Shown here: positions 1 through 64,000 of the stretch, in pieces
How positions within the stretch are numbered: the first letter of the stretch is position 1
Layout of the letters: every line of letters starts with the position of its first letter
NCBI RefSeq assembly: GCF_029958925.1
Contig: NZ_CP124616.1
Span: forward strand, 3,100,001 to 3,164,000
DNA length: 64,000 nt
DNA from: Tropicibacter oceani
GTDB taxonomy: Bacteria; Pseudomonadota; Alphaproteobacteria; Rhodobacterales; Rhodobacteraceae
Direction of reading: 5' to 3'
Notes under the pieces: model-generated
What the model saw: only the letters and a program-made list of their open reading frames with translations
Database searches by the model: none
Told to the model about the DNA's origin: nothing
Translations under genes and position numbers: made by a program

Positions 1-405
1 GACCAATGCGCTGCCCAGCTGTGGCGCGATCGGCAGGATGAAGGTGAACAGCACCTGCACCGCCACGCTGAGCGCCTGCAACCAGATCAGCAACAGCGCG
101 ATGCTTTCGAACCGCGCCCGCCCGCCAAACATCTGGCCGATCCAGGTCAAGCTGGCGATGGTGGCCAGCAGCACGACACCGCGGATCGCCATCAGCGCCA
201 GCGGATTGCCCAGCAGCCCCATGGCCTGGGTCGGCGGCATGAGCACCAGCGAGATCGAAAACACCAGCGCATTGCCGACCACCACAAGGGCAAAGCCCAG
301 CACCAGCGCCTCGGTCGGCAGGCGCAGCGACAGCAGCAGGCGCGCCACGTCGCGCGGGGCGGTGACGGTCTGCAGGGCCAGTCGCAGAAAACCTTCGAAT
401 GTCAT
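1..405 (-). CDS. YIP1-family membrane protein (C-terminus outside the window)
   Basis: Reading from the ATG at 405, the reverse strand encodes MTFEGFLRLALQTVTAP followed by several hydrophobic stretches; the frame runs open to base 1, so only the first 135 residues are seen. The N-terminal helix plus membrane segments resembles Yip1-domain proteins, integral membrane proteins of unknown role in bacteria. The start overlaps the stop of the preceding YIP1-like gene as ATGA, so the two are probably translationally coupled and form a paralogous pair at the 3' end of the suf operon. Family assignment is by sequence character only. Confidence 0.7.
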   Translation of the reverse strand, partial: MTFEGFLRLALQTVTAPRDVARLLLSLRLPTEALVLGFALVVVGNALVFSISLVLMPPTQAMGLLGNPLALMAIRGVVLLATIASLTWIGQMFGGRARFESIALLLIWLQALSVAVQVLFTFILPIAPQLGSALV

Positions 406-899
406 TGCGTGCCTTCCCGGCCAAGATGGTGCGCGGCGCGCAGGCCGCCGACCCAGAACCAGACAAAGATCGCGAACCACAGCGCCCCGACCAGGGTCAA
501 CCCCGGCCCCGGCCCGACAAAGCCCGCAACCAGCCCGTGCAACAACACCAGCGGGGTCGAGGCAAGAAGCGCCCAGACCAGGGCCAGCCGCGCGCCATAG
601 CCGCCGCCCTTCCAGCCCAGCGGACGGCCGATGACCCCGACAAGGAACCCCAGAAGATACAGCAGCAGCGGAAAGATGAACACCGTCGCCAGCAAGGCCC
701 CGCCCAGCAGCATGTTCAGCTCTTCGCCGGTCAGATGCGCCTGGCGCGACAGGGCCGGCCAGCGCGCAACGAACAGGACCACGCAGGCCGCCATGACGAT
801 GGCCAGCAGCCGGTCCTCGCGCGGGCCGGCCGTCAGCAGGCGGCGCACCACCTTGCCCGGCCCCCGGTAGGTGGCCACGATATCGCGGGTCACCGGCAT
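402..899 (-). CDS. YIP1-family membrane protein
   Basis: A 165-aa protein with an amphipathic N-terminus (residues 1-25), then about four or five hydrophobic segments, for example ALLATVFIFPLLLYLLGFLV and LVGALWFAIFVWFWVGGL. This matches small Yip1-domain membrane proteins often found next to sufD in Rhodobacteraceae. No enzymatic motif is visible and the function is unknown. The start codon shares one base with the sufD stop (TGATG), and its own stop overlaps the next YIP1 gene, so it is transcribed as part of the suf operon. Confidence 0.75.
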   Translation of the reverse strand: MPVTRDIVATYRGPGKVVRRLLTAGPREDRLLAIVMAACVVLFVARWPALSRQAHLTGEELNMLLGGALLATVFIFPLLLYLLGFLVGVIGRPLGWKGGGYGARLALVWALLASTPLVLLHGLVAGFVGPGPGLTLVGALWFAIFVWFWVGGLRAAHHLGREGTQ

Positions 900-2179
900 C
901 AGGCGCGCCGACGCTCCAGCCAGGCGGCGACGCGGGCGTTGATTTCCTCTTGCAGGGCGTCGTCCTCGACCTCCTGCACCGCTTCGGCGATGAAGGCGAT
1001 GACCATCAGGTCCTCGGCGATGCCGCGCGGAATGCCCCGGGCACGCAGATAGAACAGGCTGTCCTCGTCGATCGCGCCGCTGGTAGAGCCGTGCGAACAG
1101 GCCACGTCATCGGCATAGATTTCCAGCTCGGGCTTGGCCAGGAACTGGCTGTCGTCATCCAGAAGCAGGGACTGGCTGATCTGGTAGCCGTCGGTTTTCT
1201 GGGCGTCCTTCTTGACCAGGATCTTGCCCTGGAACACACCCGTCGCACCGTTGCGCAGCACCTTCTTGAAGACTTGGCGGCTTTCGCAGTTCACCGCGTC
1301 ATGGGTGACGAACACCGTGTCGTCGTGGTGGAAATCGCCGTCGCCCATGCAGGCGCCCGCGACATGGGCCACCGCGTCGTCGCCGGTCAGCTCGATCACG
1401 CATTCGTTGCGCGTCATCACGCCATTGGCGGTCAGCGTGAAACTCTTGAAGGTGCTCTCGGCCCCCAGCCGCGCAAAGACATGCGTGGCGGCGCGGCGTT
1501 CGTGATCGCGCCCCTGGGTGCGCACGTGATGCAGCGTTCCGGTGTCGGCGATGTCGATCTCGGTCACCATGTTCAGGCGCGCGGCGGCGGGACCGTTTTC
1601 CAGGAGCGTCACCTCGGCACCGGCGTCCACCTTGATCACGTGATGCAGGATCACGTCCGAGGTTTCCGAGCCATGCCGGTAGATCAGGTTGATCGGCCTG
1701 GACACCTTGCCGGTCACGTGGATCAGCAGGCCATCGGTGGCAAAACCGGTGTTCAGCGCCGCCAGCGGTCGCTGGACCGGGGTCTGGCCACGGGTTTCCA
1801 GGGTGCCATACAGATCCTTGGCCCAATGGATGTCCTGCGCCTGCGACAGGCGGTCGATGCTGACCCCTTCCAGCGCCAGATCGTCCGACGCCGCCGCATC
1901 GAACACACCGTCGACAAAGACGATCTTCAGCCGGTCGACCGCGTCGAAGATCGGCGTTTCCTCGCCATCGAACAGGGCGGCGCGCGGCGCCTCGGGGCTG
2001 ATCAGCGTGTCGGGGCGGGTGTATTTCCAATACTCGTCCCGCGCGCCCGGCAGACCCATGGCACGCAGCCGCGACAGCGCGTCCTTGCGCGCCGCCAGCG
2101 ACCAGCCGCCTTCGGGCAGTTCAAGCGCGGCCAGCCGCGCCTCGGTGGCGTCGATTTTCGGTTGTGTCAGGCCCATCAT
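899..2179 (-). CDS. sufD: Fe-S cluster assembly scaffold subunit SufD
   Basis: SufD pairs with SufB and SufC in the cytosolic SufBC2D scaffold that builds Fe-S clusters. The 426-aa length is typical. The N-terminal helical region (EYWKYTRPD near residue 50) leads into the beta-helix core, and the C-terminal part carries the family pattern CSHGSTSGAIDEDSLFYLRA with its conserved His. The start overlaps the end of sufC by four bases. The tandem order sufC-sufD is standard, but sufB is separated from them by five other genes here. Confidence 0.95.
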   Translation of the reverse strand: MMGLTQPKIDATEARLAALELPEGGWSLAARKDALSRLRAMGLPGARDEYWKYTRPDTLISPEAPRAALFDGEETPIFDAVDRLKIVFVDGVFDAAASDDLALEGVSIDRLSQAQDIHWAKDLYGTLETRGQTPVQRPLAALNTGFATDGLLIHVTGKVSRPINLIYRHGSETSDVILHHVIKVDAGAEVTLLENGPAAARLNMVTEIDIADTGTLHHVRTQGRDHERRAATHVFARLGAESTFKSFTLTANGVMTRNECVIELTGDDAVAHVAGACMGDGDFHHDDTVFVTHDAVNCESRQVFKKVLRNGATGVFQGKILVKKDAQKTDGYQISQSLLLDDDSQFLAKPELEIYADDVACSHGSTSGAIDEDSLFYLRARGIPRGIAEDLMVIAFIAEAVQEVEDDALQEEINARVAAWLERRRA

Positions 2180-2931
2180 GCGTTCTCCGCCAGCAGGTCC
2201 GCATAGCCTTCGTTCTCGACCTCAAGCGCCAGCTCGGGGCCGCCGGTCTTGATGATGCGGCCATCGGCCATGATGTGCACCACGTCCGGTTTGATGTGGT
2301 CCAGAAGGCGCTGGTAGTGGGTGATCACAAGGAACGACCGGCCCGCATCGCGCAGCGCGTTCACGCCATCGGCGACCAGTTTCATCGCATCGACATCAAG
2401 CCCCGAGTCGGTTTCGTCCAGGATGCACATCTTGGGTTCCAGCATGGCCATCTGCAGGATTTCGTTGCGCTTTTTCTCGCCGCCCGAAAAGCCCACGTTG
2501 ACCGGGCGCTTCAGCATGTCGGCGTCGATCTTGAGATCCTTGGCCTTGGCGCGGATCACCTTGAGGAAATCGGCCGCCGACATTTCGTCCTGCCCGCGCG
2601 CCTTGCGCTGTGCGTTCACGGCGGTGCGCAGAAAGGTCATGTTGCCGACACCGGGAATTTCCACCGGGTACTGGAACGCCAGGAACAGGCCTGCGGCGGC
2701 GCGCTCTTCGGCTTCCATGTCAAGCAGTTCCTCGCCTTCCAGCGTGGCCGAGCCTTCGGTGACCTCATAGCCGTCCTTTCCGGACAACACATAGGACAGG
2801 GTCGACTTGCCCGACCCGTTCGGGCCCATGATCGCGTGCACGGTTCCCGGTTCGATGCTCAGGTTCACACCCTTGAGGATCTGCTTGTCTTCTTCTTCAA
2901 GTTTGACGTGCAGGTTCTTGATTTCCAGCAT
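2176..2931 (-). CDS. sufC: Fe-S cluster assembly ATPase SufC
   Basis: This is a 251-aa ABC-type ATPase without membrane domains; it drives conformational changes of the SufB/SufD scaffold. Visible motifs are Walker A GPNGSGKST (36-44), signature FSGGEKKR (148-155), Walker B MCILDETDSGLD (168-179) and the H-loop His in VITHYQR. The ATG at 2931 is chosen because it begins MLEIKNLHVKLEEED, the usual SufC N-terminus; the frame stays open far upstream but that part reads as low-quality sequence on top of another gene. A 32-base gap separates it from the preceding gene. Confidence 0.96.
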   Translation of the reverse strand: MLEIKNLHVKLEEEDKQILKGVNLSIEPGTVHAIMGPNGSGKSTLSYVLSGKDGYEVTEGSATLEGEELLDMEAEERAAAGLFLAFQYPVEIPGVGNMTFLRTAVNAQRKARGQDEMSAADFLKVIRAKAKDLKIDADMLKRPVNVGFSGGEKKRNEILQMAMLEPKMCILDETDSGLDVDAMKLVADGVNALRDAGRSFLVITHYQRLLDHIKPDVVHIMADGRIIKTGGPELALEVENEGYADLLAENA

Positions 2932-2963
2932 GTTTCTTTCCTTTTCCTGTTCGCGCGGGGGCC

Positions 2964-3560
2964 TTAGGGCCGCAGCATGAAATTCACCAGCCAAAGCAGA
3001 CGCTGCGGCGGAATGGGTTTTGGGGTCACATGAAACTGCGCCATGCGCCCGGTGATCTGCGGGGGGCCAAGGATTTCCTCGACCTTGTGGTAATGTTTGC
3101 GCTGTACGTAGTCGTCGAAATAGACATCGACAGGTTTGGTCGCCATGAAAGCCGCCGACAGGGCACAGGCCTGACGAAAGCGGCCATCGACCAGCACCAC
3201 GTCGGGCTGGCGGAATTCGGGCAGGCCCCAGACCTCCAGCGCATAGCGCGGATAGCGTTGGAATTCGCTGTGATCGACGGGGTGGCCCCATTCCTTGGTG
3301 GCGCCGATATCGGACCAGATGACATCGACCCGGGTGCCCTGCGCGGGGGGATGGGCGGCCAGGTAGCCGCGCATCATCTGCGCCCATTCCTTGCCGGATT
3401 CGACGGAAAACACCGTCTTGCCCGGCATTTCCGAGGCCATGACGGTCGAGCCGCCCGAGCCATATTCAAGGATCACCTCGGCCCGGTCGTAGGCAGCGCG
3501 CAGCAACGCGGCCTCGGCCTCGGGCAGGGTCAGTTCGGGGCGGGTAATGACCTGGGTCAT
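2964..3560 (-). CDS. methyltransferase-like protein of unknown substrate
   Basis: A 198-aa protein. Residues about 28-40 read ILEYGSGGSTVMAS, which looks like the glycine-rich motif I of a Rossmann-fold SAM-binding domain, and VVLVDGRFRQACAL further on looks like the acidic strand-4 motif of the same fold. No substrate is evident. It starts at ATG 3560 (MTQVITRPELTLPEAE), 16 bases after the preceding stop, and lies 32 bases upstream of sufC, inside the suf operon. Similar proteins occur with glycan genes, and an FkbM methyltransferase lies two genes upstream. A role in Fe-S assembly is not supported by sequence. Confidence 0.65.
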   Translation of the reverse strand: MTQVITRPELTLPEAEAALLRAAYDRAEVILEYGSGGSTVMASEMPGKTVFSVESGKEWAQMMRGYLAAHPPAQGTRVDVIWSDIGATKEWGHPVDHSEFQRYPRYALEVWGLPEFRQPDVVLVDGRFRQACALSAAFMATKPVDVYFDDYVQRKHYHKVEEILGPPQITGRMAQFHVTPKPIPPQRLLWLVNFMLRP

Positions 3561-3576
3561 GCCGCCCCCAGTGGCG

Positions 3577-4083
3577 CTATTTGCGCTCGAAGACCGGCGG
3601 TTTGCCGAAATAGAACTCGGCCCCGCGGAACAGGATGGAATTGCCGTTCGTCGCGGCCTGCGCCTGATGCACATACTCGGGCGAAAACACCATGCTCATG
3701 GGCATGGGCGCCCAGTGCGGCAGGTTGTGAAAGGTCAGGATGACCAGCCAGACGCCGGCCATCTGCGCCACCATGTGTTCGTGCGTGGCATAGCTGACCA
3801 GCAGGCGCACCACGACCGCAATCAACCCGACAAAGACGTTGTCCATGACCATCTGGATATCGGGATTTTCGGCCTGCACCGGCAGCCCCAACATGTGAAA
3901 CTGGCAATAGCGCCCGAACATCGTCGCCAGCACGCCCAGAACAAAGGCCCCGACAAAGCTGAGCGGGTACTTGGCGTTTTCCCAATAGCTGGTGCGCTGC
4001 ACCACCTTTGGTGCGGCCATCCGTGCGGCGCGCTGCTGCCGGTGCATCTGCGCGATCGGATCGATACAGTCGGTGTCGGACAT
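3577..4083 (-). CDS. 168-aa membrane protein, unknown function
   Basis: I do not recognise a family. The 168-aa product has a polar N-terminus (residues 1-38), a hydrophobic segment around 41-60 (LSFVGAFVLGVLATMFGRYC) and a further hydrophobic stretch around 85-125 broken by His residues (SYATHEHMVAQMAGVWLVIL), so it is probably an inner-membrane protein with two to four helices. It starts at ATG 4083, shortly after a perfect 26-base palindrome (4093-4118). It sits between the FkbM methyltransferase and the methyltransferase-like gene in the insert between sufB and sufC. Confidence 0.65.
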   Translation of the reverse strand: MSDTDCIDPIAQMHRQQRAARMAAPKVVQRTSYWENAKYPLSFVGAFVLGVLATMFGRYCQFHMLGLPVQAENPDIQMVMDNVFVGLIAVVVRLLVSYATHEHMVAQMAGVWLVILTFHNLPHWAPMPMSMVFSPEYVHQAQAATNGNSILFRGAEFYFGKPPVFERK

Positions 4084-4092
4084 GGGCGCCCC

Positions 4093-4118
4093 CCTGATCT
4101 TGATATGTCAAGATCAGG
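4093..4118. promoter_or_regulatory. perfect 11-bp inverted repeat with 4-nt centre, upstream of the 168-aa gene
   Basis: The arms CCTGATCTTGA and TCAAGATCAGG flank the centre TATG. The dyad ends only 10 bases before the ATG at 4083 and is followed by a G-rich stretch, with no T-run, so it is a poor intrinsic terminator. It may be an operator or an mRNA hairpin next to the ribosome binding site. The core TTGA-N4-TCAA is two bases too short for the usual FNR/FnrL spacing. Confidence 0.6.
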
Positions 4119-4179
4119 CCTGACGCCAAATAGCGGCAAGAATTCGACGCCAGCGGCACGTTTTCAAGAAGGCGGCGCA

Positions 4180-4857
4180 TCACGACACCCCCCGCCACTG
4201 CACGAAATAATTGGTGTTGGCCTGCTGGTGCTTGGCCTCGAAGACCAGGCCATAGCCGTGATCCGCGCACCAGGTTTGAAAGGCCGCGTCATTGTCGCCG
4301 TCGACCTCAACGAACAGCGCCGGGCGCTGCGCGGTTATCACAGCCTCGAATCCCGAAAGCACAAGCATTTCCATGCCTTCCACGTCGATCTTGATCAGGT
4401 CGACAGGCTCTTCGGCAAACAGGTCATCGCCCCGGTGCACCTCGATGTCACCGCCCTTTTTCAGCCGCGCGGCGCCCAGGTTGGCCCCCGGCGCACGCAA
4501 CTTGAAACCGCCTTCGGACCGATCCGACAGGCCGATCCCCAGCGCGCCCAGCTCGATCACGTCGCCCAGCCCGTTGGCCTGCACATTGGCGCGCAGCGCC
4601 TCGATCGCCTTGGGGTTCGGTTCGATGCAGGTGACCCGGGCCGCGCCCATCAGCGTGGCGAAATACAGCGCGTGGTTGCCGACGTTGGCGCCCACGTCGA
4701 TCACATGCGCGCCCTGCCCGATTACCGCCGCCACCCGATCCAGATCGGCGCGTTCATAGAACTTTCCCACCCGGTGGCGGCCCTGAATCGGGCAGCCCTC
4801 GGCGTTGAGGTGAAAGACGAAGTCGCGCCCGTCGATATGTGCCTCGACGCGCTCCAT
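4180..4857 (-). CDS. FkbM-family SAM-dependent methyltransferase
   Basis: The 225-aa protein has the SAM-binding motif HVIDVGANVGNHALYFA (about 52-68), the acidic motif CIEPNPKAIEALRANV and the FkbM-type motif DLIKIDVEGMEMLVLSGF, which together are diagnostic of FkbM methyltransferases. Members methylate sugars or secondary metabolites; the substrate here is unknown. It is coupled to the preceding 65-aa gene through a TGATG overlap at 4857. A 96-base gap with a palindrome separates it from the next gene. Confidence 0.85.
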   Translation of the reverse strand: MERVEAHIDGRDFVFHLNAEGCPIQGRHRVGKFYERADLDRVAAVIGQGAHVIDVGANVGNHALYFATLMGAARVTCIEPNPKAIEALRANVQANGLGDVIELGALGIGLSDRSEGGFKLRAPGANLGAARLKKGGDIEVHRGDDLFAEEPVDLIKIDVEGMEMLVLSGFEAVITAQRPALFVEVDGDNDAAFQTWCADHGYGLVFEAKHQQANTNYFVQWRGVS

Positions 4858-5054
4858 CAGCCCGCCATGAAAACCGAAACGACCGCCGCCAGCAGCCAGG
4901 CCACCATGCCGCCCAGCACTGCCGTCTTCCAGACGGACCCCTGAACCAGCCCCTGCACGTTGCCCGACCGCGCCCGCAGGCCAAAGCCGATCAGCGTGCC
5001 GACAAAGACCCCGACGCCGACGCCGGCGGTCTGGTTGATGGCTTCTGCAAACAT
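4857..5054 (-). CDS. 65-aa two-helix membrane protein, unknown function
   Basis: Starting at ATG 5054 (MFAEAINQTAGVGVG), the product has two hydrophobic segments, GVGVGVFVGTLIGFGL (about 11-26) and the C-terminal AVLGGMVAWLLAAVVSVFMA, joined by a basic/polar loop. The reading frame continues 16 codons upstream, but that part overlaps the DMT gene, and the ATG at 5054 is five bases beyond that gene's stop. No family recognised. Tight coupling on both sides (4-nt gap upstream, TGATG downstream) supports that it is a real gene. Confidence 0.6.
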   Translation of the reverse strand: MFAEAINQTAGVGVGVFVGTLIGFGLRARSGNVQGLVQGSVWKTAVLGGMVAWLLAAVVSVFMAG

Positions 5055-5058
5055 CACG

Positions 5059-5406
5059 TCACCCCCGGAATACGAACGCCGCGCCCACGGCGATAAAGAC
5101 AAAGCCGATCACCGTGTTCAGCGACACGGTTTCCTTCAGGTAGAAGGTCGAGAACCCGACAAAGATCGTCAGGGTGATGACCTCCTGGATGGTCTTGAGC
5201 TGCGCCGCCGAATAGACCTGATGCCCGATCCGGTTGGCCGGAACGGCCAGGCAATACTCGAAGAACGCGATGCCCCAGCTGATCAGGATCACGGTGAACA
5301 GCGCCGCGCCCTTGTGCTTGAGATGCCCGTACCAGGCGAAGGTCATGAAGACATTCGACAGGGACAGCAGCACGATGGGCGCCACGGCCGGATATGAAAC
5401 TGTCAT
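5059..5406 (-). CDS. DMT-family (DUF486) small membrane protein
   Basis: The 115-aa protein has four hydrophobic segments and the DUF486 character: MTFAWYGHLKHK in the first loop, SWGIAFFEYCLAVPANRIGH in the second helix, and TLTIFVGFSTFYLKET in the third. DUF486 belongs to the drug/metabolite transporter superfamily; the substrate is unknown. It is the first of five genes sitting between sufB and sufC, 55 bases after the sufB stop, with a GC hairpin in that gap. Confidence 0.85.
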   Translation of the reverse strand: MTVSYPAVAPIVLLSLSNVFMTFAWYGHLKHKGAALFTVILISWGIAFFEYCLAVPANRIGHQVYSAAQLKTIQEVITLTIFVGFSTFYLKETVSLNTVIGFVFIAVGAAFVFRG

Positions 5407-5432
5407 GCATCACCATCGCAACGCGCCGTGGG

Positions 5433-5449
5433 GCGGGGCTGTGCCCCGC
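5433..5449. repeat. GC-rich hairpin between sufB and the DMT gene
   Basis: The arms GCGGGGC and GCCCCGC flank TGT. There is no T-run on either strand. The loop-and-stem sequence resembles the hairpin half of the dispersed repeat family in this window. It could stabilise or attenuate the sufB transcript. Confidence 0.5.
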
Positions 5450-5461
5450 TCCGCGGCCTCC

Positions 5462-7006
5462 TCAGCCCACCGAACCTTCGAGCGAAATCGCCACAAGTTG
5501 CTGTGCTTCCATGGCGAACTCCATTGGCAGGGCCTGCAACACTTCGCGGCAGAACCCGTTGACGACCAGCGCCACGGCCTCTTCCTCGTCCATGCCGCGC
5601 TGGCGGCAATAGAACAGCTGATCGTCATCGACCTTGGATGTGGTCGCCTCGTGCTCGACCCGCGACGAGTTGTTGCGGACCTCGATATAAGGCACCGTAT
5701 GCGCCCCGCATTTGTCACCGATCAGCAGGCTATCGCACTGGGTATAGTTGCGCGAATTCTTGGCCTTGGGGTGCATCGAAACAAGCCCGCGATAGGTGTT
5801 CTGCGCGACGCCCGCCGAAATCCCTTTCGACACGATGCGCGACCGGGTGTTCTTGCCCAGGTGCACCATCTTGGTGCCGGTGTCGGCCTGCTGGTGGTTG
5901 TTGGCGATGGCGATCGAATAGAACTCGCCCTGGCTTTCTTCGCCGCGCAGGATGCAGGACGGGTATTTCCAGGTCACGGCACTGCCGGTTTCGACCTGAG
6001 TCCACATCACCTTGGCCCGGTCACCGCGGCAATCGGCCCGTTTGGTGACAAAGTTGTAGATGCCGCCCTTGCCGTTCTCGTCCCCGGGGTACCAGTTCTG
6101 AACGGTGGAATACTTCACCTCGGCGTCTTCTTCGATGATGATCTCGACCACGGCGGCGTGCAACTGGGCCACGTCGCGCTGCGGCGCGGTGCAGCCTTCG
6201 AGGTAGGACACATAGCTGCCCTTGTCGGCGATGATCAAAGTCCGCTCGAACTGGCCGGTATTCTCGGCGTTGATGCGGAAATAGGTCGACAGCTCCATCG
6301 GGCAGCGCACGCCCGGCGGCACGTAGACAAACGAACCGTCCGAAAACACGGCCGAATTCAGCGTCGCATAGAAGTTGTCCGACACCGGCACGACACTGCC
6401 AAGGTACTTCTTGACCAGTTCGGGATGCTCGCGGATCGCCTCGGAGATCGAGCAGAAGATGACGCCCGCCGCCTTCAGTTCCTTTTGAAAGGTCGTGCCA
6501 ACGGACACGGAGTCGAACACCGCATCCACCGCCACGCGGCGTTCTTCGGTGCCGCCGCCCACGCGGGCATCGGCGGGGGTGGCATCGGCGCCCTCGACCC
6601 CGGCCAGGATCATCTGTTCCTTCAGCGGGATGCCCAGCTTGGCATAGGTTTCCAGCAGCTTGGGATCGACGTCATCCAGCGACTTGGGCTTTTCGGCCAT
6701 CGATTTGGGACGCGCGTAGTAATACTGCTCCTGAAAATCGATCTGCGGGTACTCGACCATGGCCCAGTCGGGCTCTTTCATCTGCTTCCAGCGGGCAAAG
6801 GCCGCCAGACGCCATTCGGTCATCCACTCGGGTTCTTCGTTCTTGTCCGAAATCAGCCGAACGATGTCCTCGGTCAGCCCCTTGGGGGCATATTCCATCT
6901 CGATCTCGGTTTCCCAGCCGTACTTGTACTGGCCAGCGGATTTCACCGCATCCACGGTTTCCTGATCGACGCCTTCCTTGACGTTGACATCATCCATAGC
7001 TGACAT
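5462..7006 (-). CDS. sufB: Fe-S cluster assembly scaffold SufB
   Basis: SufB is the main scaffold subunit of SufBC2D, where nascent Fe-S clusters form. The 514-aa length is in the usual range for alphaproteobacteria. Signature stretches include [40 protein letters not shown] and [19 protein letters not shown] (the last near residue 455), which include conserved Cys/Glu/His residues of the family. It lies 17 bases downstream of the cysteine desulfurase gene, so sulfur donor and scaffold are co-transcribed. Confidence 0.96.
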
Positions 7007-7023
7007 TCGCGTTCCCTCTCAAC

Positions 7024-8067
7024 TCAGGCGGCCCGTGCGCGGTGCCGCTGGTATTTCTGTGTCCACGCTTCCGCGAAGCGCAGGATTTCCTGTTCTGTCG
7101 TGGATGGCCCCAGGCTCACCCGGATGGCGCTGCTGGCCACCCCGTCGTCGTATCCCATGGCGCGCAGCACCCGGCTGGCCTTGACCTTGCCGCTGCTGCA
7201 GGCAGACCCGGCGCTGACGGCAAAGCCCGCAAGGTCCATCTGCATCACCTGCGTTTCACCCTTCCAGCCCGGAAGCGCAAAGCAGGACGTATTGGGGAGT
7301 CGCGCCGCAGATTTCCCGACAAAAATAGTCTCTTTAGCGCCAGCCTCAATAGCTTTTTCTAGAATATTTCTAATCTCGGCCACGCGCTGCCAGATGCCCG
7401 CATCCAGATCCCGCGCCGCCGCCTCCGCCGCGGCCCCGAAACCGGCGATCCCGATCACGTTTTCCGTGCCCGACCGGCGGCCCATTTCCTGCCCGCCGCC
7501 CTTGATCTGCGCCGCCAGATCGGTGCCGCGCTTCATCACCAGCGCGCCAATCCCCTTGGGCCCGCCCAACTTGTGCGCCGAGATCAGCGCCATCTGCGCC
7601 CCCGACCAGTTAAAGGCAAAGGGCAGCTTGCCAAAAACCTGCGTGGCATCGACCACCGCCAGACCCTGCGGCAAATCCTGCACCACCCCGGTCTCGGAAT
7701 TGGCCGCCTGCAAGACCGTGCGCCCCGGCTCCGCGACCGCGACACGCCCCGCTTGATCCACCGTCAGACAGGGATCGATCCAGGCCGCCACGGCGTCATG
7801 CTCGATATCCGCGCCGACCAGAGCGCGTCCGGCGCAGGCCAGCGCTGCCGCCTCGGTCGCACCCGACACAAACACCACGTCCGCGCCATCCGCGCCAAAG
7901 GCCGATGCCACCTGCGCCCGCGCCCGCTCGACCAGCGATTTGGCCGCGCGGCCCTCGGCATGCACCGACGACGGATTGCCCACCAGGTCCATGGCCGCGA
8001 TCATCGCCGCCCGCGCCTCGTCACGCAAAGGCGCTGTGGCATTCCAATCCAGGTAAACCCGGCTCAT
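7024..8067 (-). CDS. cysteine desulfurase (NifS/IscS-like, class V aminotransferase fold)
   Basis: A PLP enzyme that removes sulfur from cysteine for Fe-S assembly. The 347-aa product has the N-terminal YLDWNATAPLR, the PLP-lysine region ISAHKLGGPKGIGAL and the persulfide cysteine loop SAGSACSSGKVKASRVL near residue 290. The length and loop fit the group I NifS/IscS type rather than SufS. The ATG at 8067 (MSRVYLDWN) is preferred over an upstream codon at 8100 that would add 11 residues inside a repeat element. A short AT-rich patch (about 7313-7376) lies inside the gene. Confidence 0.93.
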   Translation of the reverse strand: MSRVYLDWNATAPLRDEARAAMIAAMDLVGNPSSVHAEGRAAKSLVERARAQVASAFGADGADVVFVSGATEAAALACAGRALVGADIEHDAVAAWIDPCLTVDQAGRVAVAEPGRTVLQAANSETGVVQDLPQGLAVVDATQVFGKLPFAFNWSGAQMALISAHKLGGPKGIGALVMKRGTDLAAQIKGGGQEMGRRSGTENVIGIAGFGAAAEAAARDLDAGIWQRVAEIRNILEKAIEAGAKETIFVGKSAARLPNTSCFALPGWKGETQVMQMDLAGFAVSAGSACSSGKVKASRVLRAMGYDDGVASSAIRVSLGPSTTEQEILRFAEAWTQKYQRHRARAA

Positions 8068-8084
8068 CGGCCCCCCGCCCCATG

Positions 8085-8127
8085 TTTCCTCTTGCCCCAA
8101 ATATCCCGGGGTTTGGGGCAGAGCCCC
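8085..8127 (+). repeat. dispersed intergenic repeat, copy A
   Basis: The element reads TTTCCTCTTGCCCCAAATAT, then CCCGGGG, then the hairpin GGGGC-AGA-GCCCC. It lies between iscR and the cysteine desulfurase gene, antisense to both. Four other copies lie at 10418, 18955, 47753 and 54950. Confidence 0.8.
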
Positions 8128-8133
8128 AAGCGC

Positions 8134-8598
8134 TCACTTGTCATCATCCACCACCGAAAAGATCGACGGCACCGCCGGACAAGGGGCAAGCGTGTTTTCA
8201 ACCACATCCGACAGGCGCGTCTGATGCAGGAACACGTAGACCTGCGCCGACAGGCTTTGCCACAGCCGGTTGGTCAGCGACTGCGCCCGCGACCCCGAGG
8301 CCGCGCCAGACGCCCCGGCCCCCTTGTGCATTGCGTCCACCGATTCATCGACCGCCGCCAGCACGTCGACCACGCGAATCTCGCTGGTCGGCCGCGCCAG
8401 GCGATAGCCGCCCCCCGGACCGCGCACCGAATCCACCAGCCCTGCCCGGCGCAGCTTGACGAAAAGCTGTTCCAGGTAAGGCAGGGAAATATCCTGCCGC
8501 TTCGAGATGTCGCCAAGCGTCACCAGGGCATCGGCCGGCTGCAAGGCGATATCGGTCAGCGCCACCATGGCGTAACGCCCTTTCGTACTCAGTTTCAC
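8134..8598 (-). CDS. iscR: Rrf2-family regulator, IscR of the Rhodobacteraceae type
   Basis: A 154-aa DNA-binding protein of the Rrf2 family. The N-terminus KLSTKGRYAMVALTDIA and the winged-helix motif ISLPYLEQLFVKLRRAGLV...GPGGGYRLA are standard IscR features. The three closely spaced cluster-binding cysteines of E. coli IscR are absent: the corresponding loop reads HKGAGASGAASGSRAQ, and the only cysteine is C140 near the C-terminus. Rhodobacter IscR is known to have such a reduced cysteine set. As first gene of the suf operon it probably autoregulates. Confidence 0.9.
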   Translation of the reverse strand: MKLSTKGRYAMVALTDIALQPADALVTLGDISKRQDISLPYLEQLFVKLRRAGLVDSVRGPGGGYRLARPTSEIRVVDVLAAVDESVDAMHKGAGASGAASGSRAQSLTNRLWQSLSAQVYVFLHQTRLSDVVENTLAPCPAVPSIFSVVDDDK

Positions 8599-8618
8599 AG
8601 GCTACTCCCCCTCAAGAA

Positions 8619-8655
8619 GGCCAAGGCCAAAACGCCAAGCCAATTGACCTTGGCC
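8619..8655. repeat. interrupted inverted repeat in the iscR leader
   Basis: The arms GGCCAAGG (8619-8626) and CCTTGGCC (8648-8655) are separated by 21 bases and lie 21-57 bases upstream of the iscR ATG. They could form a leader hairpin or a spaced operator. I cannot tell which. Confidence 0.4.
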
Positions 8656-8701
8656 CGATGATTGCCTATCTGCAATTCAACCCGAACCAGCCAACAGCCG
8701 G

Positions 8702-8718
8702 TTTAGAACTTTTCTAAG
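8702..8718. promoter_or_regulatory. Irr-box / ICE-like iron control element upstream of the iscR-suf operon
   Basis: The sequence TTTAGAACTTTTCTAAG contains the perfect dyad TTAGAA-CTT-TTCTAA. It matches the alphaproteobacterial iron control element bound by Irr (TTTAGAA-N3-TTCTAAA) at all but the last base. It lies about 105 bases upstream of iscR and 57 bases upstream of the divergent hydrolase gene. Irr regulation of the suf operon under iron limitation is the likely meaning. Confidence 0.75.
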
Positions 8719-8774
8719 GTGTCCGAGCAAATTCGTCAAGAATTCCGCCGCACCGCGCAAGGAACACGCCCCCT

Positions 8775-9428
8775 ATGCCCGAGGTTATCTTTCCCGGACC
8801 CGAAGGCCGCCTTGAAGGCCGCTATCACCCGCAAAAGGATCGCGATGCCCCCATCGCGATCGTCCTGCACCCGCATCCGCAGTTTGGCGGGACGATGAAC
8901 AACAAGGTTGTCTACAACCTGCATTACGCCTTTTACAACATGGGCTTTACCGTGCTGCGGTTCAATTTCCGCGGCGTCGGCCGGTCGCAGGGCGAATACG
9001 ACCAGGGCGTGGGCGAATTGTCCGATGCTGCCTCGGCGCTGGATTACCTGCAGTCGATGAACCAGAACTCCAAGCATTGCTGGGTCGCCGGTTTCAGCTT
9101 TGGCGCCTGGATCGGCATGCAGTTGCTGATGCGCCGCCCCGAGATCACCGGCTTTGTCTCGGTCTCGCCGCCGGCGAACATGTACGACTTTTCCTTCCTG
9201 GCGCCCTGCCCGGCCTCGGGGCTTGTGATCAACGGCACCAATGATCGCGTGGCCCCGCCCGCCGACACCCGTGCGCTGGTGAACAAGCTGCACGAACAAA
9301 AGGGCATCACCATCACCCATGACGAGATCGAAGGATCGGGCCACTTCTTTGAAGAGCCGCACATGGACACGATGATCGGCAATGTCACCGGCTATGTGAA
9401 ACGCCGCCTGACCGAAACCTCCCGCTAA
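8775..9428 (+). CDS. alpha/beta-hydrolase (dienelactone-hydrolase-like)
   Basis: The 217-aa protein has a complete alpha/beta-hydrolase catalytic set: nucleophile Ser108 in GFSFG, an acid in GTNDRV (Asp157) and His190 in GSGHFF. The oxyanion region is HPHPQFGGTMNN. The RFNFRGVGRSQG motif is typical of the COG2945 group. Its substrate is unknown. It is divergent from iscR across an Irr-like box and is followed 15 bases later by a small conserved gene. Confidence 0.85.
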   Translation: MPEVIFPGPEGRLEGRYHPQKDRDAPIAIVLHPHPQFGGTMNNKVVYNLHYAFYNMGFTVLRFNFRGVGRSQGEYDQGVGELSDAASALDYLQSMNQNSKHCWVAGFSFGAWIGMQLLMRRPEITGFVSVSPPANMYDFSFLAPCPASGLVINGTNDRVAPPADTRALVNKLHEQKGITITHDEIEGSGHFFEEPHMDTMIGNVTGYVKRRLTETSR

Positions 9429-9443
9429 GCAAGAGGCCCGACC

Positions 9444-9728
9444 ATGGCGGATGTCCTGACAGACCTGGCTGACAAACTGGCCGCTGACACGATCAAGGCC
9501 ATGGACGCGCTGGACGACGACCAGCTGTACGAACAGGTGGCCAAGGTTCTGGGCGCCTCGTCGCAGACGGCCGAGGAGGCCTATCTGACGTCGATCCGCA
9601 TCCGCCTTGCCGAGCGGCGCGGGCGCACCTTTCTGACCGAGCACGTCAAGGCGGCGCTGGAGGCCAGGAAGCGTGGCGAGGAGATCCCCGAGGCGCTGGC
9701 CCCGGGGTCGGACAACGAACACCTGTAA
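9444..9728 (+). CDS. 94-aa conserved hypothetical protein
   Basis: A small, probably all-helical soluble protein (MADVLTDLADKLAADTI at the N-terminus, basic segment RIRLAERRGRTFL in the middle, acidic C-terminus). I do not recognise a domain. It follows the hydrolase gene by 15 bases and is likely co-transcribed. Codon use matches its neighbours. Confidence 0.65.
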   Translation: MADVLTDLADKLAADTIKAMDALDDDQLYEQVAKVLGASSQTAEEAYLTSIRIRLAERRGRTFLTEHVKAALEARKRGEEIPEALAPGSDNEHL

Positions 9729-9732
9729 CGGG

Positions 9733-9755
9733 GCGCGGGGCACAGACCCCCGCGC
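9733..9755. repeat. GC hairpin between the 94-aa gene and the HD hydrolase gene
   Basis: The arms GCGCGGGG and CCCCGCGC flank CACAGAC. It looks like a partial copy of the hairpin half of the dispersed repeat family (without the AT-rich block). There is no T-run. Confidence 0.5.
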
Positions 9756-9808
9756 TGCGCCGGCAATTGCCCTTGCCCGCCCGGCCCATAGCAGGCATGC
9801 ATGCCGGC

Positions 9809-10405
9809 ATGACCCAATCGCTTCCCGACCGCCTGACCGCCCAGATGACCTTTCTGATGGAGGCCGACCGGCTGAAATCCGTCAACCGCGCCTCGCGGTT
9901 GGCGTCAGGAGCGCGTTTCGAAAATTCGGCCGAGCACAGCTGGCACGTGGCGTTGTTTGCCCTGACCCTGGCCGAGCAGGCCCCCGAGGGCTGTGACATC
10001 GGCCGGGTGATCGCCATGCTGTTGCTGCATGACCTTGTGGAAATCGACGCCGGGGATGCACCGGTGTTCGGCGCGCATGACGGCGCGGCGATGGAGGCCG
10101 CCGAGCGCGCGGCCGCGGACCGCATCTTTGGCCTGTTGCCAGCAGATCAGGGCGCGGCTTTTCGCGCGCTCTGGGATGAATTCGAGGCCAACCAGACCCC
10201 CGAGGCGCAATTCGCCAAGTCGCTGGACCGCTTTGTGCCGCCGAACCTGAACATCGCCAATGATGGCGGGTCCTGGAAAGATTACGGGGTGGGCTGGGAC
10301 ACCTTTGAAAGCCGCGTCGGCGCAAAGATCCGCAACGGTGCGCCGGGGCTTTGGGACTGGATCGCGCCGCGGGCGCGGGCAGTGATCGAGCGTTTGGCGC
10401 GTTGA
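9809..10405 (+). CDS. HD-domain hydrolase (YfbR/HDDC2-like nucleotidase)
   Basis: From ATG 9809 (MTQSLPDRLTAQMTFL) the product is 198 aa. It carries the HD-superfamily metal residues in AEHSWHVALFALTLAE and MLLLHDLVEIDAGD, with a later Asp in FAKSLDRFVPP. This pattern is typical of HDDC2/YfbR-type 5'-deoxynucleotidases and related phosphohydrolases. Two in-frame ATGs lie upstream (9767, 9797) around a GCATGC palindrome, so the start is uncertain. It converges with lpd across a repeat element. Confidence 0.8.
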   Translation: MTQSLPDRLTAQMTFLMEADRLKSVNRASRLASGARFENSAEHSWHVALFALTLAEQAPEGCDIGRVIAMLLLHDLVEIDAGDAPVFGAHDGAAMEAAERAAADRIFGLLPADQGAAFRALWDEFEANQTPEAQFAKSLDRFVPPNLNIANDGGSWKDYGVGWDTFESRVGAKIRNGAPGLWDWIAPRARAVIERLAR

Positions 10406-10417
10406 TCCCAGGGCCGA

Positions 10418-10469
10418 GGGGGCGCTGCCCCCGCCTGCGGCCCCCCGGAGTATTTTCCCCAAGAAGAAG
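10418..10469 (-). repeat. dispersed intergenic repeat, copy B
   Basis: On the reverse strand it reads CTTCTTCTTGGGGAAAATAC, CTCCGGGGGG, a short GC spacer, and the hairpin GGGGGC-AGC-GCCCCC. It lies between the convergent HD hydrolase and lpd genes, so it may act as a shared terminator. Confidence 0.8.
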
Positions 10470-10482
10470 CCCGGGGACAGGG

Positions 10483-11877
10483 TCAGAAGTGGATGGCGCG
10501 GCCCCAGGCGTCAAGCACGCTTTCGTGCATCATTTCCGAAAGGGTGGGATGCGGGAAGACGGTGTGCATCAGGTCTGTCTCGGTGGTTTCCAGCTGGCGG
10601 CCGATGACATAGCCCTGGATCAGTTCGGTGACTTCGGCGCCGACCATATGCGCGCCCAAAAGCTCGCCTGTCTTTGCGTCGAAGATGGTTTTGACCAGCC
10701 CTTCGGGTTCGCCCAGGGCGATGGCCTTGCCGTTGCCGATGAAGGGGAAGCGTCCAACCTTGATGTCGAGGCCCTGTTCTTTGGCCTTGGCTTCGGTCAG
10801 GCCGACGCTGGCGATCTGCGGGTGGCAATAGGTGCAGCCCGCGATGCTGGCGGGATCGACCGGGTGCGGGTGCTGGCCGGCGATGAGTTCGGCGACCATC
10901 ACGCCTTCGTGGCTGGCCTTGTGGGCAAGCCAGGGCGCACCGGCAAGATCGCCGATGGCATAAAGCCCGTCGACGCCGGTGCGGCAGTGCGGGTCGGTCA
11001 CCACATGGGTCCGTTCGACCCGGACGCCCAAGGCCTCGAGGCCCAGTCCTTCTACATTTCCGACAATTCCGACGGCTGAAATCACCGTATCAAAGGTTTC
11101 TTTTGTGGTTTTGCCATCTTTTTCGATATGGGCTGTCACCTGCCCCTTACCCCGGTCAAGCTGTTTGACCATGGTCTTTTCGCGGATCGTCATGCCCTGT
11201 TTTTCGAACTGCTTTTTCGCAAAGGCGCTGATTTCGGCATCTTCGACAGGCAGTACGCGGTCCATCACCTCGACCACCGTCACATCGGCGCCAAGGGTGT
11301 TGTAGAAGCTGGCGAATTCGATGCCGATGGCGCCCGAGCCGATGACCAGCAAGCGTTTGGGCATGCGCGGCGGCACCAGGGCGTGTTTGTAGGTCCAGAC
11401 CAGATCGCCGTCGGCCTCGAGCCCCGGCAATTCGCGGGCGCGCGCGCCGGTGGCCAGCACGATATTCGGGGCGCTCAGATCCTGGGTGCCCTTGTCGGTT
11501 TTCACCGAGACGCGGCCCTTGGCGGGCAAAGTCGCCTCGCCCATCACCACCGTCACCTTGTTCTTTTTCAGCAGGTGGCCGACGCCGCCGTTCAGCTGTT
11601 TGGCCACCCCGCGCGAGCGTTTGACCACGGCGTCCAGGTCAAAGCCGATCTTTTCGGCGCTCAGCCCATAGTCGCCAGCGCGCTGCATGTAGTGGAAAAT
11701 CTCGGACGAGCGCAGCAGCGCCTTGGTCGGGATGCAGCCCCAGTTCAGGCAGATGCCGCCCATGTGTTCGCGTTCGACCACGCAGACCGACAGGCCCAAT
11801 TGCGCGCCCCGGATGGCCGCGACATAGCCCCCCGGACCGGCCCCGATCACGATCATGTCAAAGCTTTTCGCACTCAT
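10483..11877 (-). CDS. lpdA: dihydrolipoyl dehydrogenase (E3)
   Basis: This 464-aa flavoprotein reoxidises dihydrolipoamide for 2-oxoacid dehydrogenase complexes or the glycine cleavage system. Visible features are the FAD motif VIGAGPGGYVAAIRGAQLG (about 8-26), the redox disulfide in GGICLNWGCIPTKAL, the NAD-binding motif VIGSGAIGIEFASF and the C-terminal catalytic HPHPTLSEMMHE. No acyltransferase or dehydrogenase subunit gene is adjacent, so its partner complex cannot be told from context. Confidence 0.95.
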   Translation of the reverse strand: MSAKSFDMIVIGAGPGGYVAAIRGAQLGLSVCVVEREHMGGICLNWGCIPTKALLRSSEIFHYMQRAGDYGLSAEKIGFDLDAVVKRSRGVAKQLNGGVGHLLKKNKVTVVMGEATLPAKGRVSVKTDKGTQDLSAPNIVLATGARARELPGLEADGDLVWTYKHALVPPRMPKRLLVIGSGAIGIEFASFYNTLGADVTVVEVMDRVLPVEDAEISAFAKKQFEKQGMTIREKTMVKQLDRGKGQVTAHIEKDGKTTKETFDTVISAVGIVGNVEGLGLEALGVRVERTHVVTDPHCRTGVDGLYAIGDLAGAPWLAHKASHEGVMVAELIAGQHPHPVDPASIAGCTYCHPQIASVGLTEAKAKEQGLDIKVGRFPFIGNGKAIALGEPEGLVKTIFDAKTGELLGAHMVGAEVTELIQGYVIGRQLETTETDLMHTVFPHPTLSEMMHESVLDAWGRAIHF

Positions 11878-11963
11878 CCCGCCCCCCTGCCGATGCTGTT
11901 CGCAAGAAGGCTAGCGCATCGCCCCAGGCGGGGCAACGCGGTTGCGCGTCTGGGCGCCTCGGC

Positions 11964-12539
11964 TCAGGCGGCCTGCTGCATCTCGCGCAGGGTGGTGCCA
12001 TAGCCGCCGTCCTGCATATAGGCCTGTTCGGCCTCGGTCGAGCTGCGCGACAGCGCCGCGTTGCGGTAAGGAAAGCGGCCGAACTGGCGGATCACCTCGC
12101 GGTGCACCCGGGCGTGCAGCAGGTTGCCCTGCCCCTGGGGCAGGCGTTCCTTCATCAGGCGCACGCAGCGGTCCTGGTCACACAGGTTTTCCGAATGCAT
12201 CAAGGGCAGGTAAAAGAACTGCCGCGCCGGTTCGTCGATCTTCATGTCCCAGCCGCGATGGATCGCCTGCTTTGCCGCCGCCAGCGACACCCTGTCCGAG
12301 ACAAAGGCCCGCGCATCACCGCGGAACATGTTGCGCGAAAACTGGTCCAGCAGGATGATGTAGGCCAAAGTGCCGCTGGGATAGGTCAGCCACAACCCGT
12401 GACGGCCCGCCATGGCGCCTTCCCATGTGGTCAGGAACCGGCTTCGGATGTCGTCATCCAGCGTCTCGTCCTGTTTGTACCAGCCCTCGGGGCCAATTTC
12501 GTCCAGCCAGAAGGCCAGGATTTCTTCGGGCGTCGACAT
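11964..12539 (-). CDS. DUF924-family protein
   Basis: From ATG 12539 (MSTPEEILAFWLDEIGP) the product is 191 aa and shows the DUF924 pattern: FWLDEIGPEGWY at the start, ILLDQFSRNMFRGDARAF centrally, FFYLPLMHSENLCDQ and a C-terminal GRFPYRNAAL. The fold is TPR-like helical and the biochemical role is unknown. The frame extends 11 codons upstream but the chosen start fits the family. Confidence 0.85.
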   Translation of the reverse strand: MSTPEEILAFWLDEIGPEGWYKQDETLDDDIRSRFLTTWEGAMAGRHGLWLTYPSGTLAYIILLDQFSRNMFRGDARAFVSDRVSLAAAKQAIHRGWDMKIDEPARQFFYLPLMHSENLCDQDRCVRLMKERLPQGQGNLLHARVHREVIRQFGRFPYRNAALSRSSTEAEQAYMQDGGYGTTLREMQQAA

Positions 12540-12601
12540 GTTTATCCCTCCACGCGCACGCTTGTCCCCCAATTGAAGTGCAAGCCTAGCGCGGCACCTG
12601 T

Positions 12602-12640
12602 CGCGGTCACAATCACGAATTCTGTCAGATTGTGACCGCG
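12602..12640. terminator. 13-bp inverted repeat downstream of the MFS gene
   Basis: The arms CGCGGTCACAATC and GATTGTGACCGCG flank a 13-base loop. It starts 12 bases after the MFS stop on the reverse strand and lies 63 bases upstream of DUF924. There is no T-run, so it may be a Rho-dependent or processing hairpin, or an operator for DUF924. Confidence 0.45.
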
Positions 12641-12651
12641 TTGCGCGGCGG

Positions 12652-13920
12652 TCACCGGTGCGGGTCGTGGTGGGTTTCGTCGTCTTCTGCGGCTTCGATG
12701 GCGTATTCCTGCGCCACCTCCATCACGATGGCGGTCGAGGTCGGGCTGACCGGCGCATAGCTGGCGGTGTCCTCGACCGGGATCGATCGGCGCTGTGTCA
12801 TGCGGTAGACGGCGTAAAGCGCCAGCGCGATCAGCAAGAAGGCGATCAGGATGAAATAGCCGTGCGGACCGATCACCTGCATGCCCCAGCCGATGATCAG
12901 CGGCCCGGCGATGGCCCCAAGCCCGTTGATGAACAACAGTCCGGCGGAGGATGCAGCCATGTCCTCGGGTTGCAGAAAGTCGTTGGTATAGGCGATCAGC
13001 AGCGAATACAGCGGGTTCGAACTGCCCCCGATCACAAAGGCCGCCGCCACCAGCAGGTTGAAGTTGCCACCGGCGAAAATGGCGATCGCCGCCGCGGCGC
13101 CGCCAAAGGCCGCAACGATGAACACCAGTACGCGGCGGTCCATGCGGTCCGAAATCCAGCCCAGCGGGTATTGCAGCAGCAAGGCGCCGACATAGAAGGA
13201 CGCCACGAAAATCGAGATCTGCCCAAGGCTCAGCCCTGCGACGCTGCCATAGACCGCCGCCATGCCGAATTGCGCCGAAAACACCCCGCCCAGCAGGAAC
13301 ATCCCCACCATGCCCAGCGGCGAGACGTGGTAAAGTTCCTTCAGGGTCATGGGCTTGGTCGATTCAAAGGCCGGTGTCGGCGAGATCGACAAAAGGATCG
13401 GCGCAAAGGCCACCGAAACCAGAACCGAAGGGATCACGAACAGCAAGAACCCCGACGGGTCGGGAATGTTCAGCAGCGCCTGCGCCGCGATGATCCCGAC
13501 CATCTGCACGATCATGTAGGCCGACAGCGCCTGACCGCGGGTTTCGTTGGTCGCCGAGTTGTTCAGCCAGCTTTCCGCCGTCACGTAGACGCCGCAGAAA
13601 CAAAAGCCGATGACCACGCGGCCAAGGATCCAGACCGCCGGATGCTGCATCGCCGGGTACAGGATCAGCACCGCCGAGATAAAGCTGCCAAAGGCCGCAA
13701 AGACCCGCACATGGCCGACGCGCCGGATCAGGTGCGGCGTCATGCGCGACGAAAACAGGAAGCCGGCGAAATAGGCCGACATGACCATGGACATTTCCAT
13801 CGCCGAAAAGCCGGCAGCCGGCCCGCGCACACCCAAAAGCGACCCTTGCAGGCCGTTGCCCACCATCAGCAGCAACATGCCCAACAAAAGGGCCCAGGAA
13901 TTTCTAAGAACAACGAACAT
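12652..13920 (-). CDS. MFS transporter (YcaD-like)
   Basis: The 422-aa protein has about 12 hydrophobic segments and MFS hallmarks: the loop 2-3 region MTPHLIRRVGHVRVF, ESWLNNSATNETRGQALSAY in the central loop and GWISDRMDRRVLVF in the second half. The composition resembles the YcaD group, whose substrate is unknown. The C-terminal 50 residues are acidic, His-containing and cytoplasmic. It follows queA by 115 bases on the same strand. Confidence 0.85.
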   Translation of the reverse strand: MFVVLRNSWALLLGMLLLMVGNGLQGSLLGVRGPAAGFSAMEMSMVMSAYFAGFLFSSRMTPHLIRRVGHVRVFAAFGSFISAVLILYPAMQHPAVWILGRVVIGFCFCGVYVTAESWLNNSATNETRGQALSAYMIVQMVGIIAAQALLNIPDPSGFLLFVIPSVLVSVAFAPILLSISPTPAFESTKPMTLKELYHVSPLGMVGMFLLGGVFSAQFGMAAVYGSVAGLSLGQISIFVASFYVGALLLQYPLGWISDRMDRRVLVFIVAAFGGAAAAIAIFAGGNFNLLVAAAFVIGGSSNPLYSLLIAYTNDFLQPEDMAASSAGLLFINGLGAIAGPLIIGWGMQVIGPHGYFILIAFLLIALALYAVYRMTQRRSIPVEDTASYAPVSPTSTAIVMEVAQEYAIEAAEDDETHHDPHR

Positions 13921-14035
13921 GACGGCTCCTTCAGACCTTGCCTAGGCGGCCTGACAGCAAAAGGGTTGGACAGGAACGACCCTTTGCGGCGTCCGGTGTC
14001 GTCTTAGGACCATCACGGGTCCCGAAAGGCAAGGG

Positions 14036-15088
14036 TCATCGCGACGGGATCATCAACGATGCGTCCCCGTAGGAAAAGAACCGATACTCGGTCTCGATGG
14101 CATGGGCATAGATGTGCCGGATGGTCTGCGGCCCCATCAGCGCCGAGACCAGCATCATCAGGGTGGATTTCGGCAGGTGGAAATTGGTCATCAGCGCATC
14201 TGCCACGTGAAAGGTGAACCCGGGGTAAATGAAGATGTCGGTGACGTCGCGATAGGCGGCGATCTGCCCGCCCCGTGCCGCGGTTTCGATCAGCCGCAGC
14301 GCCGTGGTGCCCACCGGAATCACCCGCCCCCCGGCCGCCTTGGTGCGGGCGATGTCCTGCGCGGCCTGCTCGGACACTTCGCCCCATTCGCCGTGCATCT
14401 TGTGCCGGGTCACATCCTCGACCTTGACCGGCAGAAAGGTTCCCGCGCCCACATGCAGCGTGACATGGGTGAACTGCACGCCCTTGTCGCGCAGTGCCGC
14501 CAGCAGCGGCGCATCGAAATGAAGCGAGGCCGTCGGCGCGGCCACAGCGCCGGTGTTGCGCGCCCAGACGGTCTGGTAATCCTCGCGGTCCTGGTCGTCG
14601 GCGGGGCGTTTGGCGGCGATATAGGGCGGCAGGGGCATGGCGCCGGCGGCGTTCAGCGCCGCGTCGAAATCATCCCCCGACAGGTTGAAACGCAGCGCGC
14701 CCTGGCCTTCATCCTTTGCCTCAAGAATGGCCGACAACGCGCTGGAAAAGATGATCTCTTCGCCTTCCCGCACCTTTTTCAGGGGTTTGATCAGGGCGCC
14801 CCATGTGCCGTCTGCCTTCGGCTCCAGCAGGGTCACTTCGATGCGCGCCTCGGTCAGGCCCTGCGCGCCGTCGCGGCGGCGGATGCCGCTGAGCCGCGCG
14901 GGGATCACGCGGGTGTCGTTCAGCACCAGCAGATCGCCGGGGCGCAGCCAGTCCGGCAGGTCGCTGACCCGCGCATCGGTGATCTGGTCGCCCTGCGCCA
15001 CCAGCAGCCGCGCCGAGGACCGCGGCCGCGCGGGCCGGGTGGCGATCAGGTGTTCGGGCAGGTCAAAGTCGAAATCGGAAAGCTGCAT
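14036..15088 (-). CDS. queA: tRNA preQ1(34) S-adenosylmethionine ribosyltransferase-isomerase
   Basis: QueA transfers and isomerises the ribosyl group of SAM onto preQ1 at tRNA position 34 to make epoxyqueuosine. The 350-aa length is usual. Family motifs are [18 protein letters not shown] (N-term), [47 protein letters not shown] and [18 protein letters not shown]. It begins 12 bases after the AsmA-like gene, suggesting one transcript. No other queuosine gene is nearby. Confidence 0.95.
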
Positions 15089-15100
15089 GGGGCCTCTGGT

Positions 15101-18100
15101 CTATTGCGCCACCTCTGGGGGCGGGCGGCGGAAGATGTCACGGAACATCCCCGGGGTGAAGACCGAAAGCGGGTTCACGCTGACCCGCGGGCCGGTGACC
15201 GGGCCGCGCAGGTTGAAGTTGAACCCGATCAGCCCTTCGCCCTTGCGCGAAATCAGCCGCCCGATGCCGTTCAGGATATAGATCGGCGACACCACGCCCT
15301 GCATGTCCATGGTGCCGCTTTTCATGTCGTAATAGCCATCCATCGATATCCCCATCGACGGGCCGACGGCGCTGGACTGGGTCAGCACCACGGTCGAGGG
15401 CGTCAGGCGGAACCGGGCCTCGACCTCGGAAAAGAAGATGCCGGGACCATTGGCCTGGTCCAGCAGACCGACGATGGAAATGGCGTCCAGCAGCGCGCCG
15501 ATGGCCGGGGCATTGCGCAGGCGCGGCCCTTCGATCGTCAGGTGGCCATCATAGGAACCGCTGGTGCCGCGCACCGGCCCCAGGTCCAGCCTGAAGGTGC
15601 CGTTCTGCACCGTTTTCAGGATGCCGGCGGCCTTCAGGATATCGCCCGCGTCCTCGCCCCGGACACGAAAGGCACTGCGCCCGCTCTGCGGGATCACCTG
15701 CCCGCGCACCTGCGCCGATCCGCCCAGCTGCCCGTCAAAGCGCCCCTCGAGGCCGCGCGCCAGGTCGAAATCGCCGCGGAACCAGCTTAGCCAGATGCTG
15801 TCGGTCACCTGCAGGCGGTCCAGCGTCAGCGACAGCGGACCGCCGCCGCCCGACGGTGCCCCACCCGACCCCGTGCCGCCGCCCCCGGCGCCAAAGGGCG
15901 CGCTGCGCAGATCGACCCGGCCCGCGCTGACCTCGATCCCCGGGGCGACGCCGCGGCCGCGCCCGCGCAGGGTGGCCGTCACGTCCAGCCAGTCGCCCAG
16001 GCTGAGCCGCGACAGGCGCAGGGCCTCGAACTGGCCATTGTCGGCCAGCGCCAGCGTGCCGTTGGCTGACAGCCCGGCGCCCGACAGCGACATGCCGTCG
16101 ATGCGGATCGGCTTGCCCAGGGTTCCGGCGATCTGGAAATTGCCCGTCGCACCCTGCGGCAACTGCCAGCCCAGCTGCGGGATCGCCAGGCCCAGCCCGG
16201 CCAGCGTGCTGGTCAGCGTGAACCCCGGCGCGCTGCCCTTTTCCAGCGTCAGGTCCAGATTGCCTATGCCCTTGCCGCTGATCATCCCGGCGGGCAGGGT
16301 CACGCCCACCGCCTTCAGGGTTTCGGGGGTCATCGTCACCTGCGCGGTCACGCGCCCCGCGCCGCCGCCCAGCGGTTGGCGCCACTGGCCGGTGGCGGGC
16401 ACCCCGGACAGGGTGACCGGACCGGAAATCGCCACGGCGTCGTTGTCCAGCGTCATGTCCAGCCGATCCGCCGCAAGGCTGCGGCCCGGGATCAGGCTGT
16501 CGCTTTTGACGTCGCGCAGCACCCCCTTCAGGTTCAGGTCGATGTCGGGCAGCTTGATCCCCTTGGCCAGCGGCAGGGTGATCTCTCCGCTCACCTCGGC
16601 GCGGCCGGTGGCCATGTCGGCCGAGCGTCCGGCCTTGCGCAGCACCCGCCAGGTGTCGTTGTCGATATAGGACAGCGCCGCCGTCAGGCTGCTGCCCGCC
16701 TTGATCCGGATGATCGCCGGGGCCGGTTTGATCGACATGTCGGGAATCACGAATTGCGAGCCGGCAAGGTCGATCGCGCCGCCCTGCCCCGGATCGCTGA
16801 ACCCCTTGTCGACGTGGATGCCCAGCCGCTTGTCATACAGTGTCAGCCGCCCCGAACCGCCGGTCAGTTCCGGCAGCTTTGGGTTGTAGGTCAGGCGGGC
16901 ATCGTCAAAGCGCAGGTCAAGGAAATGCGACGGCTTTTCCTGGCCCGGATGCAGGCGCAGGGCATAGACCGCGTCATGCACGCGGCCCTCTTTGACGTTG
17001 GCCGTCAACCAGTCGCGGGTCTTGGTTCCGCGGGTCTGCGGCCAGAACGACAGGACCTGTTCGGGCGTGGTTTCGGCGATGCGTGCATCCAGCGCCACGT
17101 CCCAGCCATCGGAATAGGCCGCCAGTTCGCCCGTGGCGCGGAGCGGGAATTCGGGATCGGTAAGCCGCAGGTTGCCCAGCGACAGCTGGAACGGGTTGAA
17201 CGTCAGCTTGAAGGCGGTCTGTGCGCCCTTCACTTCCAGCGCGCGGTCCAGCAGCGCGCCTTGCGCCAGCGTCACCTGCGGCAGGCTGAATTGCGCCGTC
17301 AGCGCCGAGGGCCAGCCGTCCTGCCAGTTCTCCAGCGTCGCCTTGCCTTCGGCACTGACCGCCAGCAGTTCGGATTGCACCGAGATTTCGTCAAAGCGCA
17401 GCTGCGCGCGGTCCGGCAGGTAGGTCAGATAGGTACGCGCGCCGTCAAAGGGGATCGGCTTGAGATTGCGGTTGGCGCGCAGCACCCCGGCGCCGATCTG
17501 CAAGGTGGCGTTCAACGGCCCCAGGCTGCCGTCCTCGGCCACGCTGGAGCGCAGGGCACCGGAAATCGGCGCCTCGAGCACTTCGAGCCAGGCCAGCGCC
17601 GGGGTCTGGGTGGCGATGTCGCGCGACCACAGATCGTTCAGCTTCAACCCGAAATCCAGCCGCGCCGAACCGACGACGCTTTCGGCGTTCATTTCGATCG
17701 TGGCCACGCTGTCGCCGCCCGCCAGCAGCGCAAGGTCGCCCGAAATCGCCAGCTTGCCGTCCTGCCGGGCCAGGCGGATCCGCCCGCCATCGGCCGTCCA
17801 GCCGCGATGCGCACGGATGTCTTCGTAGCGGATGGTCAGGGCATCGGCTTCGAACAGGTCAAGATCGGCCAGCCGCGGGTCGGCGATGATCTGGTCGATC
17901 TCGGTGATGATCTGCGGCAGGTCCGGAGTGCGCGTTCCAGCCGAAAAGACATCCCCCAGGGCCAGCCCGAAACGCCCCTGCGCGTCGCGCTGCAAGGTCA
18001 CGAATGCGCCCGAGACCTGGGCGCTTTGCAGGACCATTTCGCCGCGCAGCATGGCCGCCGGGGAAAAGCCTGCCTCGATGTCGGACAGGGCGGCGATCTG

Positions 18101-18391
18101 TTCACCCAGCGCGTTGCGCAGGTCGACGTCCCAAAGAATCACCCGCGGCTGGCCCTTGCGGCTGACCTCAAGGCTCATCCGGCCGAAATTGATCCGCAGC
18201 CCCGGCAGGCTTTCGTCGATGCGTTGGACGATCTTGTCGCGCAGCCAGTCGGGCGCCGCCACCGGACGGCCCATCATCGCCAGCCCCCCCAGCGAAAGCG
18301 CGGCCAGCAGCACCAGGAAGACGGCCAGCGCAGTCCAGCGCCTGCGGGTCCGGCGCCGCTGTCTGAAGGGGTCTGTTTTAGGATCCGTCAC
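15101..18391 (-). CDS. AsmA/YhdP-like large envelope protein (DUF3971, AsmA_2)
   Basis: A 1096-aa protein with a basic cytoplasmic N-terminus (QRRRTRRRW), a single transmembrane segment about residues 20-42, and a very long periplasmic part rich in beta-strand repeats. The middle resembles DUF3971, and the C-terminus (NAPAIGALLDAISIVGLL, PSMGISMDGYYDMKSGTMDM, PLSVFTPGMFRDIFR) fits the AsmA_2 domain of YhdP/TamB-type proteins. Such proteins are implicated in lipid transport between membranes; that role is inferred from the family. A Gly/Ser-rich linker lies near residues 830-850. Confidence 0.85.
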   Translation of the reverse strand: MTDPKTDPFRQRRRTRRRWTALAVFLVLLAALSLGGLAMMGRPVAAPDWLRDKIVQRIDESLPGLRINFGRMSLEVSRKGQPRVILWDVDLRNALGEQIAALSDIEAGFSPAAMLRGEMVLQSAQVSGAFVTLQRDAQGRFGLALGDVFSAGTRTPDLPQIITEIDQIIADPRLADLDLFEADALTIRYEDIRAHRGWTADGGRIRLARQDGKLAISGDLALLAGGDSVATIEMNAESVVGSARLDFGLKLNDLWSRDIATQTPALAWLEVLEAPISGALRSSVAEDGSLGPLNATLQIGAGVLRANRNLKPIPFDGARTYLTYLPDRAQLRFDEISVQSELLAVSAEGKATLENWQDGWPSALTAQFSLPQVTLAQGALLDRALEVKGAQTAFKLTFNPFQLSLGNLRLTDPEFPLRATGELAAYSDGWDVALDARIAETTPEQVLSFWPQTRGTKTRDWLTANVKEGRVHDAVYALRLHPGQEKPSHFLDLRFDDARLTYNPKLPELTGGSGRLTLYDKRLGIHVDKGFSDPGQGGAIDLAGSQFVIPDMSIKPAPAIIRIKAGSSLTAALSYIDNDTWRVLRKAGRSADMATGRAEVSGEITLPLAKGIKLPDIDLNLKGVLRDVKSDSLIPGRSLAADRLDMTLDNDAVAISGPVTLSGVPATGQWRQPLGGGAGRVTAQVTMTPETLKAVGVTLPAGMISGKGIGNLDLTLEKGSAPGFTLTSTLAGLGLAIPQLGWQLPQGATGNFQIAGTLGKPIRIDGMSLSGAGLSANGTLALADNGQFEALRLSRLSLGDWLDVTATLRGRGRGVAPGIEVSAGRVDLRSAPFGAGGGGTGSGGAPSGGGGPLSLTLDRLQVTDSIWLSWFRGDFDLARGLEGRFDGQLGGSAQVRGQVIPQSGRSAFRVRGEDAGDILKAAGILKTVQNGTFRLDLGPVRGTSGSYDGHLTIEGPRLRNAPAIGALLDAISIVGLLDQANGPGIFFSEVEARFRLTPSTVVLTQSSAVGPSMGISMDGYYDMKSGTMDMQGVVSPIYILNGIGRLISRKGEGLIGFNFNLRGPVTGPRVSVNPLSVFTPGMFRDIFRRPPPEVAQ

Positions 18392-18488
18392 TGGAACACC
18401 GGCCTCGGGGGGTTATCTGAGGGCTTTGACCTTGCGCTTTACCGTGGTCTTGCCCAAGACCATAGCGCAGCCCACGAAGGAGATACAT

Positions 18489-18938
18489 ATGTCAGACATG
18501 GCCCCCGATTTCACCCTGCCGTCGACCGCAGGCGACATTTCGCTTGCGGCGCTCAAGGGCAGCAAGGTGGTTCTGTTCTTCTATCCGCGCGACGATACCA
18601 GCGGCTGCACCCGGGAAAACGAGGATTTCACCGCCCTGAAGGCGGACTTTGAAGCCGCCGGTACGCAGGTCTTTGGGGTGTCGAAGGACAGCCTGGCCAG
18701 CCACGAGAAGTTCATGGCCAAGAAGGCGCTTGGCGTGCCGTTGATTTCCGACGAGGCGGGCGATCTGTGCGAACGGATGGGCGTCTGGAAGGAAAAGAAG
18801 ATGTACGGCAAGACCTTCATGGGGATCGAGCGCAGCACCTTTCTGATCGACGCCGAGGGCCGCATCGCGCGCGCCTGGCACAAGGTCAAGGTGCCCGGCC
18901 ATGCGCAGGAGGTGCTGGAGGCGGCGCAGGCGCTGTAA
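18489..18938 (+). CDS. bcp: thioredoxin-dependent peroxiredoxin, Bcp/PrxQ type
   Basis: The 149-aa protein reduces peroxides. The peroxidatic cysteine is C40 in PRDDTSGCTREN. The usual PrxQ resolving cysteine five residues later is missing (Glu45), and the only other cysteine is C94, so it is either a 1-Cys enzyme or resolves through C94. A strong ribosome binding site AAGGAGA lies 7 bases before ATG 18489. It is divergent from the AsmA-like gene. Confidence 0.93.
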   Translation: MSDMAPDFTLPSTAGDISLAALKGSKVVLFFYPRDDTSGCTRENEDFTALKADFEAAGTQVFGVSKDSLASHEKFMAKKALGVPLISDEAGDLCERMGVWKEKKMYGKTFMGIERSTFLIDAEGRIARAWHKVKVPGHAQEVLEAAQAL

Positions 18939-18954
18939 GGTGTCGACGGGGGCT

Positions 18955-19012
18955 GGGGGCTTTGCCCCCGTCGCTGCGCGACTCCCCCAGGATATTTTTG
19001 GCAAGAGGAAAC
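18955..19012 (-). repeat. dispersed intergenic repeat, copy C
   Basis: On the reverse strand it reads GTTTCCTCTTGCCAAAAATA, TCCTGGGGGA, a small stem GTCGC-GCA-GCGAC, then GGGGGC-AAA-GCCCCC. In the sense direction of bcp it follows the stop codon as hairpin, second stem, then ATATTTTT, so it may terminate bcp. Confidence 0.85.
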
Positions 19013-19022
19013 AGGGGGCGGG

Positions 19023-19832
19023 ATGCTGACGCTGAGCGAGATGGCGGTGGATGTGTTGACCACGGCGGACGGGCGCGAGAAGACCGCGAAATCGCGGGCC
19101 TATGCGGCGCAGTGGTTCGCGGCGCGGGCTGCGGGAGCGCCGTTGCCGGTGGGGCGCGCCGCGCCGCCGCTGCGCCCTTCCCGCCCTGACAGGCCCGAGC
19201 TTCTGGACCCGCGCGAGGTGCCAAAGCGCAAGCCGGGCAGCCCGCAGGGGCGCATCGCGCTGCTGCATGCGGTGGCCCATATCGAGCTGAACGCGGTCGA
19301 TCTGCACTGGGACATCATTCCCCGCTTTTCCCATGTCGATATGCCGATCGGCTACTATGACGACTGGGTCAAGGCGGCGGACGAGGAATCAAAACACTTC
19401 AACCTGATGTGTGATTGCCTGGAGGAGCTGGGCAGCTTCTATGGTGCGCTGCCCGCCCATGCGGGTATGTGGCGCGCCGCCGAGGACACGGTGGACGACC
19501 TGCAAGGGCGGCTTGCGGTGGTTCCGATGGTTCTGGAGGCGCGCGGGCTGGATGTGACCCCCGGGATGATCGAGATTTTCCGCAAGGGCGGCGTGCCCAG
19601 TGCCGTCGCGGCGCTGGAGACGATCTATGCCGAAGAGGTCGGGCATGTGGCCTATGGGTCGAAATGGTTCCACTTTTTGTGCGGCCGGCACAACCAGGAC
19701 CCAATTGTTGTGTTTCACGCACTGGTGCGGAAATATTTTCACGGCCCCTTGAAACCTCCGTTCAACGAGGAAAAGCGCGCCGAGGCGGGGCTGCCGCCGG
19801 ACTTTTACTGGCCACTTGCGGATAAGTTGTAA
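19023..19832 (+). CDS. DUF455-family ferritin-like protein
   Basis: The 269-aa protein belongs to COG2833 (DUF455). Ferritin-like metal ligands are visible as paired Glu and His motifs: AHIELNAVDLHWDII, DEESKHFNLMCDCLEELG and IYAEEVGHVAYGSKWF. The natural substrate is unknown; some relatives are linked to tRNA hydroxylation-type di-iron chemistry, but I cannot infer that here. It follows bcp across repeat copy C and has its own GC-rich hairpin downstream. Confidence 0.87.
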   Translation: MLTLSEMAVDVLTTADGREKTAKSRAYAAQWFAARAAGAPLPVGRAAPPLRPSRPDRPELLDPREVPKRKPGSPQGRIALLHAVAHIELNAVDLHWDIIPRFSHVDMPIGYYDDWVKAADEESKHFNLMCDCLEELGSFYGALPAHAGMWRAAEDTVDDLQGRLAVVPMVLEARGLDVTPGMIEIFRKGGVPSAVAALETIYAEEVGHVAYGSKWFHFLCGRHNQDPIVVFHALVRKYFHGPLKPPFNEEKRAEAGLPPDFYWPLADKL

Positions 19833-19863
19833 GGATCAACTGGAACGGTGAACCCTTTAATAT

Positions 19864-19898
19864 CGGCGGTTTTTTGCCATTTGGGCAACAGACCGCCG
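19864..19898 (+). terminator. nested hairpin after the DUF455 gene
   Basis: The outer arms CGGCGGT (19864-19870) and ACCGCCG (19892-19898) enclose an inner stem TTGCC/GGCAA. It lies 31 bases after the DUF455 stop and before the M23 peptidase gene, where transcription probably ends. The T-run is inside the structure, not after it. Confidence 0.5.
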
Positions 19899-20024
19899 CC
19901 CGCCCCGAATCAACTGGCCAAATTACTTGCGAAAAAGTGAATGGCTGGCTAAGCCCGTCCGGGTGGGATCACGGCTGGGGAGCCGGGAGCCGACATTGGG
20001 ACGGGTCACAAGAGGGACGGTCAG

Positions 20025-21338
20025 GTGAGAACACGTCTGGCAATCAAGACACACGCGTTGATCGAACGCTTCTTTCCGGAACGCCGGTTGTTTCTGCGAT
20101 CCGAGACGGACACGCGTTTCATCCGCCTCAAGCCCGAGACTCAGGCCATTGCCTTTGCAGGATCGGCGCTGGTGGTTTCCTGGACGATCGTCGCGACGGC
20201 CATCCTTTTGATGGACTCGATCGGTGCAGGTAACTTCCGCGAACAGGCAAAGCGCGAACAGATCACCTATCAGCAGCGTCTGAATGCCCTGTCGAGCGAG
20301 CGCGATGGCCGCGCCAGCGAAGCGCTGGCCGCGCAGGAACGGTTCAATGCGGCGCTGAAACAGATTTCCATCATGCAGTCCGAACTGCTGGAAAGCGAAA
20401 CCCGCCGCCGCGAACTGGCGACCGGGATCGACGTCATCCAGGCGACGCTGCGTGACACCATGAAGGACCGCGAAAGCATTTCTGACCGGCTGGCAGCGAT
20501 CGAGTCGCAGCTGGAAGGCAATGGAACCGCCCTTGCCGCGGCCTCGGGTCAGGGTGATGGCACCATGGATTTCCTGGCCGATGCGCTGGCCCGCACCGCC
20601 GAAGAGCGTGACAAGGTCGTGGCCGATGCCCAGGCCGCGCTGGTGCGCGCCGCCGAAATGCAGGCCGAAATCGAAGCGATGGAAGACAAGAACGACCGCA
20701 TCTTCCGCCAGCTCGAAGAGGCGATGACCGTGTCGGTCAAGCCGCTGGACAAGATGTTCCAGGCCGCCGGCATGAACCCCGACAGCATCATCAGCCAGGT
20801 CCGCAAGGGCTATTCCGGCCAGGGCGGCCCGCTGACCCCGCTGTCCTTTTCCACCCGCGGCGAAGAACCCAGCGCCGATACCAAGCGCGCCAACCGCATC
20901 CTGGGCGAAATGGACCGGCTGAACCTGTACCGGATCGCCGCGCAAAAGGCGCCCTTTGCCAGCCCGCTCAAGGATGCGTTCCGCTTTACCTCGGGCTTTG
21001 GCTATCGCTGGGGCCGCCTGCATGCCGGCACCGATTTCGCCGCGCCGCATGGCACACCGATCTATTCCACCGCCGATGGCGTTGTCACCCACGCGGGTTG
21101 GTCCTCGGGGTATGGCCGCCTGGTCAAGATCCAGCACGAGTTCGGAATCGAGACCCGCTATGCCCACATGTCGAAAATTCGCGTGAAGGTTGGCCAAAGG
21201 GTCTCGCGCGGACAGCGTGTTGGTGATATGGGGAACACTGGACGGTCGACCGGGACCCATCTTCACTATGAGGTCCGCGTCGGCGGCAAACCCGTTAATC
21301 CGATGATCTACATCAAGGCTGCGAACGATGTTTTCTAA
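20025..21338 (+). CDS. M23 (LytM-type) peptidoglycan endopeptidase with coiled coil (DUF5930)
   Basis: The 437-aa protein has a cytoplasmic N-terminus, one transmembrane segment about residues 45-66, a long coiled coil (about 75-235) and a C-terminal LytM domain with the zinc ligands in GRLHAGTDFAAPHG and HLHYEVRVGG, all present. It probably cleaves peptide cross-links in the periplasm. Its end overlaps the start of the bactofilin gene by 11 bases. M23 peptidase plus bactofilin pairs are known to shape cell-wall growth. Confidence 0.92.
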   Translation: MRTRLAIKTHALIERFFPERRLFLRSETDTRFIRLKPETQAIAFAGSALVVSWTIVATAILLMDSIGAGNFREQAKREQITYQQRLNALSSERDGRASEALAAQERFNAALKQISIMQSELLESETRRRELATGIDVIQATLRDTMKDRESISDRLAAIESQLEGNGTALAAASGQGDGTMDFLADALARTAEERDKVVADAQAALVRAAEMQAEIEAMEDKNDRIFRQLEEAMTVSVKPLDKMFQAAGMNPDSIISQVRKGYSGQGGPLTPLSFSTRGEEPSADTKRANRILGEMDRLNLYRIAAQKAPFASPLKDAFRFTSGFGYRWGRLHAGTDFAAPHGTPIYSTADGVVTHAGWSSGYGRLVKIQHEFGIETRYAHMSKIRVKVGQRVSRGQRVGDMGNTGRSTGTHLHYEVRVGGKPVNPMIYIKAANDVF

Positions 21339-21870
21339 AAGCAAAATCAATGAACCCGGCTCCAAGGCCGACGACAACACCGCTGCAAAGCCCGCAGCCC
21401 CGGCGGATGCCCCTCGCGCCCCTGCGGCTGGCGATTTCAGCAAGCCGGCGACGCCCAAGGCGAAACCGCCTGCATCGGTGCTGTCGAACGATCTGCACAT
21501 CACGGGCAACATCCGCACCACCGGTGACATCCAGGTCGAAGGCACGGTCGAGGGCGACATTCGCGCCCACCTGCTGACCATCGGCGAAAGCGCCACCATC
21601 AAGGGCGAGGTGATCGCCGATGATGTGGTCGTGAACGGCCGTATCGTGGGCCGCGTTCGCGGGCTCAAGGTGCGCCTGACCGCCACCGCGCGCGTCGAGG
21701 GTGACATCATCCACAAGACCATCGCCATCGAATCCGGCGCCCATTTCGAAGGCTCGGTGCAGCGTCAGGACGATCCGCTGTCCGGTGGCAAGGCTGCCGC
21801 TGGCGCGGTGCCGCGTCCGGCAGCACCCGCGCAGCCTCAACCGCAGCAGGCCCCCAAGCCCGCGCAGTAA
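21328..21870 (+). CDS. bactofilin
   Basis: The 180-aa cytoskeletal protein has disordered Ala/Pro-rich ends (residues 1-50 and 145-180) around a repetitive beta-helix core (LHITGNIRTTGDIQVEGTVE, TIKGEVIADDVVVNGRIVG), the hallmark of bactofilins, which self-assemble into filaments without nucleotide. The start overlaps the M23 peptidase gene, which gives translational coupling and suggests the filament positions that hydrolase. A good terminator follows. Confidence 0.93.
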   Translation: MFSKSKINEPGSKADDNTAAKPAAPADAPRAPAAGDFSKPATPKAKPPASVLSNDLHITGNIRTTGDIQVEGTVEGDIRAHLLTIGESATIKGEVIADDVVVNGRIVGRVRGLKVRLTATARVEGDIIHKTIAIESGAHFEGSVQRQDDPLSGGKAAAGAVPRPAAPAQPQPQQAPKPAQ

Positions 21871-21896
21871 GGCCCGGCCTGTTTCGGAACTCTTTG

Positions 21897-21925
21897 AAAA
21901 GCCGCCTTTCGGGGCGGCTTTTCTT
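21897..21925 (+). terminator. intrinsic terminator of the M23-bactofilin operon
   Basis: The arms AAAAGCCGCC and GGCGGCTTTT flank TTTCGG and are followed by CTT. It starts 27 bases after the bactofilin stop. Confidence 0.85.
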
Positions 21926-22074
21926 ATGGCCGCGGCGCGTCAGATGGCTGATCGGTCGCCCGCAGCGCCCTGCCCCTGCCCCTGTCTCTGCGCGCCGCGC
22001 CGGTGGCGCCGCTTTCGTTCCCGGGCAAAGCTGGTACTCTGCCCGCGTTCGCACCCGACCAAGGCCAGCCCGAC

Positions 22075-23823
22075 ATGGACCCGCTTTCGCCTGACCAAGC
22101 CTTGCACGCCGCCTTTGCCCGGGGCGCGCTGGACAGGTATTTCGACATTCTTCGCGATGCCCCGCGCATCGGCAATGTCGTGCAGGCCACCCGCGCCTGC
22201 CTGCGCTCGGACGATCCGGCCGGGAATTTCCGGCTGATCGTTGATCGCCTTGAGCCCGCCCAGACCGACGATCCCGAATTCGAAACGCTTTTGATGCTGC
22301 ACTGGGACAGGGCCCCCGATTGGTTGCGCGCCTCAGAGGACAAGATCTGCCGCATTCTGGACAATCCCCGGACCAAGCGCTGCCTCGCGATCAACGCCCG
22401 GCGCTTTCACCCTGGCGAGTCGCCCTTTGGCCGCGACGTTGCGCGCAGGCTGCCCGCACTGCGCGACAGGCTGTCCCCCGCTGGCCTGCTAAGCGCCGCG
22501 CTGTTTTGTCCCGAACCGATGGCGCAGTGGATCGCGCCCTTGGCCGATGCGCTTTTGACCACTGACTTCAATGACTTCACCGAGTTTCTTGGCCTGATCG
22601 CCCTGCCCGGCCAGGACGCGCTGCAGGCGCTGTTGTTTGACCATCTCGCTGAATTTCCGGGGCGGCTGGACGGCAGCGGTGACAAGGGATTGCACCTGTT
22701 GATCGGCTTCTGGTCCTTTGGCATCACACTTCCCGATGCCGCGCAGGCCGGGTTGCGGCGCGACGCCCAGGCCAGCCCGGCGCTGCAGGATTCGCCATTC
22801 TGGCAAAACCGTTTTGCCCCGGCCCTGCGTCTGCTGGACAGGCATGTCGCCTGCCCGCCATTGCCCGCCGGTACAGCGCCGCCAAGGATCTTTGTCGCGG
22901 TGATCGGGCAGTTGCGCGGCCATGCGCAGACCCTTGCGGGATTTCACGCCTTTCTGGGCCAGCTGCCCGATCCCATCGTCATCGTCGACAGCTGGACAAG
23001 CACGGGCACCAAACTGCCCACCACCATCGACACCGTCGAGCGCGCCTTTCGCGGCGCGCTGGCCGACCGCCTGCGCCGCCACCTTGCCAGCGCCGCACTG
23101 ACCGCCGACACCTTTGCCACGCGCCTGCCCAATCTGTGCCGGTTCATCCAGTCGCAAGGCCGCGCCGATGCTGCTGCCGTGCAGGCCGCCTATGGCGCCG
23201 CCAGCATCGTTCTCGAGGACGATACCCCGGACGACATCGCATCACTGCCGAACCCCGCCAAACAGCTGCGGCGCTTTCAAAGCGCCTTGCGGCAGATCCG
23301 GGGCTTTGACCCGCGCCCCGATGATCTGGTGGTGCGGGTGCGGCCGGACATGACACTGGACGCCGAGTCCGTGCCCGAACTGCCACTGGGGGAAATGATC
23401 GACAGGGTGCAGCGCAGCGGCTGCCTGTTCACCGGCAAGGCCAGCGATACGGCGGCGCGCTGTGTCACCTGGGCCAAAGGCCCCGCCGTCGACGACAATT
23501 TCGCCCTTGGCCGCTATCACGAGATGCAAAGCTATCTGGGGGTACTGGACTGGGCCGAGGGCGATGACGACGCGCAGACCCTGGCCACCCCAGCCGAAGC
23601 GCATGCCACGCTGGGCTGGCGGCTGTTCACCCAAGGCATCCGCCTGGAAAACGCCGGCTACCGGGGGCACTTTGTCTCTGAAGTTTTCGGCGGCTCCGAA
23701 GGCCTGATCGCGGCCCTGCGGCTGGATCTGGCACAGGCCGCGGACAGCCCACAGGGCGCCGCATTGATCGCCGACCTGATCGCCGCCGCCGAGGGCGATC
23801 TGCACGCCGCGCCCCCCGCCTGA
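22075..23823 (+). CDS. 582-aa protein of unknown function, possibly glycosyltransferase-like
   Basis: From ATG 22075 (MDPLSPDQALHAAF) the product is 582 aa; a GTG at 22003 would add 24 residues of low-complexity sequence. The first 270 residues look helical. The second half has an alpha/beta pattern: IFVAVIGQLRGHAQTLAGFH, DPIVIVDSWTSTG, and DDLVVRVRPDMTLD followed by VDDNFALGRYHEM. The GQLRG and VRPD patterns recall bacterial glycan-transfer proteins of the WavE or exostosin-like type, but this is a weak resemblance. No signal peptide is seen. Confidence 0.6.
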   Translation: MDPLSPDQALHAAFARGALDRYFDILRDAPRIGNVVQATRACLRSDDPAGNFRLIVDRLEPAQTDDPEFETLLMLHWDRAPDWLRASEDKICRILDNPRTKRCLAINARRFHPGESPFGRDVARRLPALRDRLSPAGLLSAALFCPEPMAQWIAPLADALLTTDFNDFTEFLGLIALPGQDALQALLFDHLAEFPGRLDGSGDKGLHLLIGFWSFGITLPDAAQAGLRRDAQASPALQDSPFWQNRFAPALRLLDRHVACPPLPAGTAPPRIFVAVIGQLRGHAQTLAGFHAFLGQLPDPIVIVDSWTSTGTKLPTTIDTVERAFRGALADRLRRHLASAALTADTFATRLPNLCRFIQSQGRADAAAVQAAYGAASIVLEDDTPDDIASLPNPAKQLRRFQSALRQIRGFDPRPDDLVVRVRPDMTLDAESVPELPLGEMIDRVQRSGCLFTGKASDTAARCVTWAKGPAVDDNFALGRYHEMQSYLGVLDWAEGDDDAQTLATPAEAHATLGWRLFTQGIRLENAGYRGHFVSEVFGGSEGLIAALRLDLAQAADSPQGAALIADLIAAAEGDLHAAPPA

Positions 23824-23911
23824 AACCTCCCTGCGCCGAACGAGCTGCCGGTCAAAACCGGCCAGGCCTTGCGAATTGCCGCCCAGGCCGCTGAAGGGTC
23901 TTGCCATGTCC

Positions 23912-23929
23912 GTTACGTTATAACATAAC
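23912..23929. promoter_or_regulatory. Zur box upstream of the zinc-uptake operon
   Basis: GTTACGTTATAACATAAC is an 18-bp dyad with one mismatch around the core GTTATAAC. It matches the alphaproteobacterial Zur operator (ATGTTATAACAT core). A second dyad follows at 23937. A plausible -10 (CATAAC, 23924-23929) preceded 17 bases by TTGCCA (23901) would be covered by bound Zur. Confidence 0.85.
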
Positions 23930-23936
23930 GACTCCA

Positions 23937-23951
23937 TGTTATAGAGTAACA
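23937..23951. promoter_or_regulatory. second Zur-like dyad
   Basis: TGTTATAGAGTAACA has perfect TGTTA/TAACA arms around TAGAG. Its centre is about 23-24 bases from the centre of the first Zur box, as expected for two Zur dimers on one promoter. Confidence 0.65.
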
Positions 23952-23976
23952 CTCGCGTACGGAATCAGGAGACCGG

Positions 23977-24177
23977 ATGAGCGAAAGGCGTACCCCCCAG
24001 ACGGCTTTGCCGCGACATTGCCAAGGGGCTGGGTTGCGCAGCGCCAAGAGCGTTGCAGACCGCACAATCACCCACACCGCCCGGCGCATTCCGCGTCCGA
24101 GACCTGAAAACGCGCCACGGAGCAAAGGACATGAAACGCAACCTGGCATCCACCCTGCGCCGCCGCCGCCGGTCTGA
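23977..24177 (+). CDS. possible 66-aa leader ORF after the Zur boxes
   Basis: ATG 23977 is preceded by a strong CAGGAGA ribosome binding site and is the first start codon after the Zur-box promoter. The peptide (MSERRTPQTALPRHCQ...) is basic and proline-rich, has no recognised domain, and overlaps the start of the DUF6525 gene in another frame. It may be a leader peptide, the remnant of a longer gene, or chance. Confidence 0.22.
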   Translation: MSERRTPQTALPRHCQGAGLRSAKSVADRTITHTARRIPRPRPENAPRSKGHETQPGIHPAPPPPV

Positions 24178-24403
24178 CCCGATGCGCACCTATGACACCC
24201 TGCCGCGCCCGCTGCGGGCGTGGATCGCGCAGGCCGCGCTGCCCTGGTCGCCCGCCTCGTGCCTGCGCATCTGGCGCAAGGCCCGGGCCCAGGGCGCGGC
24301 GCCCGAAACCATCCTGGACCGGCTGGACCGGGCCGAGCAAAAGGCGCTTTCCCGCGACCGGCTGGCGCCTGGCGCGCTGGACGCCGCCCGGGCGTTGCAT
24401 TGA
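24131..24403 (+). CDS. DUF6525-family small basic protein
   Basis: From ATG 24131 (MKRNLASTLRRRRR) the product is 90 aa. It has an arginine-rich N-terminus, then MRTYDTLPRPLRAWIAQAAL and LPWSPASCLRIWRKARAQGA, the conserved DUF6525 signature of Rhodobacteraceae. The function is unknown. A GGAC motif lies immediately upstream of the start. It is between the Zur boxes and zrgA, 41 bases before zrgA, so it is probably zinc-regulated with it. Confidence 0.75.
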   Translation: MKRNLASTLRRRRRSDPMRTYDTLPRPLRAWIAQAALPWSPASCLRIWRKARAQGAAPETILDRLDRAEQKALSRDRLAPGALDAARALH

Positions 24404-24444
24404 CCCGCATTTGTCTTCATCTATCTGAAACGAAAGGACTCGAC

Positions 24445-25056
24445 ATGAAACCGATCCTGCTGACCCTTGCCGCCGCCACTGTGGCCACCGCCGCCGCCGC
24501 GCAGGACACGCGCGAAATGGACGCGCATGTCCATGGCGTGTCGACCGCCGAAATCGCGTTGGAGCATGGCACCCTGGTTATCAACATCGAGGCCCCCGGC
24601 ATGGATGTCGTCGGGTTCGAATACGCCGCGACTTCGGCGCAGGACAAGGACGCGGTCGAAGCGGCGATCCGCACTCTGCTGACGCCCGAAAACATCCTGA
24701 CCCTGCCGCAGGACGCCGACTGCCGCCTGACCGAGGTGCTGGCGCATCTGCACGGCGCCGACCACAAGGACGACGATCACCCCGAGACCATGGCCGACGA
24801 CGACCACGGGCATGAGGATCACGACGATCATTCAGAGCACGATGACCACGATGAGCACGCCGAAGATGCCCAGCACAGCGCCTTTCACGCCCGCTACATC
24901 TTTGCCTGCGAAACCGAGGACGCCCTGACCAGCATCGGCTTTCCGTTTTTCGAACGCTTTGAAAACGCCCGCGAAATCAGGGCGCAATACGTGACCGAAA
25001 CCGGCGCCGGACAGGCCGGGATCACGCGCGACGCCAGCGAACTGGCGCTGGACTGA
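24445..25056 (+). CDS. zrgA: ZrgA-type zinc-binding periplasmic protein (DUF2796)
   Basis: The 203-aa protein has a Sec signal peptide (residues 1-19, cleavage after AAAA before QDTRE) and a histidine/aspartate-rich loop at residues 101-148 containing 13 histidines, a clear zinc-binding region. The flanking sequence (AHVHGVSTAEIALEHGTLVI, FPFFERFENAREIRAQYV) is the DUF2796 fold. ZrgA was characterised in Vibrio cholerae as part of the ZrgABCDE zinc-uptake system. It lies downstream of a Zur box and two bases before the ABC ATPase gene. Confidence 0.9.
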   Translation: MKPILLTLAAATVATAAAAQDTREMDAHVHGVSTAEIALEHGTLVINIEAPGMDVVGFEYAATSAQDKDAVEAAIRTLLTPENILTLPQDADCRLTEVLAHLHGADHKDDDHPETMADDDHGHEDHDDHSEHDDHDEHAEDAQHSAFHARYIFACETEDALTSIGFPFFERFENAREIRAQYVTETGAGQAGITRDASELALD

Positions 25057-25058
25057 CC

Positions 25059-25748
25059 ATGCAGGACGCGGCACTGACACTGCGCGACGTAGGCTTTCGC
25101 TGGCCGGGGCGGGACGCATTCGGGTTGTCGGTGCCGGATTTTGCCTTGGCGCGGGGCGAAAGCCTGTTGCTGCTGGGCGAAAGCGGGTCGGGAAAATCGA
25201 CGCTGCTTTCGCTGATCTGCGGGATCGTGACCGCCGATCACGGCCAGGTCGCCGTCGGCGGAACCGATCTGGCAAGCCTACGCGCCGGGGCGCGCGACAG
25301 GCTGCGCGCCGAACAGATCGGCGTGATCTTTCAGCAGTTCAACCTGCTGCCCTATGCCAGCGTGTCCGACAACATCCACCTGCCGCTGCGCTTTGCCCCG
25401 GCCCGGCGCAAACGCACCACCCCGGGCGAGGCCGCGGCGCTTTGCGCGGCGCTTGGCCTGCCCGCAGGCATCCTGTCGGCCCGCGCCGGTCGGCTGTCGG
25501 TTGGCCAGCAGCAGCGCGTCGCGGTGGCCCGCGCCCTGATCGGGCAACCGCCGCTGATCGTCGCGGACGAGCCGACCTCGGCGCTGGATGCCGCGACGCA
25601 GGATGGCTTTCTGGGCCTGCTGTTCGAACGGATCGCGGCCAGTGGATCGTCCCTGTTGATGGTCAGTCACGACGAACGGCTGGGCCGGCGCTTTGACCGC
25701 GTTGTGCGGCTGAGCGACATCGTGCAGACACAAAGGACGGCGGCATGA
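25059..25748 (+). CDS. ABC transporter ATP-binding protein (LolD/MacB-type) of the Zrg zinc system
   Basis: A 229-aa ATPase with Walker A GESGSGKST (40-48), Q-loop in FQQFNLLPY, signature LSVGQ (146-150), Walker B PLIVADEPTSALD (165-177) and H-loop VSHDERLG. The type is the LolD/MacB family that works with FtsX-like permeases, not an importer of the ZnuC class. It is the second gene after zrgA and overlaps the permease gene by four bases. Confidence 0.9.
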   Translation: MQDAALTLRDVGFRWPGRDAFGLSVPDFALARGESLLLLGESGSGKSTLLSLICGIVTADHGQVAVGGTDLASLRAGARDRLRAEQIGVIFQQFNLLPYASVSDNIHLPLRFAPARRKRTTPGEAAALCAALGLPAGILSARAGRLSVGQQQRVAVARALIGQPPLIVADEPTSALDAATQDGFLGLLFERIAASGSSLLMVSHDERLGRRFDRVVRLSDIVQTQRTAA

Positions 25749-26995
25749 TCGTGCGACTTGCCCTTGGATCGTTGATGGCGCGGGCCCTGACGGTTGGCAT
25801 GACGGTTCTTGCTATCGCCCTGTCGGTCGCGCTGTTTCTTGGGGTCGAAAAGATCCGCACCGGCGCGCGCGCCAGCTTTGCCGATACGATATCGGGCACC
25901 GACCTGATCGTCGGGGCGCGCTCGGGGTCGGTGCAGCTGTTGCTGTATTCGGTCTTTCGGATCGGCAATGCCACCAACAATGTCAGCTGGCAAAGCTATC
26001 AGGACATCGCCAGCCGCCCCGAGGTGGACTGGATCGTTCCCATTTCCCTGGGTGACAGCCACCGGCAGTTCCGGGTGATGGGCACGACCGGGGCGTTTTT
26101 CGAACACTACCGCTTTCGCGGCGGCAGATCGTTGCAGATCGGCCAAGGTCACGGGCTGCAGGACCTCTATGACACCGTGATCGGCGCCGAGGTCGCGGCC
26201 ACCCTTGGCTATGCGGTCGGCGATCCGATCGTGGTGTCGCATGGGCTGGCCTCGTTTACCGACCATGACGATCAACCCTTTCGCGTGGCCGGGATCATCG
26301 AGCGGACCGGCACGCCGGTCGACCGCACCGTGATCGTCAGCCTCGAGGCGATCGAGGCGATCCATGTCGACTGGCAGACCGGCGCGCAGACCCCCGGGCA
26401 GGCCACCCCGGTCGAGCGCATCCGGCAGATGGACCTGACCCCGTCGGCGGTGACGGCCGCGCTGGTCGGGGTCAAATCCCGGCTGCAGGTCTTTGGTCTG
26501 CAACGCTGGATCAACGAATTCCCGGAGGAACCGCTGCTGGCGATCCTGCCGGGCGTCGCGCTTCAGGAACTGTGGCAGATCGTCGGGCTGGCGGAAACGG
26601 CGCTGATCGGCGTGTCGGCGATGGTCGTGGTCACGGCGCTGCTGGGCATGATGGCGATGATCTTTTCATCGCTGAGCGAACGGCGCCGGGAAATGGCGAT
26701 CTGGCGGGCCATGGGCGCGCGTCCGGCGACGATCCTGGGTCTTCTGGTGCTCGAGGCGGCGCTGATGGCGGCACTGGGGGCGGCGCTGGGTCTGGGCCTG
26801 CTATACCTTGCGCTGTTGGTGGCGCAGCCGATGCTGGATTCGGCCTTTGGCCTGTGGCTTCCGCTCGACCCGCCAAGCGGGCGCGAACTGCTGGTTCTTG
26901 CAGCCGTGATCGCCGCTGCGGCGGTTTCCAGCCTGTTGCCGGCGCTGCGGGCCTATCGCCTGTCGCTGGCCGATGGCATGATGGTGAGGATATGA
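25745..26995 (+). CDS. ABC transporter permease (FtsX/MacB-type) of the Zrg zinc system
   Basis: The 416-aa protein has an N-terminal transmembrane segment (about 10-32), a large periplasmic MacB-like domain (about 40-270), and three C-terminal transmembrane segments around residues 285-310, 335-365 and 380-400, the FtsX layout. The cytoplasmic coupling motif SSLSERRREMAIWRAMGARP is typical. It overlaps the ATPase gene (ATGA) and the next gene by four bases. Partner of the ATPase in zinc-related transport. Confidence 0.88.
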   Translation: MIVRLALGSLMARALTVGMTVLAIALSVALFLGVEKIRTGARASFADTISGTDLIVGARSGSVQLLLYSVFRIGNATNNVSWQSYQDIASRPEVDWIVPISLGDSHRQFRVMGTTGAFFEHYRFRGGRSLQIGQGHGLQDLYDTVIGAEVAATLGYAVGDPIVVSHGLASFTDHDDQPFRVAGIIERTGTPVDRTVIVSLEAIEAIHVDWQTGAQTPGQATPVERIRQMDLTPSAVTAALVGVKSRLQVFGLQRWINEFPEEPLLAILPGVALQELWQIVGLAETALIGVSAMVVVTALLGMMAMIFSSLSERRREMAIWRAMGARPATILGLLVLEAALMAALGAALGLGLLYLALLVAQPMLDSAFGLWLPLDPPSGRELLVLAAVIAAAAVSSLLPALRAYRLSLADGMMVRI

Positions 26996-27504
26996 CACAA
27001 CGACTGCTTCTTTCCAGGCGGCGCTTTCTGGCCGCAATGCCCGCCGCGCTGCTGCCGGTGGCCGGTCTTGCCGCGCCGTTCAACGAAATCACCTGGGATG
27101 ACCTGATCCCGCTGGGGGTTCCCTATGGCGAAATCATCGGCCCCGGCCAGATCGACGAGGCAAACGATACCTGGAACCCCGAATACGACGCCAACGGCAA
27201 GATGGTGGACACCAGTCTTGACGGCATGGCGGTGAAACTGCCCGGGTACATCATCCCCTTTGACACCACCGCCGAGGGCGTCACCAGCTTCATGCTGGTG
27301 CCCTATGTCGGGGCCTGCATCCACACGCCGCCGCCGCCCCCGAACCAGTTGGTCTTTGTGACGACTGCAACGCCCTGGCCGTCAGAGTCGATGTGGGAGG
27401 CGATCTGGGTGTCCGGACGCATCTCGGCCAAGGCCATGTCGACGCAGATCGGCGATGTCGGCTATCAGATCACCGCAGACAAGATCGAGGCCTACGAATG
27501 GTAG
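26992..27504 (+). CDS. DUF3299 periplasmic protein of the Zrg zinc system (first copy)
   Basis: The 170-aa protein starts at ATG 26992 with a twin-arginine-like signal (SRRRFLAAMPAALLPVAGLAA). The DUF3299 core has LPGYIIPFDTTAEGVTSFML and the strictly patterned GACIHTPPPPPNQLVFV, where C109 and H111 could bind metal. DUF3299 genes complete the zrgABCDE operon of Vibrio. The next gene is a paralogue overlapping by seven bases. Confidence 0.85.
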   Translation: MTQRLLLSRRRFLAAMPAALLPVAGLAAPFNEITWDDLIPLGVPYGEIIGPGQIDEANDTWNPEYDANGKMVDTSLDGMAVKLPGYIIPFDTTAEGVTSFMLVPYVGACIHTPPPPPNQLVFVTTATPWPSESMWEAIWVSGRISAKAMSTQIGDVGYQITADKIEAYEW

Positions 27505-28004
27505 CAAAGTCCCCCCATCGCCGCGCGGTCCTGCTGGGCCTGTCCGCCGCCGCGCTTGTCGGGCCAGCCCTGGCCGAAGCGGTGACTGACCTGGAATGGA
27601 AGGACCTGCTACCCGAAGGCGACCCGTCGTTGCCCGGCAACCTGCTGGGCATCCTGCCCCATGACGAAAGCAGCATGGCCGCGCGCCAGCCGATGTCGAC
27701 CGGCACCCGCACCGACTGGAACGGGCAGATCGTGCGCCTGTCGGGGTTCATCGTTCCGGTCGACCACAAGGGCACCGGGGTCACGGCCTTTATCCTGGTG
27801 CCGTTTGTCGGGGCCTGCGTGCACGTCCCGCCGCCGCCGGCCAACCAGCTGGTCTTTGTCACCACGGGCACGCCCTACGAAAGCTCGGGCATGTTCGAGG
27901 CCGTGACCGTTACTGGCATGTTCGGAACGGCGTCGACCGCCACGCAGCTGGCCGACATCGGATATGCGCTGTCGGCGGATGATATCCGCCCGTTCCGGCG
28001 ATAG
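27498..28004 (+). CDS. DUF3299 periplasmic protein of the Zrg zinc system (second copy)
   Basis: The 168-aa paralogue of the preceding gene has a Tat-like or Sec signal (HRRAVLLGLSAAALVGPALA) and the same core: LSGFIVPVDHKGTGVTAFIL and GACVHVPPPPANQLVFV with C107 and H109. It starts at ATG 27498, overlapping the previous stop by seven bases. It is the last gene of the zinc operon; the following gene is convergent and no clear terminator is visible between them. Confidence 0.85.
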   Translation: MVAKSPHRRAVLLGLSAAALVGPALAEAVTDLEWKDLLPEGDPSLPGNLLGILPHDESSMAARQPMSTGTRTDWNGQIVRLSGFIVPVDHKGTGVTAFILVPFVGACVHVPPPPANQLVFVTTGTPYESSGMFEAVTVTGMFGTASTATQLADIGYALSADDIRPFRR

Positions 28005-28061
28005 CGGCCAAAGGCGCCCGAGGGCCGCAGCCCTGCCGCATGCGCCCCTGCCCGCCGCCTG

Positions 28062-28646
28062 TCAGGCTTCCAGCTCGGCGTCCCAGTACAGGAAATCCAT
28101 CCAGCTGTCGTGCAGGTGATTGGGCGGGAATTTGCGCCCAAGGTTCAACAGATCCTGCGCGCCCGGCTGGCGCGGCGGCTTGCGCAGCGAAAAGCCGACC
28201 TGGCGCAGGCTTTTCGACCCTTTCTTGAGGTTGCAGGGCGAACAGGCCGCCACCACGTTTTCCCAACTGGTGATCCCGCCCGCAGCGCGCGGGATGACGT
28301 GATCAAAGGTCAGCTCGGTCCTGCTGCCGCAGTACTGGCACAGGAATTCATCCCTCAGAAAAAGATTAAAGCGCGTGAAGGCCACGCGCTTTCTGGGTTT
28401 TACGTAATCTTTCAGGACAACGACACTGGGTATTCGCAGCGTCATGGTCGGGCTGTGCACGACCTCGTCGTATTCGGCCACGATGTCCACCCTGTCCAGG
28501 TAGGCCGCCTTGATCGCCTCCTGCCAGGGCCAAAGGCTGAGCGGATAATAGGACAAGGGCCTGTAATCCGCGTTCAGCACCAAGGCCGGGTGCTGTTTCA
28601 ATGCGCCCGGTTCCCGGACAAATGAAGTTCTGAAATCGCCGTCCAT
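28062..28646 (-). CDS. HNH endonuclease
   Basis: From ATG 28646 (MDGDFRTSFVREPG) the product is 194 aa. It has a zinc-ribbon HNH domain: CQYCG, LTFDHVIPRAAGGI, NVVAACSPCNLKKGSKS, with both CxxC pairs and the catalytic His present. The N-terminal part (HPALVLNADYRPLSYYPLSL) is the form widely conserved in alphaproteobacteria as a chromosomal HNH protein of unknown role, not a restriction enzyme beside a methylase. The frame extends 14 codons further upstream. Confidence 0.88.
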   Translation of the reverse strand: MDGDFRTSFVREPGALKQHPALVLNADYRPLSYYPLSLWPWQEAIKAAYLDRVDIVAEYDEVVHSPTMTLRIPSVVVLKDYVKPRKRVAFTRFNLFLRDEFLCQYCGSRTELTFDHVIPRAAGGITSWENVVAACSPCNLKKGSKSLRQVGFSLRKPPRQPGAQDLLNLGRKFPPNHLHDSWMDFLYWDAELEA

Positions 28647-28858
28647 GGTGGGACTCGTCCTTCGCCCTGTCTGCCTGTCCACAAGCACCAGAGCGGGGAG
28701 ACCCGCCCCGGCTTTGGTTCACTATATCTCGCGTTTGCCAACTGGCAACCCCCACAAGACTTGTGCCCGCCCCCAAGGCTGACACAGGTGGGAAACGCCT
28801 ATGTGACAGGCAGATCGCCCTGGGCGGGATGCCCTGCAGGGCGCGGCCATGGCGGCGA

Positions 28859-29524
28859 TCAGAATCCGCATTTGTCGCGCAGGAAGGCCAGGCAGACGCC
28901 CAGGCCATCGGGCGAAATCCCGTGCGCCGTGCCCTTCATCACATGGGCATAGACCTCTTTCCAGCCTGCGCCCTGCAACGCCTCGGCGGCCAGCGGCATG
29001 GATTGCGGCGGCACCACGTCGTCCTGATCGCCATGCACCAGCAGCACCGGGGGGCGCGATACGACCTCGTCGCTCAGCAGTTCGGGCTCCAGCAGGCGAC
29101 CGGAAAAGCCGACCACACCTGCCACCGCATCTTCGCGGCGCGGCGCGACGTGCAGGCTCATCATCGTGCCCTGGGAAAAGCCGACCAGCGCCACCTGTTC
29201 GGGCATCAGGTCTTCGTCGACCATCAGCGCGTCAAGAAAGGCGTTCAGATCTTCGACGGCGCGGTACATGCCCTCGCGCGATTCCTCTTCGGACGACCCG
29301 TCGATCCAGGGGATCGGGAACCACTGAAAACCGAACGGCGCCCCGGCGCAGCTTTCGGGCGCGTCGGGCGACACGAACAGCGTGTCGGGCAGATGCTCGG
29401 CCAGGGGATCGGCCAGCCCCAAAAGGTCCGCGCCATTGGCGCCATAGCCGTGCAGGAACACCACACAGGAGCGCGTTTCGCCCGATACGGGCTCTTTGCG
29501 CCCGGTTTGAAGTACACGAGTCAC
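28859..29524 (-). CDS. carboxylesterase/phospholipase family alpha/beta-hydrolase
   Basis: The 221-aa protein has the catalytic set of the acyl-protein-thioesterase/carboxylesterase family: LHGYGANGADLLGLA, nucleophile in LVGFSQGTMMSL, Asp in VHGDQDDVVP and His in KGTAHGISPDGL. Substrate unknown. Its start overlaps the upstream AlkA-like gene by four bases, indicating co-transcription with it and cobK. Confidence 0.9.
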   Translation of the reverse strand: MTRVLQTGRKEPVSGETRSCVVFLHGYGANGADLLGLADPLAEHLPDTLFVSPDAPESCAGAPFGFQWFPIPWIDGSSEEESREGMYRAVEDLNAFLDALMVDEDLMPEQVALVGFSQGTMMSLHVAPRREDAVAGVVGFSGRLLEPELLSDEVVSRPPVLLVHGDQDDVVPPQSMPLAAEALQGAGWKEVYAHVMKGTAHGISPDGLGVCLAFLRDKCGF

Positions 29525-30162
29525 GCCAGACCCTCCCTTTGCTTTTCAACATGGTAGTAGGCCCACAGGATGCGCGCCGCAACCGATCTCCATGGGCTCC
29601 ATGCTTCGGCCATCTGCCGCAGGGCGCGGTCCTTGGGCCGGTCTTCCAGATCGAACAACAGCCGCGCGCCTTCCTGCAAGGCCAGATCGCCCGGCGCAAA
29701 GACATCGGCGCGGCCAAGGCTGAACATTGCATAGATTTCCGCCGTCCAGACCCCGATTCCCTTGACCGCGGTCAGGGTCTGCACGACCTGATCCGAAGGC
29801 GCGGCGCGCAATGCGCCATAGTCGATTCCCGCCTGCGCAAGCGCATGGGCATAGCTGGCCTTTTGCCGGCTGAGGCCAAGCGCGCGCAGGTCCTCTTCGC
29901 TGACCGACAGGATCGCCTGCGGTGTGACCATGCCTGCGCCCTCCAGCTTGGCCCAGATCGCCCGGGCCGAGGCGACGCTGACCTGCTGGCTGACGATCGC
30001 CGACAGCAACTGGCCAAACCCATCGGGCCGCAGCCGCAGCGGCAAAGGTCCGGTCTGCTGCAAGGCCTGCGCCCAGCGGTCATCCTGCGCCGCCAGCCAG
30101 GCCGCGCCTTCGGTCACGCAGGCATCGCCCTGAATGACGCGCTCTAGTGCCGCTTCAGCCAT
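29521..30162 (-). CDS. DNA-3-methyladenine glycosylase II (AlkA-like, HhH-GPD)
   Basis: The 213-aa base-excision-repair enzyme removes alkylated purines. The helix-hairpin-helix is LTAVKGIGVWTAEIYAMF (about 135-152) and the catalytic aspartate is in ADVFAPGDLALQEG. LLSAIVSQQVSVASARAIW is the conserved N-terminal helix pair. It lacks the N-terminal domain of E. coli AlkA, as in many alphaproteobacteria. The start lies 19 bases inside the cobK 3' end. Confidence 0.9.
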   Translation of the reverse strand: MAEAALERVIQGDACVTEGAAWLAAQDDRWAQALQQTGPLPLRLRPDGFGQLLSAIVSQQVSVASARAIWAKLEGAGMVTPQAILSVSEEDLRALGLSRQKASYAHALAQAGIDYGALRAAPSDQVVQTLTAVKGIGVWTAEIYAMFSLGRADVFAPGDLALQEGARLLFDLEDRPKDRALRQMAEAWSPWRSVAARILWAYYHVEKQREGLA

Positions 30163-30845
30163 TCCAGCGCCTCCTTCACGGTTTCGACGCGCGGCCCGCC
30201 GGGACGGCGCGGCCGGTCGATCATCGCCACCGGCAGACCCAGACGCCGCGCCGCCTCCAGCTTGGGCCAGCCGCCGGTTCCCCCTGCATTGCGCACCAGC
30301 AGCCAGTCGATCCGTTCCTTGCGCAAAAGCGCCGTCTCATGCGCCACGGTAAAGGGTCCGGCGCCGTACAGAAACCGCCCACGCTGCAGGGGAAAGGCCA
30401 AGCGCGCATGGCCGATCCGCCGCACAAGGCAATCCGCCCCCAGCGCGCGAAAGGCAGGCAGGATGTCCCGCCCCGTGGTGATCAGCACCCGCGCGCCTTT
30501 CGGAATGACGCGCGCGGCGTCTTGGGGGCGGCGCAGCGCGACCCAGCGGTCGCGCGGCCCTGCCCGCCATTCGGGCCGGACCAGTTGCAACCGCACGATC
30601 CCCGCTGCATCGCAGGCGCGGGCGACCGCAAAGGCCGTCGTGTCGTCACAAGGATGGGCCGCCTCGATCACGATGCGCGCGCCCTGCCCGGCCAGCCAAT
30701 CGGCAGTGACCGGCCCGCGCTCTGGCGCGACCGGCCAATCCATCGCCACCCGTTCGCGCACCGGCAGGCGCACCTGCGCGCCCGGCAGGGCCCGCGCCAG
30801 CCCCAGCGCCTCGGCCGAGCCGCCTATGATCACAACCTCTGTCAT
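30144..30845 (-). CDS. cobK: cobalt-precorrin-6A reductase
   Basis: CobK reduces precorrin-6A with NADPH in cobalamin (B12) ring synthesis. The 233-aa protein has an N-terminal dinucleotide motif VVIIGGSAEALGLARAL, EAAHPCDDTTAFAVARACDA and the C-terminal DWLLVRNAGGTGGWPKLEAA and LPVAMIDRPRRP, all CobK features. No other cobalamin gene is in the window, so it is detached from a cob cluster. Confidence 0.9.
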   Translation of the reverse strand: MTEVVIIGGSAEALGLARALPGAQVRLPVRERVAMDWPVAPERGPVTADWLAGQGARIVIEAAHPCDDTTAFAVARACDAAGIVRLQLVRPEWRAGPRDRWVALRRPQDAARVIPKGARVLITTGRDILPAFRALGADCLVRRIGHARLAFPLQRGRFLYGAGPFTVAHETALLRKERIDWLLVRNAGGTGGWPKLEAARRLGLPVAMIDRPRRPGGPRVETVKEALEWLKRH

Positions 30846-30980
30846 GCCCCTTCCTTAAGGCGCGGCCGCGCGTGATGCCATAGCCCGCCGCAAGGCGCTG
30901 AATGTACCCACACAATTTGCCGCGCCACGCGATACATTCCCCACTTGCGATATCTGGCAGCCAGGCTTACCCATTTGCCC

Positions 30981-32192
30981 ATGACACAGGTTTCCGACAG
31001 CTCAGCCCGGCGCAACGTTGCCGTCCTGGTCGCCGCGCAGGCGATCCTGGGCGCACAGATGCCGATGATCTTCACCATTGGCGGGCTGGCCGGCCAGTCA
31101 CTGGCGCCCAACCCCTGCTTTGCGACCTTGCCGATCTCGCTGATCGTGCTGGGGTCGATGCTGGCGGCGACGCCGGTGTCCAACCTGATGCAAAAGCTGG
31201 GGCGGCAAAAGGGGTTCATGCTGGGCACGCTGGGCGGCGCGCTTGGCGGCGCGGTCGGCGCCTATGGGCTGTACCTTGCCTCGTTCCCGCTGTTCCTGCT
31301 GGGGTCATTCCTGACCGGGATCTACATGTCGGCGCAGGGGTTTTACCGCTTTGCCGCCGCTGACACCGCGTCCGATGCATTCCGGCCCAAGGCGATTTCC
31401 TATGTCATGGCGGGGGGGCTGGTTTCGGCCATCATCGGCCCGCAACTGGTCAAGCTGACCGCCGATGCCTATGTGATCCCCTTTCTTGGCACCTATATCG
31501 CCGTGATCGCGGTGAACGTCTTTGGCTCGGGGCTGTTCTTGTTCCTGCGCATCCCCAAACCGCCGATCCCGTCTATGGACGCGCCCAAGGGCCGGTCGCG
31601 GATGGAACTGCTCAAGACCCCGCGCATCGCCGTCGCGGTGATCTGCGCCATGGTGTCCTATGCGCTGATGAACCTTGTGATGACCTCGACGCCGCTGGCG
31701 GTGGTCGGCTGCGGCTTTGACAAGGGCGACGCGGCCGATGTGGTCACGGCCCATGTGCTGGCCATGTATGTGCCGTCCTTCTTTACCGGTCACCTGATTG
31801 CCCGCTTTGGCGTGGAAAAGATCGTGGCTGCCGGGTTGGTGATCCTTGCCGCCGCCGGGGCCGTGGCCCTGTCGGGGGTCGAGCTGGAGCAGTTCTTTGT
31901 CGCCCTGATCCTGCTGGGCGTCGGCTGGAACTTTGGCTTTATCGGCGCGACCACGATGCTGGCCGGCGCGCACGAAGCGCATGAGCGCGGCCGCATGCAG
32001 GGCCTGAACGATCTGCTGGTGTTCGGCGGCGTGACCTTTGCGTCCTTGTCTTCGGGCGGTTTGATGAACTGTTCGGGCGGCACCGCGCAACAGGGCTGGA
32101 CCGCCGTCAACCTTGCCATGGCGCCCTTCCTTGTGCTGGCAGGCGGCGCGTTGATCTGGCTGGCCCTGCGGCCCAAGGACGATCCGGTCTAG
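30981..32192 (+). CDS. MFS transporter
   Basis: The 403-aa protein (from ATG 30981, MTQVSDSSARRNVAVL) has about 12 hydrophobic segments and MFS traits: the loop 2-3 motif QKLGRQKGFMLGTLGG, YVMAGGLVSAIIGPQLVK in helix 5 and HEAHERGRMQGLNDLLVFGG in the C-terminal half. Substrate unknown. An in-frame ATG at 30945 would add 12 residues. It is divergent from cobK across 135 bases. Confidence 0.85.
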   Translation: MTQVSDSSARRNVAVLVAAQAILGAQMPMIFTIGGLAGQSLAPNPCFATLPISLIVLGSMLAATPVSNLMQKLGRQKGFMLGTLGGALGGAVGAYGLYLASFPLFLLGSFLTGIYMSAQGFYRFAAADTASDAFRPKAISYVMAGGLVSAIIGPQLVKLTADAYVIPFLGTYIAVIAVNVFGSGLFLFLRIPKPPIPSMDAPKGRSRMELLKTPRIAVAVICAMVSYALMNLVMTSTPLAVVGCGFDKGDAADVVTAHVLAMYVPSFFTGHLIARFGVEKIVAAGLVILAAAGAVALSGVELEQFFVALILLGVGWNFGFIGATTMLAGAHEAHERGRMQGLNDLLVFGGVTFASLSSGGLMNCSGGTAQQGWTAVNLAMAPFLVLAGGALIWLALRPKDDPV

Positions 32193-32198
32193 CCCCGC

Positions 32199-32987
32199 CT
32201 AGCGCGCTGCCCAAAGCAGGCGCCAACGCCTGCCGAACTCGCTCAGGCTGACGCGGCCTTCGGCCACCGCCGCAGGATCGCTGGCGATCTGCCGCAGCAG
32301 GGGCGCGGCCTGCCAGAATTCCAAGGCCGCCGCAGCGGGGGCTTTGCCCAAGCGCCGCCGCAACGCGCCCAGCCCGCCCGCCGTGCGCAGGGCCTGCAAT
32401 TCACCACTGGCCAGTCGCGCCACGGCCTCGGCCCGCCCATCGGGCAAAGGCAACTTGGCCCGCGCTTCGAGTTCCGGCACCGCCCGCAGATAGCGCACCA
32501 GCCCCGAGGCCCGGCCCCAGGCCAGCAGCCCGGCATCCGGTTGACCAGCGCCCAAGGCCCCCGCCGCCGCATGGGCCAAGGCCCCGGCCGTGCGCTCAAG
32601 ATAGCTCAGCAAGGCGGCCTCGTCCTCGAACGGGGCCTTTTCGATATCCAGGCGCCGCGCCTCAACCAGATCGCCCAGCCGCGCCGCGCCTTCGGGGCCG
32701 ATTGCCAAGGCCAGGGGCGTGACCACCTCGTGCCGGCGCACCATGCCGCCCGCGCGGATTTCCTCCAAAGCGTCAGCCCACCATTGCAGGCGCATCTGGG
32801 CAATCATCGGTTCCTTGGTGACCCAAGGGGCGCGGCTGACCTCGACGTTGAAGGCGTAGATCGGGAACAGGACCGCGCGGGCCGCGACCGGGGCGGCCAT
32901 GGCGGCCATGAACCGTTCCGGGTCACCTTGTTCGACCAGCCGCGCACAGGCGACAAGGTCGGGATTGTTCTGGAACGGATCGCTCAT
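32199..32987 (-). CDS. squalene/phytoene-synthase-fold protein, NDUFAF6-like complex I assembly factor
   Basis: The 262-aa protein has the fold pattern of squalene/phytoene synthases, but its region IYAFNVEVSRAP and MIAQMRLQWWADALEEI match NDUFAF6, a mitochondrial complex I assembly factor. The two DxxxD motifs needed for prenyl-diphosphate binding are missing. It is therefore unlikely to be a terpene synthase. The start overlaps the upstream methyltransferase gene by four bases. Confidence 0.82.
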   Translation of the reverse strand: MSDPFQNNPDLVACARLVEQGDPERFMAAMAAPVAARAVLFPIYAFNVEVSRAPWVTKEPMIAQMRLQWWADALEEIRAGGMVRRHEVVTPLALAIGPEGAARLGDLVEARRLDIEKAPFEDEAALLSYLERTAGALAHAAAGALGAGQPDAGLLAWGRASGLVRYLRAVPELEARAKLPLPDGRAEAVARLASGELQALRTAGGLGALRRRLGKAPAAAALEFWQAAPLLRQIASDPAAVAEGRVSLSEFGRRWRLLWAAR

Positions 32988-33706
32988 TCAGGCCGCCTTG
33001 TCACGCAGAGCGCATAGCCGAAGTCTTCCCAGTGGCGGCGCCACAGGGCGATCTCGGCCGCGCCTTCGTCCAGCACCCGGTTCAGCGCCGCATCAGCCCC
33101 GGGGCGCAACTGTGCAATGCGCTTTTCCATCGGTTGATAGTAAGCCTCCAACGAGGCGCGCGGCAGGATCTTTTGCCCGACCGGTTCCAGCCCCGCCGCC
33201 CGGATCATCCCGTCAAGATGCGTGACCGGCCTGATGGCGGGATATTCGGCCTCAAGGGCTGTGCGCAAGGCCGCGTCCGGTTCGCCCCCCCGGAACACCA
33301 GTTCCGAAAAACACAGGATGCCGCCGGGGCGCAGTTTGCCGCGCATCACGTCAAGGCCCTCGCGAAGACCGAGGAAATAAAGCGCGCCGGCGCACCAGAT
33401 CACGTCGAACGGGCCTTCGGCATCCTGCATGTCGCCGGTCATCAGGGTGACGCGGGAATCCCGGCCCCAGCGTTTCGCGGCCTGCGCCACGAAAGGCGCA
33501 TGCGCATCGACAGCCGTCACATGCCCCCCGGGCGCCGCCGCCAGCAACAGCGCCGCGATATCGGCGCCGGGGCCGCAGCCTGCATCCAGAATGCGCGCCC
33601 CTGGCTGAACGCCGCCCAGACCAAGCGCCCAGGCCACATCCTCGGGGCGGCCCGGCCCTTCGCGCGGCAAATCGCTGTGCAGCGTGAAGAACTCCGCGCT
33701 CATCAC
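32984..33706 (-). CDS. class I SAM-dependent methyltransferase
   Basis: The 240-aa protein has motif I ILDAGCGPGADIAALLL (about 39-55), motif II VTAVDAHAPFVAQAA, and FDVIWCAGALYFLGL with LRPGGILCFSELVF, the usual order for small-molecule methyltransferases. Substrate unknown. It is coupled by four-base overlaps to cimA upstream and the NDUFAF6-like gene downstream. Confidence 0.87.
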   Translation of the reverse strand: MMSAEFFTLHSDLPREGPGRPEDVAWALGLGGVQPGARILDAGCGPGADIAALLLAAAPGGHVTAVDAHAPFVAQAAKRWGRDSRVTLMTGDMQDAEGPFDVIWCAGALYFLGLREGLDVMRGKLRPGGILCFSELVFRGGEPDAALRTALEAEYPAIRPVTHLDGMIRAAGLEPVGQKILPRASLEAYYQPMEKRIAQLRPGADAALNRVLDEGAAEIALWRRHWEDFGYALCVTRRPE

Positions 33707-35316
33707 AGCCCCCGGTCGCGCACCAGCTTCCAGCGCACCGCGTCCAGCAGCGCCTCGAAACTGGCGTCGACGATGTTCGCGCTGACCCCGACCGTCGACC
33801 AGCGCCGGCCCTTGCCGTCCTCGCTGTCGATGGTCACGCGGGTCACCGCCTCGGTCCCGCCTTGGGTGATGCGCACTTTGAAATCGACCAGACGCATGTC
33901 GTCGATAACGTCCTGATAGGGGCCCAGATCCTTGGCCAGCGCCTTGGACAGGGCGTTCACCGGGCCGCGATCGCAGCCCTCTTCGTCCATCGACTCGGAC
34001 ACTGACAGCTTTTTCTCGCCGTCGACCTTTACCACGACGACCGCCTCGGACAGGCTGACCATGCGGTTGTACTTGTTCTTGCGCCGCTCGACGGTGACGC
34101 GGTAGCGCTTGACCTCGAAGAAGTCGGGCAGTTGCCCCAGTTCGTCCCGCGCCAACAGCTCGAAACTGGCCTGGGCGGTGTCATAGGAATAGCCTTCGCT
34201 TTCGCGTTCCTTGACCCGGTCCAGAATGCGGGCCAGCGCCGGGTTGCCCGGTTCGACCTGCAACCCCGCCTCGGTCAGGCGTTTGCGCAGGTTCGACTGC
34301 CCCGCCTGGTTGGACATCGGAATGATGCGTTCATTGCCCACCAGTTCCGGCGCGATGTGTTCATAGGTCGACGGATCCTTGAGGATCGCGCTGGCATGCA
34401 GCCCCGCCTTGTGCGCAAAGGCCGAGGCCCCGACATAGGGCGCCTGTTTGGTCGGCACCCGGTTCAGGATGTCATCCAGCATCTGGCTGATGCGGCGCAG
34501 GCCCGACAGCGCCTGCAGGCTGACGCCGGTTTCGAACTGGCTGGCAAACGGTTCCTTGAGCATCAAGGACGGGATGAGAGAGACAAGGTTGGCATTGCCG
34601 CAACGCTCGCCCAGCCCGTTCAGCGTGCCCTGCACCTGCCGCGCCCCCGCCAGCACCGCCGCCAGCGACCCGGCCACCGCGTTGTCGGTGTCGTTGTGGG
34701 TGTGGATGCCCAGCGACGCGCCCGGAATGCCCGCCGCGATCACGTCGCTGACGATCTGCCCGATCTCGTGCGGCAAGGCGCCGCCATTGGTGTCGCACAG
34801 CACGACCCAGCGCGCCCCGGCGTCCAGCGCCACCCTGAGGCAGTCCAGCGCATAGCCCGGATTGGCCTTGTAGCCGTCAAAGAAATGTTCCGCGTCAAAC
34901 AGCGCCTCGCGGCCCTGCGCCACCAGATGCGCCATGCTGGCCCGGATGTTTTCAAGGTTCTCGTCCAGCGTCACGCCAAGCGCCTTGGTCACATGGTAGT
35001 CGTGGCTTTTGCCAACCAGACAGACCGCCCCGGTCCCGGCGTTCAGAACCGCCGCCAGCACATCGTCATTTTCAGCCGAGCGCCCGGCCCGCTTGGTCAT
35101 GCCAAAGGCGGTCATGCGCGCGCGGGTTTGCCCGACCTCGTCGAAAAAGGCGCTGTCGGTGGGGTTCGCCCCCGGCCAACCGCCTTCGATGTAATCGACA
35201 CCCAAAGCGTCGAGGGCGGCCGCGATGCGCAGCTTTTCACCGGTGGAAAACTGCACGCCCTGCGTCTGCTGCCCGTCGCGCAGGGTGGTGTCGTACAGGT
35301 ACAGACGTTCTTTCAT
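33703..35316 (-). CDS. cimA: (R)-citramalate synthase
   Basis: This 537-aa enzyme condenses pyruvate with acetyl-CoA to citramalate, a threonine-independent entry to isoleucine synthesis. The HMGL-type catalytic barrel shows [16 protein letters not shown] at residues 7-22, [11 protein letters not shown], and the metal ligands in [27 protein letters not shown] follows the barrel, and the C-terminal 110 residues are the leucine-binding LeuA dimer regulatory domain. Its start overlaps the cysS stop. Confidence 0.92.
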
Positions 35317-36926
35317 TCTATAGCCTCTAGTACGCTTCTTGCCACGTGCAACATGTATGCGCTGATCATTGCGTCACCATCGACTGACTTTTCTCCGTCA
35401 ATGAGTGCCGTGCCGAAAATACTCTTGCGCTGTTCAACAGAAAGCTTCTTGAAGTATTGGCTTGGATGTTCGAGGTCAGTTGTAGGCTGCACTCTGCCAT
35501 CGGGAAGGTCTTTGATCGTCACGCCATACTCTTTTAGCAAATCCCTAATTTTGTCGGCTTTCTCATAGTCCCGATTTTCCCGAGCCGCTTTTCTAAGGGC
35601 GAATACATCTCTTAAGGCTTCATGGCTCTCTTGTGCGAGCAAACTCCGATCGAACCACCGACCAAGGTTGTCGGTCAAAAGCCCAAGTAATCCAGCCCCT
35701 GCTTTCAGCATTTGTTTTAGACCCGTTGGGACATCAGCATCATTTCTAGCCGCAGCTTCGAATAGATCGTCAGGAATATTGTAGACATTTTTTGCGCCTT
35801 TCGCCGTTGCATCGGCATTTCGAACCGCTTCTGCAATTCGGTGCAGTTCGGCAATTGCGCCGGCGGTGTTCAGATCATCCGCCACCAGCGCCACGACTGC
35901 CTCGGGGACCGGGCCCGCCACAACGCCGTTCACCATCTTGCGCCACTTGCGCAGCGTGGCCTCGGCCTCGCGCGCCTTTTCCGCCGTCCAGTCCATCGGC
36001 TTGCGGTAATGGGTGCTCAGCATGACAAAGCGGATCACCTCGCCCGGCACGCCGGGCAGACCGTCATGGCCGTCCAGCAGATCGCGCACGGTGAAAAAGT
36101 TGCCAAGGCTCTTGGACATCTTCTTGCCCTCGACCTGCAGCATTTCGTTGTGCAGCCAGACCCGGGCAAAGCCGCCCTTGGGGTGGGCGCAGCAGCTTTG
36201 CGCGATCTCGTTCTCGTGGTGCGGGAACAGCAGGTCGTTGCCGCCGCCGTGAATGTCAAAGGTCTCGCCCAGCAGCTCATAGCTCATGGCCGAGCATTCG
36301 ATATGCCAGCCGGGCCGCCCGCGGCCCCAGGGGCTGTCCCAGCCCGGAACATCCGCATCCGACGGTTTCCACAGCACGAAATCCATCGGATCACGCTTGT
36401 AGGGCGCCACCTCGACCCGCGCGCCGGCGATCATGTCATCGACGCTGCGCCCGGACAGCCGCCCATAATCCTTGTAGCTGTCGACCGAGAACAGCACATG
36501 GCCCTCGGCCTCGTAGGCGTGGCCCGATGCGATCAGGTCGGAAATCATCGCGACCATCTGCGGGATATACTGCGTGGCGCGCGGCATATGCGTCGGCTTC
36601 ATCACGCCGACCGCGCCCATGTCGTCCAGATACCACTGTGTCGTCTCTTGGGTGATCTCGCCGATCGAGCGCCCGCTTTCCTTGGCCCGCGCGTTGATCT
36701 TGTCATCGACGTCGGTGAAGTTGCGCACATAGGTTACATGCTCGGGGCCATAGACCTGCCGCAGCAACCGGAACAGCACGTCAAAGACGATCGCCGGGCG
36801 CGCATTGCCGATATGGGCGCGGTCATAGACCGTCGGGCCGCAGACATACATGCGCACATTCTGCGGGTCCAAGGGCTCGAACCGCTCTTTGCGGCGGGTC
36901 ATCGAATTGGTCAACGTGATCGGCAT
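35313..36926 (-). CDS. cysS: cysteinyl-tRNA synthetase with AT-rich, extended C-terminus
   Basis: CysRS charges tRNA-Cys. From ATG 36926 ([16 protein letters not shown]) the product is 537 aa, against about 460-500 for most bacterial enzymes. The class I motifs HIGN (in RAHIGNARP) and KMSKS (in [10 protein letters not shown]) and the zinc-binding CGPTVYD and HIECSAM are intact. The last third, from about residue 355, is encoded by DNA of much lower GC (35317-about 35850) and ends with roughly 60 extra residues. A hybrid gene is likely; the reading frame is intact. Confidence 0.93.
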
Positions 36927-37071
36927 GGTCGCTCCTTGCGCGAAGGGTCGCGGCGGGCTTAGCAACTTCACATTGGGATTGGAATAGAAAGAGCGGCCCA
37001 CCGAGGATGTCAGTGGGGAATGCAGCCAATAATCAGGGTCGCGGCGCTTTTCATGCCGTTTGCATAGCACG

Positions 37072-37105
37072 CCCTGCGCGCCGCGCCAAGCGCCGGCGCG
37101 CAGGG
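37072..37105 (-). terminator. 11-bp inverted repeat downstream of the VOC gene
   Basis: The arms CCCTGCGCGCC and GGCGCGCAGGG flank a 12-base loop. It lies just after the stop of the small ORF at 37109 and before cysS on the same strand. There is no T-run, so termination would be imperfect or Rho-assisted. Confidence 0.55.
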
Positions 37106-37108
37106 GGA

Positions 37109-37219
37109 TCAGTGGCGCCGGAACAGGCGCGGGCGGGCGCAGCGCCGCCCCAGCCGTGCCAGCGTCAGGTCACACTGCAAACGGTGCGGATAGCCAAGGA
37201 ACAGCACAAGGTCAGTCAT
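37109..37219 (-). CDS. possible 36-aa arginine-rich ORF after the VOC gene
   Basis: ATG 37219 overlaps the VOC stop by eight bases and encodes [18 protein letters not shown] followed by an Arg-rich tail ending FRRH. It ends just before a strong hairpin. Translational coupling is possible, but no homologue is known to me and the ORF may be chance. Confidence 0.25.
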
Positions 37220-37592
37220 AGCGGACCAACTCGTATTCGACGCCGCCGGGTCCGTCGAAATAGAACCGCCGCCCGGGTTCATAATCGGCGTGGCTGTGCG
37301 GCTCATAGCCGGCGGCTTTGACCCGCGCCTCCATCGCGTCCAGATCATCGACGATCAGGCCGACATGGTTCAAACCGGCGGCATGCACATAGCGCGTTGC
37401 CTGCCCCGTGGTGACGCCCTTGGGCGAATACAGCGCAAGATAGCTGTCCTTGCTGCCCACATGCACCGAATAGCCATCGTCCAGCGAGGCCCCTTCCCAG
37501 CGCACCGTCCAGTCGAAAAGCTGGCAAAGCTGCTGCGCCGTGGCCTTGGCATCGGCGACCGTGATGTTGGCGTGTTCCAGTTGGATTGGCAT
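37212..37592 (-). CDS. VOC-family (glyoxalase/bleomycin resistance) protein, SoxR target
   Basis: A 126-aa single VOC domain with two beta-alpha-beta-beta-beta modules: LEHANITVADAKATAQQLC and GLNHVGLIVDDLDAMEARV, ending [13 protein letters not shown]. Metal ligands of the family (His, Glu) are in the expected places: H7 and E in EYELV. The substrate is unknown; many relatives are dioxygenases, isomerases or drug-binding proteins. It is divergent from soxR with a SoxR box between the genes, so it is probably induced by redox-active compounds. Confidence 0.85.
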   Translation of the reverse strand: MPIQLEHANITVADAKATAQQLCQLFDWTVRWEGASLDDGYSVHVGSKDSYLALYSPKGVTTGQATRYVHAAGLNHVGLIVDDLDAMEARVKAAGYEPHSHADYEPGRRFYFDGPGGVEYELVRYD

Positions 37593-37629
37593 GTCATCTC
37601 TCCTTTGCTTGACAGGACCCAGCCTAAGT

Positions 37630-37647
37630 CTTCAACCTGACTTGAAG
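37630..37647. promoter_or_regulatory. SoxR box in the soxR-VOC intergenic region
   Basis: CTTCAACCTGACTTGAAG has perfect six-base arms around six bases and the same 18-bp layout as the enterobacterial soxbox (CCTCAA-N6-TTGAGG). On the reverse strand it sits between TTGCCT and TAGGCT with a 19-bp spacer, the long spacer typical of MerR-family activation of the VOC gene. Confidence 0.85.
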
Positions 37648-37679
37648 GCAAGCACTAAGAACCGAAGGAAATCAAGATC

Positions 37680-38132
37680 ATGCCAAAGGACGGACTGACA
37701 ATCGGCGATGTGGCAGCGCGTACCGGGCTGGCCCCTTCGGCCATCCGCCATTACGAATCCCAGGGGCTGGTCTTTCCGTCGCGCAACGACGCAGGCCAGC
37801 GCCGCTATGCCCGCGCCGACATTCGCCGGCTGTCCTTCGTGCTGATCGCCCAGCAGCTTGGCTTTTCGCTGTCCCGGATCAAGGACCAGCTGGCCGCCCT
37901 GCCCGACAACCGCGCCCCGACGAAACGCGACTGGCAACGGATTTCCAGCCGCTTTGGCCGCGATCTGGACGCGCGCATCGCCCAGATGACCCGCCTGCGC
38001 GATCGGTTGGACGGCTGCATCGGCTGTGGCTGCCTGTCCCTGGAAAGCTGCCATTTGTACAACCCCGAGGACCGCGCGGCGCGCCAGGGCACAGGCCCAC
38101 GGCTGGTCATCGACAAGGCACTGGACGACTAG
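37680..38132 (+). CDS. soxR: redox-sensitive transcriptional activator SoxR
   Basis: A 150-aa MerR-family protein. The N-terminal winged helix is LTIGDVAARTGLAPSAIRHY, followed by a dimerisation coiled coil. The [2Fe-2S] motif CX2CXCX5C is complete at C113, C116, C118 and C124 (CIGCGCLSLESC). SoxR activates genes when its cluster is oxidised, in many non-enteric bacteria in response to redox-cycling metabolites. The SoxR box is 33 bases upstream of its start and next to the divergent VOC gene. Confidence 0.95.
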   Translation: MPKDGLTIGDVAARTGLAPSAIRHYESQGLVFPSRNDAGQRRYARADIRRLSFVLIAQQLGFSLSRIKDQLAALPDNRAPTKRDWQRISSRFGRDLDARIAQMTRLRDRLDGCIGCGCLSLESCHLYNPEDRAARQGTGPRLVIDKALDD

Positions 38133-38156
38133 CCCAGGGCCCGGCACAGTGACACC

Positions 38157-38507
38157 ATGACCCGTGAAACCGTCAACGCAATCTGCAAGGCCCTGCCCGG
38201 CGCGCAGTGGTCCGACCCCTGGGGCGGTGGCCACGATGCCTGGAAGGTCGGCGGCAAGATGTTCGCCACCATCGGCGCGGTGCAGGATGGTGTTTCGGTC
38301 AAGACCCCGTCGATCGAGGACGCCGCCCTGCTGATCGACCTCGGGCGCGCCGAAAAGGCCCCCTATTTTCACCGCTCCTGGGTGCGCCTCGATTGGACCA
38401 CCCTGCCCGAGGACGAGCTGCGCGTGCGCATCGAAACCTCGTACCGGATCATCCTGAACAGCCTGCCGAAAAAGGTGCAGCGCGAAATAAACGCGCCCCC
38501 GGCCTAG
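38157..38507 (+). CDS. MmcQ/YjbR-family DNA-binding-like protein
   Basis: The 116-aa protein fits the MmcQ/YjbR family (CyaY-like fold): WKVGGKMFATIGAVQDGVSV, KAPYFHRSWVRLDWTTLP and LRVRIETSYRIILNSLPKK. Despite the family name, the function is not established. It starts 24 bases after soxR and may be co-transcribed with it. Confidence 0.85.
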   Translation: MTRETVNAICKALPGAQWSDPWGGGHDAWKVGGKMFATIGAVQDGVSVKTPSIEDAALLIDLGRAEKAPYFHRSWVRLDWTTLPEDELRVRIETSYRIILNSLPKKVQREINAPPA

Positions 38508-38541
38508 TCAGGCAGAGGGCGCGCAGGCTGGAGGGCGGGCC

Positions 38542-38561
38542 GCTGGCCCGCAAGGGCCAGC
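38542..38561. terminator. hairpin between convergent MmcQ and mltG genes
   Basis: The arms GCTGGCCC and GGGCCAGC flank GCAA. It lies 34 bases after the MmcQ stop and 22 bases after the mltG stop. There is no T-run on either side. Confidence 0.45.
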
Positions 38562-38583
38562 CGGGGCGGGCTTCAGGCGCGCC

Positions 38584-39738
38584 TCAGTTGCGCTCGGCCT
38601 CCAGCTTGCGATAGGCGGCGACATTGGCGTTATGCTGGTCCAGCGTTTCGGCAAAATTGTGCCCGTCGCGCGGGTCCAGCGTTTTCGCCACGAAATAGAT
38701 GTAATCCGTGTTCGCCGGGTTCAGCGCCGCCTCGATGCTGGCGCGGCCAGGGTTGGCGATGGGCGTCGGCGGAAGACCCGGGATCACATAGGTGTTCCAG
38801 GGGGTTTCCTTGCGCAGTTCCGATTGCCGCAAACCGCGCCCCAGCGGGCCCTCGCCCTTGGTGATGCCATAGATCACCGTCGGGTCGGTCTGCAGACGCA
38901 TGCCGCGGTCCAACCGGTTCACAAAGACCGATGCGACGTCGAACCGTTCATCCGGGCCGCCGGTTTCCTTCTCGATGATCGAGGCAAGGATCAGCGCCTC
39001 TTCGGGGGTTTTCAGCGGCAGACCATCGTCGCGGTCCTGCCAGGCCTGCGCCAGGATCACCTCTTGGGCGGTCTGCATCCGGGCAATCACATCGGCGCGG
39101 CTGTCGCCGGGGCTGATTTCATAGCTGTCGGGGGCAAGGCTGCCCTCATCGGGCACCGCGACCTCGCCTTCCAGCACGTCGATCTGGCCCAGTTCATGCA
39201 CCACCTGCCAGCTGGTCACGCCTTCGGCCAGGGCGACGCGAAACCGCGTGTCGCCGCGTTCGCGCACCTGCAGGTATTCTGCCGGCACATCGCCCTCGCC
39301 GGGGTCAAAGCTGGCCTTTTCCTCGTAGCGCCCGGTGGCCGGGTCGATCTCGCGGACCTGCACGGTGGCTGCCGTGACCCCGATGCGATAGACCACCTCG
39401 GTGCCGCAGGTCGATGCGCCGCCCTTGGTCACGATATCGACGATCTCGGCCATGCTGGCGCGTTCCGGCACCAGGTAGCTGCCCGCCTTCAGGCTTTGCG
39501 TCCGGTCCGTGTAATCGGCGCCCAGTCGAAAGATCGACGGGTTGCTGATCGCGCCCTGCTGGGCCAGATCCTCGGACACCCGCTTCATGTTGGTGCCGCG
39601 CGGCACCTCGACACAGATCGCCTGCGCCAGCGGACCATCGGATTGATACTGGTTCTGCCCCCACAAAAGGACGCCGCCGAAAAGAAAGATCGCGACAACC
39701 AGAAAGGTCAGCGCGTTCGATGCGATGTGTCGCCACAT
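38584..39738 (-). CDS. mltG: endolytic transglycosylase MltG
   Basis: MltG cleaves nascent peptidoglycan strands in the periplasm and sets glycan length. The 384-aa protein has an N-terminal transmembrane segment (about 8-28), a LysM-like region (VPRGTNMKRVSEDLAQQGAI), and the YceG catalytic domain with LILASIIEKETGGPDE (catalytic Glu), RLDRGMRLQTDPTVIYGI and NTYVIPGLPPTPIANPGRAS. It begins four bases after the fabF stop; the fabF-mltG order is common in alphaproteobacteria. Confidence 0.94.
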   Translation of the reverse strand: MWRHIASNALTFLVVAIFLFGGVLLWGQNQYQSDGPLAQAICVEVPRGTNMKRVSEDLAQQGAISNPSIFRLGADYTDRTQSLKAGSYLVPERASMAEIVDIVTKGGASTCGTEVVYRIGVTAATVQVREIDPATGRYEEKASFDPGEGDVPAEYLQVRERGDTRFRVALAEGVTSWQVVHELGQIDVLEGEVAVPDEGSLAPDSYEISPGDSRADVIARMQTAQEVILAQAWQDRDDGLPLKTPEEALILASIIEKETGGPDERFDVASVFVNRLDRGMRLQTDPTVIYGITKGEGPLGRGLRQSELRKETPWNTYVIPGLPPTPIANPGRASIEAALNPANTDYIYFVAKTLDPRDGHNFAETLDQHNANVAAYRKLEAERN

Positions 39739-39742
39739 GAGC

Positions 39743-41005
39743 TCAGCTTACCTTTCCGAAGATGACCGAGGCATTGGTCCCGCCAAATCCGAACGAGTTC
39801 GACAGCGCATAGGTGATCGCGCGCTCGCGCTTGGCGTTGGGGGCCAGGTCCAGCGGGGTTTCCACCGCCGGGTTGTCCAGGTTGATCGTCGGCGGCGCGA
39901 CCTGGTCGCGGATCGCCAGGATGCTGAACACCGCCTCGATCGCGCCCGCCGCGCCCAACAGGTGGCCGGTGGCGGATTTGGTCGACGACATGGTGGCCGT
40001 TCCGGCAGCATCGCCCAGCAGGCGTTCGACCGCCCCCAGTTCGATGGTGTCGGCCATGGTGCTGGTGCCATGGGCGTTGATGTAGTCAATCTGCGACGGC
40101 TCCAGCCCGGCATCCTTCAGCGCCGCGCGCATGCTGCGCTCGCCGCCTTCGCCGGTCTCGGAGGGGGCGGTGATGTGATAGGCATCGCCCGTCAGACCAT
40201 AACCGCAGACCTCGGCATAGATCTTGGCGCCGCGCGCCTTGGCATGTTCGTATTCTTCCAGAACGACCACGCCCGCGCCTTCGCCCATGACGAACCCGTC
40301 GCGGTCCGCGTCATAGGGGCGGCTGGCCTTGGTCGGATCATCGCCGCGCTTGGTCGACAGCGCCTTGCAGGCGTTGAAGCCCGCGATGCCGATCTCGCCG
40401 ATCGCCGCCTCGGCGCCGCCGGCCACCATGACATCCGCATCGCCGTACTTGATCAGTCGCGCCGCATCGCCGATGGCATGGGCGCCGGTCGAACAGGCGG
40501 TCACAACCGCGTGGTTCGGCCCCTTGAAGCCGTATTTGATCGACACGTTGCCCGAAATCAGGTTGATCAGCGCCCCGGGAATAAAGAAGGGCGACACGCG
40601 CCGCGGTCCCTTTTCCTTGATCAGCAGCGCGGTGTCGGCGATCGAGTTCAGCCCGCCGATCCCCGATCCGATCATCACGCCGGTGCGCTCGCGCGCCTCG
40701 TCGTCCTGCGGCGCCCATCCGCTGTCGGCCACGGCCTGCGCCGCTGCCGCCATGCCGAACAGGATGAATTCGTCGACCTTGCGCTGTTCTTTCTTGTCCA
40801 GATAGGCATCGGGGTTGAACGTCCCGTCCGAGCCGTCCCCGTACTTGACTTCGCAGGCATAGTTGGTCGCCAGGTGACTGGCGTCGAACTTCTTGATCGT
40901 GCCTGCGCCGGATTGCCCGGCCAGCAGACGCTTCCAGGTTTCCTCGACCCCATCGGCCAGCGGAGTAACCAATCCCAGTCCTGTGACGACAACGCGACGT
41001 GCCAT
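39743..41005 (-). CDS. fabF: beta-ketoacyl-[acyl-carrier-protein] synthase II
   Basis: FabF elongates fatty acids. From ATG 41005 (MARRVVVTGLGLVTPLADG) the product is 420 aa. The catalytic triad is complete: Cys171 in VVTACSTGAHAIGDA, His in INAHGTSTMADTIE and His in SATGHLLGAAG; SNSFGFGGTNAS closes the domain. The acpP gene that often precedes fabF is not in the following 490 bases, which appear to hold no gene. Confidence 0.95.
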   Translation of the reverse strand: MARRVVVTGLGLVTPLADGVEETWKRLLAGQSGAGTIKKFDASHLATNYACEVKYGDGSDGTFNPDAYLDKKEQRKVDEFILFGMAAAAQAVADSGWAPQDDEARERTGVMIGSGIGGLNSIADTALLIKEKGPRRVSPFFIPGALINLISGNVSIKYGFKGPNHAVVTACSTGAHAIGDAARLIKYGDADVMVAGGAEAAIGEIGIAGFNACKALSTKRGDDPTKASRPYDADRDGFVMGEGAGVVVLEEYEHAKARGAKIYAEVCGYGLTGDAYHITAPSETGEGGERSMRAALKDAGLEPSQIDYINAHGTSTMADTIELGAVERLLGDAAGTATMSSTKSATGHLLGAAGAIEAVFSILAIRDQVAPPTINLDNPAVETPLDLAPNAKRERAITYALSNSFGFGGTNASVIFGKVS

Positions 41006-41496
41006 GGCTGTGCCCTTCCTCGTGTATGTTCTTTTCCGCCTATAGCCTGTCGGGGTCAGTGGGGGCAAGTGTCGGCCGCGCTGCCCCGCGCGCGGGCTTT
41101 CGCCCAGGCGATGGACCGGCGCGCACCGGGCGGCGCGTACAGCCCGGCCTCCGCCGCCAGGCTGACCGGCGCGATGTCGTCAATGGCAAGGACCCGGCGA
41201 TGAACCGCGAACTTTACACCCTTGCCATCGCGGGCCAAGGCAAAGGCCGTGAAAGATAAACGGCACAAGCAGCCCTTTGCGATCGAAGGACAGATCACCC
41301 GGTTGACCGTCGCAGCGCTTGAAAACGGAAAGGTTTCGGATCTCCGGCACATCCCTTTGACGGGTCAGGCCTGAGCCGCCACATCGCCGGGCGCTGCGGC
41401 AAGACAACCGACAAGGCCACTGCCCCAGATGCTGGCGCGGGCGGGACGGTGGGCGGGGCGATGCTGCCCCACAGGGGCGGCGAGCGCCGGACAGCG
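41006..41496. other. 491-base stretch with no confident gene
   Basis: Open frames exist on both strands (for example a 98-codon frame ending at 41056 on the reverse strand and a 41-codon GTG frame 41249-41374 on the forward strand), but none has a clear ribosome binding site plus a recognisable product. The fabF promoter must lie at its left end. It may be a decayed gene. Confidence 0.5.
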
Positions 41497-42294
41497 TCAG
41501 GCCCAGTCGCCCCCAAGATCGGCCTTGGCCCGGTCGATCCAGTGCTCGCGCAGCCAGTCGCAAGGCTTGGAATGCCGGATGAACGATCCGTTCCAGCCCT
41601 CCAGAGCATCCGTCATCTTGGGCCGCCCGTGAAAACAGACCACCTTTGCCTCGGCAGGCAGGCGCGGCGGATGAAACCAGTTCCCCGGGAACGGGTTGCA
41701 GTCATATTTGAACGACACCACCCAGGGCTCGGGGATATAGGTGAACACGCCGCGATCCATCGCCTTGTGGCTGGTATAGCGCTGCTCGGATCCGCGCGCG
41801 GTCTCCACCTCTTCATAAGGGTTCGCCGCCAGGTCCTGGTACAGGAACGGGTGCAGCGCCGGATCAAAGCGAAACACCGATCCGTGGCCGGTGGGCCGCC
41901 CCTTGCGCTTTTCCGTCCAGTCATGGCGCATCGCCACCGTGCCGGGCGCCAGATCATGGATTTCGTCCAGGGATCCGGTGATCACCACGTCCAGGTCAAA
42001 GCCCAGAACCGGCCCTTGCAAATCCGGCGCCAATCCGGGGCGGAACAGCGATACCTTGCGCATCGCGCCCTGCCGGTTCGCCACCGCCAGCGCGGCGGCC
42101 ATCGGTTCGGCAAAAGGTTCGATGGGCAGGTCCAGCACCTCGATATCCGGGTGCAGCCCTTGGGCATGTTCGGTCATGCACAGGAACCGCACCGGGCGGG
42201 ACATGTTGCGCCGCACGCCGGAATACAGCCGGTTGACATATTCGGGGCCAAAGAGCGTGCCCCACTTGATGCACATGATGTTGACTGGCTGCAT
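41497..42294 (-). CDS. glycosyltransferase-like protein
   Basis: From ATG 42294 (MQPVNIMCIKWGTLFGPEYV) the product is 265 aa. The pattern YVNRLYSGVRRNMSRPVRFL, then VLGFDLDVVITGSLDEI with a DxD-type motif, and FDPALHPFLYQDLAA resemble GT-A glycosyltransferases (GT8-like) acting on cell-surface glycans. The acceptor is unknown and no glycan cluster is adjacent. The frame is open 111 codons further upstream, but that part has no plausible protein features. Confidence 0.75.
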   Translation of the reverse strand: MQPVNIMCIKWGTLFGPEYVNRLYSGVRRNMSRPVRFLCMTEHAQGLHPDIEVLDLPIEPFAEPMAAALAVANRQGAMRKVSLFRPGLAPDLQGPVLGFDLDVVITGSLDEIHDLAPGTVAMRHDWTEKRKGRPTGHGSVFRFDPALHPFLYQDLAANPYEEVETARGSEQRYTSHKAMDRGVFTYIPEPWVVSFKYDCNPFPGNWFHPPRLPAEAKVVCFHGRPKMTDALEGWNGSFIRHSKPCDWLREHWIDRAKADLGGDWA

Positions 42295-42532
42295 GGTTCT
42301 TCCACCTGACATTTCCCGCTGTCCTAACAATGCGGCAAGCGATTGACCAGCACAGTCGCGCCGCCTATCCTTGCGGCGTTGCAATCCACCGCCGGAGACT
42401 TGATGGCGCCTGTCCGTTCCCTTTGGGCCGCAAGACGCTGAGCATGCGGCCCCAGCACGCCTTGCCCTTCGCCCATGGCGAAACCAGACCGCATGCCGCA
42501 TCGGGCACGCCTGTCCCATCGGGAATGATCCA

Positions 42533-43567
42533 TTGACCCAGACCACCCTGACCGACCTTGGATGGTCGGACCACTTTGCCCGCCAGCTGACCCAAGATGA
42601 CGCCGACCTGACCCCGGCCCGCATCAACGAGGTTCAGCGCGACCGGTTGCGCGCCCTGTCCGAAAACGGCCCCCTGCGCCTGATCCCGACGGAAAACGCC
42701 GGCAATTACGCTGTCGGGGATTGGGTGCTGTGCGACGCCACCCATGCGTTGCGTCGGCTTGACGCGCAGGGCGTCCTGACGCGCAAGGCGGCGGGCCATG
42801 TTGCCTATACCCAGCGCATCGCCGCCAATGTCGACACCCTTGGCATCGTCACCAGCTGCAACGCCGATTTCAACATTGCCCGTCTGGAACGCTATCTTGC
42901 GCTGGCCGCCACGGCCGGCTGCCTGCCGCTGGTGATCCTGACCAAACCGGATCTGTGCGATGACCCGCAAAGCTATGTCAAACAGGCGCAGGCCCTGTCG
43001 CCCATGCTGACCGCCATCGCCATCAACGCGCGCGACCCGCAGGACGTTGCCCGCCTGACCCCTTGGGTGAACAAGGGCCAGACGCTTGCGCTGCTGGGCT
43101 CGTCGGGGGTGGGCAAGACCACGCTCAGCAATACCCTGACCGGCGAATCCGAGGCGACACAGGAAATCCGCGAAGACGACGCCAAGGGCCGCCACACCAC
43201 CACCTATCGCAGCCTGACGCCGACCCTGACAGGCGGTTGGCTGATCGACACACCGGGCATGCGCGAATTGCAGCTGGCGGACATGGACGAAGGCATCGCC
43301 GAGGTGTTCGACGACCTGACCGAGCTGGCGACACAGTGCAAGTTTCGCAATTGCGAACATGCCTCGGAACCCGGCTGCGCCGTGCAGGCCGCCATCGCGC
43401 GCGGCGATCTGGACCCGGACCGCCTGACCCGCTGGCAAAAGCTGCAGGCCGAGGATGCGCATAATTCCGCCAGTATCGCACGGCAACGCGCCCGGCAGAA
43501 AACCTTTACCAAGATGGTCAAGAGCGGCAAGGCGCAGGGCACGCACAAACGCAACCCCAAGGGCTGA
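42533..43567 (+). CDS. rsgA: ribosome small-subunit-dependent GTPase A (RsgA)
   Basis: RsgA is a circularly permuted GTPase that acts in late 30S maturation. The 344-aa protein shows the permuted motif order: G4 ILTKPDLC (about 143-149), then G1 LLGSSGVGKTTLSNTL, then G3 LIDTPGMREL, and a C-terminal zinc finger CKFRNCEHASEPGC. The start is a TTG at 42533; the nearest ATG (42525) is in another frame. The C-terminus is Lys/Arg-rich. Confidence 0.94.
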   Translation: MTQTTLTDLGWSDHFARQLTQDDADLTPARINEVQRDRLRALSENGPLRLIPTENAGNYAVGDWVLCDATHALRRLDAQGVLTRKAAGHVAYTQRIAANVDTLGIVTSCNADFNIARLERYLALAATAGCLPLVILTKPDLCDDPQSYVKQAQALSPMLTAIAINARDPQDVARLTPWVNKGQTLALLGSSGVGKTTLSNTLTGESEATQEIREDDAKGRHTTTYRSLTPTLTGGWLIDTPGMRELQLADMDEGIAEVFDDLTELATQCKFRNCEHASEPGCAVQAAIARGDLDPDRLTRWQKLQAEDAHNSASIARQRARQKTFTKMVKSGKAQGTHKRNPKG

Positions 43568-43697
43568 CAGGCAAATTTCGCGGGCGTTGTCGCAAGGACA
43601 CGCCCGGACCCGCCATCACCTGCCGACCATTGTGCAGAAGCAGCATTCGCGCTATTTTCGTTAGCGCTAACTCAACCCTTGGAATGAAAGCTGCCCA

Positions 43698-43955
43698 ATG
43701 ACGACCCCCCAAATCGACGACGCACAGATCGCTGAAGCCGCCTTTTACCTCTGGCTCGAAGAAGGCCAGCCCGAAGGCCGCGAGCAGGACCATTGGTTCC
43801 GTGCCGCGCAGGCGCTGAGCACCCCGGCCAAGCCGCGCAAACCGCGCGCCAAAGCCGCTGCCAAGCCCGCCGCAAAAAAGGCCGCCCCCAAGGCAAAGGC
43901 CGAAGCCAAGCCGAAAACCACCAAGCCCCGCGCCCGCAAAAAGGCGGACGCCTAA
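43698..43955 (+). CDS. DUF2934 protein with histone-H1-like Lys/Ala/Pro tail
   Basis: The 85-aa protein has two parts. Residues 1-35 (IAEAAFYLWLEEGQPEGREQDHWFRAA) are the DUF2934 motif. Residues 45-85 are almost only Lys, Ala, Pro, Arg and Thr, arranged in KPAAKKAAPKAKAE-type repeats like bacterial histone-H1 analogues. It may bind DNA or polyanions. The TAA stop forms the loop of a terminator-like hairpin, and it is convergent with the M20 gene. Confidence 0.8.
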   Translation: MTTPQIDDAQIAEAAFYLWLEEGQPEGREQDHWFRAAQALSTPAKPRKPRAKAAAKPAAKKAAPKAKAEAKPKTTKPRARKKADA

Positions 43956-43964
43956 GCGTCCGCC
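43943..43964 (+). terminator. hairpin spanning the stop codon of the DUF2934 gene
   Basis: The arms GGCGGACGC and GCGTCCGCC flank CTAA, which contains the stop codon. No T-run follows; a second hairpin follows at 43968. Confidence 0.6.
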
Positions 43965-43967
43965 CCA

Positions 43968-44005
43968 AGCGTGAACAGGGTGTCAGGCTATAGTCTGTTC
44001 ACGCT
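43968..44005. terminator. 11-bp inverted repeat between convergent genes
   Basis: The arms AGCGTGAACAG and CTGTTCACGCT flank 16 bases. It overlaps the last seven bases of the M20 hydrolase gene and lies 12 bases after the DUF2934 stop, so it may end transcription from both sides. Confidence 0.6.
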
Positions 44006-45162
44006 GCCGGCATGCGTTTTTCGACGATCTCGGCCCACCACGAACAGCCCGCCGGGATCGCCTCGTCGTTGAAGTTGTATTCGGGGTGATGCACCATCGC
44101 CGTGTCGCCATTGCCCACCAGGATATAGGCCCCGGGCCGTTCTTCGAGCATGAAGGCGAAATCCTCGCCGCCCATGACGATCGGCGCCTCGTCGCATTGC
44201 CCGGAAATCGACTTGGCCACCTCGGCGGCAAAGGCCGTCTGTTCGGGGCTGTTCACCATCACCGGATAGCCAAGGTGATAGTCGACCTGCGCCGTGCCGC
44301 CAAAGGTCGCTGCCACGCCTGCGGCAATCGCCTTGATCCGCTCTTCGGCGAGGGCGCGCATGTCCTTGGACTGGGTGCGCACGGTGCCCTTGATATGCAC
44401 CCGCTGCGGGATCACGTTGAAAGCCTTGCTCGAGGTTTCGAACGACGTGACCGAGACAACGATCTGATCCACCGGGTCGGCGTTGCGGCTGGCAATCGTC
44501 TGCATGGCCAGAACCAGCTGCGCGCCCATCACCGTCGTATCAATCGTCTCGTGCGGTTTCGCGGCGTGCCCGCCCTTGCCCTCAAGATGGATGTCGAACT
44601 GGTCGGTCGCGGCAAAGAATGCCCCCTCGCGGATCGCGAAACTTCCCACCGGCTTGCCCGGCCAGTTGTGCATGCCGTAGACCTCCTGGATGTTCCAGCG
44701 GTCCATCATGCCGTCATCACACATTTCCTTGCCGCCGCCGCCGCCCTCTTCGGCGGGCTGGAAGATCACCACCACGGTGCCGTCGAAATTGCGCGTCTCG
44801 GACAGGTACTTGGCCGCGCCCAGCAGCATCGCGGTATGCCCATCGTGGCCGCAGGCATGCATGGCGTTCGGCGTCTTGGATGCATAGTCCAGCCCGGTCT
44901 GCTCGTGGATCGGCAGCGCGTCCATGTCGGCGCGCAGTCCGATGACCTTGCCGGTGCTGTCGCTTTTGCCCTTGATGACGCCGACGACACCGGTGCGCCC
45001 GATGCCTTCGACCACCTCATCGCAGCCAAAGGCGCGCAGCTTTTCCGCCACCAGCGCGCTGGTGCGGTGGGTTTCGAACAGGATTTCCGGGTTTTCGTGC
45101 ATGTCGCGGCGCCATGCGGTGATTTCATCCTGCAATTCGGCAAAGCGGTTCTTGACGGGCAT
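43999..45162 (-). CDS. M20-family amidohydrolase (hippurate hydrolase-like)
   Basis: The 387-aa metallopeptidase-like enzyme has the M20D metal-binding motifs GLRADMDALPI, HACGHDGHTAMLLGAAKYL, FQPAEEGGGGGKEM and MHNWPGKPVGSFAI, with GGHAAKPHETIDTTV from the dimerisation domain. Members cleave N-acyl amino acids or hippurate. It is the last gene of a reverse-strand group with a DadA-like oxidase, an ArgE-like deacetylase and an ABC ATPase, suggesting use of N-acylated amino acids or peptides. Confidence 0.9.
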   Translation of the reverse strand: MPVKNRFAELQDEITAWRRDMHENPEILFETHRTSALVAEKLRAFGCDEVVEGIGRTGVVGVIKGKSDSTGKVIGLRADMDALPIHEQTGLDYASKTPNAMHACGHDGHTAMLLGAAKYLSETRNFDGTVVVIFQPAEEGGGGGKEMCDDGMMDRWNIQEVYGMHNWPGKPVGSFAIREGAFFAATDQFDIHLEGKGGHAAKPHETIDTTVMGAQLVLAMQTIASRNADPVDQIVVSVTSFETSSKAFNVIPQRVHIKGTVRTQSKDMRALAEERIKAIAAGVAATFGGTAQVDYHLGYPVMVNSPEQTAFAAEVAKSISGQCDEAPIVMGGEDFAFMLEERPGAYILVGNGDTAMVHHPEYNFNDEAIPAGCSWWAEIVEKRMPAA

Positions 45163-45248
45163 CTGCGCCTCCTGTTGGTCGGTCTGATCTGTGGGTTAGC
45201 TATGTCGATGCGCCGACCCTGCCACCTGTCACGGAGCGGTGCAAGCAG

Positions 45249-46592
45249 TCACAGGTTCGGCCCGCGCCGCAGCGGCGATCCGTCGGAAAACCGGGTGATC
45301 CGGAACCGGCTGATGTCATGGCCCGGATCGCGCCCCGCCGCCATATGCGCCGCGATCCGGCCAAAGCCGGGACCCGCGCCAAAGCCATGCCCGCACATTC
45401 CGGTGACCACGATCAGCCCGGGCAGCGCGCCGACATGATCCACCACCGGCACCACGTCGGGCAGCACGTCGATCATCCCGGCCCAGCCCGCCTGCTGGCT
45501 GACCTCTCCGACCTCGGGATAGATCTGCGCAAAGCCATTACGCAACTCCGCCAGCTTGGCGGCACTTGGCGCCGGGTTCAGGATGCGCATCCGCTCGAAC
45601 GGGCTTTGCTCGTCATCGCGCCAGCGCCGCGCCGTGCCCAGCGCATCGGGAAAGCCCTTGGGCGCAGGCCCGCGCGGCTTGGTGTCAAACTCGCCCGACA
45701 GCGCCAGCGGCAGGTAACGGCGCGCATGGCGCAGACAGTCCGGGCCCAGGAACAGCTCGGCATAGGCCGCGGGCGCAAGGGTATAGCCGCCATCGTCGCG
45801 CGGACGAAAGGCCATGCGGTCATCCACCGCCGCCGTCGCCACCACCTGCGGCAAGGGTCCGGTGGCCATGGCGGTGCAGCGCACCGAAAGCTGCGGGATC
45901 TCGACCCCGTGACGGCGCAGAAACAGTGACGACCAGGCCCCGCCGGCCAGCACCACGCGGTCGGCCGCGACGCGCCCCGCCTCGCTCACCACGCCCGTCA
46001 CCCTGCCGCCTGCGGTATGTACCCCGCGCACCGCGCAATCCTCGCGGATCAGGGCGCCCTCGGCCACAGCCAGCCGCGCCAATTCCGGCACCGCGACCCA
46101 GGGCTCGGCCTTCATGTCCGTCGGCGTGTGCAGCGCGCCGATCCAGGGCGCATTGGGATTGCCCAAAAGCGCGCGGGTTTCGTCCTGATCCAACAGCTTC
46201 GACGACACGCCCAAGGGGGCGGCCTGCTGCAACCAATCGGCAAAGCCCGCCATTTCGCGCGGGCTGCGCGCCAGATAGGTCACCCCCACCTGCCGCACAC
46301 CCAGCCGCCCGCCGCAGTCGACATCCAAGGCCGTCCACAGGTCCTGCGATTCCAGCGCGATCGGCACCTCGGCCAGATCGCGCCCCTGCACCCTGATCCA
46401 GCCCCAGTTGCGGCTGGATTGCTCGGCGGCGACGCGGCCCTTTTCCAGCACCAGAACCGACAATCCCAAACGCCGCGCGAACAGCGCCGTACAAATGCCG
46501 ATCACCCCGCCGCCGATCACCACCAGATCGACGGCCTGCGGCAACTGCGCGCCAAATTCCACCGGGCCATCGCCCGAAATCGGAAAGCTCAC
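45249..46592 (-). CDS. FAD-dependent amino-acid oxidoreductase (DadA/glycine-oxidase family)
   Basis: The 447-aa flavoprotein has the FAD motif DLVVIGGGVIGICTALFARRLG (about 23-43) and SSRNWGWIRVQGRD, the pattern of this DAO-family group. The C-terminal GMCGHGFGAGPGFGRIAAHM closes the FAD site. The likely substrate is an amine or D-amino acid; exact specificity is unknown. It overlaps the upstream argE-like gene by four bases. Confidence 0.87.
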   Translation of the reverse strand: MSFPISGDGPVEFGAQLPQAVDLVVIGGGVIGICTALFARRLGLSVLVLEKGRVAAEQSSRNWGWIRVQGRDLAEVPIALESQDLWTALDVDCGGRLGVRQVGVTYLARSPREMAGFADWLQQAAPLGVSSKLLDQDETRALLGNPNAPWIGALHTPTDMKAEPWVAVPELARLAVAEGALIREDCAVRGVHTAGGRVTGVVSEAGRVAADRVVLAGGAWSSLFLRRHGVEIPQLSVRCTAMATGPLPQVVATAAVDDRMAFRPRDDGGYTLAPAAYAELFLGPDCLRHARRYLPLALSGEFDTKPRGPAPKGFPDALGTARRWRDDEQSPFERMRILNPAPSAAKLAELRNGFAQIYPEVGEVSQQAGWAGMIDVLPDVVPVVDHVGALPGLIVVTGMCGHGFGAGPGFGRIAAHMAAGRDPGHDISRFRITRFSDGSPLRRGPNL

Positions 46593-47743
46593 TTCAGCCG
46601 CTCCAACAGCCTTTCCATGAACCGCTGCCCTTCGGCGAATTGCTCCAGCGTGATGTATTCATCAGGCTGATGCGCCACGTTGATCGAGCCGGGCCCGCAG
46701 ACCACCACGTCATAGCCGCCCGCCTGAAAATGGCTGGCCTCGGTGCCGTAGCTGACGAAATTGTCCGAATTGTCCCCGGTGATCTGCCGCACCAGCGCCT
46801 CGGCCGAATTGCCCTTTGTCGGCGCAAAGGGCGGCAGGCTGAACTTTTCGGTAACCTCGATCCAGGCCTCGGGGCGGATCTTTTGCATCTCGGCCGTCAA
46901 CTCGTCGACCTTGGCCATGAACAGCGCGCGCCAATGATCCAGCGTCTGCCCCGGCACCACGCGAAACCCAAAGCCGAACTCGCAATCCTTGGCGGCGATG
47001 TTATGCGCCGTGCCGCCCCGGATCTGGCCGACATGAGCGTTGGTATAGGGCGGATCGAACAGCCCGGCCATGCCCTGCGGCGCGGCCTCCATCAAGGACG
47101 CGTTCAACTGGTTCGCCCAGTCGATCAACTTGGCCCCCCACATGATCGCACTGACCCCGGTATGAAGCAGCGACGAATGCACCTCGAAGCCATGCACATG
47201 CACCCACCAGGTCACGCCGCCCTTGTGGCCCGTCACGGCCTTCATCATCGTGGGTTCCCCGACAATCACATCCGAGGCTTTCGGCAGATGCGCCATGGCC
47301 CGCACCAAGGGCGGCGCCCCGGTACAGCCGATTTCCTCGTCATAGCTCAGCGCGATCTGCAACGGCCGGGTCACACCGCGATGCTGCGCCTCGACCATGG
47401 CCCAGATCGCCAGGGCGTCAAACCCCTTCATGTCCGTGGTGCCACGCCCGAACAGCTTGCCGTCCCGCTCGACCACCGCAAAGGGATCGCCGCTCCAGGG
47501 CTGCCCTTCGACCGGCACCACATCCGTATGCCCCGACAAAACCACCCCGCCCTCGACCTCGGGCCCGACATGGGCGTAAAGGGCCGCCTTGTCGTTGTCC
47601 TCGTTATAGTGGCGATGGCAGATGATACCGTGCCCCGCAAGATACGCCTCGACCCAGTCGATCAAGGGCAGGTTGCTGTCGCGGCTGACCGTGGGAAATG
47701 CCACCAACCGCTCGAGGATCGCACGCGGCGTCATCCGTTCCAT
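46589..47743 (-). CDS. argE: acetylornithine deacetylase / M20 deacylase (ArgE-like)
   Basis: The 384-aa enzyme carries the M20A metal sites VVLSGHTDVVPVEGQPWSGD, GRGTTDMKGFDALAI and LSYDEEIGCTGAPPLVRAM, plus the C-terminal HQPDEYI histidine. ArgE converts N-acetylornithine to ornithine, but a context with a peptide transporter, an oxidase and another M20 enzyme suggests a catabolic role here. It is followed with a four-base overlap by the oxidase gene and preceded by a repeat copy. Confidence 0.85.
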   Translation of the reverse strand: MERMTPRAILERLVAFPTVSRDSNLPLIDWVEAYLAGHGIICHRHYNEDNDKAALYAHVGPEVEGGVVLSGHTDVVPVEGQPWSGDPFAVVERDGKLFGRGTTDMKGFDALAIWAMVEAQHRGVTRPLQIALSYDEEIGCTGAPPLVRAMAHLPKASDVIVGEPTMMKAVTGHKGGVTWWVHVHGFEVHSSLLHTGVSAIMWGAKLIDWANQLNASLMEAAPQGMAGLFDPPYTNAHVGQIRGGTAHNIAAKDCEFGFGFRVVPGQTLDHWRALFMAKVDELTAEMQKIRPEAWIEVTEKFSLPPFAPTKGNSAEALVRQITGDNSDNFVSYGTEASHFQAGGYDVVVCGPGSINVAHQPDEYITLEQFAEGQRFMERLLERLK

Positions 47744-47752
47744 CGTCTTGCC

Positions 47753-47805
47753 CTTCTTCTTGGCTCAAATACTCCGGGGAGCGCGAGGGGCAGCGCCCCT
47801 CGCTC
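47753..47805 (+). repeat. dispersed intergenic repeat, copy D
   Basis: It reads CTTCTTCTTGGCTCAAATAC, TCCGGGGA, then the hairpin GCGAGGGGC-AGC-GCCCCTCGC. It lies between the ABC ATPase stop and argE, antisense to both. Confidence 0.85.
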
Positions 47806-47818
47806 CGACATCGCGAAA

Positions 47819-49651
47819 TCAGTACCCGCTGTCGGTGGTCAGAACAAAATGCCCCGGGCTGACCTCGTTGTACTCGGACGGCGCAGGCCGGTAGTCCACC
47901 GGGTGGATCGGCGACGGGATCGGCTTGAAGTTCAGGTCCTTCTCGGACTTGCGCTTGCGCGGATCGGCGATCGGCACCGCCTTCATCAGCGCCTGCGTAT
48001 AGGGGTGCTGCGGGTTCTCGAACACCGCCTGGCGCGGGCCCAGTTCCACGATCCGCCCCAGGTACATCACCCCGACATTGTGGCTGACCCGTTCGACCAC
48101 GGCCATGTCATGGCTGATGAACAGATATGACAGCCCCAGGTCGGCCTGCAGTTCCATCATCAGGTTCAGAACCTGCGCCTGCACAGACACGTCCAGCGCC
48201 GACACCGCCTCGTCCGAGACGATCAGCTTGGGGTTCAGCGCCAGCGCGCGGGCAATGGCGATCCGCTGCCGCTGTCCGCCCGACAATTCATGCGGATAGC
48301 GCCGCATGAAGCTGCGCGGCAGTTCCACCCGGTCAAACAGCCCCGCCACGCGGTCCATCACCGCGCTGCCGGTTTCTGTGCGATAGTTGTGGATCGGTTC
48401 CGCCACCTGGTCGGCCAGCTGCATCTGCGGGTTGAGCGAGGCAAAGGGATCCTGAAAGATCATCTGCATCTCGCGCCGTTCCTCGCGCAGCTGTTCTGCC
48501 GACAGCGCCATCACGTCGACGCCGTCCAGCTCGATCTTGCCTTTCATCGGCTCGACCAGCCGCAGGATCGACCGCCCGGCGCTGGATTTGCCGCAGCCCG
48601 ATTCCCCGACAAGGCTCAGCGTCTGGCCCTTGTTGATCGTGAAGGACACGTCCTCGACCGCGTGCACGTTCGAGATATGCCGCCGGAAGAACCCGCCCCG
48701 CACCGGAAAGCGCGTGGTCAGCCCCTGCACGTTCAGCAGAACCTTGTCCTGACCCTTGATCGGTTTGACCTCGGAGTCCTTGTGCCCCAGCAGGCGCATG
48801 GGTTCGGGCAGCGCCTTGCCGGTCATCTCGCCCAGCTTGGGCACCGCCGCCAAAAGCGCCTGGGTATAGGGATGCTGGGGCGATTCAAAGATCTGCTCGA
48901 CCCGGCCCTCTTCGACCTTGTTGCCACGGAACATCACGACGACGCGGTCAGCCATCTGGGCGACAACCGACATGTCGTGCGTGATGAACATCACCGCCGT
49001 GCCGGTTTCGCGTTTCAGCCGGTCGATCAGCGCCAGGATTTCCGCCTGGATGGTCACGTCCAGCGCGGTGGTGGGTTCGTCGGCGATCAGCAGGCGCGGC
49101 TCGCAGGCCAGGGCCATGGCGATCACCACGCGCTGGCGCATGCCGCCCGACAATTCATGCGGGTACTGTTTCAGCCGCCGCTCAGGCTCGGGGATGCGGA
49201 CCTGGCGCAGCAGTTCCAGCGCGCGGGCCTCGGCCTCGGCGCGGTTCATGCCCTTGTGCACCCGCAGCCCTTCGGTCAGCTGGCGGCCAACCGTGAACAC
49301 CGGGTTCAGCGCGGTCATGGGCTCCTGAAAGATCATGCCGATCTCGTTGCCGCGAATGCCGCGCATCATCCCCTGCCCGGTCTGCGCCAGATCGATTTCG
49401 CCGCCCTGCTTGCGCTCGAACAGCAGCCGGCCATTGGCAATTTCGCCGCCGCCGTATTCGACCAGCCGCATCAGCGACAGCGACGACACCGATTTGCCGG
49501 ACCCGGATTCGCCGACCACGCAGACCGTTTCGCCCGAGTTGATGTCAAAGGACACATCCTCGACCCCGACGACGGGGCCGTCCTTGGTCTGGAACTCGAC
49601 CCTGAGTTTCTCGATTCGGGCAATCGGCCCGCCTGTCGTGGAATCCAGCAT
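47819..49651 (-). CDS. dipeptide/oligopeptide ABC transporter ATPase with two nucleotide-binding domains
   Basis: From ATG 49651 (MLDSTTGGPIARIE), preceded by AAAGGA, the product is 610 aa; a start at 49666 lacks a ribosome binding site. It is a DppD-DppF fusion: the first domain has GESGSGKSVSSLSLM, LSGGMRQRVVIAMAL and LLIADEPTTALDVT; the second has GESGCGKSSAGRSIL, LSGGQRQRIAIARAL and LIVSDEAVSALDVS. Both domains end in oligopeptide-type extensions. It energises the two divergently encoded permeases. Confidence 0.92.
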   Translation of the reverse strand: MLDSTTGGPIARIEKLRVEFQTKDGPVVGVEDVSFDINSGETVCVVGESGSGKSVSSLSLMRLVEYGGGEIANGRLLFERKQGGEIDLAQTGQGMMRGIRGNEIGMIFQEPMTALNPVFTVGRQLTEGLRVHKGMNRAEAEARALELLRQVRIPEPERRLKQYPHELSGGMRQRVVIAMALACEPRLLIADEPTTALDVTIQAEILALIDRLKRETGTAVMFITHDMSVVAQMADRVVVMFRGNKVEEGRVEQIFESPQHPYTQALLAAVPKLGEMTGKALPEPMRLLGHKDSEVKPIKGQDKVLLNVQGLTTRFPVRGGFFRRHISNVHAVEDVSFTINKGQTLSLVGESGCGKSSAGRSILRLVEPMKGKIELDGVDVMALSAEQLREERREMQMIFQDPFASLNPQMQLADQVAEPIHNYRTETGSAVMDRVAGLFDRVELPRSFMRRYPHELSGGQRQRIAIARALALNPKLIVSDEAVSALDVSVQAQVLNLMMELQADLGLSYLFISHDMAVVERVSHNVGVMYLGRIVELGPRQAVFENPQHPYTQALMKAVPIADPRKRKSEKDLNFKPIPSPIHPVDYRPAPSEYNEVSPGHFVLTTDSGY

Positions 49652-49741
49652 GATTTGTCCTTTCATCGGCGCCCTGACGGTAAGGCCATGTTTTCAGCAC
49701 TGTCAAACGATCAACTGATTAACCCGAAGGCAATGCTTGCA

Positions 49742-49753
49742 ATTTGCGCAAAT
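49742..49753. promoter_or_regulatory. 12-bp palindrome in the divergent promoter region of the peptide transporter
   Basis: ATTTGCGCAAAT is a perfect palindrome 91 bases from the ATPase start and 150 bases from the binding-protein start. It is a candidate operator for whatever controls the two transcripts. The regulator is unknown. Confidence 0.4.
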
Positions 49754-49902
49754 CCTGTTTCGATGGGGGCAGAGTGGGGATGTGTTTGTTGCCTTGTGTT
49801 GCAGTCGGATCGGTTTCGGTCGATCTGTGCCATGGGCAAAACCCATACCCCGCCGCAAGCAACAAGAATCGGGCACAAGCCCGGTCCAACATGGAGTAAG
49901 AC

Positions 49903-51600
49903 ATGAAGCTCAAAACCCTCATGCTGGGGGCGGCCGCGTCCTTTGCGCTGGCCCCTGCCGCCTTTGCCGAACGCGGCGCGGACGGCGAAGTAAAGATCAT
50001 CTATTGGCAGGCGCCTTCGATCCTGAACCCCTTCCTGTCGGGCGGCACCAAGGACGTCGAATCCAGCTCGATGATCATCGAGCCGCTGCTGCGCTATGAC
50101 GAAACCGGCACGCTGGTGCCCTGGCTGGTCGACGAAATCCCGACGCTGGAAAACGGCGGTCTGACCGAGGACCTCAAGCAGCTGACCTACAAGCTGACCC
50201 CGGGCCTGAAATGGTCGGACGGCAGCGATTTCACCTCGGAAGACGTGAAATTCACCTACGAGTATTGCTCTCACCCCGAAGGCGGCTGCGCGCAGCTGAC
50301 CAAGTTCGAGGGCATCGCCTCGGTCGAGACGCCCGACGCGACCACCGTGGTGATCACCTACGAAAACCCGATGCCGAACCCCTACACCGCCTTTGTCGGC
50401 GGTGAGAGCCCGATCCTGCAAAAGGCGCAGTTCGCCGATTGCCTTGGCGCCGCGGCCTCGACCTGCACCGATCAGAACTTCAACCCGATCGGCACCGGCC
50501 CCTTCGTCGTCGACGAATTCAAGCCGAACGACGTGATCGTCATGTCCGCCAACCCCAACTACCGCGACCCGGCCAAGCCGGCCTTTGCCAAGGTCACCTT
50601 CAAAGGTGGCGGCGATGCGGCGGCGGCAGGCCGCGCGGTTCTTGAAACCGGCGAATTCGACTATGCCTGGAACCTTCAGCTGGCGCCCGACGTGATCGCC
50701 AAGATGGAAGAAGGCGGCAAAGGCACCCCGGTCGCAGGCTTTGGCCCGCTGCTGGAACGCATCATGCTGAACAACACCAACCCCAGCCCCGATCTGGGCC
50801 CTGACGAACGCTCGGTCGTGCGCCCGCACCCCTTCCTGAGCGATCCGGCCGTCTACAAGGCCATGTCCATGGCCATCGACCGCCCGCTGCTGGTCGAAGT
50901 CGGCTATGGCAAGGCCGGCCGCGTGTCCTGTTCCTGGGTTCCGGCACCCGAAGCATTCGCCATCGAGGTCGAAGGCTGTGACGTGCAGGATCTCGAAGGC
51001 GCCAAGGCCATGCTGGATGCCGCCGGGATCGTCGACACCGATGGTGACGGCGTGCGCGAAAAGGACGGCGTTCCGCTGTCGATCCTTTACCAGACCTCGA
51101 CCAACGCCGTGCGTCAGGACTTCCAGGCTCTGATCAAGGATTGGTGGGAACAGATCGGCATGGAAGTCGAACTGCGAAACATCGACGGGTCGGTCTTCTT
51201 TGGCGGTGACGCGGGTTCCCCCGACACCTTCCAGAAGTTCTATGCCGACGTCGAAATGTACGCCAACACCTTTAACGGCACTGACCCGCAGGCCTACCTG
51301 GGCAACGGTCTGTGCGACAAGGCACCGCGTCCCGACACCCAGTGGCAGGGTGAGAACATCAGCCGCTTCTGCGACGAAGAGTATGACGCCCTGCACAAGC
51401 AGCTGTCGGAAACCGCCGACATGGCCGAGCGTCAGCGCATCGGCAAGGAACTCAGCCGCATCGCCTTCGAGCGCGGTTCGCTGATCCCGCTGGTGCACCG
51501 TGGCCGTCTGTCGGCACACGCCACTTCGCTGGGCGGCGTCAAGCTGAACGTCTGGGACTCCGAACTGTGGAACGTCGCCGACTGGTATCGCATCAAGTGA
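49903..51600 (+). CDS. peptide ABC transporter substrate-binding protein
   Basis: The 565-aa periplasmic protein has a Sec signal peptide (residues 1-22, cleavage after AFA) and the family-5 extracellular solute-binding pattern: IIEPLLRYDETGTLVPWLVD, LKWSDGSDFTSEDVKFTYEY and AMSIMA-type helices (YKAMSMAIDRPLLVEVGYG). The ligand is probably a peptide or acylated amino acid. A strong hairpin (51645-51671) follows, before the permease genes, which would let this gene be expressed above the permeases. Confidence 0.92.
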   Translation: MKLKTLMLGAAASFALAPAAFAERGADGEVKIIYWQAPSILNPFLSGGTKDVESSSMIIEPLLRYDETGTLVPWLVDEIPTLENGGLTEDLKQLTYKLTPGLKWSDGSDFTSEDVKFTYEYCSHPEGGCAQLTKFEGIASVETPDATTVVITYENPMPNPYTAFVGGESPILQKAQFADCLGAAASTCTDQNFNPIGTGPFVVDEFKPNDVIVMSANPNYRDPAKPAFAKVTFKGGGDAAAAGRAVLETGEFDYAWNLQLAPDVIAKMEEGGKGTPVAGFGPLLERIMLNNTNPSPDLGPDERSVVRPHPFLSDPAVYKAMSMAIDRPLLVEVGYGKAGRVSCSWVPAPEAFAIEVEGCDVQDLEGAKAMLDAAGIVDTDGDGVREKDGVPLSILYQTSTNAVRQDFQALIKDWWEQIGMEVELRNIDGSVFFGGDAGSPDTFQKFYADVEMYANTFNGTDPQAYLGNGLCDKAPRPDTQWQGENISRFCDEEYDALHKQLSETADMAERQRIGKELSRIAFERGSLIPLVHRGRLSAHATSLGGVKLNVWDSELWNVADWYRIK

Positions 51601-51607
51601 TCCAGGT

Positions 51608-51628
51608 GGGCGGGGTATGTCCCCGCCC
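51608..51628 (+). terminator. first hairpin after the binding-protein gene
   Basis: The arms GGGCGGGG and CCCCGCCC flank TATGT. It begins seven bases after the stop codon and precedes the longer hairpin at 51645. Confidence 0.6.
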
Positions 51629-51644
51629 CGCTGACCGACCTCCC

Positions 51645-51671
51645 GAAGGGCGGGGCCATGCCCCGCCCTTC
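51645..51671 (+). terminator. 12-bp hairpin between binding protein and permease genes
   Basis: The arms GAAGGGCGGGGC and GCCCCGCCCTTC flank CAT, and the structure ends 40 bases before the permease ATG. This is likely an mRNA-stabilising or attenuating hairpin that reduces read-through into the permease genes. Confidence 0.75.
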
Positions 51672-51711
51672 GTTCCCCAAAGAAACCAGAAACTACTGAC
51701 CCGAGGCGCCG

Positions 51712-52719
51712 ATGCTCTCCTACGCCCTTCGACGATTGCTGTTGTCAATCCCGACGCTTTTGTTCATCAGTTTCGTGATCTTCATGCTGTTGCAACTTGC
51801 CCCCGGCGATCCCATGGCCGAGGTGCCCCTGACCGTCCCCGACGAGGTCAAGCAAAAGATGCGCGAGGCGCTTGGCGTCGGTCAGCCGCCCCTGGTGCAA
51901 TACTGGAAATGGCTGGTGCAGGTGTTCTGGATCGAACCGCAGGTGCTGTTCGACTATGCCTTTGGCACCGACTTTTCCGAAGGCAAGCAGCGCGTGATTT
52001 CCTGGCAGACCCGCAGCCCGGTCATGGATATCGTCGTGCAGCGCATCCCGCAGACCCTGTGGGTCGTGGGCGTCGCCTATATCGTCGCCATCCTGATCGC
52101 CATTCCGGTCGGCATCTATTCGGCCTATCGCCAGTATTCGGTCTTTGATCAGGCTGGCACCTTTGTCACCATGATCGGCTTTTCGATCCCGCCGTTCTTT
52201 ACCGGCCCGCTGCTGATCGTGATCTTTTCGGTGCAACTCGGCTGGCTGCCCTCGATCTATGACACCACCCACGTCGTGCGCGACTGGGCATCGTTCAAGG
52301 TGCAGCTTATGCAGATGGTCATGCCCGTCATGGTGCTGGCCCTGCAGATCACCGCGCAGCTGTCGCGCTACATGCGCGCCACCATGCTTGACAACCTCAA
52401 CCAGGATTACGTGCGCACCGCCCGCGCCAAGGGCCTGAGCGAGGCGGTTGTCGTCATGGTCCACGTGCTGCGCAACTCGATGATCCCGGTGGTCACGGTC
52501 ATCGCCCTTGGCATTCCGTCGATCTTTGGCGGCGCCATCATCACCGAGAACGTGTTCAAGGTGAACGGCATCGGCCAGCTGCTGCTGACCTGGCTGTTCG
52601 CCAACGACCTGCCCGGCGTCATGACGCTGACCTTCATCTTTGCGGTGCTCATCGTGATGTTCAACCTGATTGCCGATATCCTCTATGGCATCCTTGACCC
52701 GAGGATCCGCTATGACTGA
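51712..52719 (+). CDS. peptide ABC transporter permease (DppB-like)
   Basis: The 335-aa protein has six transmembrane segments, the first at residues 9-30 (SIPTLLFISFVIFMLLQLAP), and the binding-protein-dependent permease motif MLDNLNQDYVRTARAKGLSE (EAA loop). This is the DppB subtype. It overlaps the second permease gene by eight bases. Partner of the two-domain ATPase on the opposite strand. Confidence 0.92.
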   Translation: MLSYALRRLLLSIPTLLFISFVIFMLLQLAPGDPMAEVPLTVPDEVKQKMREALGVGQPPLVQYWKWLVQVFWIEPQVLFDYAFGTDFSEGKQRVISWQTRSPVMDIVVQRIPQTLWVVGVAYIVAILIAIPVGIYSAYRQYSVFDQAGTFVTMIGFSIPPFFTGPLLIVIFSVQLGWLPSIYDTTHVVRDWASFKVQLMQMVMPVMVLALQITAQLSRYMRATMLDNLNQDYVRTARAKGLSEAVVVMVHVLRNSMIPVVTVIALGIPSIFGGAIITENVFKVNGIGQLLLTWLFANDLPGVMTLTFIFAVLIVMFNLIADILYGILDPRIRYD

Positions 52720-53692
52720 GCCCATGCCCGCCACCCCCAACCCGATCGAAGCGCTCAAGGACAAGGGCCCGATGGCCCCGCCCAGATCGCGCAAAAAGGA
52801 CGTCTGGGACCAGTTCCGCAAGCACAAGGGCGCGATGTTCGGCCTTGGGTTCCTGATCTTCATCACGCTGGTGGTGCTGATCGGCCCCTATATCTGGACG
52901 GTCGATCCGCAGAAACTGGACATCCGGTCCAAGGACATGCGCCCGATCTACACCGCGCTGTGGGACAGCGACGCCAAGACCGGCTGGAACAAGCCGCTTG
53001 GCTCGGACCAGCTTGGCCGCGACAACCTGGCCCAGATCATTGCCGGTGGGCGTGCCTCGCTGGCGGTGGGCTGGGCGGCGATGATCCTCAGCCTTGTCAT
53101 CGGCACGGCGATCGGCGTTCTGGCCGGGTTCTTCCGCAGGATCGACGGGCTCTTGATGCGCACCACCGATCTGTTCCTTGCCCTGCCGATCCTGCCGCTG
53201 CTGCTGCTGGCTGTGACGCTGTTCCGGCAACCGCTGCGTACCCTGGCCGGACCAGAGGGCGGCATGTTCATCCTGATCGTCACGATCATCGCCATCACAT
53301 CGTGGATGCCCACGGCGCGCATCGTGCGCGGCGACGTGCTGGCGATCAAGGAACGCGAATTCGTCCTGGCCGCACGGTCCATCGGCACCACGAACGGCAA
53401 GATCATCCGCAAACACCTGCTGCCCAACGTGCTGTCGCCGATCATGGTCTCGGCGGCGCTGGGTCTGGCCACCGCCATCATCACCGAAAGCGCGCTGAGC
53501 TTCCTTGGCGTCGGCTTCCCCTCGGACTTCCCGACCTGGGGCAAGATGCTGGCCGATGCGGTGGTGCGGATGGAGCAATTCCCCGAACGCGTGCTGCTGC
53601 CCGGATTCGCCATCTCGCTGACCGTCCTGTCGGTCAACTACATCGGCGACGGGCTGCGCGACGCGCTCGATCCGCGCATTCGCGGGCGCTAA
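52712..53692 (+). CDS. peptide ABC transporter permease (DppC-like)
   Basis: From ATG 52712 (MTEPMPATPNPIEALKDKG) the product is 326 aa with an N-terminal tail, a membrane anchor (GLGFLIFITLVVLIGPYIW) and five more transmembrane segments. SDQLGRDNLAQIIAGGRASL and the EAA loop REFVLAARSIGTTNGKIIRKHLLP are DppC signatures. It overlaps the DppB-like gene and ends the operon with an intrinsic terminator. Confidence 0.92.
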   Translation: MTEPMPATPNPIEALKDKGPMAPPRSRKKDVWDQFRKHKGAMFGLGFLIFITLVVLIGPYIWTVDPQKLDIRSKDMRPIYTALWDSDAKTGWNKPLGSDQLGRDNLAQIIAGGRASLAVGWAAMILSLVIGTAIGVLAGFFRRIDGLLMRTTDLFLALPILPLLLLAVTLFRQPLRTLAGPEGGMFILIVTIIAITSWMPTARIVRGDVLAIKEREFVLAARSIGTTNGKIIRKHLLPNVLSPIMVSAALGLATAIITESALSFLGVGFPSDFPTWGKMLADAVVRMEQFPERVLLPGFAISLTVLSVNYIGDGLRDALDPRIRGR

Positions 53693-53725
53693 GCGAAATA
53701 AGGACAGCGATGTTCCAGCCTCACG

Positions 53726-53752
53726 GGGCGGCAGAACCTCTGCCGCCCTTTT
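53726..53752 (+). terminator. intrinsic terminator of the peptide transporter operon
   Basis: The arms GGGCGGCAGA and TCTGCCGCCC flank ACC and are followed by TTTT. It lies 34 bases after the permease stop. Confidence 0.85.
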
Positions 53753-53762
53753 CTGCATCCAT

Positions 53763-53775
53763 GGAACATTGATCC
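53763..53775. promoter_or_regulatory. 13-bp operator-like dyad, copy 1
   Basis: GGAACATTGATCC differs by one base from the perfect copy at 53867. Centre at 53769. Confidence 0.6.
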
Positions 53776-53793
53776 GGGCGCAGACAGGAAATC

Positions 53794-53806
53794 AGAACAC
53801 TGTTCC
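53794..53806. promoter_or_regulatory. 13-bp operator-like dyad, copy 2
   Basis: AGAACACTGTTCC keeps the GAACA/TGTTC arms. Its centre (53800) is 31 bases from copy 1. Confidence 0.65.
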
Positions 53807-53866
53807 AGCTACCCCCTGCACACCTATATCACAAGCGCTTGCCAGCCCAGCAAAAAGCCCTTCATA

Positions 53867-53879
53867 GGAACATTGTTCC
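53867..53879. promoter_or_regulatory. 13-bp operator-like dyad, copy 3
   Basis: GGAACATTGTTCC is a perfect dyad around a single base. It ends 18 bases before the transporter ATG and its centre is 73 bases from copy 2. An isolated half-site TGTTCC also occurs at 53711. Confidence 0.7.
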
Positions 53880-53897
53880 AAACCCGGAGGCAGTTCC

Positions 53898-54941
53898 ATG
53901 TTCGAATCTTTTGGCTTCGAAACCCTTACAGCGCCGCAAGCGGTCGTCTATTTCGCCCTCGCCCTTGGCGCCCTGTTCGGCGTCTTCGCCGAGCAGACCA
54001 GGTTCTGCTTTCGCCGCGCCCTGATCGGGACGGACCGCCGCGCCGCCATGGGCGTCTGGCTGACGGCCCTGGCCTTTGCTCTTGTCGGCACTCAGGCGGC
54101 TGTCGCGATGGAGTGGATCTCGTTCGGGGATCACCGCTTCATGGCGGCTGACCTGCCCCTGCTGGCCATCCTCGCCGGAGGCCTGCTGTTCGGCGCCGGC
54201 ATGGTGCTGACCCGTGGTTGCGCCTCGCGGCTGACGGTGCTGGCCGGCAGCGGCAACCTGCGCGCCTTTACCGTTCTGGCGGTCTTTGCCGTCGTCGCCC
54301 ATGCCACGCTCAAGGGCGTTCTGGCCCCGGTGCGCACGACGCTCTCTGCTCCGACGCTGGCGCTGGATTCGGCCGCCCTGCCCGGCAACCCGCTGATCTG
54401 GACGGCCCTGCTGGGCACCGCCGCGCTGGCCTTTGCCTTTCGGTCGGGCAACCGCCCCGTCACGCTGATCCTGGCGGCGGCCCTTGGCCTGCTGGTCCCG
54501 CTTGGCTGGGTCGGCACCGGCTTTGTGCTTTTCGATGACTTCGACCCGATCGTCATGGAAAGCCTCAGCTTCACCTCGACCTGGAGCGAGACGCTGTTCT
54601 ACACCGTCGCCGCAACCTCGATCCCCGCAGGCTTTGGCGCCGGGCTGATCGGCGGCGTGCTGCTGGGCGCCCTCGCCTCGTCGCTGGCCGCGCGCCGTTT
54701 CGAATGGCAAAGCTTCTCCACCCCGGCACAAACCGGCCGCTACCTGGCAGGCGCAGTGCTGATGGGCATCGGCGGCGTGCTGGCTGGCGGCTGCACCGTG
54801 GGCGCGGGTCTGTCGGGCATCCCGACGCTCAGCATCGCGGCACTGTTGACCCTTGCGTCCATCGCTGCGGGCGCACTGGCAACCAACGCCGCCCTGTCGC
54901 GCAAGGCCCAAGGCACCCTGACCGCCGTTCCGGCAGAATAA
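53898..54941 (+). CDS. YeeE/YedE-family transporter (TsuA-like thiosulfate/sulfur uptake)
   Basis: The 347-aa membrane protein has about nine or ten hydrophobic segments and the three conserved cysteines of TsuA-type YeeE proteins: C37 in TRFCFRRALIG, C108 in LTRGCASRLTVLAGSGN and C299 in AGGCTVGAGLSG. In the known TsuA structure such cysteines relay thiosulfate through the membrane. The gene stands alone between the peptide transporter and a convergent DUF3422 gene, with GGAGG 8 bases before its ATG and a cluster of 13-bp dyads upstream. Confidence 0.88.
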   Translation: MFESFGFETLTAPQAVVYFALALGALFGVFAEQTRFCFRRALIGTDRRAAMGVWLTALAFALVGTQAAVAMEWISFGDHRFMAADLPLLAILAGGLLFGAGMVLTRGCASRLTVLAGSGNLRAFTVLAVFAVVAHATLKGVLAPVRTTLSAPTLALDSAALPGNPLIWTALLGTAALAFAFRSGNRPVTLILAAALGLLVPLGWVGTGFVLFDDFDPIVMESLSFTSTWSETLFYTVAATSIPAGFGAGLIGGVLLGALASSLAARRFEWQSFSTPAQTGRYLAGAVLMGIGGVLAGGCTVGAGLSGIPTLSIAALLTLASIAAGALATNAALSRKAQGTLTAVPAE

Positions 54942-54949
54942 CCCGGCCC

Positions 54950-55007
54950 TTCTTCTTGGCCAAAATACTCCGGGGGAGTCGCCGCAGGCGACGGGGGCAG
55001 CGCCCCC
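54950..55007 (+). repeat. dispersed intergenic repeat, copy E
   Basis: It reads TTCTTCTTGGCCAAAATACT, CCGGGGGA, the small stem GTCGC-CGCAG-GCGAC, then GGGGGC-AGC-GCCCCC. It lies between the convergent YeeE and DUF3422 genes. Confidence 0.88.
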
Positions 55008-55029
55008 ATCCCCGGCCCGTCACAAGCCT

Positions 55030-56328
55030 CTACAGATCCGGCCCATGCGTCTCCATCGACAGGCGGATGCGCCGGATCATCAGCCAGACCAGCAAGACCA
55101 CCGGCACCACCGTCAGCGCCGTCATCATCCCCTTGGACAATCCAAGCGGTTCCGCCGCCGGGTACAAAAGATAGCTGACCAGCGAGACCGCGTAATAGCT
55201 GATCGCCACCACCGACAATCCCTCGACCGTCTTTTGCAGATGCAGCTGCGCCTCGGCGCGCTTGTCCATGCTTTCCAGCAATTGCTGGTTCTGGGCAGAT
55301 CGCTGCACCTCGACCCGGGTGCGCAGCAGATCCCCCGCCCGCATCGCCCGGTCCGCCATGGCCCCCAGCCGCCCTTCGGTGCTTTTGACTGTCCGCATGG
55401 CGGGCTGATAGCGCCGGGTCATGAACTCGGCAAAGGTCTGGCGGCCCTCGAAGCGCGTTTCGCGCAGGACCTCGATCCGCTTGTTGACCAGCGCCTCATA
55501 GGCAAAGGTCGCGCCCAGCCGGAATGACGACTGCGCCGACAGGCTTTCAAGTTCCGCCGACACCGACAACAGCGCGGCCAGGGTTTCCTCTTCGGGGGCG
55601 GATTTGCGGGTCATCGCCTCCATCAGGCGGGTCAGTTCCTCGTCGATCTCGCCCATGCGCGGGCCGATCTGCCGCACCCGGACAAAGCCCAGCATCGACA
55701 TGGTCTTGTAGGTCTCGATCTCGCACAGGCGCTGGACGATCCGGCCGATGCGCCGATCCCCCACCCCTTCGCTGGTGAACACGGCAAAACGCTGATGCCC
55801 CGCCGGATCAATGCGGAAATCCCCGGCAACAATGGCATCATCGTCCAGCACCCGCGCCACTGCCACGCTTTCGGCAACCAGCCAATCCTCAAGCGCCTCG
55901 GCGATCTTGTCGTCGGGGGGGCGCTGCTCGACCCGGATCATCGCCGAGGTCACCCGCACCCCCGGCGCGGCCTCGAGCCAATCCTCGGGGAACACCTCGA
56001 AATCCGCCGGATCAAAGGGGCGCTTGCCCAGACCGGACAGGAACACCGTGTAGGTCACGAATTCCGTGTGCTGTTCCCATTTCAAGGTGTGCCGCCCGAT
56101 CCGGGTGGAAAAATGCGTCGCCCCGGGTTGCGGGTGCTGCGTGCCGTGCCGGTCCAGCAAGGCGATCAGATGCGCCAGATCCTCGTCCCGGTCGCGGGTG
56201 GCCGCGTTCATCGGCTGCTTGATCGCCAGATAGACCGCGCGGCACGGCGCCGTCAGCGACGGGAAAGGCCGGGCGTGCAGTTCATTGGCAAGCTGGTAGC
56301 GCAGCGGGTGGTCTTGAATCGGCGGCAT
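55030..56328 (-). CDS. DUF3422-family membrane protein
   Basis: The 432-aa protein begins LRYQLANELHARPFPSLTAP, the characteristic DUF3422 N-terminus. It has a long soluble region with helices around residues 230-370, then two C-terminal transmembrane segments (about 375-397 and 405-420) and a short basic tail. The function is unknown. It is a single-gene unit; the region 56329-56457 upstream contains GGTATACAATGGC, a motif also seen before acnA. Confidence 0.87.
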   Translation of the reverse strand: MPPIQDHPLRYQLANELHARPFPSLTAPCRAVYLAIKQPMNAATRDRDEDLAHLIALLDRHGTQHPQPGATHFSTRIGRHTLKWEQHTEFVTYTVFLSGLGKRPFDPADFEVFPEDWLEAAPGVRVTSAMIRVEQRPPDDKIAEALEDWLVAESVAVARVLDDDAIVAGDFRIDPAGHQRFAVFTSEGVGDRRIGRIVQRLCEIETYKTMSMLGFVRVRQIGPRMGEIDEELTRLMEAMTRKSAPEEETLAALLSVSAELESLSAQSSFRLGATFAYEALVNKRIEVLRETRFEGRQTFAEFMTRRYQPAMRTVKSTEGRLGAMADRAMRAGDLLRTRVEVQRSAQNQQLLESMDKRAEAQLHLQKTVEGLSVVAISYYAVSLVSYLLYPAAEPLGLSKGMMTALTVVPVVLLVWLMIRRIRLSMETHGPDL

Positions 56329-56457
56329 GAAGCGGGCTCCGGTTACTTGCGCGGAATGTGGCCCGCCGCGCCGGCGATGTAAATCAAAAAAGCGTTCGGT
56401 TTCAATGCCTTAGCGGAATGCAACGGTATACAATGGCCGCAGATCCACCTTTGGGCC

Positions 56458-56856
56458 TTAGCCTGCCGGGCTGTAACGGCTTGTCATGGCATAGTTTTTT
56501 CGCGGGCCTTTGACCTGCCAGGTACAGGACCACCGGGGCCAGTCCGCAAACATATATGTCACATCATATTGGTCGGGATCGCACCAATGCGCGGCCGCCC
56601 CGCCCGCAGCCGGGACCTGGTGGAAAAACCGCCCATCGTCAAAGCAGATGCTCAGGTCAGGTGCCCAGAGATAGCGGCGCTCAGCGGCAAAGCGTCCCTG
56701 CCCCGGAATGTCCAGCGTGCCGGTCTCGGTATAGACCGCGCCCGCGCCCTCACGTCGCCAATTCGCCTGCCCGGTGAACAAACCGACGCCGCCATCAGCG
56801 TGCCGAATGTCGCGCGCCAGGTCCCAGTTGCCAATGAAATCGTCCAGCGTCACCAC
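56458..56856 (-). CDS. DUF6314-family protein
   Basis: No ATG exists; the likely start is one of two adjacent GTG codons (56856 or 56853), giving about 131 residues beginning VTLDDFIGNWDLARDI. The pattern GLFTGQANWRREGAGAVYTE, GRFAAERRYLWAPDLSICFD and CDPDQYDVTYMFADWP fits DUF6314, a lipocalin-like beta-barrel family of Rhodobacteraceae with unknown role. It is divergent from purB across 135 bases. Confidence 0.75.
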   Translation of the reverse strand: MVTLDDFIGNWDLARDIRHADGGVGLFTGQANWRREGAGAVYTETGTLDIPGQGRFAAERRYLWAPDLSICFDDGRFFHQVPAAGGAAAHWCDPDQYDVTYMFADWPRWSCTWQVKGPRKNYAMTSRYSPAG

Positions 56857-56991
56857 GGCGCCCGTCCCGTCCTGCCTGCCCGGACCGCTAACATGGAACG
56901 CCCGCGCGGGCCAGCGCCGCCTTGTCACCTTGCCCTGACGCCAAGCGCGGCGTATGACGCGCGCAACATCGACGCCAAGAGGACGCTGCCC

Positions 56992-58299
<1,308 letters not shown>

Positions 58300-58323
58300 C
58301 GGATTGCCACGACACAAGACAGC

Positions 58324-58358
58324 AAGGCGCGCCCGCCACGGGGCGCGCCTTTTTCTTT
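58324..58358 (+). terminator. intrinsic terminator of purB
   Basis: The arms AAGGCGCGCCC and GGGCGCGCCTT flank GCCACG and are followed by TTTCTTT. Confidence 0.9.
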
Positions 58359-58381
58359 GGGGTGCCGTGAAACTGTGATTT

Positions 58382-58394
58382 TGACGATTCGTCA
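58382..58394. promoter_or_regulatory. 13-bp dyad before the small secreted-protein gene
   Basis: TGACGATTCGTCA has perfect six-base arms around one base and overlaps a possible -35 (TTGACG, 58381-58386). It is 44 bases upstream of the gene start. Either an operator or part of the promoter. Confidence 0.4.
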
Positions 58395-58437
58395 GACCGT
58401 GCTACCCTAAGCCTATCCAACAGGAGGACGCACACCA

Positions 58438-58593
58438 ATGACGATCAAGACGCTTATCGCCGCCGCCGCGCTGGCTGTCGTGCCAGCCTTGGGCTTTGCC
58501 GCCTGCTCGGGGCATTCCGAACAGGCCATGACCTGCGCCGAAGGGTCGGCCTATGACGCCGATACCGGAACCTGCAAGGTGGTCACGGGCTGA
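58438..58593 (+). CDS. 51-aa secreted cysteine-containing protein
   Basis: ATG 58438 follows a strong ribosome binding site (CAGGAGG). The peptide has a signal sequence MTIKTLIAAAALAVVPALGF, then AACSGHSEQAMTCAEGSAYD and TGTCKVVTG, with cysteines at 23, 33 and 46. C23 after FAA could be a weak lipobox; otherwise the protein is periplasmic. The CxxGxxYDxxxGxC pattern recalls peritrophin-like chitin-binding modules. Similar small proteins sit next to purB in Rhodobacteraceae; the role is unknown. It has its own terminator. Confidence 0.8.
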   Translation: MTIKTLIAAAALAVVPALGFAACSGHSEQAMTCAEGSAYDADTGTCKVVTG

Positions 58594-58619
58594 AACCCGG
58601 ACCGATACGATCCAACAGG

Positions 58620-58648
58620 GACGGCCCCGCAAGCGGCCGTCTTTTTTG
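58620..58648 (+). terminator. intrinsic terminator of the 51-aa gene
   Basis: The arms GACGGCC and GGCCGTC flank CCGCAAGC and are followed by six T residues. Confidence 0.9.
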
Positions 58649-58748
58649 TATTCGATGCAAATTCGCGGCACTGGCTTAACCGCTGGGAAACCTTGCTGGG
58701 GTAACGCTTTGGACATCGGCCGCGCGCCCCTGCCAGACGGAGCCCCCT

Positions 58749-59804
58749 ATGACCAACATGACCGCCCTTGCCCTGCCCGGCCCCGCCGGGTCCCGCGGCC
58801 CCAAACGCCTGTCGCGCCGGGCCAAGGCGGCGATCATCGTGCAGTTCCTGCTGAACGAGGGGGCGGATGTGCCGCTGGCCTCGCTGCCCGACGAACATCA
58901 GGCCGAACTGACCATCCTGCTGGGCAACATGCGCTATATCGACCGCGAAACGCTGAACGCGGTGGTTCTGGAATTCTCGGACGAATTGGAACGGGTCGGG
59001 CTGTCCTTTCCCGGCGACATGGCCGGGGCGCTGACCGCGCTGGACGGCAAGATCAACCCACGCACCGCCCTGCGCCTGCGCAAGGAGGCGGGGGTACGCC
59101 AGACCGGCGATCCCTGGGAACGCATCAACAAGCTGGATGTGGAACGGCTGGAAAAGCTGGTCCTGTCCGAAAGCACCGAGGTCGCCGCCGTCATGATGTC
59201 CAAGATCGACGTCGCCAAGGCGGCACAGGTGCTGGCCAAGCTGCCCGGCGACAAGGCGCGGCGCATCAGCTATGCGGTGTCGATGACCACCGGGGTCACG
59301 CCTGACGCGGTGGACCGGATCGGCCTGTCGCTGGCCGCGCAGATCGACGCCGAACCGCCCAAGGCCTTTGCCGCCAAACCCAATGAACGGCTGGGGGCGA
59401 TCCTGAACTATTCCAACAGCGCGGTGCGCGACGAACTGCTGGAAAGCCTTGAACAGGAGGATGCGGAATTCGCCGACGCCGTGCGCAAGTCCATTTTCAC
59501 CTTTGCCAATATCCCCGAACGCCTGAACGCCATCGACGTCCCCAAGCTGACCCGCGATCTTGAGGCCGACGTGCTGGCCACCGCCATCGCCGCCGCCCAA
59601 TCCGAGGTCGAGCGCACCACCGCCGATTTCCTGCTGACCAACATGTCCAAACGCATGGCCGAAGGCATCCGCGAAGAGGCCGAGGCCAAGGGCACCGTCA
59701 AACCCAAGATCGGCGAAAAGGCCATGGGCGCCGTGGTCGCGGCGATCCGCAATCTTGTCGACGTCGGCGAGATCGAGCTGCTGAACCCCGACGAAGAGGA
59801 ATAG
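58749..59804 (+). CDS. fliG: FliG-like flagellar motor switch protein (orphan)
   Basis: The 351-aa protein fits FliG by its repeated armadillo-like helices: LSRRAKAAIIVQFLLNEGAD, VMMSKIDVAKAAQVLAKLPG (the middle-domain pattern) and the C-terminal ILNYSNSAVRDELLESLEQED and FANIPERLNAIDVPKLTRDL. FliG forms the rotor ring that couples to the stator. No flagellar, chemotaxis or export gene is next to it. It stands between a terminator and the acyltransferase-like gene. Confidence 0.85.
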   Translation: MTNMTALALPGPAGSRGPKRLSRRAKAAIIVQFLLNEGADVPLASLPDEHQAELTILLGNMRYIDRETLNAVVLEFSDELERVGLSFPGDMAGALTALDGKINPRTALRLRKEAGVRQTGDPWERINKLDVERLEKLVLSESTEVAAVMMSKIDVAKAAQVLAKLPGDKARRISYAVSMTTGVTPDAVDRIGLSLAAQIDAEPPKAFAAKPNERLGAILNYSNSAVRDELLESLEQEDAEFADAVRKSIFTFANIPERLNAIDVPKLTRDLEADVLATAIAAAQSEVERTTADFLLTNMSKRMAEGIREEAEAKGTVKPKIGEKAMGAVVAAIRNLVDVGEIELLNPDEEE

Positions 59805-59891
59805 ACGCCTTTCCGCCTTTGCCGGCGGGCGGCCTTGTCGCCCCCCGCCGCGCGGCGTAAAACCGAGGCAAGGGTAAAATCCGGGGGCCTC

Positions 59892-60830
59892 GTGGGCAAA
59901 GCGAAGAAAAAGCAACGGCAACACGGCGGCTGGCAGGACCGGCTGTCGGACTGGGCGATTCGCGCGCTGATCCGTGGCGCTTTGTTGCTGCCGGTGCGCA
60001 CGCGCCTGAACACGGTCAGCTGGATCGTCCGGCGCCTGGTGGCCCCGCTTGTCGGCTGGCCGGCGCGCGTGCGCGCCAACCTCGCCTATGTCTGGCCCGA
60101 CCTGCCCGAAGCCGAAGTGCGCAAGATCACCGAGCAGGCGATCGACAACGTCGCCCGCGCCTTTATCGAAAACTACGACGTTCCGGAAATGCTGGCGCGC
60201 GGAGCACGGGCCCCCTTGGGTGGTCCCGGCCTTGCCGCCGTCGAGCAGGCCCGCGCCGAAGGGCGCCCCGTCCTGCTTGTCACCGGCCATTACGGCAGCG
60301 GCGAATGTGGCCGATGCGCCCTTTTGGCGCGCGGCTATCAGATCGGCGGGCTGATCCGCCCGATGTCCAACCCGTTCTTCAACGAACACTACACCCAGAA
60401 CATGCGCGACATCGGCGAGCCGGTCTTTGAACAGGGTCGCCGCGGCACCATGGGTCTGATCAAGCACATCCGCGATGGCGGCATGGCGATACTGTTGTTC
60501 GACGTCTATGACAGCGCCGGCGTACCGATTGATTTCCTTGGCAAACCTGCGCCGACCCTGACCTCGGTCGCGGATATCGCGCTGAAAACCGGCGCTTTGG
60601 TGGTGCCTTACTTTGGCATCCGCCATGCGGACCGCTACGGCTTTGACGCCGTCCTTGAGGAACCCATCCCCCACGGCGATCCGGTCGACATGATGCGCGA
60701 GGCGACAAGGCGGCTGGAGGCACGGATCAAGGAAGATCCCGGTCAATGGATGTGGCTGCACCGCCGCTGGAAACCCAAGCGGCAGGAAAAGCGTCAGCGC
60801 AAGCGCGCCGCCGCAACGATGGGGCCATAG
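59892..60830 (+). CDS. lysophospholipid acyltransferase family protein (LpxL/HtrB-like)
   Basis: From GTG 59892 (the alternative TTG at 59835 adds 19 residues) the product is 312 aa. It has a basic N-terminus, one membrane-associated helix, the acyltransferase motif LLVTGHYGSGECGRCAL (catalytic His with Glu), IGGLIRPMSNPFFNEHY and WMWLHRRWKPKR near the C-terminus, the LpxL/HtrB pattern. It probably acylates lipid A or another glycerolipid. Its last 37 bases overlap the 3' end of the convergent DUF1223 gene. Confidence 0.87.
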   Translation: MGKAKKKQRQHGGWQDRLSDWAIRALIRGALLLPVRTRLNTVSWIVRRLVAPLVGWPARVRANLAYVWPDLPEAEVRKITEQAIDNVARAFIENYDVPEMLARGARAPLGGPGLAAVEQARAEGRPVLLVTGHYGSGECGRCALLARGYQIGGLIRPMSNPFFNEHYTQNMRDIGEPVFEQGRRGTMGLIKHIRDGGMAILLFDVYDSAGVPIDFLGKPAPTLTSVADIALKTGALVVPYFGIRHADRYGFDAVLEEPIPHGDPVDMMREATRRLEARIKEDPGQWMWLHRRWKPKRQEKRQRKRAAATMGP

Positions 60831-61489
60831 CGCGGTTCCTGCACCAGAACGACCACGGGCTGGTCACCCTCGATCGGCACGCGCGTCTCATAGGTGCCCT
60901 GCCCGTCCCAACGCCCGGCCACCTTCCAGTCATCGACGATATGCGTGTAGGTGAATTTGTTGCCGGCGTTTTCGCCGCGCAGGATCGCGATTTCGCGACG
61001 GGGTTGATACCGCACGATGTGGATGTCGCTGGGGCGCATGGGATGGGCACTGCTGGCGCGGATCACCAGCTGACCGCCCTGGCGCGATACCTCCAGCTTG
61101 ACCTGCGCGGGATGCGCCGCGTGTTTCTGGATCAGTTCGGCCACCTTCATCGGGCGCGACCCGACCGTGTCCTCGACCCCGTTCACGATGATCTGCGGAG
61201 TATAGACCATCTTTTCGCCCTGCGCGCGGGCATAGCCCTTTTGGCGGGTGGTAAAGCCCGGCTTGGCAAAGCGGTCCTTCCAGCCGATGTAGTCCCAGTA
61301 ATCCACATGCAAGGCGAGCGGAATCACGTCGTCGCGCTGGCCCAATTCAGCCAGAAGCGCATCCGCCGGCGGACAGGATGAACACCCCTGCGAGGTAAAC
61401 AGCTCGACCACCACGGGGTTGTCCTGCGCCTGCGCGCCCCCGCAAAGCGATGCCCAAAGGGCCAAGGTGAAGATCAGACGTGCAAGCAT
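60794..61489 (-). CDS. DUF1223 secreted thioredoxin-like protein
   Basis: From ATG 61489 (MLARLIFTLALWASLCG) the product is 231 aa with a signal peptide cleaved near residue 21 (AQA). The DUF1223 core begins VVELFTSQGCSSCPPADALL with the CxxC pair C36 and C39, and continues LHVDYWDYIGWKDRFAKP and YTPQIIVNGVEDTVGSRP. The function is unknown, but periplasmic redox chemistry is likely. It is divergent from acnA, a common arrangement in Rhodobacteraceae. Confidence 0.87.
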   Translation of the reverse strand: MLARLIFTLALWASLCGGAQAQDNPVVVELFTSQGCSSCPPADALLAELGQRDDVIPLALHVDYWDYIGWKDRFAKPGFTTRQKGYARAQGEKMVYTPQIIVNGVEDTVGSRPMKVAELIQKHAAHPAQVKLEVSRQGGQLVIRASSAHPMRPSDIHIVRYQPRREIAILRGENAGNKFTYTHIVDDWKVAGRWDGQGTYETRVPIEGDQPVVVLVQEPRYGPIVAAARLR

Positions 61490-61593
61490 GAATCCATTAC
61501 CGTTTTTTCGGCTGTTCAAAGTGTTTAGACAAGCGCGCCTGAAATAACCAATCAATCATTCGAGAGAGGCCGTGTATGTCCCGGGATCAAAAC

Positions 61594-61611
61594 TGTGTAC
61601 AATGGCATACA
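61594..61611. promoter_or_regulatory. dyad-like motif upstream of acnA
   Basis: TGTGTACAATGGCATACA is an imperfect dyad (TGT...ACA ends). Its core GTGTACAATGGC is 11 of 12 identical to GTATACAATGGC at 56426, upstream of DUF3422. It may be a GntR-type operator or an extended promoter element. Confidence 0.35.
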
Positions 61612-61700
61612 AAACGCCGCACCCCCCTTGATCGGCGAACGCCCTTAGGGCAATAAGCGCCCAAGTCCTTTCATTTCGTCACCCCACCTGGAGGTTTCCC

Positions 61701-64000
61701 ATGCCCATAACAGTAGGCCATGACAGCGCCAAAACGCGCAAAACCCTGAAGGCCGGCGGCCAAAGCGTCGCCTATTACTCGATCCCCGCAGCGCAGGCTG
61801 CCGGGCTTGGCGATTTCTCCAAGCTGCCCGCCGCGCTGAAGGTGGTTCTGGAAAACATGCTGCGTTTCGAGGACGGCAAGACCGTCACCGTAGACGACAT
61901 CAAGGCGTTTTCCGACTGGGCCGACAATGGCGGCAAGGGTGATCGCGAACTGGCCTACCGTCCGGCCCGCGTTCTGATGCAGGATTTCACCGGTGTTCCG
62001 GCCGTGGTCGACCTGGCCGCGATGCGCGACGGCATCAAGGCGCTTGGCGGCGACCCGCAGAAAATCAACCCGCTGAACCCGGTTGACCTGGTCATCGACC
62101 ACTCGGTCATGATCGACGAATTCGGCAACCCGCGCGCCTTCCAGATGAACGTGGACCGCGAGTACGAGCGCAACATGGAGCGCTATACCTTCCTCAAGTG
62201 GGGCCAGACCGCGTTCAACAACTTCCGCGTCGTGCCCCCGGGCACCGGCATCTGTCACCAGGTCAACCTGGAATACCTGTCGCAGACCGTCTGGACCGAC
62301 GTGGACCAGAACGGCGAAACCGTCGCCTATCCCGACACGCTGGTCGGCACCGACAGCCACACCACCATGGTCAACGGCGCTGCCGTTCTGGGCTGGGGTG
62401 TTGGCGGGATCGAGGCCGAGGCCGCGATGCTGGGTCAGCCGATTTCCATGCTGATCCCCGAGGTCATCGGCTTCAAGCTGACCGGCGCCATGATGGAAGG
62501 CACCACCGGCACCGACCTGGTTCTGAAGGTCGTGGAAATGCTGCGCGCCAAGGGCGTTGTCGGCAAGTTCGTGGAATTCTACGGTGAAGGCCTGGATCAT
62601 CTGCCGCTGGCGGACCGCGCCACCATCGCCAACATGGCCCCCGAATACGGCGCCACCTGTGGCTTCTTCCCGATCGACGACGAAACCCTGCGTTACCTGC
62701 GCAACACGGGCCGCGAAGAAGACCGTGTTGCCCTGGTCGAAGCCTACGCCAAGGAAAACGGTTTCTGGCGCGGGTCCGACTATGCGCCGGTCTACACCGA
62801 CACGCTGGAACTGGACATGGGCACCATCGTCCCCGCCATTTCCGGCCCCAAGCGTCCGCAGGACTATGTCGCGCTGACCGCCGCCGCATCGGCCTTTGAA
62901 AAGGTCGTGGCCGATTTCCGCGGCATCGACGTGTCCGCCGACGCCAAGGACATGCTGGACGAAGGCCCCGCCGCCACGAAATCCGTCAACCTGCACAAGA
63001 CCGCATCGGTCGCAGGCGAGGATTACCAGCTGCGCGACGGGTCGGTCGTGATCGCCTCGATCACCTCGTGCACCAACACCTCGAACCCCTATGTGATGAT
63101 CGGCGCGGGCCTTGTGGCCCGCAAGGCTGCGGCCCTTGGCCTGACCCGCAAGCCCTGGGTCAAGACCTCGCTGGCACCGGGATCGCAGGTCGTGTCCGCC
63201 TATCTCGAGGCCGCCGGCCTTCAGGAAGACCTGGACAAGATCGGCTTTAACCTGGTCGGCTATGGCTGCACCACCTGCATCGGCAACTCGGGCCCGCTGC
63301 AGCCGGAAATCTCCAAGGCGATCAACGAAAACGACCTGATCGCCACCTCGGTTCTGTCGGGTAACCGCAACTTCGAAGGTCGGATTTCCCCGGACGTGCG
63401 CGCCAACTACCTGGCCTCGCCGCCGCTGGTCGTGGCCTATGCGCTGGCCGGTGACATGAACATCGACATCTCGAGGGATCCGATCGCCCAGACGCCGGAC
63501 GGCAAGGACGTCTATCTCAAGGACATCTGGCCGACCACCAAAGAGGTGGCCGACCTGGTCGAACAGACCGTCACCCGCGAGGCGTTCCAGTCCAAGTACG
63601 CCGACGTCTTCAAAGGCGACGAAAAGTGGCAGGGCGTGGAAACCACCGACGCCGAAACCTATGACTGGCCGTCGACCTCGACCTACATCCAGAACCCGCC
63701 CTACTTCCAGGGCATGTCCAAGGATCCGGGCACCATCAGCAACATCGACGGTGCGCGCGTTCTGGCCCTGCTGGGCGACATGATCACCACCGACCACATC
63801 AGCCCCGCGGGTTCCTTCAAGGAAAGCACCCCCGCCGGTCAGTATCTGGTCGAACGTCAGGTTCCGGTGCGCGAGTTCAACTCGTACGGGTCGCGTCGCG
63901 GCAACCACCAGGTCATGATGCGCGGCACCTTTGCCAACATCCGCATCAAGAACGAGATGCTGGACGGCGTCGAGGGCGGTTACTCCAAGGGCCCCGATGG
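61701..64000 (+). CDS. acnA: aconitate hydratase A (C-terminus outside the window)
   Basis: Aconitase interconverts citrate and isocitrate in the TCA cycle. ATG 61701 follows TGGAGG. The first 766 residues of a usual 890-930 are present: VGTDSHTTMVNGAAVLGWGV, the [4Fe-4S] ligands in ITSCTNTSNP (first Cys) and GYGCTTCIGNSGP (second and third), and the swivel-domain ALLGDMITTDHISPAGSF with NSYGSRRGNHQVM. The gene is the AcnA/IRP type. It runs off the right edge. Confidence 0.96.
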   Translation, partial: MPITVGHDSAKTRKTLKAGGQSVAYYSIPAAQAAGLGDFSKLPAALKVVLENMLRFEDGKTVTVDDIKAFSDWADNGGKGDRELAYRPARVLMQDFTGVPAVVDLAAMRDGIKALGGDPQKINPLNPVDLVIDHSVMIDEFGNPRAFQMNVDREYERNMERYTFLKWGQTAFNNFRVVPPGTGICHQVNLEYLSQTVWTDVDQNGETVAYPDTLVGTDSHTTMVNGAAVLGWGVGGIEAEAAMLGQPISMLIPEVIGFKLTGAMMEGTTGTDLVLKVVEMLRAKGVVGKFVEFYGEGLDHLPLADRATIANMAPEYGATCGFFPIDDETLRYLRNTGREEDRVALVEAYAKENGFWRGSDYAPVYTDTLELDMGTIVPAISGPKRPQDYVALTAAASAFEKVVADFRGIDVSADAKDMLDEGPAATKSVNLHKTASVAGEDYQLRDGSVVIASITSCTNTSNPYVMIGAGLVARKAAALGLTRKPWVKTSLAPGSQVVSAYLEAAGLQEDLDKIGFNLVGYGCTTCIGNSGPLQPEISKAINENDLIATSVLSGNRNFEGRISPDVRANYLASPPLVVAYALAGDMNIDISRDPIAQTPDGKDVYLKDIWPTTKEVADLVEQTVTREAFQSKYADVFKGDEKWQGVETTDAETYDWPSTSTYIQNPPYFQGMSKDPGTISNIDGARVLALLGDMITTDHISPAGSFKESTPAGQYLVERQVPVREFNSYGSRRGNHQVMMRGTFANIRIKNEMLDGVEGGYSKGPD

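Follow-up and report, generated by a model that had tools for sequence, protein, structure and literature searches.

Which protein controls a YeeE/YedE-family transporter gene that is preceded by three short palindromes? The question is raised by a 64,000-nucleotide stretch of the Tropicibacter oceani genome (contig NZ_CP124616.1), hereafter the window, in which a sequence-only reading had picked out three 13-bp dyads upstream of the gene, yeeE. The elements discussed below are as follows.

53763..53775, no strand: distal dyad GGAACATTGATCC, 1 mismatch, centre 53769
53794..53806, no strand: central dyad AGAACACTGTTCC, 1 mismatch, centre 53800
53838..53844, plus strand: CTTGCCA, -35-like element, a conserved block in the anchored alignment with consensus CTTGAT in relatives
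53862..53867, plus strand: TCATAG, poor -10-like hexamer, position by spacing, block moderately conserved
53867..53879, no strand: proximal dyad GGAACATTGTTCC, exact match, centre 53873
53886..53890, plus strand: GGAGG, ribosome-binding-site-like, direct reading
53898..54941, plus strand: yeeE, YeeE/YedE-family (Sulf_transp, PF04143) transporter, 347 aa, Pfam 166 bits

Three phased dyads in the yeeE promoter region

Re-reading of the sequence gave the same positions, centres and spacings for the three dyads as had been reported, the motif searched being the 13-bp GGAACA-N-TGTTCC with an aligned consensus like GGRAANNNNTTCC. The centres are 31 and 73 bp apart, i.e., 2.95 and 6.95 turns at 10.5 bp per turn, and the proposed placement of all sites on one helix face is borne out by these near-whole turns and by the retention of the 73-bp spacing in orthologues. 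The genome-wide search for GGAACA-N-TGTTCC that the sequence-only reading had suggested returned six places in the 4.15-Mb genome at no more than one mismatch, and three of these fall within the 117 bp of the array. The 73-bp dyad pair, with up to three mismatches over 16 positions, occurs at 11 places in the genome, and with fewer than three mismatches only at the yeeE array. It can be given almost no weight that the dyads are a functionless chance likeness of short palindromes. Single dyads with three mismatches do occur across the whole window at the rate expected from shuffled sequence (20 versus 20.8, without excess), but genome-wide matches cluster at the array and the array is conserved across genera, the latter refuting a chance origin. 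A TGTTCC at 53711, previously offered as a fourth half-site, was dropped; it is not conserved, lies outside the conserved footprint and is one of 45 TGTTCC/GGAACA hexamers in the window.

The CTTGAT block suits a -35 element and may well have that promoter role, and TCATAG, which follows the -35-like element by 17 bp and abuts the proximal dyad, would then be the putative -10. With this assignment, the proximal dyad would overlie the transcription start.

That a YeeE/YedE transporter lies downstream of the dyads is upheld by the match of its product to PF04143 (166 bits, cut-off 27), which places it in the family. In an alignment with the solved structure of S. thermophila TsuA (6leo), its FCFRR, RGCAS and GGCTV stretches fall on cysteine-bearing segments. 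Scores against the NCBIfam equivalog models for the TsuA thiosulfate transporter are far below their cut-offs (78 of 400 and 43 of 645 bits).

Neighbourhood of yeeE and its paralogues

No regulator family recurs beside yeeE among about 70 orthologous loci, in keeping with the earlier remark that no regulator gene adjoins it. Genes commonly found next to it encode a peptide-type ABC transporter, DUF3422 and a pair of proteins that, by sequence reading, resemble NAD(P) transhydrogenase. In the window, the ABC transporter (family-5 binding protein, two permeases and a double ATPase) occupies 47819-53692, directly upstream of yeeE, and about half of the orthologous loci also have it next to yeeE. 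The promoter of these peptide-ABC genes shows no dyads; the substrate of the transporter might be a sulfur-containing peptide.

An ArsR-type (SoxR/SqrR-like) regulator would be expected to have its gene nearby, and no arsR gene is conserved beside the studied yeeE at the approximately 70 loci. A YeeE paralogue elsewhere in the genome (L231, G000:C1:3790500-3796500) does lie beside a putative ArsR-type regulator, together with thioredoxin-like and CcdA-like proteins, all by sequence reading. No dyads lie upstream of the genome's other two YeeE paralogues, the L231 copy included. Given that the L231 paralogue has an ArsR-type neighbour and lacks dyads, the YeeE copies of this genome seem to be run by different regulators.

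Conservation of the array among orthologues

The sequence-only reading would have been overturned by a lack of motif conservation upstream of orthologues; we looked for this in yeeE orthologues and flanks drawn from genome contigs and from relatives, and the motif held up. Relative to the start codon, the dyads are found again near -135, -104 and -31. With at least six of eight core bases required per dyad, the central and proximal dyads form a pair at exactly 73 bp in 39 of 66 yeeE orthologues, from Roseobacter-group genera; at the other spacings between 15 and 129 bp, a median of one orthologue in 66 has a pair, and about 40% of the orthologues are without a clear 73-bp pair. When 43 promoters were aligned on the pair, conservation stood out in islands, namely the central and proximal dyads, a weaker distal dyad, CTTGAT and a short stretch ahead of the proximal dyad. 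Little is conserved in the remaining DNA between sites. These promoters were picked by their pair, so that conservation of the pair is in-sample, while the distal dyad and CTTGAT played no part in the choice. The proximal dyad is the most conserved of the three and the central dyad is strongly conserved, while the distal dyad, found 30-31 bp upstream of the central one in relatives, has the weakest conservation and is the most degenerate.

Across 296 genomes of the family, a two-dyad pattern with the spacing fixed at 73 bp was found in 13, compared with 1 for a control pattern, and 10 of these 13 pairs are yeeE promoters. A matrix search of 840 kb of yeeE loci at 14 bits or more gave 69 matches in the 170 bp ahead of the gene and 8 at other positions, a count that is in-sample for yeeE; three of the eight outlying matches sit about 200 bp before yeeE. 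In three orthologues (L060, L052 and L075) a strong dyad lies about 200 bp upstream of the start codon taken for yeeE, instead of at -104 or -31, an offset that suggests a misplaced start codon or a longer leader. Conservation of the array extends through a family of mostly marine bacteria, and comparison of these sequences supports reading the dyads as a conserved operator-like array of yeeE with helical phasing.

A candidate regulator beside sulfate-assimilation genes

The core of the motif first brought to mind an IclR-family regulator. The dyads carry GGAA-N5-TTCC, which matches the E. coli IclR (TGGAAATNATTTCCA) and AllR motifs (PMC8222616, motif table). This idea was dropped, as the genome has two IclR_C genes and neither has sites upstream or nearby, and one of the two sits in an apparent alpha-galactoside uptake operon; we regard an IclR-family protein as a highly improbable binder of the dyads.

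A different candidate is encoded outside the window by an Lrp/AsnC gene (L203, G000:C1:2433149-2433601; lrp below), the product of which carries PF13404/PF13412 (HTH) and PF01037 (RAM) domains. The genome has 12 AsnC-type genes, and this is the only one preceded by several good copies of the motif, AGGAAATTGTCCC and GGACATATGTTCT, placed 42 bp apart. Divergent from it are genes for uroporphyrinogen-III methyltransferase, DUF2849, sulfite/nitrite reductase, PAPS reductase and DUF934, which make up the siroheme/cysI/cysH sulfate-assimilation operon (the cys operon). It is the presence of yeeE-type sites before a regulator gene that itself lies next to sulfate-assimilation genes that makes this Lrp protein a candidate switch.

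The motif shared by the two promoters was tested in both directions. A matrix trained on yeeE sites only reached at least 12 bits within 200 bp upstream of lrp in 29 of 30 genomes; control windows at the same lrp loci gave a mean of 0.08 of 30 (maximum 1), and palindrome-preserving permuted matrices a mean of 0.38, although one of 500 got 19. Conversely, the lrp-trained matrix reached at least 12 bits in 48 of 66 yeeE promoters versus none in gene-internal windows. The sites before lrp lie at 0, +42 and about +72, and the lrp site is retained in genomes without a close yeeE orthologue (G002, G004, G006 and others). The features looked for in an Lrp/AsnC-type array, namely imperfect palindromes of 13-17 bp, sites on one helix face and a motif before the regulator's own gene, are all found: the dyads are 13 bp, the 31-, 42- and 73-bp spacings are conserved, and the motif precedes the Lrp/AsnC gene in 29 of the 30 genomes. 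In a search of 12 genomes for dyads paired at 42 bp, the matches besides two lrp promoters were nine chance-like ones, fewer than for the control pattern, and these were set aside.

Each of the 30 genomes tested has orthologues of this Lrp protein, with 67-100% identity (paralogues below 50%), and the recognition helix SSKTPVWNRIRKM is nearly invariant among them. A divergent CobA lies within the 1.5-kb flank in 18 of the 30 genomes. For the remaining 12, the translations of ten were read (all but L252 and L257), and in nine the frames on the divergent side read as DUF2849, sulfite reductase or, in L240, probably ferredoxin-NADP reductase as in G000; these names come from sequence reading rather than a family scan. 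The divergent frame of the orthologue in L258 was not readable, and a precorrin-2-dehydrogenase-like frame is the first on the divergent side in some genomes.

Taken on these sequence grounds, the Lrp protein encoded by L203 is very probably the binder of the yeeE dyads. A common motif by itself names no binder, and the cys operon is preceded by these sites just as lrp is. Some other, unlinked sulfur regulator might occupy the yeeE array as well as the region between lrp and cys, with lrp merely one of its targets. We consider this unlikely, since the Lrp gene is found beside the presumed sites in 30 of 30 genomes, autoregulation is usual in the Lrp family, and 13-bp sites with 31-bp phasing suit Lrp proteins (PMC2995911). 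The position of the same motif between the Lrp/AsnC gene and the cys operon also backs the sulfur link in the earlier proposal of cooperative or looping repression by a sulfur-responsive regulator; the looping part of that proposal gives way here to a proposed wrapped complex of several Lrp-type dimers. Binding sites of the Lrp family are often degenerate, and the sharp motif seen here is accordingly somewhat unusual for an Lrp protein.

A possible wider regulon

Pattern searches of the genome were used to look for further targets. The strict pattern occurs at 24 places in the own genome, two in yeeE and one in lrp-cys. Two others are suggestive only as predicted regulon members: a single intergenic site between an O-acetylhomoserine sulfhydrylase-like (metY-like) gene and an unnamed gene (L282), and a double site, within a possible repeat, before a putative Cys/Met-metabolism PLP-enzyme gene (L287). 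Several further intergenic places have no sulfur link. A perfect GGAATCGGATTCC between TusA-like and CcdA-like genes (L223:983, G000 about C1:2996682) was rejected; it is a single site with a low matrix score (7.9) and is probably due to chance.

A separate sequence element was noted after yeeE, where TTGGCCAAAATACTCC followed by a G/C-rich inverted repeat occupies window positions 54956-55015. Near copies also occur at 10447 and 47760 (three in the window versus 0.03 expected), and similar sequence follows the lrp gene and lies near L287. This is a recurrent intergenic element, perhaps a terminator-like one.

Geometry and proposed mechanism

The cys promoter has upstream sites 42 and about 73 bp from the proximal site of its structural gene; in the yeeE promoter the corresponding distances are 73 and 104 bp. 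Positions 42, 73 and 104 form one 31-bp lattice common to both promoters, which meets the need of a chain of dimers on one face of the DNA. The spacings differ, with 42 + 31 bp in the cys promoter and 31 + 73 in that of yeeE, and the two arrays are thus not identical.

We propose the following mechanism for the control of yeeE. One dimer of the Lrp/AsnC-family regulator would bind each dyad, and the same-face dimers, 31 and 73 bp apart, would cooperate and wrap about 117 bp of DNA, from about -105 to the start site. We think it fairly likely that the array DNA is wrapped. The dimer at the proximal site would cover the -10/start region, with the central and distal dimers stabilising it through wrapping. 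A plentiful supply of reduced sulfur, probably sensed as cysteine or a metabolite related to it, would keep yeeE repressed, and sulfur limitation would release the gene together with the cys operon. An effector of the cysteine type is an evenly balanced guess.

The sign of the regulation deserves separate consideration. An Lrp protein acting as an activator or dual regulator could recruit RNA polymerase through dimers at the central (about -74) and distal (about -105) sites, with the proximal site only tuning the response. The poor -10 hexamer would equally suit an activated promoter, sites lie upstream of the -35, and CyuR, an Lrp-family cysteine regulator, acts dually (PMC11408624). On the other hand, the best-conserved dyad overlaps the presumed start site, where bound protein would block initiation, and we hold activation to be the less probable mode, with dual action of the CyuR kind as the main alternative to repression. 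Repression rather than activation of yeeE is, with reasonable probability, what the array would bring about. The best explanation as a whole, which the sequence evidence makes likely, combines an Lrp-type protein, cooperating dimers, wrapping and repression of yeeE when reduced sulfur is ample. We also lean, somewhat less firmly, towards the broader view that a previously undescribed Lrp-family protein is a sulfur-assimilation regulator of the Roseobacter group, forming the same 31-bp-lattice complex at the unlinked cys/lrp and yeeE promoters.

Comparison with known systems

Lrp-family dimers bind palindromes of 13-17 bp that are in register at two or three helical turns; in the case of Ss-LrpB, three dimers wrap about 100 bp of DNA (PMC2995911). 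The closest likeness is to the Ss-LrpB control region of Sulfolobus, with its three dimers, helically aligned sites and about 100 bp of wrapped DNA (PMC2995911). However, Ss-LrpB is archaeal and acts at its own gene's promoter, whereas the array described here is in an unlinked transporter promoter, includes one 73-bp gap and would be wrapped only by inference. The fixed geometry and the matching second promoter would provide a setting in which the question of wrapping versus looping can be put to an Lrp-type protein.

A second likeness is to E. coli CyuR/DecR (YbaO), an Lrp-family protein of sulfur amino-acid metabolism with a palindrome before its own gene (PMC11408624). CyuR recognises a 23-bp motif, GAAwAAATTGTxGxxATTTsyCC, and targets cysteine degradation (PMC11408624), in contrast to the 13-bp GGAACA-N-TGTTCC and the sulfate-assimilation and uptake genes found here. 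TsuA/YeeE and SoxT share the transporter family and sulfur-linked regulation (PMC11073785, PMC11582611) but are ArsR-regulated or lie beside yeeD/sox genes (PMC11073785, PMC11582611), neither of which adjoins the studied yeeE.

An Lrp operator array is a known kind of control element, while the regulator, motif and regulon assigned here seem to be new. The Lrp-family regulator is conserved yet apparently unstudied; the open-access full texts searched contained no account of it and no Lrp-type regulator of cys genes in alphaproteobacteria. A testable regulator is thereby named for sulfur uptake and assimilation in a group important to the marine sulfur cycle. The regulon would be akin to that of enterobacterial CysB in that sulfate assimilation and thiosulfate-type uptake would be co-controlled, although CysB is a LysR-type activator and the candidate here is of Lrp/AsnC type. 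If the proposal is true, an Lrp-family protein fills in the Roseobacter group the role that CysB has in enterobacteria.
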